NCBI GenBank assembly: GCA_032622095.1
Contig: CP136068.1
Location: 50,338,443 to 50,402,442 of the forward strand
Source: Siphonodentalium dalli
Taxonomy: Eukaryota; Mollusca; Scaphopoda; Gadilida; Siphonodentaliidae
Direction: 5' to 3'
Length of the DNA: 64,000 bases
The stretch's first letter is position 1, and every line of letters begins with the position of its first letter. A program made the position numbers and the translations under genes. The notes under the pieces are model-generated. The model saw only the letters and a list, made by a program, of their open reading frames with translations, ran no database searches and was not told the DNA's origin. Shown one piece after another: positions 1-64,000 of this stretch.

Positions 1-1081
1 GAAATCCCAACCAGTTTAGTGTCCAATTTGTTGGTTTTAGACAAAAAATCAACCAATCCCGTTTTCTGTCCAAATTTTGGAGTGAAATTCAAATCAGTTG
101 GAAGGTTTCCAAACCAAGTGGACATTAATGAAAGTTCCAAAAGATGGTATTCTTCACGCCCCAGTGTTGACGTTGGACTAGACACTGGCTCCATGACGGT
201 CCGACGGCGTGCATAGTGTAACGACGTGGCCTCATAGAGCCAGCATCTAGTCCAAGTTGACGTGGAGGTTATGTCTGACTGCAGTTATGTCTAGAGACAG
301 GGACGTGGCTAGAGGGTCTACGATGGGGCGGGGGTCCAACTTTTGGAATATCTCAAAAGTTATTCTCTATACCATGCTATCGTTTACATGAAAGTATCAT
401 ATACCCTCTGTTTCCGGGTGACACCATTGCTGAAACTCACATTTGTATTATGTAATTTAACTTGATTTAATTTGAAGCTTGAAATTTGAATGAAAACCAA
501 TCGAATTATTATCTCCAAATCTCCATGTAAACATTACAAATTATCAACGTACATCACAAACGCACCTTTTTCCTACCAAATATCTCTTGACTGTAGATTG
601 AGATTTATAACACATATCACACATCTATCTGACACGCCCCCATGATCCATACTGGCTGCTAAATGCCATTGTGGATTATGGGCCCATGTCGGCGAATCTG
701 GTCACAGCATAAGATTCGGAAGTAAATCAACCATATTTTACTCCTTTGAAACATGTGAGAAATGACAATATACTCTGTTGACCCCATCCCTTCCCACCAC
801 ACACCCATAACACCCACACACCCATCCCACCCCATCCGGTCCTGTATTAATTCAGTTGCACCTCTTGTACATAAGCATTACACCTCATGATATACGTTGA
901 TAAAATGCTACCTGTATATATTACCATAAGGGCCCTGCCTTGGTAAGTTGAGCTTTTGCAGGGTGTCCTGTTTCTACATTATTATTATGAAATGTATCAA
1001 ATAAACTCTATTGAAACTTAAATACGCCGAACGCCCATTGAACCAGACCGAAATTTCCAAGTTCCATTTTACCCCCCATTG
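1..1081. other. No gene seen; AT-rich sequence with a possible polyadenylation-type tail
   Basis: No reading frame here carries a recognisable domain. The frame at 19-216 is short and ends without a splice signal I can defend. Around 925-1020 a GCCCTGCC/GGCAGG-like stretch is followed by ATTATTATT and AAATAAA. That resembles the 3' end of a retroelement or transcript, but nothing upstream of it looks coding. About 780-840 is a C/A-rich low-complexity run (cccatcccaccccatcc). Confidence 0.4.
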
Positions 1082-1089
1082 TCTCTCTC

Positions 1090-1124
<35 letters not shown>
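1082..1124. repeat. (CT)n microsatellite
   Basis: This is a run of CT dinucleotides with one CACC interruption near its left end. The short reading frames on both strands here (Ser-Leu on one, Arg-Glu on the other) are by-products of the repeat and not genes. Confidence 0.97.
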
Positions 1125-1127
<3 letters not shown>

Positions 1128-4100
1128 TGAAATCTTCCAACAAATACCCACAAGTTAACAACACCTATGGACGCTCTACATCCCACATCTTTCATCAGTT
1201 TAATCCCAAATTCCATATTTGTGATTGGTTGACGTCGATGACCGCCGCCAGCAATCTTTGATTTGGCTCTTTGCATCACTAATTCCTTTCTCGCTCCCTA
1301 GAACCAATTCATTCGATAGATTTCGATTACAATACACTTTGTCAGGATAATCTTCTTTCAACCACAGTCTAAATATTTTGAAAACATCTTGACGACAAAA
1401 CAATCTAAGACTTTCCGAAGACAACTATTACTTTCTGACCACAGGTAAACAGTAAAACGCCAATTATGAAAGCCCGCGAAAACAAATTAACATTTGACTA
1501 TTTGGGCGCGGCTGTGTGTCATCCAATCAGCGACGAGCTTATCTGTGCTAATTAAAGCGACGTAACTATAGCGTTAGCACTGTGCTGAAGTGACAGAGTA
1601 AAAAGACAGGGACTGTATGAATTAGGCCTGCAGCAAAGTGAGAGGGTAAACGCGATGTCGTAAATACCGGTGATTATTTAACAGGAAAACCATAGTCAGA
1701 AATTGTAATGCACTCAATTAAGATCATATTATTGGGCATATATATAAATTATAATATAAAATATATAGGTTTCGTGATTGCACCACCTCAGAATTCCGTT
1801 AAAACTACTAATCCTTCAAATTATTACAACAACTGCGGCTTATCACTGCGTGTTTCTCTTTCCCCACAACAGAAAGCCTCCAAATACGGATACAAAAAAT
1901 AGTAATCGGATTAAATACACACCCGATACTCAGCAACACGACCTTTAGTCTACATTCAAACTGAGACATACTGCAACAATGAGATATCCGCGAAGAAACA
2001 TCCGCGAAGAAACATCCGCGAATACATACATCCTGCAAAAAGTATATCCGGTACGCAATATAGCGAGTACGTTAGTAATAAAAGTAACCACATAGCTCCT
2101 ATTTGTTTATGTTATTACTATTTGACTATTATATATTATTATACGGTATACAAACATGACACGATGTATATCATATATGCAACGGCAGACATTGTTGATA
2201 AATCCTTTCTTGTTGCTTCCGTTACCTGTTTAACGTCCGTCCACTTTTTCGTAATATTTGGCGTAAAACAGGTTGTTGTATATTTACCGAAATAAAATGC
2301 TGCAAATGATACCTGATCTCTTGGTTTTATTACAAATCTTGGAAAATATCCCCAGAAAAACATTGAATGTCACATTTTTTGTTTGTTGTGGGAATAGGAC
2401 ATTACTCTTCGTTTTACTACAATTTCCTAAAATAACTCGCATCGTGTGAAACAAGAAATGTGTTGTCATGCGAGATATCCCCATAGCTCCATTCACACAG
2501 CCAGAACACCCTGGCAGTATACACGCATATGGCGTAATAATTGGTGACGTCACATAATCAGATATAACCTATATATACGACTCAAATAGTTGGCCTTGGT
2601 TCGTTATAATGACACTGAGTTTATGTCTCGAGTCATTAACTCATTTCCATTATACTTACCATGTTGTTTGCGTCGTTCATAGAGCACATGAGTGTATTTT
2701 GTACTCATCCATGGCTCAAGTTCATTCATTTGTTTCATATATTATGTTGAGTATAAAGCGAGATGGTCGCATAAATGACTGAATTTAGTGTACAGTACCC
2801 ATTTAAAAGAGCATTGATTTAATTATATATTTGGTATTTTAGTTTTGTGGTTACCTTCACAATTGATATGTGTAATACCTGGGACAAAAATAGACATTAG
2901 ACCCTGGTATTACTCACATTGTGTCCCGTTCGAGTATTTCCTTCGAAAATTATACCAGTATATAGTTTTAGATTTATGATTGATTTCCTTCAAATAAAAC
3001 CAAGTATTCTGACAATATATTAAATTGGAATTGAAGTTTAATGCAATTATTTTTATCAGAATTTAATACTTCTTGACGAAAAAGAGGTATTCGAATAAAG
3101 AAGCACATGCTTGTGTCATGCTGAACTTAATCCATAAAACGTAGGATTGAGACATATTTCAGTAGAATATGTTATATGGTTTATTGTTTATCCTCTTCCT
3201 ACATGTGTAAACATTGTAAACGACAGTTTTAAGATGGAAATGCACGTTTTGCATAAATACAGCCAAATATGGCAAGAGATTTTCAACAAAGTATTTCTTT
3301 GGATCTATCTGGCGAAAAATCTTGAATTTCACATATCATCATCTTCATTGAATGTAGAATATGAGCAGTTATTAAGAGACAACAAAACAATGGATTTTAA
3401 TACATTTGAGAGGTTGAAAATATTATTTTCTTTGTTTTCCCTTTAGGTACCAAGAACTGCTAGAAAAATTAATAGTTTCACACAAAACTCCAATCATCAA
3501 ACAGCTTATTGTCTTGGCTCTATGAGAGGAGGCTTCATTTGTATCATAATATGGAGTTAGATTTTTAATTGCATAATATAGGGTCATACCCCCATATATT
3601 ATAATAAAGAATAAAGCAGTCAGAAATATTCCAGCCCAATGAAAACAACTGTTGATATGCAGCGTGGTCCACTCAAGCAGGGAGCAATCAACAGAAATTA
3701 GGCCAAAGTGTTAAGAGATATGGTGGTCAGCTTTAACTTTGTTATGAAGCCATGACCCAGAACTCATCTCAGCCCAATTTGTCATTGAACAACATGAAAA
3801 TTCTCAAATATAGCAAATTATTTGTGGGTAGTTAAGTGAAAATAATCATCAAATTTAATCTCCTCTCATGATCTTCATATATGATATCATGGACATACAT
3901 GTATGATCAGCAATTTTGAAACAAATATAATTTACACAAGTTCTTGTTACCTGAAAACGGTGAAATATTAAATATTTTCCATGCCATAAAAGTGAAGTAA
4001 GTGAGATTATAATAACCAATTGATCGATGGTTCTTAAATATTGTATCACAATAATCGCTTGTACCAAATTTCACAAAAAAATTCCTGACAGATTTTGACA

Positions 4101-4549
4101 AAATCCATTTAGAAATATCAGGAAATTTTGGCGAAACGTACATCTGACCATTAATTACTATTGTTGACATGGCATTGTGTTGTTTATATGCATTTATTTG
4201 TATGTGTTGAATGTGATGTTCAAAAATTAAATATTGTTTACACTAATTGAGTATGTTTGTTTTTTTAGGAAATTTAAAACCAGTGTGTTTATATATTAAT
4301 GACCGACAGCATACACAATTAAATAAGGATCTAAATGGAGTGGATATTATAGATATAATAGATTTATAGATGCACTGAATCGGTATAATATACGAGTATT
4401 CGTGGCTTCAGTGAGCGTGAATGAATACTCATTTTTTATCTAAATGTCATGTATCGATCAGAATGGCATATTGACATGCACCTTAACTCAGCTCAAGCTT
4501 AGATTGTTATAACAAGAACTAAACTTTGCGTATAATAATGGCATCTTAC
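1125..4549. other. Long unexplained AT-rich interval, no supported gene
   Basis: I see no domain, splice pair or transposon terminus I can defend. Local features: CCAAT-box-like ATCCAATCAGCG near 1520, a three-copy 14-bp repeat near 1985-2020, and a CCCCATATAT motif near 3590. The longest frame (3147-3446, plus, 99 codons) is AT-rich, lacks recognisable motifs and sits in sequence with no codon-composition shift. I treat it as non-coding. Confidence 0.4.
1984..2022. repeat. Three tandem copies of a 14-bp unit
   Basis: The motif ATCCGCGAAGAAAC is repeated almost exactly three times head to tail, the last copy diverging after CGCGAA. It is short and local, with no sign of function. Confidence 0.85.
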
Positions 4550-4557
4550 CTGATAAT

Positions 4558-5713
4558 CAGTGTTCGCGCTGTCGGTAGCCAAATTAGCCAATGGCTAATC
4601 TTTTTCGAATTTGGCTAATAAAAATTTCATTTGGCTAAACTTTTGGCTAAACTTTTTTTGAACCCAAATGGAGACTGAAAGCATTGGAGCCAGAAAGCTA
4701 ATTAATAAAAGCGCTCAATAGATCGACATTCAAGACAAAGTTAGGTAACGAAAGTATTTCATTATTTTCGTACTAATGAAATATCGTACAAAGGGAAACC
4801 CGATCGACAACTCTATCAACCAAGCGATCACAAAGTGATATGCAATCATCTTTAGTTTTCACAAGACGGACATTCAAAGACGCATGGACATTAAACCGAC
4901 CGTGGTTGAATTATGACAATGTGAAGAAAGCAATGTTTTGTAAAGTGCATTGACGCCGGTATATAAGCAATTTGTTCGTAACAGGCTGTTTTAATCTGGA
5001 GAAAGATTACGTCACTCTGCACGAAGCAGCAAAAGGTCATTATTAATTATTACATTTAATCCCCTAATCTCCCATTCAGCCCATTGTCTGTCAGGTCACT
5101 CACGGCGCTCCTGCACAATGCATGTTTATGATGACATTGTATTTTTGACGGTCGAGGTTTATGAGCACCAAGTGTAAGACAATAGCTTAATCAGCCAAAT
5201 GTGAATCACGACAGATATTTTGTCGCTATTTGTCGTCAATACCGATACAGTCAAAATAATATGCATGCTTTTATGACAGAATGTAATTTGATAATGGCGT
5301 AACAATATTAAGTTATTAGTTTCCAGATGTCACTTAGATATTTTCGCAAGGATTTAAAAAAAGATATAGATATAAAACAAAAAAATAATGACATTAAGAA
5401 GGACAATCCCGGGGTACCCCCTCCAAATCACTCTTTCACATAAAGATTAATAGATTTTTAATAAATGATATATATAAAAATATTTCTAGTTCATCAAAAT
5501 TATTTAAATTATTGTGTATTTTACCTGTGTATGTTAGATTTTACCGTTTAGTCATTAATTGTGAACCGACCAGAAAACGATGATTTAATTTGGCCAAAGT
5601 TTTTTTTAATTTGGCCAAAAAACATTTGGCTAAAGTTTTTTTCATTTGGCTAATATAATTTTGATTTGGCTAAACTTTTGGCTAAAGTTTTTTTCGGTCC
5701 AGCGCGAACACTG
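4558..5713. mobile_element. Non-autonomous hAT-like element with perfect 8-bp target duplication
   Basis: The element begins CAGTGTTCGCGCTG and ends with the exact inverse, a 14-bp terminal inverted repeat. It is flanked on both sides by the identical 8-mer CTGATAAT (4550-4557 and 5714-5721). An 8-bp duplication plus a CAGTG terminus is the classic signature of hAT-superfamily transposons. Inside each end lies a cluster of TTGGCTAA/TTGGCCAA sub-repeats (4585-4660 and 5585-5695), possibly transposase-binding sites. The 1,156-bp interior has no transposase frame, so movement would need a transposase in trans. The perfect duplication implies a fairly recent insertion. A relative of its subterminal region occurs at 60226-60320. 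Confidence 0.88.
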
Positions 5714-5884
5714 CTGATAATATGGAGGAAGTTTTAGCCATACTTGTATAGAGGACGGCGCTGTACCTTCCACAGATGCATCCACGTACCCATAGTGATT
5801 TTACCCAGTCGATTGATTGCGACATACCGTTTATGCATGCCCTGGGTGCACCCATGTCCAATACACATAGGTCGGTACACAGTG

Positions 5885-6100
5885 GGTCACGACAAACTAC
5901 GGTATGGGATGGAAAGCCGAACGGATTGACAAACTGTGGAACATAATTTGAAATTGTATGTGACGGCCGATATCTCGAGGAATATAGCACACAGAGGGCT
6001 CGTGTTGGCGTCTAACGAAAGGCCAATATTATTTCCAGTCAAAAATATTAACCCAGTCACTGGCACCAGGTGCTTCATTATTTTGTCGACGACTGACTTA
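5885..6100 (+). repeat. Single copy of a ~210-bp dispersed repeat
   Basis: This stretch shares long similarity with the tandem pair at 26510-26945. Shared landmarks in order are a GGTATGGGATGG-like start, GACGGCCGATATCTCGAGGA, GGTGTCTAACGAAAGG, ATTAACCC and a GTCGACAACTGACCTAA-like end. The reading frames here are short and not conserved between copies, so I treat it as non-coding repeat. Confidence 0.75.
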
Positions 6101-6309
6101 CCCTAATATTGTCGAAATCAAGGCTGCGGATCAGCTGTAGAATTGGAGTTTTACAGCGATAAAGCTATGCCCACACGCAAACTTGGTATTAAAACGAAGA
6201 TTATCATCTATTGCACAATAGAAATGTATTAATATCGTTAAGATGTAGAGAAAATAGGAAACGAAGAAATATTTTCTCCCTGCAAAACTATATATAGAGT
6301 ATGTGTATT

Positions 6310-6925
6310 GTGTCAGCCAAAAGCGAACGCGAACCGCGAAACGCGAACCGCGAACGGTATAGTATAAGTATATGCTTAGTCTGGGCGAAACACGGAGTTT
6401 TTAATGGCGTGTCTGCATGCTGTATATGAGTCCCGGCCTGTGAATCAGTCGGTCATGTTAATAGCGCATTATTTATATCTTAATTATGTTTCGACGAGAT
6501 ATATAGCTGTGCCGGGGTCTGGGGAGAACGCGAAAAACGGAGTTGGTAATGCTGTGTCTACAATGATGCCTATAAGTCCCAATTGGTGAATCAGTCGGTC
6601 ATATGGATAGCGTATTATTGGTATCCTATCTATATTTCGACGATAAATATGTCTGGGTAAAAGGCGGACACGGAGTTGGTAATGGCAGGGCTATACATGG
6701 TGACCACGAGTTCGGTCGGTGACACAGTCGGACAGGTGCATAGATCATTATTGATCTTATCTATATTTCGAGAAATATAGCAGTGTCGGGGTCTGGGGAA
6801 AGTGCTAAATACAGTTTTATGGCACCTAGGAGTCCAGTCGGTGACTCAGTCGGTCAGGTGCATAGCACATTAGCGAAACCGAGAACCGCAAACGTGAGCG
6901 GTATTAGTATATAAACTTAGTCTAT
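6310..6925 (+). repeat. Degenerate tandem array, ~130-146-bp period, bounded by direct repeats
   Basis: The landmark CAGTCGGTCA (or CAGTCGGACA) recurs at about 6445, 6591, 6726 and 6853. Each is followed by a TATCTATATTTCGACGA-like block and a CGGAGTTGGTAATG-like block. The left edge (GCGAACCGCGAACGGTATAG, then TATGCTTAGTCT) is repeated at the right edge (6875-6924) in direct orientation. That looks like a repeat-filled element between two flanking copies of one boundary sequence. No coding content. Confidence 0.75.
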
Positions 6926-7100
6926 ACAATCGACCATCTTGAGCCCTCGCCGGCACGAAGACGAATTCCACACTTGTGCATCGAGGCCGCATTGGGTCAT
7001 TTATGTCGGTGTAGTTTGTCCAAGTCAGAGCACATAACCCTCATCAATTGGAATGCAAACTAGACAGCTGCCTAGCAGTTAACCATCAGAGGACAATAGG
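6926..7100. other. Spacer between two repeat arrays
   Basis: Short stretch with somewhat higher GC (CCTCGCCGGCACGAAGACG). I see no motif or frame to report. Confidence 0.4.
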
Positions 7101-7757
7101 AATTAATTCGGTTCAAATTTAGGTACTTGAACAGAATTATGATAATGAATTATGATACTGGATATATTTTACCAACAAATTGTGTACACGGTGCTAAGAG
7201 GGAGAAATTATGTATAAGAAAGGACGACAGCCCTCAATGAGTAAAAACTGTTTTACCTGAATTATGACCACCTGGGCAGATTTTACCCATAACTGATGAT
7301 ACGTCGTGTTATAGGGTCCTATTATGTATACGAAAACGAACAACAGCCCTCCACAGTTCCAGACCATATCGGTTTCCTATCGGTTAACCCTTGGCGGTAA
7401 ACAAATATGTTACTTGAAATTGGTTAACAAAAATTAGAGTTTTACCTGAATTACGGCCAGCTGGGTAGATTATACTCGCAAATAGTGGCACGTAATCCAA
7501 TTATGTGAACAAAAAAGGTACGTCAGCCCACCATGTGTAATGACCATATCGGTTTGCTAGCCGGGTGGTGTAGATATTAAGCGAAATTGGTCCAAATTTG
7601 ATAACTTGACCTGATTTATGGCCAACTCAGCAGATTCTACCCACAAATGATGGCACGTCATACTATAGGATCCCATTATGTATACACAAAGGAACGACAG
7701 CCCTCCATGTGTAAAGACACTATCGGTTTACTAGCGGTTAACCCTTAGCGATTTATT

Positions 7758-8386
7758 GTCCCCCCACAAATTTATTTTCGGGGGACTATTGTAATCAGCC
7801 CCGTCCGTCCGCCCGTGCGTCCGTCCGTCCGGAGTTATAACTCCAGTAATGATCATCCGATTAACTTGAAACTTGGTATGTAGGTTTCAAAACCAAGAAC
7901 ACAGGTGCTCTGCAATTCTGGGTTTGATCCGAGTTTCTTTTATGGACTTACTTCCCTTTTTTCAACTTTTTTTTTACTTAGGAAATTTCTCACTTTTTCG
8001 GTTTCCGGATGATATCTCAAGTTTGTTTCCTTTAATTGCAAATACCGTTTTTATGTGGATCAGTCATATCAAGATACAGGTTGAGTTCGAATTTGATCCG
8101 ATGATTTTTCCTAGAGTTATGAACTTTTTCGACTTAGAAAATTCAATTTTCCTTCTTTTTTCTTTGGTTTCCGGATGATAACTCAAGTTTGGACTGTTCA
8201 ATTGAAAATTCCGTCCGAATTTGAGTTTGTTCCGATGATTTTTCTCAGAGTTATGGGCTTTTCGACTAAGAAAATTAATTTTTTCTTGTTTGGATTGTTT
8301 AATTGAAAATTCTGTTTTTTTGTGAGTCGTTGATATAAAAATACAGGTGAAGTTCGTTGTCGGGGTACACTGTTGTCGGCCGACCT
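7758..8386. mobile_element. ~630-bp insertion in the 180-bp array, flanked by TTTATT
   Basis: Comparison with an uninterrupted copy at 8755-8775 (GCGATTTATTTTGATTTTAT) shows this segment was inserted. TTTATT lies on both sides (7752-7757 and 8387-8392), a possible 6-bp target duplication. The insert starts GTCCCCCCACAAA, carries CCGTCCGTCC-type simple repeats near 7800-7835 and T-rich direct sub-repeats (TTTCCGGATGATA twice). I see no terminal inverted repeat, and the frame at 7873-8178 is low-complexity and unlikely to be a gene. The class is undetermined. Confidence 0.7.
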
Positions 8387-8931
8387 TTTATTTTGATTTT
8401 ATGCGAAATTGGTCCCACATTTATAGTTTTATCTGAATTATGGCCATCTGTGCAGATTCTACCCATTATTCATGACAAGTCATAGTATAGGATTGAATTA
8501 TGTATACAAAAATGTACGACAACCCTCCATGTATAAAGACAATATCGGTTTCCTAGCAGTTAACCCTTGGCGGGTGATGTCGATTTTATGCGAAATTGGT
8601 CAAAATTTGAGAATTGATTCTGAATTATGGCCGAATGAACAGATTCTACCCACAGCTGATGATATTTCATGCTATAGGATCCCATTATGTATACAAAAGG
8701 GTACGACAGCCCTCCATGTGCAAAGACACTATCGGTTTGCTAGCAGTTAACCCTTAGCGATTTATTTTGATTTTATGCGAAATTGGTCCCACATTTATAG
8801 TTTTATCTGAATTATAGTCATCTGGGCAGATTCTACCCATAAATCATGACAAGTCATGCTATATGATCCAATTATGTATACATAAATGATGTCGATTTAA
8901 TACGAGATTTTGATATGAATTATGGCCAACT

Positions 8932-9562
8932 CGGGGGGGGGGTGGTCGGAAAAAAAATTCAGGCACGTATGGCATTTTTTCCCTTTCGATCATTTTTTGT
9001 ACCCGCCCACCCACCCCCACCGCCAATTTGTTTTCCGTTTTCGGCAGTTTTTTCCGACCATTTTTTTACACCCACCCCCCTTTTAACACTAAAACAGAGA
9101 TTTGCGGGGGGAAATTCACTGTAAAAAACTGTATATGAATTTCCGTGCATACTATTTATCATGGATGTTAACATGGACATGTAAATAGGAATGAGTCATT
9201 TTGAGGTCATTCGGCCAAAAAAACATGGCTGCCAGCGGCCATCTTGGATTTCAAAATTTGCAACAAAATACAACACGATAACTGGCTGCAGTCAGTTTAC
9301 CAGTTAGAATTACATTATTTCTCTCATTCAAAGTGGTTTTGATCTTGATATCTACTGAATCGAGAGCACATCAAAAACTTTGTCCGTCTTTCCTCTCCAG
9401 AGTTATCTCCCATGAAGCCCAACTCATTGCCAAAACATTAAAAAAACAAGCAGGAAATATTTTTGTTAGTTGCGGAAAAAATTGCTTGTTGGTGGCTTTG
9501 ACCACCCACCCACCCCGGCATACGTGTCGGAATTTTGTTTGCACCCTTCCCCCCCCCCCCCT
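8932..9562. mobile_element. Non-autonomous TIR element with perfect 8-bp duplication (hAT-like), G/C-run termini
   Basis: The 8-mer GGCCAACT flanks the insert exactly (8924-8931 and 9563-9570). Removing the insert and one copy recreates the array sequence seen intact elsewhere (TATGGCCAACTCAGCAG near 7620), so the empty site is known. The ends are imperfect inverted repeats of about 40 bp: a G-run, then a GTGG/GGTCGG block, A-run, ATTC, and CACGTATG; the right end mirrors this with a C-run. Inside, 9140-9300 is one monomer of the ~160-bp module found about 14 times at 39440-41640. The two overlapping frames at 8915-9180 and 9333-9572 span the element ends or low-complexity tracts and are not genes. 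Confidence 0.83.
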
Positions 9563-10836
9563 GGCCAACTGAGCAGATTCTACCTATAACTGATGACAAG
9601 TCATAGTATGCGACCCAATTATGTATACGAAAGATTACGACAGTCCTCGATGGGTAAATATCATAGGGTTTGCAATATGTTAACCATTTGCGGCTAGTGT
9701 AGATTTTATGCGAAATTGGTCCAAATTTGAGAATTTGACCTCAATTATGGCCAACTGAGAATATTCTATATACCCACAACTGATGGCACGTCGTGCTATA
9801 GGATCCAATTATGTATACAAAAAGGTACGACGATTTAATGCGAAATTGGTCCCACGTTTATAGTTTTATCTTAATTATGGCCATCTGTGCAGGTTCTACC
9901 CATAACTGATGACGAGTTATATTACAGGATCCAATTATGTATGCGAAAAGGTACGACAGCCTTTGATGGGTAAAGATCATATCGGTTTGGAAGCTATTAA
10001 GCCTTGGTGGTTGATGTAGATTTTATTCGAAATTTGTCCAAATTTGAGAATTTGACCTGAATTATAGCCATTATATTATATGAGCATGACTTGTCGTCAT
10101 GAGTTGTGGGTAGAATCTGCTCATTTGGTCATAATTCAGCTCAAATTTTCAAATTTCGAACCATTTCACATAAAATTTACATCATCCGCCCACGGTTAAC
10201 AGCGTGCAACCCGATATGATCTTTAGCAATGGAGGGCTGTCGTACCTCTCGAATACATAATTGCATCCTATACTATGACTTGTCATCAGTTATGGGTAGA
10301 ATCTGCCCAGTTGGCCATAATTCATGTCATATTCTCTAATTTGAACCAATTTCGCATAAAATCGACATCACCCGTCAAATAGTTTACTGATAGGAAACCG
10401 TTATTGTCATTACACATGGATAGCTGTCGTACCTTTTCGTATACATAATTGCATCCTATACTATGACTTGTCGTCAGTTATGGGTAGAATCTGCCCAGTT
10501 GGCCATAATTCATGTCAAATTCTCTAATTTGAACCAATTTCGCATAAAATCGACATCACCCGTCAAATAGTTAACCGATAGGAAACCGATATTGTCATTA
10601 CACATGGATGGCTGTCGTACCTTTTCGTATACATAATTGTATCCTATACTATGGTATATCATCAGTTATGGGTTGAATCTGCACAGATGGCCATAATTCA
10701 TGTCAAATTCTCTAATTTGAACCAATTTCGCATAAAATCGACACTGCGAAACATTGTCAATTTGTACATGTCTGCCCACGAAGTATAGTCGAAGAAGACA
10801 ATAATTTCCTCGGAAATTCCTGCAAATCTGAAACTG

Positions 10837-11163
10837 ATGGATGATACAATAGATAGGGTGATCACCGCGGCTGCGCGACTACCGGAGGAAGATACCCCCA
10901 ACGGAGGGGATGCCGCCCTAAAGGACATACGCAGCGACACCCCAGTGGTAAGCGCGACAAAACCAAGGACCCCAAAGGATCCCAAGAAGGTCGCAGCCGG
11001 GCGAGCGGGCGCCGCAGCTCGTCGGGCAAAACACGAGAAAATCCTCCAGGAGCTTCGGGAATCCAAGGCCTCTATAGAACCAGCCCCAGTAGCTACTGCT
11101 ATTCCTGCCGCGGCTGCGCCGCTATCGGAGTCGCGAGAACCACACCGTCTGCTGCCAGTATAA
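10837..11163 (+). CDS. Small GC-rich ORF, Ala/Lys/Arg-rich, function unknown
   Basis: This 108-codon frame is clearly richer in G+C than everything around it and begins immediately after the 180-bp array ends. It opens MDDTIDRVITAAARLPEED, has a basic, helix-prone centre (PKKVAAGRAGAAARRAKHEK, about residues 49-68), then an Ala/Pro-rich tail. Such DPKKVAAG...AAARKAK stretches feel familiar from small proteins of invertebrate mobile elements, but I cannot name a family and assign no function. There is no signal peptide or membrane segment. The opposite-strand frame (10698-11243) reads through the array and is probably a shadow. It could be an exon or gene fragment of a decayed element. Confidence 0.4.
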   Translation: MDDTIDRVITAAARLPEEDTPNGGDAALKDIRSDTPVVSATKPRTPKDPKKVAAGRAGAAARRAKHEKILQELRESKASIEPAPVATAIPAAAAPLSESREPHRLLPV

Positions 11164-11985
11164 GCACCCATGCGGGCGGTTGCTGTTTGGTTTGACAAAT
11201 GTGGGAAAATATATGGGGACAATAACATGTATTTAGGTACCAAGAACTTTTAAATAACTAAAAATATTGTCCAAAAGAATGGATCATGGTATGCTGTGGT
11301 ATCTTGGTGACATGATAGGAGCCATGATTTGTTCGTGAAATAAGCTGCTTTCCCATTAGATGGAAATTAAAAAAATTCGCCCATCTGTCGAAAATAACAA
11401 TATTTACCTTGACCTTGTTCGTCAGTGCATTCTCGCAGCTCCCGTCATAAAACGGTTAAAGAAATCTCTTTATACAATGTTCTGTTTTATTGACATCGCC
11501 TGTGTGCATGCAGAAGTTCTGTCTCCTTATTGATAATGTTGTGTTGTTTATATATAGAAGAATCCATGGAAGCCAAAGACATGTGATTGTTAACTATATA
11601 AAGGGGGTGGGTCCCTATCTCAGAATTGAAAAAAAAAATTCCCTTCCAAAAAGAGCGTGCATGGTGAGTACACAAAGGCCGGAGTTTATTAATGTTTTAC
11701 GCCCAGTGGCAGAGTCCGTAAATATTTTACTGAAACTCTCCTGTTTAAACCTAAGAAAACAGACGAAAATAACCATTTCAGTGGTAATGACTATATGTGG
11801 TACACATGTTGCCATGTAACTATTCTACACAATAGTGTATTCCATTCAACGTTCTTGTGTGTTCTCGTAACGCACCACAACCATTCTCCAGCGCCAACGC
11901 AAAAACAAAATATCCTACAAATTCGGATTATAATTTAAAATACGCAAGTAAAGCCACATAATATCTTACGATTAAATGATATTAC
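11164..11985. other. Interval without a supported gene
   Basis: The segment near 11393-11460 (TATTTACCTTGACCTTG, then CAGTGCATTCTCGCAG, then GTCATAAAACGGTTAA) matches the flanks of the dispersed hairpin family seen at 29497, 32603, 36315 and 55875, but here lacks the hairpin. Frames at 11490-11819 on both strands overlap each other and carry no recognisable domain. Confidence 0.45.
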
Positions 11986-11989
11986 TTAC

Positions 11990-14335
11990 TAGCAAAGTTA
12001 CCCGGCGTTACCCAGGTTAAAGTGATGTGAAACCCTCTGCTGTGGACATATAGTGGGAATAGAGAAAACCCTTGCTCAAATTGTTACACATATTCTCATA
12101 AATTGTATATCCAAATGGCATCACAAAGCGTCATTATTATACATGGAATATAAGTTGTGGCCCACCTTGCGTGGTTGTCATTTAGTTTATCACGAATAAT
12201 TCGTCCCATTGGGCAGATGTACCCTTGTCAGATGCCAGTTTTGGAGGATCCTGAAAAGTCATGTCCTACTGACTGTCCTTTCGTTATCACAGAAGAAACT
12301 AAGACTGCACACTGTGACCACTATTTTTGAACAGGCCTTCTATGCATTTCCCTATCACTTGACAAATTGTATCTTTTTTTGTGGAAAATATCTTGAATTG
12401 GACAAACTTAATTGTGTTATAACACATTATCTATTATAATATGCCACCCTTTGACGGTATGACGGTGCCTCCGTTTGCAAGCACATATGCATAGCTTAAA
12501 TAAAAGGATAAATATACTTTCAATGCTTTCTTCTATGTATCTATTTTTGCTAGCTGACTATATGAATGCCGAGAAGACATAATTGTTCAAGAGCCTTAAT
12601 TCGGTCACCATTTGTGAAATTTGAACGCCAAAAACTCATTAGAACAAATTATGGAGATGACTATATATAACTTTGGTGGACATCGGCTACTAAAACATTC
12701 TTATCAATGTTAGTGACCCTCTTCTCTCCACCCTAACCCAAAATGGCACCAAATGTGGCGTCTTTAACCCACATGATTTGATTCCTCACATCAATGAAAA
12801 AGAACGTGTATTAAATTGGTGGAAATTAGTGTTAAACATATTTGTATCAGCTTCGGTGCCACTCCCCTCCCCATTCATGAATCGACGGCGCCTTTTTTGA
12901 CACATCTAAACCATTAGACTCCTGATATAATGGCGATGATTATATATAATTGTGGTGGTAATTGACAACTAAACAAATTCGTATCAAATGTAGAGCCCGC
13001 GTCTATTTCTCACACAAAAGGCACCAATTTGGCGTGTTTAAATCATACGATTAGATTCATCGTATCATGGATAAGAATGTGTATAAATTTGGTGGATATC
13101 GGCTCTAAAAGAAATTCTTTTTGTATATCAATTCCCTCCGTTCACCCCTGACTCGAATGGCGCCATATCATGCAGATGATTATGTATAAGTTTGGTGGAA
13201 ATCGGTGAGAAAATATTTCATCATTTTTGCTGTCCCTCCACTTTTCTGTCCCTAACACCAACAGCGTAATATTAAAACGTTTAACCACACCATTATCTTC
13301 CTCGAAAACAGTTATCCCAATTAGACACCTTTATAAATTTGGAGCCATCTAGATAGCCCATGTGAAGCTCAACATATTCTCGCGCACATAATCAACAAAT
13401 GTGCAAATAGGTTCATATTGGATAATTTGATTCTGAAATAAGCAGACAATGGACTAATATCCGTTATTCCGTTCCATGGTGCAGGCCACAGTGAAAACAC
13501 TTTTTAAAGAGGTTACACCCGATAATTCGTGACTTGGTTTATTTGTGTCATTGTCCGCACATAATAAACATATAATGAAGTCATTATGAGTCGATAATGC
13601 GACATTATCAACTCAAAATGAGGGGATTCTAAGCAGATTATCGACCTAAAACAAATTATATTATAAGCAGATCATGTGCATGTTTTCTGGAGAACAGGCT
13701 GCGGAGTTATAAATAACACAGACAGACATATTCGCAAATATAGACACCAAATGTGGCGTCTTTGACCCACACGATTTGACTCTTTGTATCATTGGAGTAA
13801 AAGTGTATGAATTTGGTGGAAATTGGCACTAAACAGACCCACCATTAGACTTCTGATATCATGGGAATGGTTATCTATAAGTTTGGTGGTAATTGGCGAC
13901 TGAACACAGTCTTGTCAGATTCATTGCCCGCCCACCCGATCTGCCACCCAGCCGGCACCAATGTTTCATCTTTAATTCAAACGATTAGATTATCATCGAG
14001 AAGAATGTGTATCAATTTGGTGGAAATCGTCGCTAAAAATATTTTTATCAATTTTGTGCCCCTCTCCCCTCCGCGAGCCCCTGACTCGAACGGCGGCATT
14101 GTTTGACATCTTTCAACCACACCATTCGATTCCTAATCATGGAGATGATTATATATAAGTTTGGTGGAAATCGGCGACAATTGTTTTGTATTGCCCCTCC
14201 CCTTTTCCTGCCCCTGACAAAAACAGCGTCACTTTAGAAAATTCTAACCCGCACCATTATCTTCATCGTAAAAAAATATCCCTCATGACGTGGACAGTGC
14301 CTCTACAATCTGGACTCATTCATACCCCCGGGTAC
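11990..14335 (+). repeat. Degenerate interspersed array of ~110-145-bp units
   Basis: It starts with AGCAAAGTTACCCGGCGTTA, a motif I know from dispersed invertebrate repeats. From about 12640 to 14240 the landmark TATAAGTTTGGTGGAAATCG and variants recurs roughly ten times (near 12673, 12818, 12950, 13088, 13190, 13328, 13812, 13882, 14017, 14160). It alternates with CCCCTCCCC-type blocks and a CCATTAGATTC-type block. Copies are strongly diverged, so the array is old. Around 13690-13740 a CTGCGGAGTTATAAATAACA / ACAGACAGACATATTCGCAA segment resembles sequence near 25975-26010. No gene. Confidence 0.7.
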
Positions 14336-14929
14336 CAATTATCCTATAGCAGCTAGTATAGCAGAATTACTGGTAATTATGTTGTGCGTTGCGGTATATA
14401 CCATTGTTCTCAGCGCGGCTGCTGTCAATCGTGTTATGTAAGATTGCGTGATAGACTATGTAATCTGTAGTTAAACTTTTATCTTACAAATTTGGACTCA
14501 ATACTTTCATATTAATAGCAAATTGTGATTTATATTACAATTTCTTTACAGTTTGACCCATCAGCCGGAGAAATCGGATAGTAAACACTGAAGTTATGAT
14601 ATAATATTAAAAATATTATGATAGTCAATCGATAAGTCTAGTCTACAGCATAGGCTTTGCTCTTTGCTACTATGGTGCCGCTGAAACTCTCAGTTTGTTG
14701 AACGAACGGTTGATTATGATGGAGCTAAAACGCGGGAGTGGGGTCGGGGTGATTGTATATCAATAACATTAAGAAATATGCCATTCCGACATCAGTATAT
14801 AACTTAAGTCGGACAAACATTGCAGGACTGTTTAACTCTTTCGCTCGTTGCTTCGTTAAAAGCGTGACTATATATGACCAATGTTTTATCATCTTCCAGT
14901 TTTGTTGGAGTGCATGGAGTAAAATTCGT

Positions 14930-14960
14930 GGCGGGCGGGGGTGGGGGGGGGGGGGGTGGT
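14930..14960 (+). repeat. Poly-G tract
   Basis: GGCGGGCGGGGGT is followed by a run of more than ten G and then GGTGG. Four or more G-runs of three or longer in under 35 bases fit a possible G-quadruplex on the plus strand. It may equally be plain simple-sequence slippage. Confidence 0.8.
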
Positions 14961-16240
14961 AGAATCAACGAAACTGTAAGCTTGTGTTTAGTGTAAACTA
15001 ATTTTAACGGATTGACTACTAAGTACTAGTTTGGTAAAATCAGATTTGTTTCAACGAATATTATACATGGAAAAACAATAAATAATAAAAACAGTTCATA
15101 ACAAATCACTTGAATCTAATTGAATGGCCAACGATGTCCAGGAAATCCACCATGCTCTCCTTCCCGCTGTCGAAGTCAACACAGTTTGTGTAGCTTGTTT
15201 TTGAGCGCTCTTTGATGGTGGTTCACCTAGTCTTAGTCGCTCGATATCGATCAGTCTGCGGACTAAGTTACCATATTAATTACACGGCATGTAAGAATTA
15301 ATATTCTAAAATGTTCTTTGCAAAATTTTAAATATCAAATTAAACGCTCTTTATATATTAACTTTGATTTTTAAGAGATCTCGACCCTGTTATTATCTTT
15401 GATATTAAGAGAGCCTGTTAACCTGAACATGTACATCCGCGACTCAAATTACTTATTTTTCTATATATTATCGATATTAGATTTATAGAAATTGACGGAC
15501 AGTACCCGTTTAAACACGATCACATTACACTGTTCATAACGTAAAATACGGTTATATATTATTTATTTACTTATTACCATATTATTGACTATTAACTACA
15601 TATAAGACAAATCTTATATCAAGATAAATTGTTTTCTTTGCAAAATTAGAAATACAAAATCAAACGCTCTTTATAGCATTAACATGTCTATAATTCACAC
15701 TTTGATAACAATAGTCACAACAATGACATTGTTTTTTCAAAGTTGATGTCACAAGGGATCGTCCAAACAGGCTTTCATGTTTGTCAAAACGCGCTCTCAT
15801 GTTTGTCAAAACATAATATGTATTGGGAATAAAATATTGTTTACACCAATATCTACGGAGTTGACATCGCTTGAGTAGAGAGAGAGATTATTTATTCCTC
15901 CTTAACCATGCAGGCTTTACTGACCAGTCAAAACATTCTTTGATATCCGCGATAAAGGATTCAGCATAAAGCATTTTATGAGCAGGGGAAATGTCCGGTG
16001 GGTAAATATCTGGGTGGGGAAATAATTAGTATACATATAAAAACTATCATCGATCAAAATATTATTTCCGAAAACAAACCAATACAGAGACGATTCACAG
16101 TGCCAGCTAAGTCAAGTCAATTTACGACCTGACAATACAAGGACAACATCTTAATGCATGCGCTAGACAAACATCCGATGGCGACCACTGTATACGGTGC
16201 ATTGGTGTACTGGGGATTAACAGTAGTTATATAATACACT
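14961..16240. repeat. AT-rich interval with two direct copies of a dispersed repeat
   Basis: A block reading TTCTTTGCAAAATT, then AAATATCAAATTAAACGCTC, then TTTATA..ATTAAC occurs at about 15312-15362 and again at about 15633-15685. The core AATAAAGAGCGTT (or its inverse) also occurs near 19118 and 20486, so this is a dispersed family. No gene is visible; frames are short and AT-driven. Confidence 0.55.
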
Positions 16241-16243
16241 ACA

Positions 16244-16292
16244 CTGTACACATAATTAGTACACCCGCAGTGTACTGATTATGTGTACAGTC
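16244..16292. repeat. Short inverted repeat (hairpin)
   Basis: ACTGTACACATAATTAGTAC is followed after CACCCGCA by its near-perfect inverse GTACTGATTATGTGTACAGT. This makes a ~20-bp stem with a small loop. Partial further copies of GTGTACA lie just downstream (to 16318). Confidence 0.85.
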
Positions 16293-16989
16293 TAGTGTAT
16301 TGGTCATGTGTACACATACTAATAATAATACTACTGACTCACTGTACCGTGTGACCACACTCCCTGGTCAAGTTGTCTTGCTAATATGCTTTGACTTTTT
16401 ACTTAATAATTTGGCCGGTATATTGGTAGTGCTAAATAAGCTTTTTCCAAAAAACGGGGGTTCGTGGTGGGGTCTGAATTCGGTGCTATGCAGCTCGAGA
16501 CGACGGCGTAATTAGGGTTGAAAATCAGTACATGTGGTCTTATATGAACATAGCATAATGTTGTCAAGAAATATATATATGACTATATAGGGTCATACAT
16601 CCATGTCTGATAAGAGAGGGGGCACCAAGCCCGTGGAACCCAATTCAACACGTAACAGCCCATCCCTGTAGGAATATGATCAATGCTGATGTCTAGCCTT
16701 CATGTAGTGGGCCCATGATAACATCTCAGTTAATTTACATGCACGCAACTCAGTGATAGGTTTTCTCACAGTGAAGCTTTTTCCAAAGACGGGGGTGGCG
16801 GGGTCTGAATTCGGTGCTATCACTTGAAACGCTGGGATATTTCCACGCTGTATAGGCAGAACCTTGAATAGTCTTTTATGTATAGTGTATAGACGACGAC
16901 TGACAGAGAAACAGAGGATTTGTATTCACAAGTGGGAAATGTTAAGTTGAAATAAGCAAAATGGATAATACAGTTAAGAAGGAGACCTA

Positions 16990-17202
16990 CAGTAATTCTC
17001 TAATTAATGGACTCCTTAACCACAACAGAATTATGGGTAATTTTTCACGATTTAGTCAGGAATATGGGTTGCTGCCATTCATCGGAAAGCTCTCCCCGAG
17101 AGCTTTCCGATGAATGGCAACAAGCCATATTTCTGACTAAATCCTGAAAAATTACCCATAATTATGTTGTGGTTAAGGAGTCCATTAATTAGAGCATTAC
17201 TG
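16990..17202. mobile_element. TA-flanked foldback MITE, copy 1 (Tc1/mariner-type)
   Basis: Almost the whole 213-bp element is one hairpin: arms of about 100 bp face each other around CTCTCCCCGAGAG. The ends read CAGTAATTCTCTAA and the inverse of CAGTAATGCTCTAA, with the dinucleotide TA directly outside each end (16988-16989, 17203-17204). TA duplication with a CAGT terminus fits Tc1/mariner or pogo-type non-autonomous elements. The second copy at 34044-34221 shares both ends and the inner ACCACA(A/G)CAGAATTATGG and GATTTAGTC blocks. Confidence 0.85.
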
Positions 17203-17309
17203 TATTTATTGGATGGAAATGTTCAGATAACAAGTTTTAAAAAACGGCATATGGCCGCTTGTTGGGCTTATTACCTGAACATTTCCTAAGAGAACTACCT
17301 GTTAATCGA

Positions 17310-17475
17310 TAATTTAGTAAAGAATTGAAGCCAGATGTCATATTCTTGCACGCAAGTGGAAACGATATATCGGCGACATCGAAGACACGAGATATCGTCG
17401 ACGCCATCCTCGCCATAATGAAAACAAATCAATGCAATTGGGACCAGGGTTCTTGTGGGCGAGTTGAATCAGTGT
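17310..17475 (+). pseudogene. SGNH-hydrolase-like gene fragment, N-terminal half
   Basis: The plus-strand frame (open from about 17304) reads FSKELKPDVIFLHASGNDIS and then TRDIVDAILAIMKT. PDVIxLHxxGNDI is the central block of SGNH/GDSL-type esterase-like proteins, the Asn lying in the conserved GND. After GSCGRV (about 17455) similarity to that fold fades. The matching C-terminal half lies just downstream but on the opposite strand (17520-17723), so the gene is broken by an inversion. I know this domain mainly from large invertebrate repeat families. Family by recognition, not alignment. Confidence 0.55.
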
Positions 17476-17723
17476 CTTCGCAAGGCGTTTCTTTTCGTGC
17501 GAAAATACTTCTGGGTGCCACACATGCCGGATTCACTCGATACTGACAGATGTACTTTATCCTTGGTGCTATTTATATAGTCTCTTGGAAACCGGATGTT
17601 TTCGAACACAATGTAATCTTGCTTTAGCGCTTTCTTGAGTTTCCGGTTGATGGCGGTCCTTTGTCGCAGGAATTCTTTCAAGGTCAAGCCTGGGGATTTG
17701 GTGTCATCCGGAATCCGATACAG
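17469..17723 (-). pseudogene. SGNH-hydrolase-like gene fragment, C-terminal half, inverted
   Basis: On the minus strand the frame reads LTLKEFLRQRTAINRKLKKA, then IRFPRDYI, then DKVHLSVSSESGM and KYFRTKR. In SGNH proteins of this sort a LRxRxxINxxL helix, a P-rich strand and a terminal D-x-VHLS block (carrying the catalytic Asp-x-x-His) come in this order. So this is the natural continuation of the plus-strand fragment at 17310, now reversed. The breakpoint lies near 17470-17530. At about 17724 the fragment joins directly to the 515-bp satellite, in CATGCTCACGTATGGAGTG. The rest of the predicted frame up to 17867 is satellite sequence and not part of the gene. Confidence 0.55.
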
Positions 17724-18970
17724 CATGCTCACGTATGGAGTGTCGAAACTGTTATCACCAGGTGATATTATTGAACAAATATTTAAAGGATATCTCGTTT
17801 TTTTAATTTTTAATTTATTCCAATTTAATTTAAAATTAAACATAAAATCGAAAAGATGGATGTACAAGGAGCATGGTTACAGGGTGGGATAACACGATTA
17901 CCGTTTATATATTTTTAAGGACGTGAATTTGGAGATATTCAGCCCAATATAGTTTGCAACAGAATCGCGAGTATGGTTCGAAAACCACCTTATATAGTTG
18001 CGGACAAGAACTACGCTCCTCACATGTGTCGATTGCGAGTTCTGTCGACATGTATATGTCGTGGGGTATATCAACATGGCAAATGCATTCGAACCGGCGT
18101 CATTTGCGCTTCAATTCTACTGATAAAACAGAGCAAATCTTAAGTGCGGTTTGAAATCCCCGGGTACACCGATGTATAGTTTAGTTCTGAATATTCTGAG
18201 TTTTGCGTCATATTTTCGGACAAGTGTCACGTTTGTCCAAAACGAACAAACGGCGGGTTGTCGACATATATATGTCGTGGGGTGTATCACCATTACATAG
18301 CGATTCGAACCGGCGTCATGTGCGCTTTTATTCTACCGATAAACACAGCAAAACGTAGGTGCGGTTTGAAACCCCCAGGTAGATTTGATGTGAATGTTCT
18401 GTGTTTTTCACTAAGAATTCATCAATCTGATCGAATTGAGTGTGCTCACGTATGGAGTGTCGACACTGTTATGACCAGGTGATATTATTGAACAAATATT
18501 TAAAGGATATCTCGTTTTTTTTATTTTAAATTTATTCAAATTTAATTTAAAATTAAACATAAAATCGAAAAGATGGATGTACAAGGAGCATGGTTACCTT
18601 CGCTCATATATACAGGGTGGAATAACACGGTTACCGTTTATATATTGCTAAGGACGTGAATTTGGAGATATTCAGCCCAATATAGTTTGCAACAGAATCG
18701 CGAGTATGGTTCGAAAACCACCTTAGTTGGGGACAAGAACTACGCTCCTCACATGTGTCGATTGCGAGTTCTGTCGACATGTATATGTTGTGGGGTATAT
18801 CACCATGGCAAATACATTCGAACCGGCGTCATTTGCACTTCAATTCTACTGAAAAACAGAGCAAATCTCAAGTGCGGTTTGAAACCCCCGGGTTCACCGA
18901 TGTATAGTTTAGTTCTGAGTTTTGCGTCTTATTTTCGGACAAGTGTCACGTTTGTCCAAAACGAACAAAA
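17724..18970 (+). repeat. 515/718-bp satellite, forward-oriented arm
   Basis: This arm has the same sequence as the large block at 20590-25172 but in the opposite orientation. The landmark TGCTCACGTATGGAGTGTCG occurs at about 17728 and again at about 18443, roughly one 718-bp unit apart, and a further partial unit runs to about 18970. A 74-codon frame at 18258-18482 matches the frame repeated in the reverse arm. The left edge abuts the inverted SGNH fragment. Confidence 0.88.
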
Positions 18971-19030
18971 GCCATGTGTTCGACCTAGGACTAGTATACA
19001 TACCATGTGTTCGACCTGGGACTAGTATAC
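18970..19030 (+). repeat. Two-copy short tandem repeat
   Basis: CCATGTGTTCGACCTAGGAC and TAGTATACATA are repeated once with one base changed (GACCTGGGAC). This gives about 43 bp per copy, directly at the end of the forward satellite arm. Confidence 0.85.
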
Positions 19031-20588
19031 TTATATACGTATAGTATATATTGGTCCCTGGTTCGACATGGAATAGAAAAGAGCGTTCTATAAGTGTATT
19101 CCTTATATTGTATTAATAAAGAGCGTTAAATTCATATCTGTCCGAAAAATTGAAAACATCTGGAAATCGCAAGTGTTTTTAAAATCATAGGAAGGCTGAA
19201 TACCAATATTTTGTATAATATGCAGTCAACACATCTTATACCTTCAAATTGACGTAGAGGAAATTTGGAAGCTCGATGAGCCATGTTCGTTTAAGGAGGT
19301 GTATTCATAATTCAAACAATTGTGTCGGAACAGTTAAAATGACAGAAAATTCCACTGCTTCTATTTCCCATATAAATTGAAAAGATAGTTATTTCGTTGA
19401 TTTGTAGAGATTCGAACTGGGTACTAAAACTTCTGGAGTAGGCAAAGCACTTTAACCACAAAGCTTGTATCAATTGTCTTAGAAATGTGACGACAACCTC
19501 ATGTCCGTTCAATTGTGGAAATATGCAGATATTGTTGAAATTATTGTAAAAACTACAATATTTGATTATTAGACTTACCTGATTTAAATACGAATTGCTG
19601 CTGTGCGTTGATGCGTAAATCTTCTATTTGAAGAGATCAAAATGTGCAGTCGTGCACAGATGGGATGCATGTATCTATGCCACTGATTAAAGAACTCCGA
19701 AGGTTTCAGATAGAGTTAATATATAGACAAACATAAACGCCCTTTATCACATCTCTCCCTCCCCTCTACCTCTCTCGAAAATCTGTGAACGGAGTATATG
19801 TGCGCATTTTCTACAAATATAGTACCATAATAGGCAATTATTATGATACTCTAAATGCAATATTTATGACCAAAAAATGTTGCTGAATTTATTTTTTTAT
19901 ATATTTTAAAATATTATTTTGCGAAAACCCGTGCCAATTAATTTTCTTAAATATGCGAGACTGAAAAACAAAGTGAATAATATTGTATCCATAAGTTGTT
20001 ATGGACTCTTTTTGGTCGGGGTTTTGTTTTCGTATTATTATTATAGCAGAAAAAGTCACATCGTCGTTGTACTGATTATAATTCATCCAAGCAAAGAGGG
20101 ACCCAATCTACAAAGAGACCGCCAAACAATATAGGCTGGTAATAGTCATAATTACATAACGAGTAGTTAGATGTCTGTCTCGATAATGTATGGGTTGTTC
20201 ATTGCCATCGATTACATAACGGGATTAAGTATCTCGATACTGTAGACGGACAGTACAAATACACAGGTTGTTGTTCGTTTTATTTTTGTGACTATAGAAT
20301 GCCTGAATTTAAATGAGATATACTGAGTAGATATAACGTTAAAAATATATCTTTAATAACACCATCAAAGATATGGAAAAGTTATGCATGTAATAAGTTT
20401 TTTCCAGGAGAGCAAAATGTATATGTTAGTGTTATTTCTGTTCTAGGTTCATGCTTTCGTTTTCAGAAATGTGTGAAGACGATGTAATAAAGAGCGTTTT
20501 CTAATATAATAATACTATCCTGTTCCATTGACGATTTTGTTTTCACGTGTATTGTCCTGATAATTGTCGTGTATCAATGGCGGCAATT
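19031..20588. other. Interval between the two inverted satellite arms
   Basis: There is no supported protein gene. AATAAAGAGCGTT cores (19118, 20486) belong to the dispersed family also seen near 15340. Near 20140-20240 the block CATAATTACATAACGAGTAG and CGATTACATAACGGGATTAA forms a loose duplication. A tRNA-like relic lies at 19393-19470. Frames at 19889-20134 overlap on both strands and lack domains. Confidence 0.5.
19393..19470 (-). other. tRNA-like relic (possible tRNA-derived SINE head)
   Basis: On the minus strand, AAGCTTTGTGGTTAAAGTGC resembles an A box with a TGGTTA D-loop. About 40 bases later CAGTTCGAATCTC resembles the B box GGTTCGAATCC. Spacing is right for a type 2 promoter, but the stems do not close well, so it is not a functional tRNA. 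In invertebrates such heads usually belong to old SINE copies. Confidence 0.4.
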
Positions 20589-23500
20589 ATTTGTCCTTCA
20601 CATGTGAGGAGCGTAGTTCTTGTCCGCAACTAAGGTGGTTTTCGAACCATACTCGCGATTCTGTTGCAAACAATATTGGGCTGAATATCTCCAAATTCAC
20701 GTCCTTGGCCATATATAAACGGCAATCGTGTTATCCCACCCTGTATATACGAGCGAAGGTAACCATGCTCCTTGTACATCCATCTTTTCGATTTTATGTT
20801 TAATTTTAAATTAAATTTGAATAAATTTAAAATAAAAAAAACGAGATATCCTTTAAATATTTGTTCAATAATATCTCCTGGTCATAACAGTGTCGACATT
20901 CCATACGTGAGCACACTCAATTCGGTCAGATTGATGAATTCTTAGTGTAAAACACCGAACATTCACATCAAGTCTACCCGGGGGTTTCAAACCGCACCTA
21001 CGTTTTGCTGTGTTTATCGGTAGAATAAAAGCGCACATGACGCCGGTTCGAATCGCTATGTAATGGTGATACACCCCACGACATATATATGTCGACAACC
21101 CGCAGTTTGTCCGTTTTGGACAAACGTGACACTTGTCCGAAAATAAGACGTAAAACTCAGAATATAGTCGCGATTCTGTTGCAAACTATATTGGGCTGAA
21201 TATCTCCAAATTCACGTCCTTGGCCATATATAAACGGCAATCGTGTTATCCCACCCTGTATAAACGAGCGAAGGTAAACATGCTCCTTGTACATCCATCT
21301 TTTCGATTTTATGTTTAATTTTAAATTAAATTTGAATAAATTTAAAATTAAAAAAACGAGATATCCTTTAAATATTTGTTCAATAATATCACCTGGTCAT
21401 AACAGTGTCGACATTCCATACGTGAGCACACACAATTCGATCAGATTGATGAATTCTTAGTGTAAAACACCGAACATTCACATCAAGTCTACCCGGGGGT
21501 TTCAAACCGCACCTAAGATTTGCTGTGTTTATCGGTAGAATAAAAGCGCATATGACGCCGGTTCGAATCGTTATGTAACGGTGATACACCCCACGACATA
21601 TATATGTCGACAACCCGCAGTTTGTTCGTTTTGGACAAACGTGACACTTGTCCGAAAATAAGACGTAAAACTCAGAATATTCACATCAAGTCTACCCGGG
21701 GGTTTCAAACCGCACCTAAGTTTTGCTGTGTTTATCGGTAGAATAAAAGCGCACATGACGCCGGTTCGAATCGCTATGTAATGGTGATACACCCCACGAC
21801 ATATATTTGTCGACAACCCGCCGTTTGTTCGTTTTGGACAAACGTGACACTTGTCCGAAAATAAGACGTAAAACTCAGAATATACTCGCGATTCTGTTGC
21901 AAACTATATTGGGCTGAATATCTCCAAATTCACGTCATTGGCCATATATAAACGGCAATCGTGTTATCCCACCCTGTATATACGAGCGAAAGTAACCATG
22001 CTCCTTGTACATCCATCTTTTCGATTTTATGTTTAATTTTAAATTAAATTTGAATAAATTTAAAATTAAAAAAACGAGATATCCTTTAAATATTTGTTCA
22101 ATAATATCACCTGGTCATAACAGTGTCGACATTCCATACGTGAGCACACTCAATTCGATCAGATTGATGAATTCTTAGTGTAAAACACCGAACATTCACA
22201 TCAAGTCTACCTGGGGGTTTCAAACCGTACCTACGTTTTGCTGTGTTTATCGGTAGAATAAAAGTGCACATGACGCCGGTTCGAATCGCTATGTAATGGT
22301 GATACACCCCACGACATATATATGTCGACAACCCGCAGTTTGTTCGTTTTGGACAAACGTGACACTTGTCCGAAAATAAGACGTAAAACTCAGAATATTC
22401 ACATCAAGTCTACTCGGGGGTTTCAAACCGCACCTAAGTTTTGCTGTGTTTATCGGTAGAATAAAAGCGCGCATGACGCCGGTTCGAATCGCTATGTAAT
22501 GGTGATACACCCCACGACATATATTTGTCGACAACCCGCAGTTTGTTCGTTTTGGACAAACGTGACACTTGTCCGAAAATAAGACGTAAAACTCAGAATA
22601 TAGTCGCGATTCTGTTGCAAACAATATTGGGCTGAATATCTCCAAATTCACGTCATTGGCCATATATAAACGGCAATCGTGGTATCCCACCCTGTGTATA
22701 CGAGCGAAGGTAACCATGCTCCTTGTACATCCATATTTTCGATTTTATGTTTAATTTTAAATTAAATTTGAATAAATTTAAAATTAAAAAAACGAGATAT
22801 CCTTTAAATATTTGTTCAATAATATCACCTGGTCATAACAGTGTCGACATTCCATACGTGAGCACACTCAATTCTGTCAGATTGATGAATTCTTAGTGTA
22901 AAACACCGAACATTCACATCAAGTCTACCCGGGGGTTTCAAACCGCACCTACGTTTTGCTGTGTTTATCGGTAGAATAAAAGCGCACATGACGCCGGTTC
23001 GAATCGCTATGTAATGGTGATACACCCCACGACATATATATGTCGACAACCCGCAGTTTGTTCGTTTTGGACAAACGTGACACTTGTCCGAAAATAAGAC
23101 GTAAAACTCAGAATATAGTCGCGATTCTGTTGCAAACTATATTGGGCTGAATATCTCCAAATTCACGTCCTTGGCCATATATAAACGGCAATCGTGTTAT
23201 CCCACCCTGTATATACGAGCGAAGGTAACCATGCTCCTTGTACATCCATCTTTTCGATTTTATGTTTAATTTTAAATTAAATTTGAATAAATTTAAAATA
23301 AAAAAAACGAGATATCCTTTAAATATTTGTTCAATAATATCTCCTGGTCATAACAGTGTCGACATTCCATACGTGAGCACACTCAATTCGGTCAGATTGA
23401 TGAATTCTTAGTGTAAAACACCGAACATTCACATCAAGTCTACCCGGGGGTTTCAAACCGCACCTACGTTTTGCTGTGTTTATCGGTAGAATAAAAGCGC

Positions 23501-25172
23501 ACATGACGCCGGTTCGAATCGCTATGTAATGGTGATACACCCCACGACATATATATGTCGACAACCCGCAGTTTGTTCGTTTTGGACAAACGTGACACTT
23601 GTCCGAAAATAAGACGTAAAACTCAGAATATAGTCGCGATTCTGTTGCAAACTATATTGGGCTGAATATCTCCAAATTCACGTCCTTGGCCATATATAAA
23701 CGGCAATCGTGTTATCCCACCCTGTATATACGAGCGAAGGTAACCATGCTCCTTGTACATCCATCTTTTCGATTTTATGTTTAATTTTAAATTAAATTTG
23801 AATAAATTTAAAATAAAAAAAACGAGATATCCTTTAAATATTTGTTCAATAATATCTCCTGGTCATAACAGTGTCGACATTCCATACGTGAGCACACTCA
23901 ATTCGGTCAGATTGATGAATTCTTAGTGTAAAACACCGAACATTCACATCAAGTCTACCCGGGGGTTTCAAACCGCACCTACGTTTTGCTGTGTTTATCG
24001 GTAGAATAAAAGCGCACATGACGCCGGTTCGAATCGCTATGTAATGGTGATACACCCCACGACATATATATGTCGACAACCCGCAGTTTGTTCGTTTTGG
24101 ACAAACGTGACACTTGTCCGAAAATAAGACGTAAAACTCAGAATATAGTCGCGATTCTGTTGCAAACTATATTGGGCTGAATATCTCCAAATTCACGTCC
24201 TTGGCCATATATAAACGGCAATCGTGTTATCCCACCCTGTATATACGAGCGAAGGTAACCGTGCTCCTTGTACATCCATCTTTTCGATTTTATGTTTAAT
24301 TTTAAATTAAATTTGAATAAATTTAAAATAAAAAAAACGAGATATCCTTTAAATATTTGTTCAATAATATCACCTGGTCATAACAGTGTCGACATTCCAT
24401 ACGTGAGCACACTCAAATCGATCAGATTGATGAATTCTTAGTGTAAAACACCGAACATTCACATCAAGTCTACCCGGGGGTTTCAAACCGCACCTAAGAT
24501 TTGCTGTGTTTATCGGTAGAATAAAAGCGCATATGACGCCGGTTCGAATCGCTATGTAATGGTGATACACCCCACGACATATATATGTCGACAACCCGCA
24601 GTTTGTTCGTTTTGGACAAACGTGACACTTGTCCGAAAATAAGACGTAAAACTCAGAATATTCACATCAAGTCTATACCCGGGGGTTTCAAACCGCACCT
24701 AACTTTTGCTGTGTTTATCGGTAGAATAAAAGCGCACATGACGCCGGTTCGAATCGCTATGTAATGGTGATACACCCCACGACATATATTTGTCGACAAC
24801 CCGCAGTTTGTTCGTTTTGGACAAACGTGACACTTGTCCGAAAATAAGACGTAAAACTCAGAATATAGTCGCGATTCTGTTGCAAACTATATTGGACTGA
24901 ATATCTCCAAATTCACGTCCTTGGCCATATATAAACGGCAATCGTGTTATCCCACCCTGTATATACGAGCGAAGGTAACCATGCTCCTTGTACATCCATC
25001 TTTTCGATTTTATGTTTAATTTTAAATTAAATTTGAATAAATTTAAAATAAAAAAAACGAGATATCCTTTAAATATTTGTTCAATAATATCACCTGGTCA
25101 TAACAGTGTCGACACTCCATACGTGAGCACACTCAATTCGATCAGATGTGATGAATTCTTAGTGTAAAACAC
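20588..25172 (-). repeat. 515/718-bp higher-order satellite, reverse-oriented arm
   Basis: Eight copies of the landmark CAGTGTCGACATTCCATACG (last copy ACTCC) lie at about 20889, 21404, 22122, 22840, 23355, 23870, 24385 and 25103. Spacings are 515, 718, 718, 515, 515, 515 and 718. The longer unit equals the 515-bp unit plus an internal ~203-bp duplication starting at the TCACATCAAGTCTACCCGGG block. Copies are very similar, implying recent homogenisation. Each unit carries a palindrome CGACATATATATGTCG (variant with TTTG in the duplicated part), an AT-rich TTAATTTTAAATTAAATTTG tract and GGTTCGAATCGC. The 74-77-codon frames on the minus strand differ between copies mostly by amino-acid changes, so I read them as by-products. 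Confidence 0.93.
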
Positions 25173-25560
25173 AGAACACTGATTCAGGCCGAAAGTCCGT
25201 CTGTCGATGAATCCGGAGGTTTTAAATCGCACCTAGGATGATTTGCTGAGTTTTTTCAGTTGACGTGAAGCCCAAAATGACGCCATATCGAATGCCGTTG
25301 TCCCAGTGATGTACCCCAGGACCTATACATGTCGACAGAACACGCCAGCGGCTAATGTAGGAGCGCTGTTCTCGTTAAAATGATGGCGTAAAACGTATTG
25401 TAGAATGTTTTTACTGACAAAAAATCTGAATGTTTAAACCAACGCGGCACCTAGGAATTGTTTCGTTTCTCCGTGTCGGTGGAATATGAATAGCCCAAAG
25501 ACATCATATACATATATATTATGCCTGTCGTCCGGTTCGTTGCACGGACCGCACATAATC
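25173..25560 (-). repeat. Decayed edge of the satellite array
   Basis: After 25172 identity drops sharply but the order of blocks persists: GGTTTTAAATCGCACCTAGG, TTTTTTCAGTTGACG, ATGACGCCATATCGAATGC, GTACCCCAGGACCTATACAT, GTCGACAGAAC. An even weaker repeat of the same blocks follows (GTTTAAACCAACGCGGCACC to CCGCACATAATC). These are one, then two, highly diverged copies of the ~203-bp sub-unit. A further scrap, CCCGGGGGTATCAAACCGCA, is at 25845. Confidence 0.75.
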
Positions 25561-26505
25561 ACCTAATAAAGGTATCATGATGTTACCTGCAATATAAATA
25601 TTTTCCGCCAAACTCAAGGCTTATCATCCTTTATGTATGTTTCTAAAATGAGAATAATCGGCTTTATTTAATTAATTTACATTTTTTAAATTCTTACTAC
25701 AACGATGTTAAAAGAAATTCAGAAACATGTTTAATGTGGCAATGTATGCTTACATTTGGTAAATAGGTTCAAATAGCACGTTAATACATCCTTGTGATAA
25801 ACTAATTAGTGATGTAACACACATTCTATCAGCCGATAATTACCCGGGGGTATCAAACCGCACTGCCGTGTACAATTAGCTGGTTTAGACTGGGCCTGCT
25901 TTGCAGAGGCGCCGACCGCGTCATGTGTTAGACCCCATTGGTGCCCTCTAAATGGTCCCCGTGAATTCCTATAGAACACGGCCAGACAGGCAGAAAGACA
26001 GACATTCGCAAATATTACTTGTTTAAACCTCGGTGGACGACGACCCCCGCCCTTGTCCGTTCATTTCTCAAACATGTAAAACTACCAAATTATCAGTGTC
26101 ACAAATCCTCATTATCTAACCTGATGCAGTTGTAACGTACACAAAAAATGTGATCAATAATGCACCAACAATATTATTCAGACAGCTGCAGCAACAATAA
26201 TTTCTGCGACACACATAACCGTGAACTGTGGCAAGTGCGATCAATATGTTTAACAACATAGAGAAGGTAACGACATCCATATACTATATTAAGTCTTCTT
26301 CCAATGTTCGATAACAGCTATGTTGAATGGTTCTTATTATGATCAAACACGCTTGGTGTTCTCTCCAGATATATACCCCGTATAACTCTGGCCGCCTACC
26401 TTTACAGGTAAATATAAGGCACCCAATGTTATATGCGATTCTCGTGACCTATTTCAGATATAACTGGGGCGCCTCGCTGCTCGATATCAAGTTTGCTTAT
26501 ATAAC
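25561..26505. other. Interval without a supported gene
   Basis: AT-rich sequence with CAGACAGGCAGAAAGACAGA / CATTCGCAAATA near 25984, a tail shared with the degenerate array near 13725. No domain-bearing frame or paired splice sites were recognised. Confidence 0.45.
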
Positions 26506-26945
26506 TTGCAGTGGGGACATGACAATCTGCGGGATGGGATGGGATATGGGACAAAACGACAATCTGCGGGACAGAATTTCAAATTGCGTGGGACGGCCGA
26601 TATCTCGAGGAATACAGGGCGTAGGGGGCTCATTTTGGTGTCTAACGAAAGGCACACGTTCGCCCTATCCAAACATATTAACCCCACCACTAACCAAACA
26701 CCAAAAGTTGCATTATTTGATCGACAACTGACCTAACATGGGGTGGAATTTGGGATAGCATGACAATCTGCGGGACAGGATTTTCAAATTGCGTGGGACG
26801 GCCGATAGCTCGAGGAATACAGCGCATAGAGGGCTACTTTTGGTGTCTAACGAAAGGACAACATTCGTCCTATCCACACATATTAACCCCGCCACTGACC
26901 GGACACCGGAAGTTACATTATCCGGTCGACAACTGACCTAACATA
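26506..26945 (+). repeat. Tandem pair of the ~210-bp dispersed repeat
   Basis: Two head-to-tail copies (about 26506-26735 and 26737-26945) share GACAATCTGCGGGACAG, TTTCAAATTGCGTGGGACGG, CCGATA(T/G)CTCGAGGAATACAG, TTTGGTGTCTAACGAAAGG and GTCGACAACTGACCTAACAT. A diverged single copy is at 5885-6100. The predicted frames (26327-26736 plus, 26487-26895 minus) cover the same repeat in several frames and are not conserved as protein. Confidence 0.85.
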
Positions 26946-27706
26946 AAATGCCACAAACACGAAAAACTGCGTTCGACATTAATGTTTAGAATTTAGATTT
27001 ATCGATGAATACACTAGCAAACAACAAATTTTAGGTATCAAATAACGCAGTGGAGTACTGTGCATTCGTTTTTAGCTACAATATGGCTGTTTTAGTGCGA
27101 ATATTGTAATGGCGAACACGCAAACACGCTCCGATAAAACAGCTAAAAATAGACTCGATGTTTACAATTACAGGATCGATTTCAGCCGGTATATTCAATA
27201 TAATGGGGCGTATAGTATATCAAAATGTAGAATTAGACACAGGGAATGCATTTTTTTCCAAATGGGTCCACCAGGCGGTGAAATTGCTGCAGAAATTCGC
27301 TCCAAGATATTCTCACTTATTTTTATTTCAGTTGTGACTAAAAGCCCAGATGCCGGAGCCCAGCTACTAAAAGCCAAGTTACAAAATAGATCTTAAGAAA
27401 TTCAAAATATTTAAATTAATGATAATTTATCAATAATTAAAACCTTTTTTATCATTATAATGGTGGCATACGCATACAATAGACTTAAACAGTTAAAGCG
27501 AGATTATAATTGTTTTCCAAAAAATCGGGTCTCAACGGGGATTATAATCTGCTGCAGCAATTCTGAATAAATAATGGCGATTTGTTTCATGCGGAAGTTA
27601 CCGAGATATCATGACAAAATTGTGACTCTGAGTTTCCACTGAAAAGTAATATTCTGAAGCTGCATAACAATCAATTTTGACTTGGTTGGATATTTTATGA
27701 CCATTT
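26946..27706. other. Interval with one unremarkable open frame
   Basis: A plus-strand frame of 95 codons (27109-27396) begins MANTQTRSDKTAKNRLDVYN and contains MGPPGGEIAAEIRSK. I do not recognise it. An acceptor-like TTATTTTTATTTCAG at 27317-27331 could mark an exon start, but I find no matching donor. I leave it uncalled. Confidence 0.3.
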
Positions 27707-27854
27707 AAGAAATAAATACACGGTGTAGAGGCGTGTATGGTCAAGATGTACCACAACAAACTGATTGTAGGACGACGCGTAGCGGAGTCCTACAATCAGT
27801 TTTTTTGTGGTACAACTTGACCATACACACCGATACACCGTGTATTTATTTCTT
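27707..27854. mobile_element. 148-bp foldback element (near-perfect hairpin)
   Basis: The left arm starts AAGAAATAAATACACGGTGT and includes GTGTATGGTCAAG, GTACCACAA and ACTGATTGTAGGAC. The right arm is its inverse with a few mismatches, around the centre GACGCGTAGCG. The whole sequence is stem, as in foldback MITEs. I cannot see a clear target duplication. Confidence 0.85.
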
Positions 27855-29495
27855 TTGTAATACGACTGAAAGTTTCTGGTCATAATTCGACTGAATAGTC
27901 AATGAAATACTGCGCTTTTTCGGTCTCATGTGAGAACACATTTCGTGGTGTAATTCTTATTGGGCGTACTCGATTTCTTTGCACGGAGTACTCTGGTAAT
28001 TTGTTTGCGTAAATAATCGTTGTGATTGGCTAAAAAAATGATGTGTTTTCAGCGGCGCCCATGCCTTTCATTTAAATTGTACAGGAAACACGGTTGCGGT
28101 CATTGTCAAAATATGCTTTCACCTACGCCCGTGCATTGGTAGGGGAGGAAGGGAGGAACAGGAAAATGCCACAACATGCTATAGCTAATGCAAACTCTCT
28201 CAGTGCTATTGTTGGGTCCAATCTGCACGAAATTCTCTCTGTGTCTCTCTCTCGCTCTCCGCATGCCGCACCCGCCTGGTCCCTTGTCTTCCTGCTTGCG
28301 TTTATACATATACATACTTTTAACTAACTAACAAAACTAATACATTTTATCATTACAACATGGGCCCCGTTCTTCATTTCAGCGCACCACATGACTCGCT
28401 CTGCAACTACAAAACCATTAAAGGGACACGTCGGGACCCCACCATACCCCATATTAAAGCTCGTGAGCTCTTCCCCATACAACATTCAATTCAATTCAAC
28501 TCAACCTTTGCCGTGTTCAGACATGACGATTTTCTATGTACAATATCTCCAACAACAACAAACCGTGGGGTGAAGGAGAAGATCACACGATCTTTTCGAC
28601 CATCCCGGGCGCTTCGCGCCCATCTACTCTCTTGCCGTTGCGGTCATTTCTGTGTTGAACGTTGTTGGGACAACATGAATATGATCATCGACTATGGACT
28701 ATTTTCCTTACACAAAGCGATCTATATGATCTAGTTTACTAAACTAATCTTATTTCCCTTCTGGTGAACAAACGCTTTCAGTTTCAACTTGATTCCGAAA
28801 TATCGAATATGATCGAGATTCGAATCGACGAATGCACGGCTCGGCCCCATGGAAAATACAATTTTACCGATTTATTTTGTCATTTAATATACTTATTAAG
28901 TAACTTTCTTTGGTCGTAACATATATCAATATACCATAACATCATCTGGACCATATTCATTGGCAACCAAACTGCATTCAAGCGACAAATCGCTAGAAAA
29001 TTCGCAAGATTGTCAAGATGTAGCAAAATTCAAAGGGTTATACGGGTGCGGGTGTACTCCGTTGATGCCCCGTTTGCGCGGAGTTAGAAAAGACGGGGAA
29101 AGTCGCGTGCGGCGATCTGAATAAACCGATTTTTTTCGTGGTACAATTGGAAAAAGTAGAATTGTACCAAAAAACTGGAACGAGATAGCCATGGTAACTC
29201 GGGCCACTGGCCAATCAGGACATGGCTTTTAAGCATAGTTAGGCAGGGTCGTATTACAACTATAATTATCCTTATACTAATAATATTGCTGTCAAATTTC
29301 ACTTGAAAGTGACGTGTCACCCGTCTCGATGTTAAACCATATTTCGTCAACAGTCACATTAGGTAAATCACCACAATATATCTCATGGTTTTTATGAATG
29401 CTGAATCCATTTTTGACATTTATATATATATATATTGGTGCTATATTTTATCTCAACAATTTCATAACTGGAGCTTCCTGATTTTTTTAGAAAAC
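27855..29495. other. Interval without a supported gene
   Basis: It contains a CT-rich stretch near 28224-28260 (TCTCTCTGTGTCTCTCTCTC) and several short overlapping frames (28094-28327, 28360-28734, 29013-29350) with no recognisable domain. ATATATATATAT near 29420 is simple sequence. The frame at 28360-28734 has a brief Cys/Arg-rich part (LLSCRCGHFC) but no repeated Cys pattern of a known finger. Confidence 0.35.
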
Positions 29496-29496
29496 T

Positions 29497-29658
29497 CTGT
29501 GCCAATGAATGCATTCTATTATATATGCCAGTCTCCCATATGGAGCCTCGCATATATAAGAGATTTCATTGGCACAGTATTGACCTTGTAAGCCAGTGCA
29601 TTCTCTTACATGTGAGGTTCCCTATGATAGATTTGCATATATACGAGAATGCACTGGC
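29497..29658. mobile_element. Two adjacent copies of a ~70-bp hairpin family
   Basis: 29497-29577 and 29592-29658 are each a stem-loop built from GTGCCAATGCATTCTCTTAT and its inverse, with a short loop. TTGACCTTG lies between them, and TCATGAAAGGGTTAA follows. The same stem is found singly at 32603, 36315 and 55875. See those entries. Confidence 0.85.
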
Positions 29659-32046
29659 ACAGAATATTTAATGCTGCATCAGCGCAGTTCCCATCATGAA
29701 AGGGTTAAATTCTGAATGTATTGGAACTGGGCAATTCGAAATAACTTGGTTGATTCGATTTGAGATTCAAAATGAAAATTCCCGATTCGCAGGCCCCTAA
29801 TTTTCACCCACTTAAAACTTTCTAATACCTGTTCTAAGATTCTCTGTGATAAAATACGACTGGTCAAGTGATATAATTTCAATAGAGTAAACAGTCTCGT
29901 CATGGGTTCACACCTAACCCAGTCACCATGAGTCATTGTGACCACAAGATCAGCTTTAGCTTGCATTTCCCACATTCCAGGTACTCGCCCGCCATACTGT
30001 ACAATCCGGACGTTCCACACACATGTCCTACTCAAGGGTAGATCTCGGTCGATATGAGGATGGGGTTAAATTATGCCGGCTTGCCTGCCTTGGTCTGCCG
30101 AAATGTGAAGTGTGAAATTGGCCTTCTATACCATACGGGCCATTAATCTTGCCCCATGAATTAACTCCCCCCAAGATTAGGGTTTAAGACTAAATAGTCA
30201 ATAAATTACATGAAAAATAGACAAAATAAACTATTTCGAAAGTATAATCATCAAATATAGGATTAATATCTATTTTCTAAACCCGGAACTTTAAATGCAT
30301 ATATATATAACAATTAGCTGTTCGGAATAGACAGTTTCCGGTTTACAGAGTTCATTTTTAGTGAGAATGCACTTGGGTGAATTCAGGACCCGACAATTTG
30401 TTCGGTATGAAGAGGGATTCGGTTTATAGAGGGTCCGGTTTGGAGAGGTTTTACTGTAGCAGTTTTATCGTATTCGTTGTTATTTAATGACATGCTATGT
30501 GCAAGTTTGTTGTTCTCAGATAAGGTGAGTTTGTATACTTTATAGTGTGTTTACAAATAATTCGAGATCGGGTCAGGCAGGCATGTGTTTTCTTTTCTTG
30601 CATGTCACCAGAAACACAGGTATATATTTGTTTGGCCTTAGTGCTATATTGGCCACAGGCAATTGAAATTCAAATTACCACCCACTGGGAACCGGTTTGG
30701 ATCCAGCCAAATCGATTACATCTGACCGTCCGATACGCGACATAATTAATTATTCTAGGATGCAGTCGCACTTTTCATGACAGAAGACTTAATAGTTACC
30801 AGTGGTACACCTATGCACCCTTATCTGACCCCCTTGTATATACAAAATAAATATATGTCATTTATTTCAAGATTGGAGTAAAATATATCCAGAAGTTCAC
30901 CATATAGTACAGAAAATACGACTCGTATAAAACTTCCTTCAAACATCGTTATTTTGCATATATATATGGTTGACTCTACAGCCATATTTATCATCGACGA
31001 CACACTGTTCAATGAATTGAACAATAAAACGATCGAATCAACTCTCGTGCTGCACGTATTATATGTTTTACGTGCACGGAGAAATAGTTAGGGTACAACT
31101 TACATGTGACCGTCTCGACACGATGGTCCAGTCTACACCCGTTTCAGGTACAGTTCACAAAGTGAATGTCGGTAGATTATATATACAATAATGTATCAAT
31201 ATTGTGTATATGGCCTCTCTAGCGAGATTATAACGGTTCTGTATATATACTTGACGTGCGTCAATGCACTTTCAGAAGGATTTTCATCAGCATTAAAATT
31301 TCAACATATATCAAAAGCTCCACCACAAAGCCTTTATTCACAAACCCATACATATTACAGTGAAACAATCGGATCAGTTATAATTCAGGTTAAAAACCTA
31401 AATAAATCTCACTTAATAAATAATGAACAGTTTTCATACTTTTTTCCAGATGACTCCAGTTTGGGTTACTTTATCGGAATATTGTAAGAAATATAAGCTT
31501 TTCGCTTATAAATAATCTATAACAGTACAACGTTACGACACATAATTATCAAACTTATCATTTTGTAAATGTGTCTGCATTATATGAATTTCTAGTCTGA
31601 AATAATAATAATAATATATGACATGAGATAAGTGTTTCTCTCATATTATATTTATGAAACGAGTATAAGAAATTGCCCGAATCTCGGCAAAACGGAAAAC
31701 TCGAGTTTAATTAATATCATATATATTTATCAGAGAAACACGAATTCCATATTATGTTTACTACTTTTAAAATCACTGTCTTTGCAATAAAAAAAAGCCA
31801 CAAAACAAAAGTAAATTCTTAAAAGAAATATATTTCAGATGTTTTTTCTCCCGGCTAATGCCGTCAGACAGAAATACGTAAGTCAATTAACGTCGCGGTA
31901 TTTCGGTGTTGACCAATCAAACCGTGTCGTGGTTGTGATATTAAGAAGTCAGTGCTTAAAAATTAACTTAGTGTATTATTATGCTGGTGGGGGCAATCTA
32001 TCTGGATGTACACTGATACGGATTCGTGGCTAGTTGTTTGTGTTCA
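29659..32046. other. Interval with scattered repeat ends, no firm gene
   Basis: A GGTTTACAGAG / GGTCCGGTTTGGAGAGGTTT block at 30340-30465 looks like a dispersed element end. A minus-strand frame (29694-30035, 113 codons) has CVWNVRIVQYGGRVPGMWEM near its start but no family I can name. A weak exon candidate lies at 31275-31388 and is described separately. Confidence 0.35.
31275..31388 (+). CDS. Possible exon, unrecognised
   Basis: The acceptor-like GTCAATGCACTTTCAG precedes it and the donor-like ATTCAG|GTTAAA follows. Between them the frame is open and reads EGFSSALKFQHISKAPPQSL and then YYSETIGSVIIQ. Upstream in the same frame is a hydrophobic stretch (ITVLYIYLTCVNALS) resembling a signal peptide, which would make it part of a first exon instead. 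No domain recognised and no partner exons found, so this is weak. Confidence 0.18.
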
Positions 32047-32173
32047 TAGTCATATACGGACACACACTGGTATAGGATGCGGATGCATGCTAGTGTATAC
32101 CATATTTAACATGATCAAATGTTATACCAGCATGCATCTGTATACTATATACCAGTGTGCCTCCGTATATGAC
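32047..32173. mobile_element. ~127-bp foldback element
   Basis: AGTCATATACGGACACACAC, TGGTATA and GATGCATGCTAGTGTATA face the inverse GTTATACCAGCATGCATCTG, ATACCAGTGTGCCTCCGTAT and ATGACT. It is a long imperfect hairpin with a TTTAACATGATCAAATG loop. No target duplication is clear. Confidence 0.75.
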
Positions 32174-32214
32174 TGGGAATAAAATCAACCAGTCGTGAAT
32201 ACACTGCAAAAACA

Positions 32215-32510
32215 AATGAACGCGGCCATGTGTTCAATCTTAAACACTTGTGTTCAAACATGCTAACAATAGCATTCAAATTGTCTGCAACACTGGTGTT
32301 CAGATCTTAACGACAGCGTTCAACTTATAACACTAGTGATCAGCACACAAGTGTTCAATAAACTTAACACTAGTGTTCAGCATTTGAACGCATAAAGGTG
32401 TTCAGAACACATGCAACAGATATTAAACACTAAATTGGCATTCAAATGGGCAATATTGAACACTATATATAGTGTTCAGCTGTTGGTAATAATTGTGAAC
32501 ACAGACGCAG
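32215..32510. repeat. Array of imperfect GAACACTAGTGTTC palindromes
   Basis: At least ten variants of GTGTTCA or its inverse TGAACAC are spaced about 20-35 bp apart. Perfect or near-perfect palindromic pairs include AACACTAGTGTTCAG near 32347-32362 and GAACACTATATATAGTGTTC near 32457-32477. It starts CACTGCAAAAACAAATGAAC. Regular spacing suggests clustered binding sites in a non-autonomous element or a degenerate minisatellite. Confidence 0.7.
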
Positions 32511-32602
32511 CCATAAACTAGAAAGGAATATATCTGATTACGTTCATTGTACCCCATATTCCATATTCATGACTGGAGCATCCTGAAAGTTTGCGAAGAC
32601 GC

Positions 32603-32675
32603 TGTGCAAATGCATTGTCTTATATACGCGAGTTCCCCATAGGGAGCCTTGCGTATATACGATAACACATTGGCC
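32603..32675. mobile_element. Hairpin family copy (third)
   Basis: GTGCAAATGCATTGTCTTAT, ACGCGAG, then after CCCCATAGGG the inverse GCGTATATACGATAACACAT, TGG. Flanked on the left by ATTCATGACTGGAGCATCCT and on the right by AAATATTTACCTTCACCTT, as in other copies. Confidence 0.82.
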
Positions 32676-32884
32676 TAAAAATATTTACCTTCACCTTCAG
32701 AAAGTTTATAGAAATTAATAAACAAAAAAGCTATATAAATATGGTATATAATATAAGTGATATAAGTTTGAGTGTATTTTATTGAGGGGTATGTCGCTGT
32801 GGTCAGGTGTGTTTTATTGAGTTGTATCTCGCTGTGACCGGGTGTTTTATTGAGGGGTATCTCGCTGTGGCTGCTGGAGCATTT

Positions 32885-33790
32885 AGTGTCCCATATAAAA
32901 ATCCACCCTGGTAAATCCACCCAGGTTTTTTTGGGCCAAAGCCCGGGTGTCAATCTATCTACCAAGACATCCACAAACCATCAAGACCCCCTGAAACCCG
33001 GATTTTACCAGGTTTAACCCAGCTGAAACTAGACAAAAACCCAGGTGTGGATAAACATGGGTGTAATTACCCAGAATACCACACCCAGGTGTACCCTGGT
33101 GTTTCCCTCCTCGGTGTTTCCCACCCAGGTGTACCTTGATGTTATTCACCCAGTAGTACCCTGGTATTTCCTATCAGGGTGTTTCCCACCCATGTGTACC
33201 ATGGTGTTATTCACCCAGGTGTTTCCTAACCAGGTGTATCTTGATGTTTCCAACCCAGGTGTACCTGTTTTCTTACCCCGGTGTACATTGGCGTTTTCTT
33301 ACCCAGGTGGATCAACCAGGGTATACCCCGGGTTTTTTAAGCAGGTACCACTCGATTATATTACCCTGGTGTACCCCAGCATTTTCACCCAGATGTATCC
33401 CAGAAGTATAACCCTGTTATACCCTGGTGTTGGAGCACCAGGGCTTATCAGGGTGGTTGCACTAGGGTTACACCTGGGTAAAAATACTGGGGTACACCAG
33501 GGTAAACTCATCGAGTTGAGCCTGCTTAAGAACACCCGGATATACCCTGGTAGAAACACCTGGGAAACACTTGGGTTGAAAACATCAAGGTACACCTGGG
33601 TGGAAATATTGAGATGCACCTGGCTAAGAAAACCCCAAGGTACACCGGGGTAAGAAAACACCAAGGTACACCTGTGTTGGAAACTTCAAGATACACCTGG
33701 GTAGGAAAACACAAAGGAACACCTGGGTGAATAACACCAAGGTACACCTGAGTGCGGATACCAGACTGAAATGATGAGAATGGCAATGCA
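32885..33790. repeat. ACCCAGGTGTACC minisatellite forming a giant imperfect palindrome
   Basis: From about 33055 to 33415 units read forward (CACCCAGGTGTACCCTGGTG, spacing about 25-40 bp). From about 33425 to 33760 they read as the inverse (ACACCAGGGTACACCTGGGT). The switch sits near 33430 at GTTGGAGCACCAGGGC. The left edge (CCCATATAAAAATCCACCCT, GGTAAAT) resembles the right edge of a second such locus at 51145-51178. The 202-codon plus frame (33045-33653) and minus frames (33356-33786) consist only of this repeat and should not be read as proteins. Confidence 0.85.
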
Positions 33791-34043
33791 GTAGATTTGG
33801 ATGGGATGCAGTGGTATTGTTATCAATGGAGTTGTTTTAGTTATAATAACACATTAAGGAAACTGATTGTGGAGCCCTATAAATTTATTCAAGATAAACA
33901 AACTAACTAAAGATACAATATAGAAACACATGTAATACATAAATATATAAACTCATTAAACTGCATGGGTTAAAACTTACTGTCAAGAGTTGGGTTAAAA
34001 TTTTGATTAAAAAACACTTGCAAATTCCCTCTTCATACATGTA

Positions 34044-34221
34044 CAGTAATGCTCTAAGTAATCGACTTCTTAACCACAGCAGAATTATGGGTAACTTCTC
34101 AGGATTTAGTCGGAAATATGGCTTTCCAATTAATGGCAACAAGTCATATTTCCGACTAAATCCTGAAAAGCTACCCATAATTCTGCTGTGGTTAAGAAGT
34201 CGATTACTTAGAGCATTACTG
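34044..34221. mobile_element. TA-flanked foldback MITE, copy 2
   Basis: The ends CAGTAATGCTCTAAGTAATC and its exact inverse have TA outside on both sides (34042-34043, 34222-34223). Arms of about 80 bp carry GACTTCTTAACCACAGCAG, AATTATGGGTAA and GATTTAGTCGGAAATATG, around a loop CTTTCCAATTAATGGCAACA. Same family as 16990-17202, with a shorter loop. The reading frames here only mirror the palindrome. Confidence 0.9.
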
Positions 34222-34819
34222 TATATGGTATGTTAGGCAAGTTACATGTACGTCTTGCAACTACATTTCCAGTGAGGTAGTTTTGTCTCATTTAAACTTT
34301 CTAAATGGGTTTCTCCCTTTGAATGACACAAACTAATGTGAGTATACAAATGAGCTCTGATGTGAAATACATACAATGTAACGTATGTATACAAAAAAAC
34401 ATTATTTCTTAGTCTAAGGACATGTTTCCTGTCATTATCTTACTGCTTCAAAATATAGATTTGTAATAGTATGCTGTAATGCTCCAGAAATAGCCATATT
34501 TTGTCCTGGTTCATAAGAACACATTATTTCTTAGTGTTAGAAGGACATGTTGTTTGTTATAATCTGACTCATAAACCCCCAAATATACGTGAAAACAGAA
34601 CATTTGGGAAAGAGACACACCATCTTTAACCTTTTTGATACCAGTAGCAATTGATCAGATAGCAATACATGTATATACAATAAATAATATTCAGATGCTA
34701 GAAATTAAACAATCACATTAATTGCACCAACTCGAAACAGTTAACATACCATGTAGACTACAGAATGTGATCAAGGAGGGTGCCACACACCCCACCCTGG
34801 TTTGGTATGCAATATTCAG

Positions 34820-35484
34820 GCCATTTTCAGGTGGTACATACCCAATGTTATCTGGTACTAGGAATTCATACGGCAATATAACCGGCATTCATGATTCAGC
34901 AAAAAGGCTGGTATGCAGATATTATAGCACAAAATTATACAAATTTTGAGTATTTTCCAGCCCAAACAGACCCAAGTGATATATTTTGATCTAATTCAGT
35001 CTGATACATCTTGATATGTTGATGTTTTGGATACTATTTCAGCAAATGTGAGAAAATTGTTAACTGGTATTCAGTATTCATGGGCGGTAGGGGGAAACAC
35101 CCTCATCAAGGCCAATCACAATTGAATAGACCAATCTGGATGGTGTCGCCCCCCCCCAAAAAAATACCAGTTAATGTAAACGGTTGAATCATGCGTACCA
35201 GTTACAAGTAAAAAAATATTGAATGAAAACTAATATTACACTAATAATATAGTTTTCATATACATGTATTTGCTGAAGTTGTATCCATAACTTCTACATA
35301 CCTATAGATAATAGACTGAATAACATCATAAATGTCATTTGGGCTGGAAAGTAGTAAAACAAATTATTTTTGTGCTAGAAAAGCTGCGAACCGGCCTCTT
35401 TGTTGAATCCTGAATACCGGTTAAACTGCGCAAATGAATCCTGACTACCAAATTAGCAGAGTGGTATGAATCCTGAGTATCTCC
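34820..35484. mobile_element. Long inverted-repeat element, ~150-bp arms
   Basis: The left arm (34820-34972) reads GGCCATTTTCAGGTGGTACA ... ACCGGCATTCATGATTCAGC ... ATAGCACAAAATTATAC ... TATTTTCCAGCCC. The right arm (35340-35484) is a diverged inverse of the same blocks. The interior holds inner copies of AACTGGTATTCAGTATTCAT and CCAGTTAATGTAAAC. This is an old foldback element. The short frame at 34722-34949 is part of the arm. Confidence 0.65.
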
Positions 35485-36314
35485 TGAAAATTGATTAAAT
35501 GTTCTCAATTTACTTCATTTACAAGTACCTGTACATGTACATGTAGCTGATTCACCTAACAATATTTGTTATATTTAAATTTGTGAGATCCAAGCGGAAA
35601 TCATTTGAGTGCTGTGCGTTAGTCCGAGAGTCTGATAACCTGGGTGTTTAATAGTCCCACTGTTTTGTTATTATAGAGTGTACATTGTCTCAAAATTTAT
35701 AATCTTCATGCCCAGTTCATAGCGAGGCAGTCTGGTCAGGTATAATTATAGACACCCATTTACACACAAAATATCTTCCCCAAAGCATCAGTACATGTAT
35801 GCATAAACTATCAATTGCATAAATATTGCATTAATTTGTGTACATTTTTATGGGCAATACATGTTATGTCTCATTTTGTATGAGGGTAATACTATTACCA
35901 TACATGTATATAACTGACTAAATTAATGTGTTGTAAAACAGAAATCGATTCTTTCAAACCCGGGTACCATGAATTGAACCGTATGACCATTGAACCCTCA
36001 AACTATTTAACTTCCTGACAATCGAACCCATCGAACTACCGAGTACTAGTAATGAACACTCTGAATAACGCACTGTGCATGATTGAGTTAATGGTTATGT
36101 GAACTCATGAATTGGTCCAAGTTATCTTTCTGCTTTAAATGTCATTCAAATTGTTCCAAAGGTTAGATTTGATTTTAAGCCACCAACTCGATGAATTATT
36201 CAGAAATTAATAGTATAGTATTCTTGGATGCATGATGCACAATCTCTATGGAATAAAGTCTCTATATATGACCCGCCATATCAAATCCAGTCGTAAGTCG
36301 GGATTTTTTTACCC
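35485..36314. other. Interval without a supported gene
   Basis: AT-rich, with several GTACATGTACATGT-type palindromic runs (35529-35545 and elsewhere). No frame longer than about 60 codons is worth reporting. Confidence 0.45.
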
Positions 36315-36386
36315 TGTGCCAATGCATTCTCTTATATATGCGAGTCGACCATAGGTCGCATCGCATATATAAGAGAATGCATTGGC
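36315..36386. mobile_element. Hairpin family copy (fourth), the most symmetric
   Basis: GTGCCAATGCATTCTCTTAT, ATATGCGA, a ten-base loop, then TCGCATATATAAGAGAATGC, ATTGGC. The stem is about 30 bp with almost no mismatches, the size of an animal miRNA precursor stem. In all copies the stem is conserved while the loop varies. Confidence 0.87.
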
Positions 36387-36739
36387 TTAACAATTTCATC
36401 CAAAACGCCAAATTGCAATGAAGGACTATACACATGTACCAGTACATGTAAATGTACCAAAAGGCCCCCATTTGCAATGAGAGGCCGCAAATAATCACAC
36501 AGTCTGTAACTGCATCAATTCTATGAACTAAACACACTATTAAGTGACATATAATGGTCTATAGATCCCCAAATATAACATATGATACATGTACATTGTA
36601 AGTTTGTAAGTGCTGGCACCGATAGTATAAGTAATTGCTTGCTTGCAGATGTAATGTAAGTTTTTCCAGGAATAACAATAAGTTGACAAACTTGGGATAC
36701 ATTTGTACAAATTCCATGTGAAATATATAACTTCATTGT

Positions 36740-36885
36740 TATACATGTACATGTATGCTGCAATCTAAAATATCTCAATGCTAACTATTTTCATCATTTG
36801 AACTCCCTTGGAAACTCAAATTGATGTAAATACAAGGTAGTTAGCACAGAGATATTTTAGATTGCAGCATACATGTACATGTATA
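36740..36885. repeat. Inverted repeat, ~44-bp arms
   Basis: ATACATGTACATGTATGCTG, CAATCTAAAATATCTC, AATGCTAACT face the inverse AGTTAGCAC, AGAGATATTTTAGATTG, CAGCATACATGTACATGTAT across a ~55-bp spacer. It is immediately followed by the next hairpin at 36899. Confidence 0.85.
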
Positions 36886-36898
36886 ATAATAAAGTTAA

Positions 36899-36963
36899 GA
36901 GAACTCCATCACATTACTTTCACGTGAAATTTTCATGTGAAAGAAATGTGATGGAGATCTCTT
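36899..36963. repeat. 65-bp hairpin
   Basis: AGAGAACTCCATCACATTAC, TTTCACGTGAAA then TTTCATGTGAAAG, AAATGTGATGGAGATCTCT. A nearly perfect stem with a tiny loop, probably the relic of a foldback element. Confidence 0.85.
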
Positions 36964-37010
36964 AACATTATTTTTAATTTCTGCAGAGTATGAGATCACC
37001 CTGTATGATT

Positions 37011-37100
37011 TAATGCACCTATTCACTATACTTCGACTTTGGGGGTAGAAACAACTTTATTCGAGTCGAGGAACCCACTCATCAATTCTCAAGAGTTTTC
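37011..37100 (+). mobile_element. Terminus of the CTCAATCCGATCAGA foldback family
   Basis: TTTGGGGGTAGAAACAACTT, TATTCGAGTCGAGGAACCCA and CTCATCAATTCTC match the terminal region of the elements at 42650 and 56558 (GGGGTAAAA..TTTGATTCGAGTC, GAGGAACCCACCCATCAAAG). The facing inverse is a short, diverged GATAGGTGGGTTCTTGACTG at about 37434-37490. So 37011-37490 may be one degenerate element. Confidence 0.55.
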
Positions 37101-37280
37101 TAAAACACTCTTTATGATAGGAAATTATTTTTTCAATAAATGACCAAAAAAAATATTACCAGAAACTAAATTTACAATATCTTATTTAATTATTATATAG
37201 CTGACATGTGGATACATTGAAATTGGGTATGCGGTACTTGCAGGTATTCTTGATTTAGTAATCATGTTTTATTTATAGAC

Positions 37281-37434
37281 AATTAGGTTATAACACCATG
37301 ATGATCACACTTGAAGAATGTTTTGTTTATATAAATTGTGATGACAAGCGTTGGGGAATTCCAGTTAGAACCAGGCATCACTTAATATATGGAAATCAAC
37401 TTGGAGAAAAATATATATTTAATGACTGCATTGA
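37281..37434 (+). CDS. Possible exon, unrecognised
   Basis: TTTTATTTATAG precedes an open frame (offset one base) reading QLGYNTMMITLEECFVYINC and then DDKRWGIPVRTRHHLIYGNQ. A donor-like ATAG|GTGGGT ends it near 37434. The composition looks protein-like rather than repeat-like, but it lies between two inverted termini of a foldback family, so it may be cargo in a transposon. I recognise no family and found no compatible neighbouring exon. Confidence 0.25.
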
Positions 37435-37485
37435 GATAGGTGGGTTCTTGACTGAAATGAAACATGGTTCACCCCCATAGCTGAA

Positions 37486-37690
37486 GGAATACTAAAAGAC
37501 AGGGCACCTATTTCTTTGGCTTGGGAGGTAAAACATATTTGATTCAAGTCGAGGAACCCATCAAAGCTCATAGTGATCAGATATCGATATTTGAAGTTTG
37601 TTAGTTTCTCGAGATGTGGCCCAGAAAACACGGGGTCAAACAGACAAATTGCGGATGAAGATGGATAACTCAAAAATCAAGTGGTCCATG
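37486..37690 (+). mobile_element. Solo arm of the CTCAATCCGATCAGA foldback family
   Basis: CACCTATTTCTTTGGCTTGG, GAGGTAAAACATATTTGATT, AAGTCGAGGAACCCATCAAA, TGATCAGATATCGATATTTG, AAGTTTGTTAGTTTCTCGAG, ATGTGGCCCAGAAAACACG. The blocks follow in the same order as in the elements at 42650-43306 and 56558-57003. No inverse partner is visible downstream. Confidence 0.75.
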
Positions 37691-38947
37691 TGATCAACCA
37701 GTCAATTATACCGCGGCTGACCACGCGTGGTACCACCTTGCATTAGCAGTTGGGCCGCATTCTCCATGCGGTCAGTGACCAATTTTGAATGTTGAATATA
37801 CCCGAAACAATTTAATTGAAATAATGTGTTGTGTTAGTGTACGGTTGTTGTTGAAAATAAAGATACCCACTAACGGTGTGGATTTGGTATCAATTGAAAT
37901 GTTGGTGATTAGAAATTGCACCGGATGTCGAAAGCTCACTGTCACATGTTTCGAAATTTCTAGATCAAACTTATATTTTCCTATATAAATACCAAATTTA
38001 ATATGGTGAGATATGACAAATTGTTTGCCATTGTGCTTATACATGTAAATGACTTCTCTGTTTTGTGACAACAATTCCACCCAGTGACTTTATGCAGCCT
38101 GTATGTTTTAGGACAGATTTGGATATTTTGATTGCCATTGGATCATAATGATTGCAGTGCTCATGATAACATTAATAGGCTGCACATGTACATGTATGGC
38201 AGTCATGAGAAAAATTAATGCAGTGTCCGGCGGTTGCAAGAAGATAATATGGCGGTAATTTACTTGGTTACAGATATTAAAAACATATTACTACATATTT
38301 AATACCAGCAGATATCGTATACTAGTATCAACTAAGGCTGTAACAATTTATCTTGAATCCATGCATTGTATTGCTATATGCTATCAAACCATGGTATAAA
38401 TGACAGCGGTTGATCAATTGGTTGTGGACTGCGGTATTACATACTGGTGGTCAACCTCGATAAGGCGGGTCGATTAATTAGGGCATAGCTGAATCGATTG
38501 GAAAGAGAATATACAGGTAGCTATCCGACTAAATGGATAATATTTTTCCGCCTAAGCATGCAGGCCTCCATTACAGAGAAATATACAAACATACTGTTAG
38601 CATGATCATATTCTGATCAGGTAAGATAGAAATTTTCCCAAATAAAATGAATAAATTAAGTTCTCTAAGAGCCTGTAATTATAATTGCTTAAAGATGCCC
38701 ATTTCGATTTGAAACTGTAAATCTACTGTAATAGTTCAGGTTTTCCAAACTGAATATATTTATTCAAATAAAATTGTTTTGCCGCCTCTCTGGTTGACAA
38801 GGATGCCTCTGTGGCTAAAGCGATGCTTTATTCGAGAGGAGAGGTTCCTATGTTTATGTAGAATAGAACGAGAATGAACAGATATGCATGCCAAATAATG
38901 CATTTATGCTGTAATGTGGTTAAGGACTGACAGCATATACAATTATA
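37691..38947. other. Interval without a supported gene
   Basis: Overlapping frames at 37772-38080 on both strands carry no recognisable motif. Near 38803-38830 TGCCTCTGTGGCTAAAGCGA resembles the A-box half of a tRNA-derived SINE, but no good B box follows. Confidence 0.4.
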
Positions 38948-39344
38948 CATGTATGTAGTGTTGAAACGAATAGGGTGTTTCGTATATAGTTGACTAATCG
39001 ACAGTCAAAAATCTAATCAAAGTCGACTAATCGACAACCCCCATTTCCATGGAAAACTTCCAATTTACTATGTCGCTATTGAGTACTGTAAAATAAATGC
39101 GAGATAACTGCAGTTCCCATTTTTCGTGGGTATTACGATCGGAAGACGGAAACCGGTACTAGTGACTATAGTGACAGAGAATACGCAATAGAGATTTTGG
39201 TATAATTATTGTATTCAATTAAACTGATGTGACGCGACACAAATTGAGCGAACATCAAAGGATTCGAGGCGCGGCTGCCGATATGGTTATTAGCTCAACT
39301 TTACTTTGTAAAGTTTGAGCTATTGCCATGGCTTTGTCGTCCGT

Positions 39345-39400
39345 CGTCCGTGTGTGCGTGTGTGCGTGTGAGGGTGTGTGCGTGTGTGCGTGTGTGCGTA
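39345..39400 (+). repeat. GTGTGCGTGT microsatellite
   Basis: GTCCGTCGTCCGTGTGTGCG is followed by TGTGTGCGTGTGAGGGTGTG and more of the same. It gives Cys/Val-rich and His/Thr-rich frames on the two strands that are not genes. Confidence 0.9.
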
Positions 39401-39439
39401 AGGCGTCAACAATACAGGCTACAGGTCGTACCTTTGATC

Positions 39440-41640
39440 GGATCATTATGAAATTTGTCATAGCTGTTGACATCAACATTTGTACCGGAATAATTAATTT
39501 TGGGGTCATTCGGAAAAAAACATGGCCGCCAGTGGCCATCTTAGATTTCAAAATTCAATCCATTAGCACGGGCTACAGGCCGTACTGTTCATCTGATCGT
39601 CATGAAATTTGTCATGGATGTTAATATTGACATGTCATGTCATTTTGACGTTATTCGGCCCAAAAACATGGCCGCCAGCAGCCATCTTGGATTTTACTCT
39701 TTGTATGACTAAATCCTTTAGCACGGGCTACAGGTCGTACCTTTAGTCTGATAATCATGAAATTTGTCATGGCTGTTGAAATTGGAATGTAGATGGGAAC
39801 GAGTCATTTTGGGGTCATTCAGACAAAAAAAATGGCCGCCAGTGACCATCTTTGTTTTCAAAATTCAATCCATTAGCACGGACCACAGGTCGTATTGTCT
39901 GTCTGATCATCATGAAATTTGTCATGGATGTTAATATTGACATGTAGATGGGAACGAGTCATTTTGGGGTCATTCTGCCCAAAAACATGGCCGCCAGCAG
40001 CCATCTTGGATTTTACTCTTTGTATGACTAAATCCTTTAGCACGGGCTACAGGTCGTACCTTTAGTCTGATCATCATAAAATTTGTTATGGATGTTAACA
40101 ATGACATGTAGATTGGAACGAGTCATTTTGGGGTCATTCGGCCCAAAAACATGGCCGCCAGCAGCCGTCTTGGATTTTACTCTTTGCATGACTAAATCCT
40201 TTAGCACGGGCTACAGGTCGTACTTATGGTCCGATCATCATAAAATTTGTCATGGCTGTTGAAATTGGAATGTAGATGGGAACGAGTCATTTTGGAGTCA
40301 TTCGGACAAAAAACATGGCCGCCAGTGGCCATCTTGCATTTCAAAATTCAATCCATTAGCACGGGCTACAGGTCGTACTGTTTGTCTGATCGTCATGAAA
40401 TTTGTCATGGATGTTAATATTGACATGTAGATGGGAAGCAGTAATTTTGGGGTCATTTGGCCCAAAAACATGGCCGCCAGCAGCCATCTTGGATTTTACT
40501 CTTTGTATGACTAAATTCTTTAGCACGGGATACAGATCGTACTTTTAGTCTGATCATCATAAAATTTGTCAAGAATGTTAAAAATTACATGTAGATGAGA
40601 ACGAGTCATTTTGGGGTCATTCGGCCAAAAAACATGGCCGCCAGCAGTCATCTTTGATTTTACTCTTTGTATGACTAAATCCTTTAGCACGGGCTACAGG
40701 TCGTACCTTTAGTCCGATCATCATAAAATTAGTCATGGATGTTAACAATGACATGTAGATGGGAACGAGTCATTTTTGGGTTATTCGGGCAAAAAACATG
40801 GCCCACAGCAGCCATCTTGGATTTTACTCTTTGTATGACTAAATCCTTTAGCACGGGCTACAGGTCGTACCTTTAGACTAAAAATCATGAAATTTGTCAT
40901 CGCTGTTGAAATTGGAATGTAGATGGGAATAAGTCATTTTGGGGACATTCGGACAAAAAACATGGCCGCCAGTGGCCATCTTTATTTTCAAAATTCAATC
41001 CATTAGCACGGGCCACAGGTCGCATTATTCGTCTGATCATCATGAAATTTGTCATGGATGTTAATATTGACATGTAGATGGGAACGAGTCATTTTGGGGT
41101 CATTCGGCCCAAAAACATGGCCGCCAGCAGCCATCTTGGATTTTACTCTTTGCATGACTAAATCCTTTAGCACGGGCTACAGGTCGTACCTTTGGCCTGA
41201 TCATCATAAAATTTGTCATGGCTGTTGAAATTGGAATGTAGATGGGAACGAGTCATTTTGGGGTCATTCGGACAGAAAACATGGCCGCCAGTGGCCATCT
41301 TGCATTTCAAAATTCAATCCATTAGCACGGGCTACAGGTCGTACTGTTTGTCTGATCGTCATGAAATTTGTCATGGATGTTAGTATTGACATGTAGATGG
41401 GAACGAGTAATTTTGGGGTCATTTGGCCCAAAAACATGGGCGCCAGTAGCCATCTTGGATTTTAATCTTTGTATGACTAAATTCTTTAGCACGGGCTGCA
41501 GGTCGTACCTTTAGTCTGATCATCATAAAATTTGGCATGGATGTTAACGATGACATGTAGATATGAACGACTCATTTTGGGGTCATTCGGCCGAAAACAT
41601 GGCCGCAGCAGCCATCTTGGATTTTACTTTTCTCTTCATG
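39440..41640 (+). repeat. ~14 copies of a ~160-bp tandem module
   Basis: The module reads CATTAGCACGGGCTACAGGT, CGTACCTTTAGTCTGATCAT, CATGAAATTTGTCATGG, a GTTAATATTGACATGTAGAT block, GGGAACGAGTCATTTTGGGG, TCATTCGGCC, AAAAACATGGCCGCCAGCAG, CCATCTTGG. The GGCCGCCAG core is near 39522, 39670, 39833, 39990, 40155, 40319, 40475, 40640, 40800, 40966, 41121, 41284, 41440 and 41602. Units alternate between two subtypes (TTTTACTCTTTGTATGACTA versus TTTCAAAATTCAATC after the core), suggesting higher-order growth. One lone module is inside the 8932-9562 element. Confidence 0.92.
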
Positions 41641-42033
41641 TCTGTTAACTAGTATTAGACATTCAACTTTCCACATTCCTAATCGCTCCATTGACTGTAA
41701 TACATTAAATTATTCCCTTTCCAAGTTGAGCTACAGTGTCATTGACACTTTCATATTTGATCGACCATCACACAACGATGTTCATTAGCGACATTGCCCA
41801 TATCATAACTGGCATTTGTGTATGTGATTCTGCTAAATAGCGTGGCATTTGTTTTAAATTTGAACACTATCCTTGCCAGTGTTGGTATATTGTATTGTAT
41901 CATTGTTCCCTTAAAACATAGCGCATGCTGAGATTAATATATTGAATGCAACTAATTGACTTGGGATTCTGGAGTCTACTTTGGTGAACAATTCGTCGAC
42001 TATTCAACAAATCGTTTCAACACTGCATATATG

Positions 42034-42645
42034 ATCCCCCAAGTCCCGACAGAAGAAATAAGTTAAAATAACATATACTAGTAAGAAAGTAAAATAGGCA
42101 TCTATGTGAATGTTTACATCTACTGCGCACTTGGAAGTCCCATTTCTATGTATGCAACATGTAACTAGTACGATAAATATCAACTTTATTCTTATTACAG
42201 CACAGCTGTAATTTTTTTAAGCGTTCTCAGAGGAATATGTTTTAAGATGTGTTCAGACGAGTCTGTTGCGTAGGTCCGTATGTTGTGTTGATCCATCTGT
42301 TGTCTGCATTAAGGCGTTAAGCACACAGCGGCGTACGTTGCGTTATAACGCAGAGCTTTCAATTAATAATTGGAGCTAATAAGTTCGAAATTGGAATAAA
42401 TGCAATATTGCATTCAAATCAATCTACAGGTATCTGTAATAAACTTTTTGCACAATAATGTCAAACATGTCAAATCCAAATAACTAAAACTAGATACTGC
42501 CATGAATACAATTTGATTTTCATTTGCTTCGAAGACAGCCACCGTCTTTTATCGATTGAAAACAAGAAACGTCATGACGAGTAACATATAAGGTATGCGT
42601 TAAGCTTTAAGTTGCATTGAAAATAGAATCTCTCCATTGTGTGAG
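42034..42645. other. Interval without a supported gene
   Basis: AT-rich sequence with no domain, splice pair or repeat terminus noted. Confidence 0.45.
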
Positions 42646-42649
42646 TTAA

Positions 42650-43306
42650 AGGTACTCAATCCGATCAGATGCTCCTACATTTAAATTACTACCGGTATTT
42701 CTCTGGCTTCGGGGTAAAACATATCTGATTCGAGTCGAGGAACCCACCCATCAAAGCTCCGAGTGATCAGATATAGATTTTTGAAGTTTGTTATTTAACG
42801 AGATCTGCAGTAACAAGTGGCCCAGAAACACTTGGTCAAACGGACGGTCTTGCTGATTAAGATTGATAACTCTAAAATAAAGTGGTAATAATAACCACTT
42901 GATTTTAGAGTTATCCATCTTCCACAAGACCGTCCATTTGACCACATGTTTCTGGGCCACTTATTACTGCAGATTTCGAGAAATAACAAACCTCAAAAAT
43001 CAATATCTGATCACTCTAGCTCTTTCCATCAATGTATCACATTATTATAATCAATAAATTTGAAAAATGATCAAGGAAATAATTATGGGTTGATACAAAA
43101 ATCGGACTTGGCACTGAAAGGGTTAATAATGATACAATGATAGCTTTCTAAATGACATTAACTTGAACACTCCATCACTTCATAACAATATTTAGACCAA
43201 TTCAATGAGCTTTGATGGGTGGGTTCCTTGACTCGAATCAAATATTTTTTACCCCAGAAGCCAAAGAAATAGTAATTTAGGAGCGTCTGATCGGATTGAG
43301 TACCCT
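42650..43306. mobile_element. Foldback element, CTCAATCCGATCAGA family, full copy
   Basis: Ends are AGGTACTCAATCCGATCAGA and the inverse of AGGGTACTCAATCCGATCAG, each with TTAA just outside (42646-42649, 43307-43310). TTAA flanks suggest piggyBac-like targeting, though the termini do not start with the usual CCC. Long arms hold TTCGAGTCGAGGAACCCACC and a nested second palindrome centred at 42885 (TAACTCTAAAATAAAGTGG facing CCACTTGATTTTAGAGTTA). No transposase. Relatives are at 37011, 37486 and 56558. Confidence 0.8.
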
Positions 43307-43481
43307 TTAACGGACGCACCGCAGGTGTCTGAACGCATCAATTGGTGTTATTGTCTGCAGTCAAATTTCAACACAATGCACACAACGGACTCATATGAAC
43401 GCTACTCTATGCTCATTTGGAATTTCATTTGGGTGTTATTTAATTCTGTTTATCTTGGGTAATTACGATTGCTCCACTGTT

Positions 43482-43723
43482 AAATATGCCCTATCACTAA
43501 CTCGCGGCCATTTTGGTTCCACCAGGTCCGGTTCCGTGGTTTTACTTAACTGTCCATATATGGAAGTCATGAATAATTCAAAAGCTCCATATATGGAAAT
43601 GCTACTCCAAAACTTTGACATGTAGCACTGAAACCACGGAACCGGGGCTGGATGAATCTATGACACCACGGAACCGGACCTGGTGGATGCAAAATGGCCG
43701 CGAGATAGTGATAGGGCATATTT
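43482..43723. mobile_element. 242-bp foldback MITE with ~60-bp near-identical arms
   Basis: The left arm AAATATGCCCTATCACTAAC, TCGCGGCCATTTTGG, CCACCAGGTCCGGTTCCGTG is matched by the right arm inverse with only a few changes. The middle contains a nested CATATATGGAAGTCATG / CTCCATATATGGAAATG pair and an extra inner GAAACCACGGAACCGG. The high arm identity indicates a young copy. The frame at 43395-43625 runs through one arm and is not a gene. Confidence 0.85.
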
Positions 43724-44029
43724 GGACACATTTGATGTCATTTCTTGTCCAGCGAAAAGCCGAACACAACCAATCACAAATCACAAATAACTGAAATAAG
43801 AGGAAATACAACAAATCGTCAGTGGGCTTCTAAAAGGTCGTACCTGCCATTCTGGAGCGAAACTTTTTATTGCATTTTCGTAATCTACGGGTTCGATTAC
43901 ACAAGTTCCTGAGATAACTTGTCAATATTTCAAGTATAAATGCCATTTTCTTAATGTTTTTTAGGGAAATTTGTGTTATAAAATGTCGTATCTGGGTTCT
44001 CCACGAAAAATATTTGTTAATTATGAATC
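43724..44029. other. Spacer without a supported gene
   Basis: Short AT-rich interval between a MITE and the 122-bp array elements. I see nothing to report in it. Confidence 0.45.
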
Positions 44030-44906
44030 TCATATATATTTTGAAGACCTCTGTTTGTCTGTCTGTCTGTCTGTATGTTTGTCTGTCATTTATACAAATC
44101 TACGATTCTCGACCGATCGGGACGAAACTTGGTACGTGTGTGTAGTTTGACCAGGCGGTCGTCGTTGTCGTATTGGCGAGCCAGTGCGACGCCCGTGCAG
44201 CGCATGCGCAGACGTGATATCGGAAACGGGTGGAGCTATCGACTTGAAATTTGGTATGTGAATGTACCTTGTCCCAGATACGAATTTTATCGGGTCGCCG
44301 AGCCCGTGCGACGCCAGCTTCGCGCATGCGCAAACGAGATCTCGGAAACGGGTGGAGCTATCGACTTGAAATTTGGTATGTGAATGTATCTTGCCCCGGA
44401 TACGAATTTCATCGGGTCGCCGAGCCCGTGCGGCACCAGCTTCGCGCATGCGCAGACCAGATCTCGGAAACGGGTGGAGCTATCGACTTGAAATTTGGTA
44501 TGTGAATGTATCTTGCCCCGGATACGAATTTTATCGGGTCACCGAGTCTGTGCGACGCCAGCTTCGCGCATGCGCAGACGAGATCTCGGAAACGGGTGGA
44601 GCTATCGACTTGAAATTTGGTATGTGAATGTATCTTGCCCCGGATACGAATTTTATCGGGTCGCCGAGCCCGTGCGACGCCAGCTACGCGCATGCGCAAA
44701 CGAGATCTCGGAAACGGGTGGAGCTATCGACTTGAAATTTGGTATGTGAATGTATCTTTCCCCGGATAATAAATTTTATCGGGTCGCCGAGCCCGTGTGA
44801 CGACAGCTTCGCGCATGCGCAGACCAGATCTCGGAAACGGGTAGAGCTATCGACTTGAAATTTTGTTTTTGAATTGCCCGGACAACGACGGGCTCATCGG
44901 CTAGTC
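44030..44906 (+). mobile_element. Repeat element with 122-bp tandem interior, copy A
   Basis: The leader (TTTTGAAGACCTCTGTTTGT, CTGTCTGTCTGT, TACGATTCTCGACCGATCGG, GACGAAACTTGGTACG) is followed by about five 122-bp units: CGGAAACGGGTGGAGCTATC, GACTTGAAATTTGGTATGTG, CCCCGGATACGAATTTTATC, GGGTCGCCGAGCCCGTGCGA, CGCCAGCTTCGCGCATGCGC. A tail TTGCCCGGACAACGACGGGC, TCATCGGCTAG closes it. Because 122 is not a multiple of three, each frame is broken by phase, giving the series of 84-codon frames spaced 122 bp apart. They are not proteins. The 8-mer TCATATAT flanks the copy. Confidence 0.85.
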
Positions 44907-45530
44907 TCATATATATTTTTGAAGACCTCTGTTTGTCTGTCTGTATGTATGTTTGTCTGTCATTTATACAAATCTACGATTCTCGACCGATCGGGACGAA
45001 ACTTGGTACGTGTGTGTAGTTTGACCAGGCGGTGGACATTGTCGTATTGGCGAGCCCGTGCGGCGCCCGCTTCGCGCATGCGCAGACGAGATCTCGGAAA
45101 CGGGTGGAGCTATCGACTTGAAATTTGGTATGCCCCGGATACGAATTTTATCGGGTCACCGAGTCCGTGCGACGCCAGCTTCGCGCATGCGCAGACGAGA
45201 TCTCGGAAACCGGTGGAGCTATCGACTAGAAATTTGCTATGTGAATGTATCTTGCCCCGGATACGAATTTTATCGGGTCGCCGAGCCCGTGCGACGCCAG
45301 CTTCGCGCATGCGCAGACGAGATCTCGGAAACGGGTGGAGATATCGACTTGAAATTTGGTATGTGAATGTATCTTGCCCCGGATACGAATATTATCGGGT
45401 GGCCGAGCCCGTGTGACGCCAGCTTCGCGCATGCGCAGACCAGATCTCGGAAACGGGTAGAGCTATCGACTTGAAATTTGGTTTTTGAATTGCCCGGACA
45501 ACGTCGGGCTCATCGGTTAGTGTCATATAT
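44907..45530 (+). mobile_element. Repeat element with 122-bp tandem interior, copy B
   Basis: It has the same leader and tail as copy A but only about three and a half 122-bp units, one with an internal deletion (after GAAATTTGGTATG near 45130). TCATATAT lies before copy A (44030), between the copies (44907) and after copy B (45523). The array therefore grew by whole-element duplication or two insertions at one target. The frames at 44874-45432 are by-products. Confidence 0.83.
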
Positions 45531-45699
45531 TTTATATTCAAAACCATTCCTGAAAGGATAATTCTGATGGGATTGTTTTGAAAAGGAATGGCCTGATGGC
45601 GTATCCTCCTTATCCTGAGTGACAAGAGACTAACGAAGACGTGACAACCATCAAATTTAAAATGTTGTATAGGCAAGATTTCTATTTTTACTTCTCAAG

Positions 45700-46075
45700 G
45701 CAAAAACAAATAATACCTGTGTTTAGGGTTACATGGTCTAAAATAATTAGGGTAGGTAGGTAGGGAATTTTTTATTCTGAATTCCATTGGGTCATTGACA
45801 ATTCAATCCAGACAGCTTCACAATTCAGATCAATTGAAAGGTTCAATACTAAATATTGTTAATATCTTGAATTAGTCAGAGCACTAGACCAATAAAACTT
45901 CCAAAAAAAATTCTAGGAGAGGTTTGAAAATAAGTAAGATACCTTTCGATGCCCTTCCCACTGAAGAAAAAAAAAGTTATCTGTGTATACAGTCCAATAA
46001 AAAGTTTTGGGTAGGCACCGTTTTCTAGGGTAGGTAGGGAAACCCTAAACACAGGTATTTATTTTTTTGGCCTAA
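45700..46075. mobile_element. Foldback element with ACCTGTGTTTAGGG ends
   Basis: GGCAAAAACAAATAATACCT, GTGTTTAGGGTT at the left faces AACCCTAAACACAGGTATTT, ATTTTTTTGGCC at the right. GGGTAGGTAGG also appears near each end, in the same direction. A related terminus (GGAAACCCAAACCACAAATA, TTTTTTTCTTTGGCC) occurs at 51700 and 52070. The interior has no coding content. Confidence 0.7.
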
Positions 46076-49000
46076 AAGTATTGTGCATGTTTAATACCAT
46101 AAAATCATGTTTTCTCATCAACTGGAAGATAATTGAATATGAATGTGTATCTATTATAAGAACCATGATTTAAAGTGTTATTGTGCAACAATATTGACAG
46201 ATAACAATTCTAGTTCCAGAGATGAATAGTTTTTTGTGTCTCCTGAACAATTGAGACCTTTTAGAAGCCCACCGATGAGATAAAAGTTGATTTGCACTAT
46301 TACAGATAATTAATATGTTTAAGAATACAATGTAGCCTCTTGTGAAGTGTTGCGTAGTTCGGGTCACTAATACGATCTTTAATCACATATTATATACAGT
46401 TAACATGCTTTATAACACAACTGTTCAGCACAGAAAAATCGACCACAGGTTATGGTAGTATAAAGGCTAGCGCTGCACCTACATGTACCTGTAAGTGATA
46501 ATGTACTATGCAAAGGCGCCCCCCCCTATTTTCGCCAGAGCAAGGAATATATGAGAGCATCTTTAAATGTAAATAACTTGTAAAAAAGAATGGTTTGGGC
46601 AATCTTCAATTTGAAATGGTAGTGAAGTAGATGCTATCACTCTAACATGAAGTTTGAACTGCAATGTAATGTACATCATCTAGACTCTAGAGGCGGTACA
46701 TGTGCATCCTCTTATGGAGTCAATCTGTCAACATCATTGAACCGTTCCTTATGCTGTATGAATATACATGGACATGTACTAGTAGTCTTGATGTTGAGTC
46801 TAGCATTCATCTTTACGTGCGCTCGCGCAACAGTATGGCGATCAGACATATTCGTAGGTTGGTGTCACCCTACTCCGTTTCACTGCATGACGTCACCAAA
46901 AACGACGTAAAACCTCGTGGCGTTCTGACATTTTTACTGTGCCGCGTTTTTGCTATGGTTCTTTTATGTGTTGTTTTCGATTATTTGTTTGTCGCCGATA
47001 TCGCCATTTGTCGGGATTCCCTGTTTCTATATTTAAAACTGGCATGCTCGTAGTGAGCCTCGATTTCGATTTTTTCTCCCAGGTCAAAATACGTCAGAGT
47101 TATGACAAAAATAGATCGACTTACATTTTCTCCAGAACTCTATATCAAAGAGTCTATAGACTCCTTCGGGACCTACATAGACTCCTTCATTTGGGTATTT
47201 TTACTTATAATTGGGAAGTTTTATCATTTTTGGTTCGTGCGAAGACCTCTTTTTATCGTGCGGGAAAAGAGAGACATTCAAAACGCGATTTCGTAATTCG
47301 ACGCAATAGGCTGAATAGCCTAACCTTCAGCCGAGTTCCGGGTCAAATACGACGAATGACGTAACACAAAACAAAACGCATTTGTTGACACAAACACCGT
47401 TTGAAGAGTTTATTATTACATAAAATGATCGTTATTGATTAATTATTGATATTTATTGTTGCATATTGGCTGCTATCATTATCTACACAAATGGTATTAA
47501 TTATTTCTTATCATTGCTCCTTTGGTCAACTTTGACTATCGGAAAATGAAAATGAAAATATGCCGCTGAAAAAAATGTAATCGATATTAAAGTCTCATCC
47601 TTTCGGCATTTGAGTAAATGTGAAGTCTCTGAATATTGCCAACTGCGTGCAGTAATGAATACTAATATTCATCGACAGTGTTTTAATTTGTAAATTATTT
47701 TGATGACGTTAACTTCAAGGCTTGATGATAATTTTCTTTGTCTTGTTGACAACTGTTGTCCAATGATGGGGAATGTTGGGACTTACCAATACGTTAGTGA
47801 CATATCACTGTCAAATATGTTCAGTTAATGTACTGTGCCAGTGGAACTGAATTTACATGTACAACATAACATTCGCACAATATTCTTCCTCTTCTCTGCC
47901 AACCGCAATTTGCGTAATGTGGCACCGCGATGCTGGGAGCCAAAGTCTCAGGCATGAAGACGATATAACGTTAAAACGTTATACATATACTCTTCCAGCG
48001 ACTCTTATTTCTTCTTTGTGGTGATGCAAAGGACACTGAAGGATCATCACTTTGAATGTTTCTAACTTCTAAGTCGATTGGGTAATTAATACTAATTTAT
48101 ATGGTAGTTCTACAGTACAGGTACTAGTACTGATCTGAAGTCTGTAGTGTACATAGTAGATCAAAGTTCAAACTTCTCAACTGTATATCAGTAATCAGTA
48201 ACAGTTTTACTGAGTCAATAATGACAATATGCTGATTCGTTTCCTCGTCCGCAAATTGGAAATTGGAATAATTTTGACCGCCTGTATTTTTCGATATCCG
48301 TGAACATCCATACGAATAAAATGGCTGAATCTTGTATTTAAATTCACAATATATTCGATTTGTAGCTAGTCGACCATTTTCTGTTGTCAATCCATGATAA
48401 TTTACGACTAAATTACCATAAAAGCAACTCTGTCATTAACGCGCGTTTTTGTGCGGAAGCTATTTAATTAAAAGACAGGATTGTAGTTGGTTGGTGGAAA
48501 CTAAACGCAATTTTAAAGATTAAAGGGACAACCTATAATTATATGGGCTAATATTTTTCTGTTAATTTAAGATCTAATATAGCTCCCGACTCATTTGATG
48601 TCCCTCAACTTGTAAGCAATGTTAACACGAAAAAATTGGCCGTGTAGACACCAGATATGATGGCGTTCAATATGGACGCCGTTTTTCCAGACGAGTCACT
48701 GAGTCAATTTGATGCATATTATAGTGAATAAATCTTGTCTTGTGTATACAAATGGATACACTTTTATGAGGCTAAGATGTATTGCCACATTTTAAAGTCA
48801 AAATTGGAACACCCCCAAGATGGCCGGCAAAAGGCAGCCAGAAGTGGAAAATTTGACGTTTTTACACTAATATCTTGTAGATCAGTTTCTGATCAATGGA
48901 ACTGGTTAAGAATTGGGACTTAATTTTGTATTGTTCAAGTTAAATTAACATTTGAGCAATGAAATGAGCCACTCCTGGAGTCCCAGCCCCTTCCGATCCC

Positions 49001-49189
49001 TCAATAATTCGATTTTACAGAACACGGAAACAAATTGGTTATTTTGTCTCAAAATGGCGGCTAAAATGGTAAATATTGCCCTAGCATACATGTTCACTTA
49101 TAGCTAGGCTATTATATAAAATATGATATTGCTTCATTTGTCCTGGGTAGTGTATTGTCATACTGTGATAATAAACTTTAAGTAATGAA
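46076..49189. other. Long interval without a supported gene
   Basis: Overlapping plus frames at 46647-47364 are unusual for the region but carry no domain I know. One includes AGTCTATAGACTCC and TAGACTCC duplications. The minus frame at 48124-48390 begins MTTENGRLATNRIYCEFKYK, with no recognisable family. Short GATGGC/GGCGGC-containing blocks (48650-48690, 49050-49070) resemble dispersed repeats. No convincing splice pair was found. Confidence 0.35.
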
Positions 49190-50690
49190 GTAACTACACG
49201 TCAATGATGCTTTAATACAGAAAAGGTAAATAACGTAACTTCCCGTCAATGATGCTTTAATATAGAAATGGTTAATAAGGTATCTACACGTCAATGAAGC
49301 TTTAATGTAGAAAGGGTTAATAAGGTAACTACACGTCAATGATGCTTTAATATAGAAAGGGTAACTACACATCAATGATGCTTTAATATAGAAAGGGTTA
49401 ATAGGTAACTACACGTCAATTGTGCTTTAATATAGAAAAGGTTAATAATGCAACTACACGTAAATAATGCTTTAATATATAAAGGGTTAATGAGGTAACT
49501 ACACGTCAATGATGCTTTAATATAGAAATGGTTAATATGGTAACTACATGTACACGTCAATGGTGCTTGAATATAGAAAGGGTTAATAAGGTAACTACAC
49601 GTTACGGATGCTCTAGTATATAAAGGGTTAATAAGGTAACGACCCGTCAATGATGCTTTAATACAGAAAGGGTTAATAAGGTAACTACACGTCAATGATG
49701 CTTTAATATAGAAAGGGTTTATAGGGTAACTACACGTCAATGATGCTATAATACAGAAAGGGTTAATAAGGTAACTACACGTCAATGATGATTTAATATT
49801 GAACGGGTCAATAAGATAACTACACGTCAATGATGCTTTAATATATAAAGGGTTAATAGGGTAACCACACGTCAATGGTGCTATAATATAGAAAGGGTCA
49901 ATAAGATAACTACACGTCAATGATGCTTTAATACAGAAAGGGTTAATAAGGTAACTACACGTCAATGATGATTTAATATAGAAAGGGTTAATTATGTAAC
50001 TACACGTCAATGATACTTAGTATAGGAAGGGTTAATAATATAACTACACGTCAATGATACTTTAGTGTAGAAAGGGTTAATAAGGTAACTACCCGTCAAT
50101 GATGCTATAATATAGAAAGGGTGAACAGGCTAACTACACGTCAGTGATGCTATGATATAGAAAGGGTTAATAAGGTAACTTCCCATCAATTATGCTTCAA
50201 TACAGAAAGGGTTAATAAGGTATCGTAACTTCCCGTCAAAGATGCTTTAATATAGAAAGGGTTAATAAGGTAACTTCCCATCAATTATGCTATAATATAG
50301 AAAGGGTTAATAAGGTAACTTCCCATCAATTATGCTATAATATAGAAAGGGTTAACAGGGTAACTACACGTCAATGATGCTATAATATAGAAAGGGTTAA
50401 TAAGGTAACTTCCCATCAATTATGCTTCAACACAGAAAGGGTTAATAAGGTACCGTAACTTCCCGTCAAAGATGCTTTAATATAGAAAGGGTTAACAAGG
50501 TAACTACTCACCAATGATACTTAGTATAGAAATGGTTAATAAGGTAACTATCCGTCAATAATGCTTTAATATATAAATGGTTAATAAGGTAACTACACGT
50601 CAATGATGCTTTAATATAGAAAGGGTTAATAAGGTAACTACACGTCAATGATGCTTTAATATAGAAAGGGTTAATAAGGTAATAAGGTGC
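49190..50690. repeat. 45-bp minisatellite, ~33 copies
   Basis: The unit is AAGGTAACTACACGTCAATG, ATGCTTTAATATAGAAAGGG, TTAAT. Because 45 is divisible by three, a 212-codon minus-strand frame (49372-50010) made of a 15-residue repeat (LTCSYLINPFYIKAS) stays open. Length variants (TACCGTAACTTCCC, duplicated GTAC) and base changes give frequent amino-acid changes. Its reverse frames are equally open in places. I treat it as a non-coding minisatellite. Confidence 0.92.
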
Positions 50691-50724
50691 AGATTATACA
50701 GTCTAACAAAATACCACAGGTGTA

Positions 50725-51178
50725 TATATCCGGGTGAACCCTGTAGTAAATACCTGGGCGAAACGCTGGTGTAAATTCCTGGGTGTAAATACCCGGCATA
50801 ACCTGGGTCTAAATACACGGGTGTCTACATGGATGCGGGTATGTTGTTGTTGCAACTACAGGTCTGTAACACTATAAACATATATATATTCTATAACATC
50901 ATGTTTACTGATATGGTTGCTAAAGCGATTTCACCCATATAACCCGGGTGTGACAGCGTCTTTCTAAATTATATCCGTAAAAACCCGGGTAAACTGGGGT
51001 TTATGCCTATCATATATATAAAACACCAGGGTAAATATATATAAATCCCTGATTTACCTGGGTGTAAACTGGGTGTAACCTGGGTGTGACCAGGGTGAAA
51101 CCTATGTGTACTGGGGTTTATCAGGGGTAAACCTGGGTAAACACCGAGATTTACCATGGTAAATTTTTATATGGGGTG
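50725..51178. repeat. CCCGGGTGTAAA minisatellite, second CCCAGG-type locus
   Basis: Units such as TACCTGGGCGAAACGCTGG, CCTGGGTGTAAATACCCGG and ACCTGGGTGTAAACTGGGTG recur. The right edge (GATTTACCATGGTAAATTTT, TATATGGGG) is close to the inverse of the left edge of the 32885-33790 locus (CCCATATAAAAATCC, CTGGTAAAT). That makes both members of one dispersed element family with variable tandem interiors. Confidence 0.72.
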
Positions 51179-51276
51179 AACCGCGAACAATGTGCATAAT
51201 GGCCACCGCGCTAAATCCTTTAACAATTTCTGAAAGATGTTCTATCTCTTCCTTTAACAAGTGTTATATAGTTTCA

Positions 51277-51592
51277 TGGGTATAAAATAATAGCTATGAA
51301 TCAGAGACCCCTATCCAGAAACGCATCTATCAATATTTATTTTATATCAATATTTTCTTATACAATTTGATAATCAATTGGGCATGTTTTAATTACTATT
51401 GTTAGAACACAACATCATGAAACTTTCAGGAAATCTTAGACAGAGATATAGTTCTCCCGTTTGCTATGTTCCGAACGTTTCCACAAGCCGTTAAATATGC
51501 CTAATTGAAAATAAAATCAATGTTAATTGATAGAAGCGTTTCCGAACAGGGTGAGGGGTCTTCGATTTATGGTTATTATTTTATACCCATGA
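51277..51592. mobile_element. ~316-bp inverted-repeat MITE
   Basis: The left end TCATGGGTATAAAATAATAG, then GAATCAGAGACCCCTATCC, AGAAACGC faces the right-end inverse GCGTTTCCGAACAGGGTGAG, GGGTCTTCGATTTATGGTTA, TTATTTTATACCCATGA. Arms are about 60 bp at about 80% match by eye. A-T-rich interior, no gene and no clear target duplication. Confidence 0.82.
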
Positions 51593-51689
51593 CCATCTTT
51601 AAATGAGTAATTTGATCACCCAAAAACCAAAAAGAAAAAAAGATTTTCATTACAATGAAACAAATCATAATACAATTTATAGTATGTTG

Positions 51690-52125
51690 AGTAGGAAAAC
51701 CAAACCACAATTATTTGTTCTTAGGCCAAATTTTTTTTTAATGTCTGGTTCCAGTTACAAGCCGAAAACAAAAATAGGGTCGGTATGTAGGCTTGAAATT
51801 AATTTTTTTTTAATTAATTCTTTTTTTTATTTGACACATTCTTATGACTTATCATGTGCGCATTTTACTCTGCAAGATTGACATAAAACTACTTTTTATT
51901 ATTTTTGTATAAATTTTAATATTACACAATACTTTTACTTAGAAATCAATCTATTATGAGATGCTTAAATGTGTTTTTTTGTGTTTTATGAAATTTTTGG
52001 AGACAAAGTTCAATAGATTTTCTTGAACACCATGAAAAAAACTTTAGGGTAAGGGGTTTAAAATAGGGTCGGTAAGGAAACCCAAACCACAAATATTTTT
52101 TTCTTTGGCCTCGGCCCAAAATATA
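51690..52125. repeat. Two direct copies of a GGAAACCCAAACCACAAATA terminus
   Basis: GAGTAGGAAAACCAAACCAC, AATTATTTGTTCTTAGGCC at about 51690-51730 is repeated in the same direction at about 52070-52112 (GTAAGGAAACCCAAACCACA, then TTCTTTGGCC). The ends of the element at 45700-46075 are related. The frame at 51603-51881 is A/T-driven and not a gene. Confidence 0.6.
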
Positions 52126-52135
52126 TCGATGCGTA

Positions 52136-52148
52136 GGGGGGGGGGGGG
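52136..52148 (+). repeat. Poly-G run
   Basis: Thirteen consecutive G, located just beyond the 3' end of the decayed exon on the other strand. Simple sequence. Confidence 0.9.
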
Positions 52149-52168
52149 AAGGACTTGTCAACTCAATA

Positions 52169-52701
52169 TCACAACATGAAGTTATACAAGTAGGTAAATG
52201 GAATGTTGGAATGGCGTTTCCTGGTGAAGAGATCTCTGAATGTATCATCCAAAATGGAACCTGTTATTGTCCCGTACGGAATATGCTGAATGAAGACTCT
52301 ACGCTGGAATGGGAAGGCAGGTGTGTACATGCTATAAATTATCTGCTGATCTGTATCCACCAGCTTCATCTTGAGCAAACTATTTAAAGCATGTTGATTT
52401 TCCTCACCAAAGACCTTCAGTATTTCAGGTCGGCCAATGAACAGTCATCCACCTACCCAGACCTTGTTTGCGTATATTATAGACTTAGATGTATAGATTA
52501 TAGACTTAGATGTATCATCGTAGTTGAACCTCTCCATGTAATTGAATGCGACTTTCGAATCATCAATGCCTTAAGTAAGTTAGGTACCAGATTTTTACTA
52601 ATTGTACTTGGTGCGAAGTGTGCTGTTACGATGGTTATATCTGGAGGTAATGTTCCGCTGAGCGTCGAGTTGAAACTCAGTTCCAGCCTATGGATGTTGA
52701 C
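52169..52701 (-). pseudogene. Decayed terminal exon, possibly HtrL/YibB-like sugar-transferase family
   Basis: On the minus strand TTTTTATTTCTTTTTCAG is an excellent acceptor ending at 52702. From 52701 the frame reads VNIHRLELSFNSTLSGTLPP and DITIVTAHFAPSTISKN. A one-base frame slip near 52565 moves it to DDSKVAFNYMERFNYDDTSK. An in-frame TGA (52445-52447) follows KVWVGG. The same frame resumes with LFIGRPEILKVFGEENQHAL, VDTDQQIIYSMYTPAFPF and ends at TGA 52169-52171. A 21-bp in-frame tandem duplication (52480-52521) repeats TSKSIIY. The WVGG-x-G, then DQQ layout recalls HtrL/YibB-type proteins, but that is a guess. The upstream exons were not found. The lesions could also be assembly errors. 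Confidence 0.6.
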
Positions 52702-54135
52702 CTGAAAAAGAAATAAAAATCATGCTAAGGTTGATTTAGTGTTTGATTTTCACTACTTTTTCTGATTTTATTTTGACAATTTCTAACTGTACATTCCTTT
52801 CGTTTGGAGGTGCCCAATGGCACTTGCGTGCCATCGCTCGACTGGAATTGAATAAGTACCGCACATAAAGTTGCGTGCTTCTTGGTCGAGCTTGACTCAA
52901 TACATAACTAATAAAATGCAGCACAGTAAATGTTAGGTTAACAATGATCATCGGAGAAGTCACAGCATCAAAAGGTTATATAAGGAAGTGTTTTAACCCG
53001 TCACGGTCAGTGTGTACTGTTCAATGCATGTGTGGCATTGAGCTTCCCAGACACATTCCAACACTTTTGAATAGACAACAACTTGAGACTTGAGAACTCT
53101 TGGTTAGTTTGGGAGATTGGGAGTGTATTTACGTTTTAACTCGTTTCACTCGAATGAACATAAATTATTTATAGAATAACGACTACGAATTAAAATGTAT
53201 AACATTTAAGGTTTAACCAAACCACTCCAATATGGACTTCGAGAAGAAGTTGGATATATTTTAAAATAGAATAAAAATGGCACAAACTTTACAGAAGTGG
53301 CTTAAACAAGTATACATGCATTATATACAGTAAATAACACTTTATCTTTGACAGAAATTGGAAACATGTGATACTTTCTTCCCAATTGAAATCCGACTGT
53401 GTGCACAGGCACAGGGTTTGTAGTTGAGAGATTTCCATAAATAAAAGTAAATCCTGATTTGGGAGATCTCTATGAATAACGCTTTGTCGAGAAATCCATA
53501 AATTGTGCCACAGAACATGACTTTATTCTCATGTTTTTGAAGTGAGTGTTTGAAATTTGAAATGACACAACCAGGTATCACACAGCTCTGTTTGACTATA
53601 TATGACTGTATTCAGTTTCTTTCTGCCAGCTGGGCATTCAATTCTGATTGGGATTTGTACCAGGTTGGCTATGTTAAATTGAATGCTTGGGCAGTTGAGT
53701 GAACTTGGCCTACTGTATAAACAAGCCACTACAGTCGGTACCAAACATGGCTGTTTACTTTCTGTTGAAGTTGAGTCAAAACTCATACCCTCACTTTGGA
53801 AAATTTAAATTAAATATGTTTTTGTATTATAAAATGTGGAATTCTCAACAAAGCGTTTCTTATGGAGTTCTCCTGAATCAAAATATACTTTATCTTATGG
53901 AAATTATCTGACTATTATGATCTATTATGTCTGTAGGTGCGCACAAAGTCAGATTTTGGTTGGTAAGTAAGTGACATATATTTTTTTAATCTGATACCAG
54001 TATAGTGTTATTTACTACATATGATAATATTGCTAGTTGTTTTCTGAGAATTTTGTGAAATTTTTGATACATTTCTACCAATTTTAAAATTTGATAAACA
54101 TATCCCTGGAGGCCACATTGGACTGCTTTGGTTAA
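52702..54135. other. Interval that may hold upstream introns or exons of the decayed gene
   Basis: Minus-strand frames at 53342-53581 and 53529-53786 overlap and show no family I know. I found no clear exon with a phase compatible with 52701. No repeat termini were recognised. Confidence 0.3.
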
Positions 54136-54137
54136 GC

Positions 54138-54283
54138 CTTAATGTATATAATCTGAATGTATAACGCTTAATGTTTATAATTTGAATGTATAACATTTAA
54201 TGTATTAATTTGAATGTATAACATGTAATGTATATAATTTGAATGTATAACATTTAATGTATATAATTTGAATGCATATAGAC
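54138..54283. repeat. Short tandem repeat, ~32-34-bp unit
   Basis: AATTTGAATGTATAACATTT, AATGTATAT is repeated about four to five times with small changes (ATAACGCTTAATG, ATAACATGTAATG). Confidence 0.85.
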
Positions 54284-54629
54284 AACTGGATATTCATTGC
54301 AGCTTCAGCATGATAGTAATATTACTATGTATAATAATATATGCAAAATGTATAGCGTCGCAGCATACACATTTCATAACAACTTTATGATATATAAATG
54401 TTTATTTGTAACTACCGGACATTAATAATTTTAAATTGTAGCCACACCGACTTATTAATTATTACTTGTAAATATTACTTTAAACAAATATCTTGTTTCA
54501 AATACTACATATATATCGGTATCAAATAAAACTTTAGTTCTGTGTTATTGGGTGGGTGGGTAGGCAGAACGCTTCTACCTGGTTTTGAAGCTGAATGTTG
54601 AGTGACAAAAAATATACCAATAATGTATC

Positions 54630-55677
54630 AAAACATGTCTGAGTACATGCTATTTAACATATCTGATGACATGCTATTTAACATGTCTGAGTACATGTTA
54701 TTTAACATGTCTGAGTACATGTTATTTAACATGTCTGATTACATGCTATTTAACATGTCTGATTACATGCTATTTAACATGTCTGATTACATGCTATTTA
54801 ACATGTCTGATTACATGCTATTTAACATGTCTGATTACATGCTATTTAACATGTCTGATTACATGCTATTTAACATGCCTGAGTACATGCTATTTAACAT
54901 GTCTGATTACATGCTATTTAATATGTCTGATTACATGCTATTTAACATGTCTGATTACATGCTATTTAACATGTCTGATTACATGCTATTTAACATGTCT
55001 GATTACATGCTATTTAACATGTCTGATTACATGCTATTTAACATGTCTGATTACATGCTATTTAACATGTCTGATTACATGCTATTTAACATGTCTGATT
55101 ACATGTTATTTAACATGTCTGATTACATGCTATTTAACATGTCTGAGTACATGCTATTTAACATGTCTGAGTACATGCTATTTAACATATCTAAGTACAT
55201 GCTATTTAACATGTCTGATTACATGCTATTTAACATGTCTGAGTACATGCTATTTAACATGTCTGAGTACATGCTATTTAACATGTCTGATTACATGCTA
55301 TTTAACATGTCTGATTACATGCTATTTAACATGTCTGATTACATGCTATTTAACATGTCTGATTCCATGCTATTTAACATGTCTGATTACATGCTATTTA
55401 ACATGTCTGAGTACATGCTATTTAAAACATGCTATTTAACATGTCTGATTACATGCTATTTAACATGTCTGATTACATGCTATTTAACATGTCTGATTAC
55501 ATGCTATTTAACATGTCTGATTACATGCTATTTAATATGTCTGATTACATGCTATTTAACATGTCTGATTACATGCTATTTAACATGTCTGATTACATGC
55601 TATTTAACATGTCTGATTACATGCTATTTAACATGTCTGATTACATGCTATTTAACATGTCTGATTACATGCTATTT
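54630..55677 (+). repeat. 24-bp minisatellite, ~44 copies
   Basis: The unit ACATGCTATTTAACATGTCT, GATT repeats with very high identity and rare GAGT, GAAT and single-base variants. Each unit contains the palindromes ACATGT and AACATGTT-like pairs. As 24 is divisible by three, long plus frames stay open at 54602-55798 (398 codons), 54666-55439 and 55429-55683 in more than one reading frame at once. A 7-bp-type slip near 55425 (TTTAAAACATGC) changes phase. Simultaneous openness in two frames argues against coding. Confidence 0.95.
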
Positions 55678-55874
55678 GCATGACAATCGACCTGAACTCA
55701 ATCACTTGATTGTCTTCTCACACACCTCCCACCATGCCTCACTGTGCACCAATCTAACCTGTTCGGATATTCGATTAACTCTCTACCTGTCAACATGAAT
55801 TCTCCATTGTACTTCAATAAATATATGGATATTCACCATGCGGTTCGTATACAAGGTCAAGGTAAATATTGTTA
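55678..55874. other. Spacer
   Basis: Nothing recognised between the 24-bp array and the hairpin copy, apart from GGTCAAGGTAAATATT, the usual flank of the hairpin family (inverse orientation). Confidence 0.5.
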
Positions 55875-55949
55875 GGCCAATGTATTCTCTTATATATGCG
55901 AGGCTCCCTGTGGGATACTCGCATATATAAAAAAGAATGCATTGGCACA
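55875..55949. mobile_element. Hairpin family copy (fifth)
   Basis: GGCCAATGTATTCTCTTATA, TATGCGAGGCTCC then GATACTCGCATATATAAAAA, AGAATGCATTGGCAC. It is flanked by CAGGAAGCGCCAGTCATGGA, AGGGTTAA, which is the inverse of the left flank of the copy at 32603 (TGACTGGAGCATCCTG). Confidence 0.83.
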
Positions 55950-56557
55950 GGATTTTCGCAAAATTTCAGGAAGCGCCAGTCATGGAAGGGTTAATGATAG
56001 ATTAGTGGGGCTTATATCAAGGATAATGGCTCAGCTTAGATCAGGTCAGGCACGCCCCGAATTCAACTATTATAGTTATATTATAGTTTTTCAATATGGC
56101 CACGAGCATCTCTCTCACCAGTATCGCATCCGCTGACATAAATTGCCCCACACCCATCATGTCCCTCACCATAGTAATCCACCATGATGACTTGCAAAGG
56201 GGGACAAAACGTACACACACAAATCTGGAACAAGAAACATCCACAACTCAACCAGACTCCCAAAACAGCACCTAATCATGCAAATAAATAGAGAGAGAGC
56301 ATGCAGATCTTCACTCTCCGCATACCATACAACTAGTAGGCAGTAACAAGAAGGACTTTAATTAGTCGCCTCCTTTATACCCCCTGTCACTCTTCTTGTT
56401 ACCACAATGGCCACACATATTCACAGTGACCTGACGTCACAGACGTCTGCTACTATATACTTATTATTAGATTTGTAGTACAATACCCCCTCCGAAGTTA
56501 ACCAAAATTGTATATAGCCATATTAGGGAGATTCTGCTCAATATGATGTAGTATTAA
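55950..56557. other. Interval without a supported gene
   Basis: Frames at 55942-56263 overlap on both strands. Nothing recognisable. A TGACCTGACGTCACAGACGT block near 56429 holds a CRE-like TGACGTCA, which may be chance. Confidence 0.4.
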
Positions 56558-57003
56558 AGATACTCAATCCGATCAGACGGTTCTAAATTACTATTTCTTT
56601 GGCTTCGGGGGTAAAAAATATTTGATTCGAGTCCAGGAACCCACCCATCAAAGCTCAGAGTGATAAGATATCGATTTTTGAAGTTTGTTATTTCTCGAGA
56701 TGTGAAATAATATGTGGCCCAGAAACACGTGGTCAAACGGACAAAATTGTGGATGAAGATGGATAAAATCAAGTGGTAATATTGTCAAATTTCGTGATAC
56801 TTTAGTGATAATATGGCCACATTTTGTTGAACAAAATGTTGATAAATAAAAAGTTTTGGGAAATTTGATACCATAGTTGACAGTGGTTAGCTTTATTTTG
56901 TTTCAATAAATCAATTCTGATAACTAAAGCATATTTTGAAGAAATATTGTTGTTGTCGTTGTATCTTGATGGTATGGGGACTATCTGAACGGATTGAGTA
57001 CCT
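56558..57003. mobile_element. Foldback-family element, CTCAATCCGATCAGA, second full-length relative
   Basis: The left end AGATACTCAATCCGATCAGA follows TTAA (56554-56557). The same blocks as at 42650 then follow: TACTATTTCTTTGGCTTCGG, GATTCGAGTCCAGGAACCCA, TGTGGCCCAGAAACACGTGG. A short right end GAACGGATTGAGTACCT lies at about 56988-57003. The right arm is mostly lost, and no TTAA follows, so this is a degraded copy. Confidence 0.72.
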
Positions 57004-57453
57004 CCCATATTGAGACTCGTGCAGGAATGTAACTCGCCAAAGACTTCTGTTTATTCCAGTCATCTACCGAATATCGCAGGTGAGTGTCTGGAAGAATTGA
57101 GATGATATATGTAGTAAACAGATCAATTGATACAAATAGGGTTCCCGGCTGCCATACTTCTTCTTCTTCTTTCTTGTAATTTCCCTCGCTGATTTGTCGA
57201 GGCACCGAGACTTAGATGCAAGTCCGTGAAGTCCTAAACAATGTCAATAATCATCAATCAATAAGAAATCATCAATGGAATCATCAGTGGAACACATTCA
57301 CACGCGTCAATGTTAGTATGATTAGTTTATGCATTTGGCATTAGTTCATTTCAAGACATTGTTTGTTCGTATTAGTCATAGATATTTAATTTGTGCTGTT
57401 TACTTATTGAAAGTACATGTATATATTTTAATGTGTGTGGGAGGACCCAGGCT

Positions 57454-59733
57454 CTAGCATGAGGATGTCTTTAGTACGTTCGTTCTCTTGAGGTGGATCT
57501 TCTCCAGGAATTGTCTGCTGATGAGCTCGATCTTCTCCAGTTCTTGGATGCTTGGTGTGTAGATCTGTTTGATGTCTGCATGCGTTACGTCTAGGATGAG
57601 TTGTGTGAATGTATGTGGATCTTCGAGTGATATGGAGTCTTTCATTGTGTTGATTGTAGAGTAGATAATCTCTTTGGTATGGTATCTTATGTGCTCGTAG
57701 GTGGGGCATTCAGCGATGAAGTGTTGTCTCGTTTCAGGTGCAGTATTGCAGAGTTTGCATGTTGGGTTAATGTTGTGCTGGTTGAAGATGGCCTTGTTCG
57801 TCTGTAGTGTGTATGTCCCTGTCAGCAGTCTGGCTTTTATTTCAGCTCGGCTGGCGTCCTGTAGATTTGGTCTCACCGTGTTGTATACGTGGTGTGTCTT
57901 CTTGATGTTTACCGAGTGGGGGTTCAGATATTTGAGACTGGATTTTGTTTGTATCTCTTGCCTCCATCTCTCCTCTACCGTATAGGCTATCTTTGAGTTG
58001 AGGTCTTTCTTCCACTGTTCTTTTGGTGGGGGGTTGTTCAGCAGATGGTATGCCGAAGGTAGCCCATATATGTTCAAGATGTGGCGTACATTGGAGTACC
58101 AGCTATCGTCGTTGATGTTTCGGACCGCCAGTTGTCGTATCGCTATATCTCTCTCGGTACTGTCTTGGTGGCTTATGATGCGATGGAATAGATTGAGGGT
58201 ATTTCGATGGATGACTGTTGTGATTGGAATGATTCCCATGAGGGACAGCACTGCCACCGATGCTGTTCTGGTTGGGAAGTGCTGCATCTGACGAAGCATT
58301 CTGATTTGTTGTGATTCAAGTTTTTCCATTTGTGTGGTATTGATATGAAGCACTTCCAGTCCGTATGTAACTCTTGGGATGACGTAGAGCGACCAGAATT
58401 GGGCTTTCAGATGTTGTGTGACGCCGGTTTTCCCGTGTAGGCCTGCTCCCATGAGTGAGTAGGCACATCTTCTGCAGGAGTTTATCTTCGTGTCGACGTC
58501 TACGGAGTTGTCACGGTTCCTGTCGATGCCGAGATGTTTTACGACTGGAGGTGAGTTGATAGTGTTGTTGAATAGGGAGAGTGGATGTTGTGGTTCTGCT
58601 TTCTTCTGAAGGTATTTGATGACCGCACTCTTTTCCGGGTTAATCCCATACCGTTCTGAACTGGAGTAGGTTTCTACCTTAGTTAGCATTCGTTGCATGT
58701 CTGCGGAGTTGTGAGCCAGGAGAGCGATGTCGTCTGCACATGTAATGTGTGGGATTTGTATGGTCCCGATTGTTGCTCCGGTGTATTTGTCTTCTAGGTC
58801 CAATAGTAGAGGGTTGTTGAAGTGTTTATAATGTAATGAGGAGAGCACGCCTCCTTGCCGGACACCCTGTTGTATCTTGAAGCAGCCCGACAGCTGTCCG
58901 TTCCATTTTACCTTTGACGTGGCACCATCGTAAAGATTTTGTATGAGTGTCCATTCCTTTCCTCGAACGCCGTCATGGAAGAGTTTGCTTAGTAGGAGGT
59001 TGTGGTCGACTACATCAAATGCTTTTTGAGCATCTAGAGTGGTGAGAATCAGGTTTTTCTTCTTTATTTTAGCTTCGTTGATGGTTTCAGTGACAATGAG
59101 TGCTGCGTTGAGTGATGACCTGCCTTTGGTGAAGCCAGTTTGGAGTTCTGATTGTTTTCTTTCAAATACTGGGGCATGCCGCTTGCTTAGGACATGCTCC
59201 AGGGTCTTCAGTAAGGTTGTTGTGACTGTGATACCTCTATAATTTGAGGGGTTGTGAACATCGTTCTTTTTATGGACTGGTGTGATGAATCCTTCTTTCA
59301 GTATCTGTGGGATAGATCCATCACGTAGGAAACTATTCAGCAGGTCCGTCAAATACGGGGTGATGATGTTTTTCGCCATCTTCAGGTGTTCAGCTGTCAG
59401 TCCCATCACATCAGCAGCCTTGTTGTTGTTGAGACTCGCAATTGCAGCAGTGACTTCATCGGGAGTTATCACTTCGTACCGCTGCTCGGTTGAGCATAAT
59501 TGTTCGATGAAGGGCAAGTCCATTTCGATACGCGTCTTGTGCGCTTTATCAAAGTTCGGATTGTCCGAAGGAGTTGCTAGCCCAGCAAAGTGCTTCTTCC
59601 ATCCATCCAGGATGTCCTCGGAAGTTGATAGGGTGCTGTTGTCCACTATTAGTTCGGTTATAGGATCGGTTGAAGTTTTCCTTTGCATGCTGACTAGACG
59701 ATGGAATGATTTTGGGTCTCCAGACGCCGACAT
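57454..59733 (-). CDS. LINE reverse transcriptase with C-terminal zinc knuckle
   Basis: This 759-residue frame encodes an RNA-directed DNA polymerase that copies the LINE transcript into the chromosome. Motifs in order: NPSNYRGIT (161-169), LQTGFTKGRS (197-206), catalytic motif A LDAQKAFDVVDH (233-244, Asp234), QGVRQGGVLSS (289-299), and motif C CADD (332-335), where most LINEs have YADD or FADD. YGINPEKS (362-369) and VKHLGI (398-403) follow as motifs D and E. Near the end, C659-x2-C662 with H671 and C676 form a CCHC-type knuckle. The ATG is only the first one after an in-frame stop (59758-59760). True coding continues upstream. The Cys in motif C could lower activity. The clade (I/Nimb, R1/Jockey or CR1-like) is not settled; no RNase H is seen. 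Confidence 0.9.
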   Translation of the reverse strand: MSASGDPKSFHRLVSMQRKTSTDPITELIVDNSTLSTSEDILDGWKKHFAGLATPSDNPNFDKAHKTRIEMDLPFIEQLCSTEQRYEVITPDEVTAAIASLNNNKAADVMGLTAEHLKMAKNIITPYLTDLLNSFLRDGSIPQILKEGFITPVHKKNDVHNPSNYRGITVTTTLLKTLEHVLSKRHAPVFERKQSELQTGFTKGRSSLNAALIVTETINEAKIKKKNLILTTLDAQKAFDVVDHNLLLSKLFHDGVRGKEWTLIQNLYDGATSKVKWNGQLSGCFKIQQGVRQGGVLSSLHYKHFNNPLLLDLEDKYTGATIGTIQIPHITCADDIALLAHNSADMQRMLTKVETYSSSERYGINPEKSAVIKYLQKKAEPQHPLSLFNNTINSPPVVKHLGIDRNRDNSVDVDTKINSCRRCAYSLMGAGLHGKTGVTQHLKAQFWSLYVIPRVTYGLEVLHINTTQMEKLESQQIRMLRQMQHFPTRTASVAVLSLMGIIPITTVIHRNTLNLFHRIISHQDSTERDIAIRQLAVRNINDDSWYSNVRHILNIYGLPSAYHLLNNPPPKEQWKKDLNSKIAYTVEERWRQEIQTKSSLKYLNPHSVNIKKTHHVYNTVRPNLQDASRAEIKARLLTGTYTLQTNKAIFNQHNINPTCKLCNTAPETRQHFIAECPTYEHIRYHTKEIIYSTINTMKDSISLEDPHTFTQLILDVTHADIKQIYTPSIQELEKIELISRQFLEKIHLKRTNVLKTSSC

Positions 59734-59757
59734 GATTTCCTCGAGACATTCGCGTCG

Positions 59758-60225
59758 TCATTTCGCTGCTTCTTGCCGGAACAATTTGCTTAATCCTTTC
59801 TTCTTCTTCCTCATTTCGATGTACATCGGGTTCGGATGTACTGGTCTCCCAGCTTCTTTCCAGGTCCACAGTGCTTTTCTGTTGTTATCCACAGCATGCT
59901 TAATTTCTGCGCTCCATGGCTTCGGTTGCTTTGGTTTCACAACAATCTCATGTTTGTAACTGGGAATGCTTGCTCTGGTCGCTTTCTGTAACGTGGCGAT
60001 TAGGTGATGGATTTGAAATAATGTATCCGCTTTGGTTGTGGGTGAAGCTGGAGGTGGAAGTAGGTTGTCTTTGATGGTTGCGATGTAGAGTTGTTTGTCG
60101 CATTGGTTCCATTTTGGTTTTGGGTGTATGACGATGCGTTGTTTTTTCTCTGTGGTGGATATTGTGAGTGACGACAATACTGGTGTATGGTCGGAGGTGT
60201 TCGTTTCGTGTTCGTCTTCTGCAAA
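59758..60225 (-). pseudogene. LINE endonuclease C-terminal end and linker, upstream of the stop
   Basis: This region is in the same reading frame as the reverse transcriptase (60294 and 59733 differ by a multiple of three). It carries NTSDHTPVLSS (the SDHxP end of APE-type endonucleases), then a basic linker with KPKPWSAEIKHAVD. A TGA at 59758-59760 separates it from the RT by nine codons. The codon sits before CGA and CGC, so a CpG-type CGA-to-TGA change is the simplest cause. The catalytic N-terminal part of the endonuclease is missing through truncation, so this copy cannot nick DNA. Codons before about 60225 belong to a different repeat. Confidence 0.85.
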
Positions 60226-60320
60226 ATTGGCCAATGGCCAATGTTTTTTCGAAAATGGCCAAACTAAAATTAATTTGGCCAAACGTTTGGTCAAACATTT
60301 TTTTACACCAAAATCGGAAA
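60226..60320. repeat. Fragment related to the subterminal repeats of the hAT-like element
   Basis: AATTGGCCAATGGCCAATGT, TTTTTCGAAAATGGCCAAAC, AATTTGGCCAAACGTTTGGT, CAAAC match, block for block, the TTAGCCAATGGCTAATC, TTTTTCGAATTTGGCTAA, TTTGGCTAAACTTTTGGC, TAAAC at 4585-4660. The LINE 5' end abuts it, so the LINE probably landed in, or recombined with, a relative of that element. Confidence 0.7.
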
Positions 60321-60815
60321 TCTAATTCAAAAACCCAAATTGATTTTATTACGTGAGCTACATGAGAACCACATTTATAGTATGAGCAGCTGTTAATTGA
60401 TTACTAGTAGGTGATACAGCTTAATGGGTAACAAAAGGCCGTGTATTATAATTTATCAAACAATGTAATAAAAAAGTAAGATGGTGGGTATAGGTGGTGG
60501 GTAGTGGTATATTGTCAAGTAACAATGGTGGTGGTTAACATAATGTGGTTACGTAGTCACCAAGTATGGGCCCGGTTTCAAGGAAATCAGACCCAATGCT
60601 ACCATTTTTTATGTTTTATATTGTGGATGCGGATCTTACGTCGTGATTTTAATGCTTGATTTAATCTAGTTTAGTTCAAGTGGAATAGTTTCTTTTCTCA
60701 TACCTGCAAATTATAATAACTTCCCACCTGCTGATTACAGACATTATTACAATCATTTTCTTTCAGCTGATATTACTAACGATATTGAATTGTTCACCGA
60801 GTATTGATGATAAAT
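60321..60815. other. Interval without a supported gene
   Basis: Simple GGTGGGTAGTGGT-type stretches near 60480-60540. No coding signal or element end identified. Confidence 0.45.
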
Positions 60816-61258
60816 CAGTGTTTCCGCTAGAGTCCCTTTTGTGGCCCTTTCCCCTCACCCAAATTTCCCCTCTAACCCACGGATTAACGGCTACATCACC
60901 TGTGTATCTGCCACTAAATAACACCAACAGGGAATGATAACCGAGGATAATTGTATTGCCCGCTAACGCTGATCACATGTTAACAATTTTTGCATAAATA
61001 GAATGCTTTCAGGTCTACACACATCAACAATTGTTGCGTTATTCTGAAAGATATCGAACTGGACATCGCTAAAAGCCATGTGGTTGATTCTGCCTGGTTA
61101 TGTAGAGATTATATGCATGTTGTCAAAGAACAGACTGTTCCGTCTGGTTCTTATTTATGATTATGTGAACGAGGTCCAGATGTTACCATCTGAAGGGTGA
61201 TCAGTAATGTATTACACTAATTTACCCGCCGATTTAGCTTGATGTTTTGTCGTAACAT

Positions 61259-61580
61259 TTACTAGTATGATATCAATGGTAATCTGGTTATATTCAGTAC
61301 TAATTTACTAGTATGATATCAATGGTTATCTAGTTATATTCAGTACTAATTTACTAGTATGATATCAGTGTTAATCTGGTTATATTCAGTACTAATTTAC
61401 TAGTATGATATCAATGGTTATCTGGTTATATTCAGTACTAATTTACTAGTATGGTATCAATGGTTATCTGGTTATATTCAGTACTAATTTACTAGTATGG
61501 TATCAATGGTTATCTGGTTATATTCAGTACTAATTTACTAGTATGATATCAATGGTTATCTGGTTATATTCAGTGCTAAA
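61259..61580 (+). repeat. 46-bp tandem repeat, 7 copies
   Basis: The unit TTACTAGTATGATATCAATG, GTTATCTGGTTATATTCAGT, ACTAAT starts at 61259, 61305, 61351, 61397, 61443, 61489 and 61535. It is nearly perfect, with rare A/G changes (GGTATC for GATATC). Confidence 0.95.
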
Positions 61581-61955
61581 TGACAACAACCTTACATTAC
61601 TTAACCCTTCAAATTGTTAAAAAATAAAGCACAACCTTAACTTTATCTACTTATGTTACCGTATGCATTCAGAACTTGGATTTAATTTTTGACTGATTTA
61701 CTATCGGTAAATAGATGATACGCAGTCTGTTGATGGACTGAGAAGGGGTACCATTCCCCGAAGTCTAGCTTTGTATTACCCACATACTGCGAGTAAAGGG
61801 GGATGTCATGTTAAGGATACGCGATTCGTAATTGCCTATTAAAATGTGGAACAGCTGATCAAAGTAGCTGCTCATGGTGTCAACATTGTGGTTGGTTATG
61901 TCGATGGCGTACTTCAGTGAGTTATTTTACCTGGTCAATTTCCGAATGGGCTTCT

Positions 61956-62170
61956 TCAGTAACCGCAACAGAGGTACCGCATGATGTTGGTGAGACCGTT
62001 TAGCGTTTTGCTACACACATCGTCGACCGACTCGATCACTTTGTCGATCTCATCAAACAACGAGCAGTTGAAGAATGTGCTTCTATTTCCGGTCGCACCC
62101 TCAGTAACAGTTTGTGACTTTAATTGTTCAATCGCTTTCCGATTCAACTCAGTTTTTGATGCAACGATGC
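61956..62170 (-). CDS. Exon C (terminal) of an unrecognised gene
   Basis: The acceptor TTACTGCTTATCATAG ends at 62171. The exon starts GC|ATC GTT, taking its first codon base from exon B. It reads IVASKTELNRKAIEQLKSQT, NRSTFFNCSLFDEIDKVIES, VDDVCSKTLNGLTNIMRYLC, then CGY and a stop at 61956. Features: two potential N-glycosylation sequons (NRS, NCS), four Cys of which two are adjacent near the end, and an amphipathic segment rich in Asp/Glu. I recognise no family. It lies within a possible hAT-like element (60816-62352), so a recruited transposon-borne exon is one alternative. Confidence 0.5.
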
Positions 62171-62425
62171 CTATGATAAGCAGTAATATATATGTAAAAA
62201 TAAGATGAGTTTGTTGAACATTTTATTTTTTATTTTTGCACTTAAAATGTTTCAAAAAAGAGTCAAAATGAGAAAAATCGCTCACTTCATGACTGAGAAG
62301 TCCCCCATCGGCTATAGGGGTACCATACCCACAAGCCCTAATGGAAACACTGGATAAATAGGGAAACCACCCATCACTAATGGTCACTGTTTATAAAAGA
62401 CTGGGAAGACTCACTTTAGACTTAC

Positions 62426-62519
62426 AATAAAACTCATGGCAGAAGTAGACAAGGGTTAACATGATCACGGTGACGTAGGTATGCATAAAGTCCTTCCGTA
62501 TCAAAAACCCAAGAACAAC
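62426..62519 (-). CDS. Exon B of the same unrecognised gene (membrane segment)
   Basis: The acceptor CTACTGTGTTTTTTCAG ends at 62520 and the donor T|GTAAGT starts at 62425; both are near consensus. The 94-bp exon reads VVLGFLIRKDFMHTYVTVIM, LTLVYFCHEFY plus one base. HTYVTVIMLTLVYFCHEF is hydrophobic enough for a transmembrane helix. Phase 0 at the start matches exon A, and the single leftover base matches exon C, so A-B-C splice into one continuous frame. The encoded protein is probably membrane-anchored, with exon C as its terminal domain. Confidence 0.6.
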
Positions 62520-62638
62520 CTGAAAAAACACAGTAGATATGTCAGTTGGTTTCATGGAAGACAGTCAGGCTATCATTTACAACAACACACTTTTTTTCAT
62601 AATATGGAATAAGATAAATCGATATGCCTACACTGTAC

Positions 62639-62741
62639 ATATTTCCAAATCCGTATGACCCCCATGGGTGATACGCATTCCGATGACGGACGCTGAAGTC
62701 TCATGAAGTAAATGACGCTCGCCTCTACCATGAAACCGAAA
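62639..62741 (-). CDS. Exon A of the same unrecognised gene
   Basis: The acceptor CTTTTATTTTATAG ends at 62742 and the donor TAT|GTACAG follows. After one leftover base, 34 codons read FGFMVEASVIYFMRLQRPSS, ECVSPMGVIRIWKY. The start phase requires at least one more exon upstream, beyond the minisatellite at 62845 or outside the window. A caution: the stretch facing TTTCATGGTAGAGGCGAGCG resembles the reverse of an invertebrate tRNA-derived SINE head, so this exon could be exonised repeat. Confidence 0.48.
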
Positions 62742-62844
62742 CTATAAAATAAAAGCATCATCACACAGGACAAAACAAGCCAAATCTGATTTTGAATAAA
62801 CCTTGTTAGTCTTTATTTTCAAGTAATAGATTCTAGGATTGGTG

Positions 62845-63500
62845 GCATGTAATAAACACAGAACAACACGTGTATGTATTAATGCCATTCTCACAGTCTG
62901 TGTATACAAACACATGTAATAAACACAGAACAACACATGTATGTATTAATGTCATTCTCACAGTCTGTTTATATACGGGGTACTACGATTGAATGCTAGA
63001 TAATAAACACAGAACGACACATGTATGTATTAATGTCATTCTCACAGTATGTGTATATACGGGGTACTACGATTGGATGCTAGATACTAAACACAGAACA
63101 ACACGTGTATGTATTAATGTCATTCTCACAGTGTGTGTATATACGGGGTACTATGATTGAATGCTTGATAATAAAGACAGAACAACACGTGTATGTATTA
63201 ATGTCATTCTCACAGTCTGTGTATATACGGGGTACTACGATTGAATGTAATAAAGACAGAACAACACATGTATGTATTAATGTCATTCTCACAGTCTGTG
63301 TATATACGGGGTACTACGATTGAATGTAATAAACACAGAACAACACGTGTATGTATTAATGTCATTCTCACAGTCTGTGTATATACGGGGTACTACGATT
63401 GAATGCCAGATAATAAACACAGAACAACACATGTATGTACTAATGTCATTCTCACAGTCTGTGTATATACGGGGTACAACGATTGAATGCTAGATAATAA
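62845..63500 (+). repeat. ~76-86-bp minisatellite, ~8 copies, probably intronic
   Basis: The unit is AATAAACACAGAACAACACG, TGTATGTATTAATGTCATTC, TCACAGTCTGTGTATATACG, GGGTACTACGATTGAATGC, with or without TAGAT. Copies begin near 62850, 62915, 63001, 63087, 63170, 63247, 63330 and 63412. The frames at 63080-63323 on both strands are repeat by-products. Confidence 0.93.
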
Positions 63501-64000
63501 ATTAATAAATTAAGAAGGAAATGAAGATCAAGCAATCCATCAGATTATGAAATTCTGCAAATTGACGGATTTTAACGAGGGCGTTGCTATCGATATGGGC
63601 TATTAATTTGTGTCCACCTAATCGAAGGGGCGTAACTCTAAATTAATTGTGTCCACCCAATCTGAGCAGGTCTGCGAATTTGAGTCAAACTGGTCGAACG
63701 AAAAATAGGATGCAAAATTATGAAATTTGCAGGGCTGTCTAAGTGGCGTAACTCTAATTTTATCGTAGTATACACCTCGCAATGATTACAGGTAAAATAT
63801 TGCTTTTATGACCCTTATTCGTTCACGACTTCAGCCCAAATTTCGAAAACTTGGAAGGGGCTATATGATCGCGTCCCTGTCATATACATGTAGATGCCCG
63901 CTGGGTGGCACCGCACGAAATTGCAAGGATTTCCTAGTGGGCGCCATGGTTCTGGCTACGCAGTCGAGTTAGTAACAAAAAGTTTTATTTTGACACACCA
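63501..64000. other. Window end, no supported gene
   Basis: Near 63610-63780 the phrase GGGCGTAACTCTAAATTA / GGCGTAACTCTAATTTTA recurs twice, together with GTGTCCACC(T/C)AATC, a mildly repeated element. No exon of the 62-kb gene was recognised here. Confidence 0.4.

Follow-up and report, generated by a model that had tools for sequence, protein, structure and literature searches.

The closest known counterparts of the locus considered here include the HINEs of the oyster Crassostrea gigas, where 11 Cg_HINE elements share one order of parts, namely a subTIR, a complementary IR, a microsatellite, central repeats, a 3′ subTIR and a palindrome (PMC7492417). In the parts of that study that describe the elements, the 5′ subTIR measures 11-12 bp, the microsatellites include GTCY, GTCC and GTCK, and the central repeats are mostly 140-180 bp long; the arrays hold 3.6 units on average and 29.3 at most, and the right flanks are about 60 bp (PMC7492417). 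The same study mentions satellite-carrying oyster HINEs, some of them inside fragments of other transposons, for which the data are not shown there. A closely similar plan is described for DINE-1/HINE elements, with a subTIR of 12-15 bp, an IR with its 5′ side lying within the subTIR, a microsatellite, central repeats and a 3′ stem-loop, and in the mite HINEs treated in the same source the distance to the 3′ terminus is 38-60 bp for the 3′ subTIR and 8-35 bp for the palindrome (PMC4067079). The BIV160/Cg170/pearl repeats of bivalves have a monomer near 160 bp and a reported link to Helitron-type elements (PMC5139131).

The stretch of DNA that was analysed (the window, 64 kb with 38% GC and no Ns) contains a tandem array of 14 units at 39409-41640 on the forward strand. 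The unit lengths are 153-164 bp and the last unit continues into unique sequence. TRF places the array at 39417-41628 with a period of 164 and 13.8 copies, and detects further periods of 319 and 483, and splitting the array at a conserved anchor gives the count of 14; the two counts agree with the first-pass annotation, which had proposed about 14 modules. The main unit lengths are 155 and 164 bp, neither of which is divisible by three. By eye, the units fall into a subtype A of 155 bp and subtypes B and C of 164 bp, the first unit (m1) is a divergent A, and the order along the array is A B A B C A B C C A B A B C. When the units are clustered by average linkage, m1 separates first, followed by the division between A (m3, m6, m10, m12) and the rest and then by m14, and B and C are not resolved; the mean identity between B and C is 0.861, and the means within the two subtypes are 0.927 and 0.879. 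The alternation of two module subtypes proposed earlier does not hold strictly in this order, and growth by dimers, which had been derived from it, is too simple given the unit order and the clustering. The closest pairs of units are m4/m11, m6/m12 and m7/m13, each at 96%, and an exact 107-bp match recurs within the array at a lag of 966 bp, which suggests that the duplicated blocks spanned several units and that dimers were not the sole size.

The array lies between two sets of ends. The inner set starts with a 5′ subTIR, TAGCTCAACTT, at 39291-39301 (forward strand), which is a perfect inverted match of 11 bp to the 3′ subTIR AAGTTGAGCTA at 41723-41733, the latter being the sole exact occurrence of that string on the forward strand of the window. 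The 5′ subTIR also pairs with its own inverted partner, forming a predicted hairpin of 32 nt at 39291-39322 on the forward strand; folded as DNA, the region 39286-39330 reaches -10 kcal/mol with a z of -5.86, and none of 200 shuffles is equally stable. The hairpin is followed by GTCGTCCGTCGTCC and then a (CGTGTGTG)n microsatellite (39336-39399, forward strand; TRF reports 39349-39399), and GTCGTCCGTC of this region occurs once in the window. At the other side of the array the 3′ subTIR lies 83-95 bp beyond the array end, and a palindrome, AGTGTCATTGACACT, with a stem of 6 bp and a loop of 3 nt, begins one base after it (41735-41749, forward strand). This palindrome occurs once in the window and is weak when taken alone, since the fold of 41715-41760 has a z of -1.93 and is equalled in stability by 11 of 200 shuffles. 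Read from left to right, the locus thus has a subTIR, an IR, a microsatellite, central repeats, a subTIR and a palindrome. The proposed HINE, a non-autonomous Helentron-type element, would extend over 39288-41756 on the forward strand, with termini placed from the anatomy: the 5′ end was set 3 nt before the subTIR, and the 3′ end was put provisionally at 41756, the actual terminus being expected at about 41750-41785. The provisional end leaves 23 bp between the 3′ subTIR and the terminus, and the mite-HINE distances point to about 41771-41784. TT steps are present near both proposed ends, and the window offers no empty-site paralogue with which they could be compared.

The likeness of this structure to the oyster elements, as far as these are described in the source, is one of anatomy. 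The 11-bp subTIR with its IR, the GTCC-type start of the microsatellite, the units of 155-164 bp, the palindrome and the probable nesting have counterparts there, whereas the array holds 14 units against an average of 3.6 in Cg_HINE and the right flank is longer (PMC7492417). Similarly, the subTIR, nested IR, microsatellite, central repeats and 3′ stem-loop correspond to the plan given for DINE-1/HINE, with the differences that the subTIR is 11 bp instead of 12-15 bp and that the termini are placed here from anatomy (PMC4067079). In the case of the BIV160/Cg170/pearl repeats, the source describes a unit size near 160 bp that is also found here (PMC5139131). Kinship with BIV160/Cg170, judged on primers only, was considered and rejected: against one unit bivF matches at best 13/25 positions and bivR 11/21, scores that are equalled by 425/500 and 457/500 shuffled units respectively, and bivF has no match in the 64-kb window at up to 3 mismatches.

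Outside the inner set, the locus is framed by a second pair of ends. The 5′ TIR TAGTGTTGAAACGA at 38956-38969 (forward strand) and the 3′ TIR at 42012-42025 (reverse strand; TCGTTTCAACACTG on the forward strand) form an inverted match at 13/14 positions. They are bordered by CATGTATG at 38948-38955 and CATATATG at 42026-42033, the two copies of the putative target-site duplication, which match at 7/8 positions. These flanks are nearly palindromic, and the inverted match extends through them to 22 nt. A 14-bp subterminal repeat, GTYGAMTARTCGAC, is found by pattern search at both outer ends, with two sites on the left (GTTGACTAATCGAC at 38989-39002 and GTCGACTAATCGAC at 39022-39035, both on the forward strand) and one inverted site on the right (GTTGAATAGTCGAC at 41995-42008, reverse strand). 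With one mismatch allowed, GTYGAMTARTCGAC has 4 matches in 64 kb, which are the three subterminal sites with one counted on both strands; none of 100 shuffles reaches 4, a flattering figure, as the pattern was derived from the counted sites. Non-autonomous hAT-type elements carry an 8-bp target duplication, a short TIR and subterminal repeats, and the outer structure shares all three. The motif of its ends is, we presume, that of the hAT superfamily, an assignment made from the ends. It differs from the usual plan in the single mismatch of its duplication, and it is without a transposase: 38956-42025 has no stop-to-stop frame of at least 120 aa. On the strength of the TIRs, the 7/8 target duplication and the subterminal repeats at both ends, a putative non-autonomous hAT-type element, which would cover 38956-42025 without the HINE and so measure about 0.6 kb, is well supported as the outer layer.

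The two sets of ends were compared with dinucleotide-shuffled or shuffled flanks. For the outer set, 5000 dinucleotide-shuffled flank pairs were made from 38700-39400 on the left and 41640-42300 on the right. In the real flanks a 13/14 inverted match is found at 7 pairs of positions, one of which also has a 7/8 flank match; some 13/14 inverted match is found in 487/5000 shuffled pairs, and its combination with a 7/8 flank match in 1/5000. The hAT-style ends and the 7/8 flanks, both already noted in the first-pass annotation, are confirmed. Its statement that the array is enclosed in a hAT element holds for the outer layer, but a tighter inverted pair, 39291-39301 with 41723-41733, encloses the array as well. 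For the inner set, the flanks used were 38970-39409 and 41640-42012; of 5000 shuffled pairs, 233 gave some 11-bp inverted pair, none gave such a pair together with the IR, and accordingly none had the pair, the IR and the palindrome combined. The thresholds applied were near the published lower limits and were chosen after the pair had been seen.

A whole-window control was run on both strands with a similar HINE grammar, in which the palindrome stem was 5 instead of 6. The array locus was matched once, and many overlapping matches were obtained between 17943 and 24176; on 40 shuffled windows the mean was 0.15 matches, with at least one match in 5/40. The matches at 17943-24176, which were not accepted as HINEs, and those in shuffled windows indicate that the grammar is not specific by itself in DNA rich in inverted repeats. 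Around the array the repeat finder reports five inverted pairs, the outer and the inner pair included, of which the longest is 27 nt, so the match at the array is not due to a long inverted repeat. In the region 17726-25337 long repeats in direct and inverted orientation are clustered; they reach about 1.8 kb, with 81-99% identity among the 40 longest alignments listed, and are accompanied by tandem pairs of 203-205 bp at 21462, 22180 and 24443.

Sequence resembling the array unit occurs at three places in the window, two of which lie within elements with an 8-bp TSD. Besides the array itself, one of these lies in a 631-bp element at 8932-9562, whose ends are an inverted match of about 79% over 39 bp, partly in G-rich low-complexity sequence. 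It is flanked by perfect copies of the 8-bp duplication GGCCAACT at 8924-8931 and 9563-9570, and nearby units of the 188-bp repeat, among them 10336-10249 and 10524-10437, are uninterrupted paralogues with a single GGCCAACT, so that the element is a genuine insertion. The repeats that provide these empty-site paralogues form a tandem region in both orientations around the element, at 8395-10743. The earlier claim of a lone module inside this element stands as regards the element and its perfect duplication, but the module is partial: the stretch 9148-9262 (forward strand) aligns to each of the 14 array units with 80-88% identity over 98-115 bp of the 164-bp unit. Of the five exact HINE-end strings none is found within the element. 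A weak hairpin after the partial unit (fold 9265-9330, z -1.85, equalled in stability by 8/200 shuffles) was not accepted as a HINE palindrome. The second element would best be regarded as a hAT-like insertion in its own right, in which a related unit is present as a decayed fragment, and this fragment may have come from a HINE insertion with subsequent decay, or from capture. The third place, at 1238-1289, is a weak match of 52 bp whose resemblance to the 3′ portion of the unit amounts to 79-84%.

The two sets of ends, and the succession of parts between them, can be read directly at the locus, and from this anatomy, at one locus, we infer two elements, one inside the other. Our preferred explanation, which we hold to be probably correct, is that the array forms the central repeats of a HINE, and that this HINE entered a non-autonomous hAT-type element, about 0.6 kb long, that was already in place. 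The HINE part of this explanation is carried by the close perfect 11-bp pair, by the hairpin that the subTIR forms with its own partner, by the published order of parts and by the finding that no shuffle pair among 5000 had an inverted pair together with an IR. The nesting is to be expected, since the oyster study, in the passage concerned, already mentions HINEs inside fragments of other transposons (PMC7492417). Against the explanation stand its dependence on one locus, the loose termini, a palindrome that is weak alone, the longer right flank, the unspecific grammar and the post hoc thresholds. When five HINE-end strings were sought in the window, four occurred at the array only and the fifth, the 10-mer AGCTCAACTT, also at 945 on the reverse strand; neither a second copy of the HINE ends nor an empty-site paralogue of the HINE was found in the 64-kb window.

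All the parts described lie between the outer ends, and another element with an 8-bp TSD contains a related, partial unit. Both observations would fit an array native to the hAT-type element and moved by cut and paste, with the inner repeats as incidental features. We consider this unlikely, however, because a subTIR, an IR, a microsatellite and a palindrome in HINE order would be left unexplained and because the exact HINE-end strings are absent from the second element. The opposite simplification, in which a HINE lies in ordinary DNA and the hAT-like outer ends match each other in inverted orientation by chance, aided by a near-palindromic AT-rich flank, draws on the imperfect 7/8 flanks, themselves nearly palindromic, and on the frequency with which shuffled pairs yield some 13/14 inverted match (487/5000). 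It is also consistent with the window, in which neither a second copy of the outer ends nor an empty-site paralogue of the outer element was found, the best other match being 26 bp at 88%. Chance of this kind is nevertheless quite improbable in our judgement, given that ends and flank match coincide in 1/5000 shuffle pairs only and that subterminal repeats are present at both ends.

A reading that needs no transposon, in which the array would be a simple dispersed satellite block, either amplified where it lies or spread via extrachromosomal circles, would accord with the block duplication among units, of which the exact match of 107 bp repeated after 966 bp is the mark, as in locally growing satellites. 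The ordered transposon features in both flanks make this highly improbable. A further proposal concerns the hAT-type elements themselves, which could be a second recurrent vehicle of HINE-born repeats if the composite moves as a whole and single units pass between hAT elements. We regard this as unlikely; if it were true, one tandem-repeat family would owe its spread to rolling-circle and cut-and-paste elements alike.

Under the explanation of a HINE nested in a hAT-type element, the locus would have arisen in two steps. In the first, a hAT-type element about 0.6 kb long would have inserted, with a hAT transposase making the outer 8-bp duplication, and a HINE of about 2.5 kb would have entered this element as a rolling-circle copy produced by Helentron Rep/helicase. 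The hAT insertion is likely to be the earlier and the HINE the later event. The number of units could have changed via unequal exchange or slippage, in blocks of one to several units, before or after the insertion. The broader idea of the first-pass annotation, that DNA transposons carry and seed a tandem-repeat family, can be retained for the carrying, if the term is taken in a broad sense, but the likely carrier is the inner HINE and not the hAT element. As the inner HINE is the most likely carrier, the array locus gives no support for hAT elements as the seeding agent.

Searches beyond the locus add little to its interpretation. A search of the whole window against Rfam at gathering scores returned no matches and so lends no support to an origin of the unit from a known RNA gene. 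Exact patterns of the module, the HINE 5′ end and the hAT end have no match in viral contigs, and exact patterns of the module have none in prokaryote contigs, results that say little for animal-like sequence. Strings of the unit sequence sought in the literature gave single-string matches only, by title in papers on other subjects. Elsewhere in the window several other repeats were observed. At 44177-45490 an array with a period of about 122 bp and a higher one of 244 bp is a possible satellite-like block of a different family, an array with a 45-bp period occupies 49183-50682 in 33 copies, and another with a 24-bp period occupies 54632-55677 in about 44 copies, within two overlapping open frames of the forward strand. 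The Pfam search, which covered 6 of the 21 listed ORFs in the window, assigned RVT_1 (E 1.5e-29) to a long open frame at 57454-59757 on the reverse strand, with zf-RVT just under the cut-off, and this frame resembles that of a non-LTR retrotransposon. Together with the abundance of tandem repeats, the frame points to DNA of eukaryotic origin.

What does the locus mean for the way in which satellite-like repeats spread? Most likely it is an ordinary nested arrangement and does not represent a novel route to satellite DNA, and taken alone it leaves the knowledge of satellite origins unchanged. With 14 units the array is long in comparison with the average of 3.6 given for the oyster elements in the source and lies below their maximum of 29.3 (PMC7492417). 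Given further copies, the array could help to time the turnover of units relative to insertion. The locus provides a further example, with a readable anatomy, of a Helentron-type element that carries satellite-like repeats.
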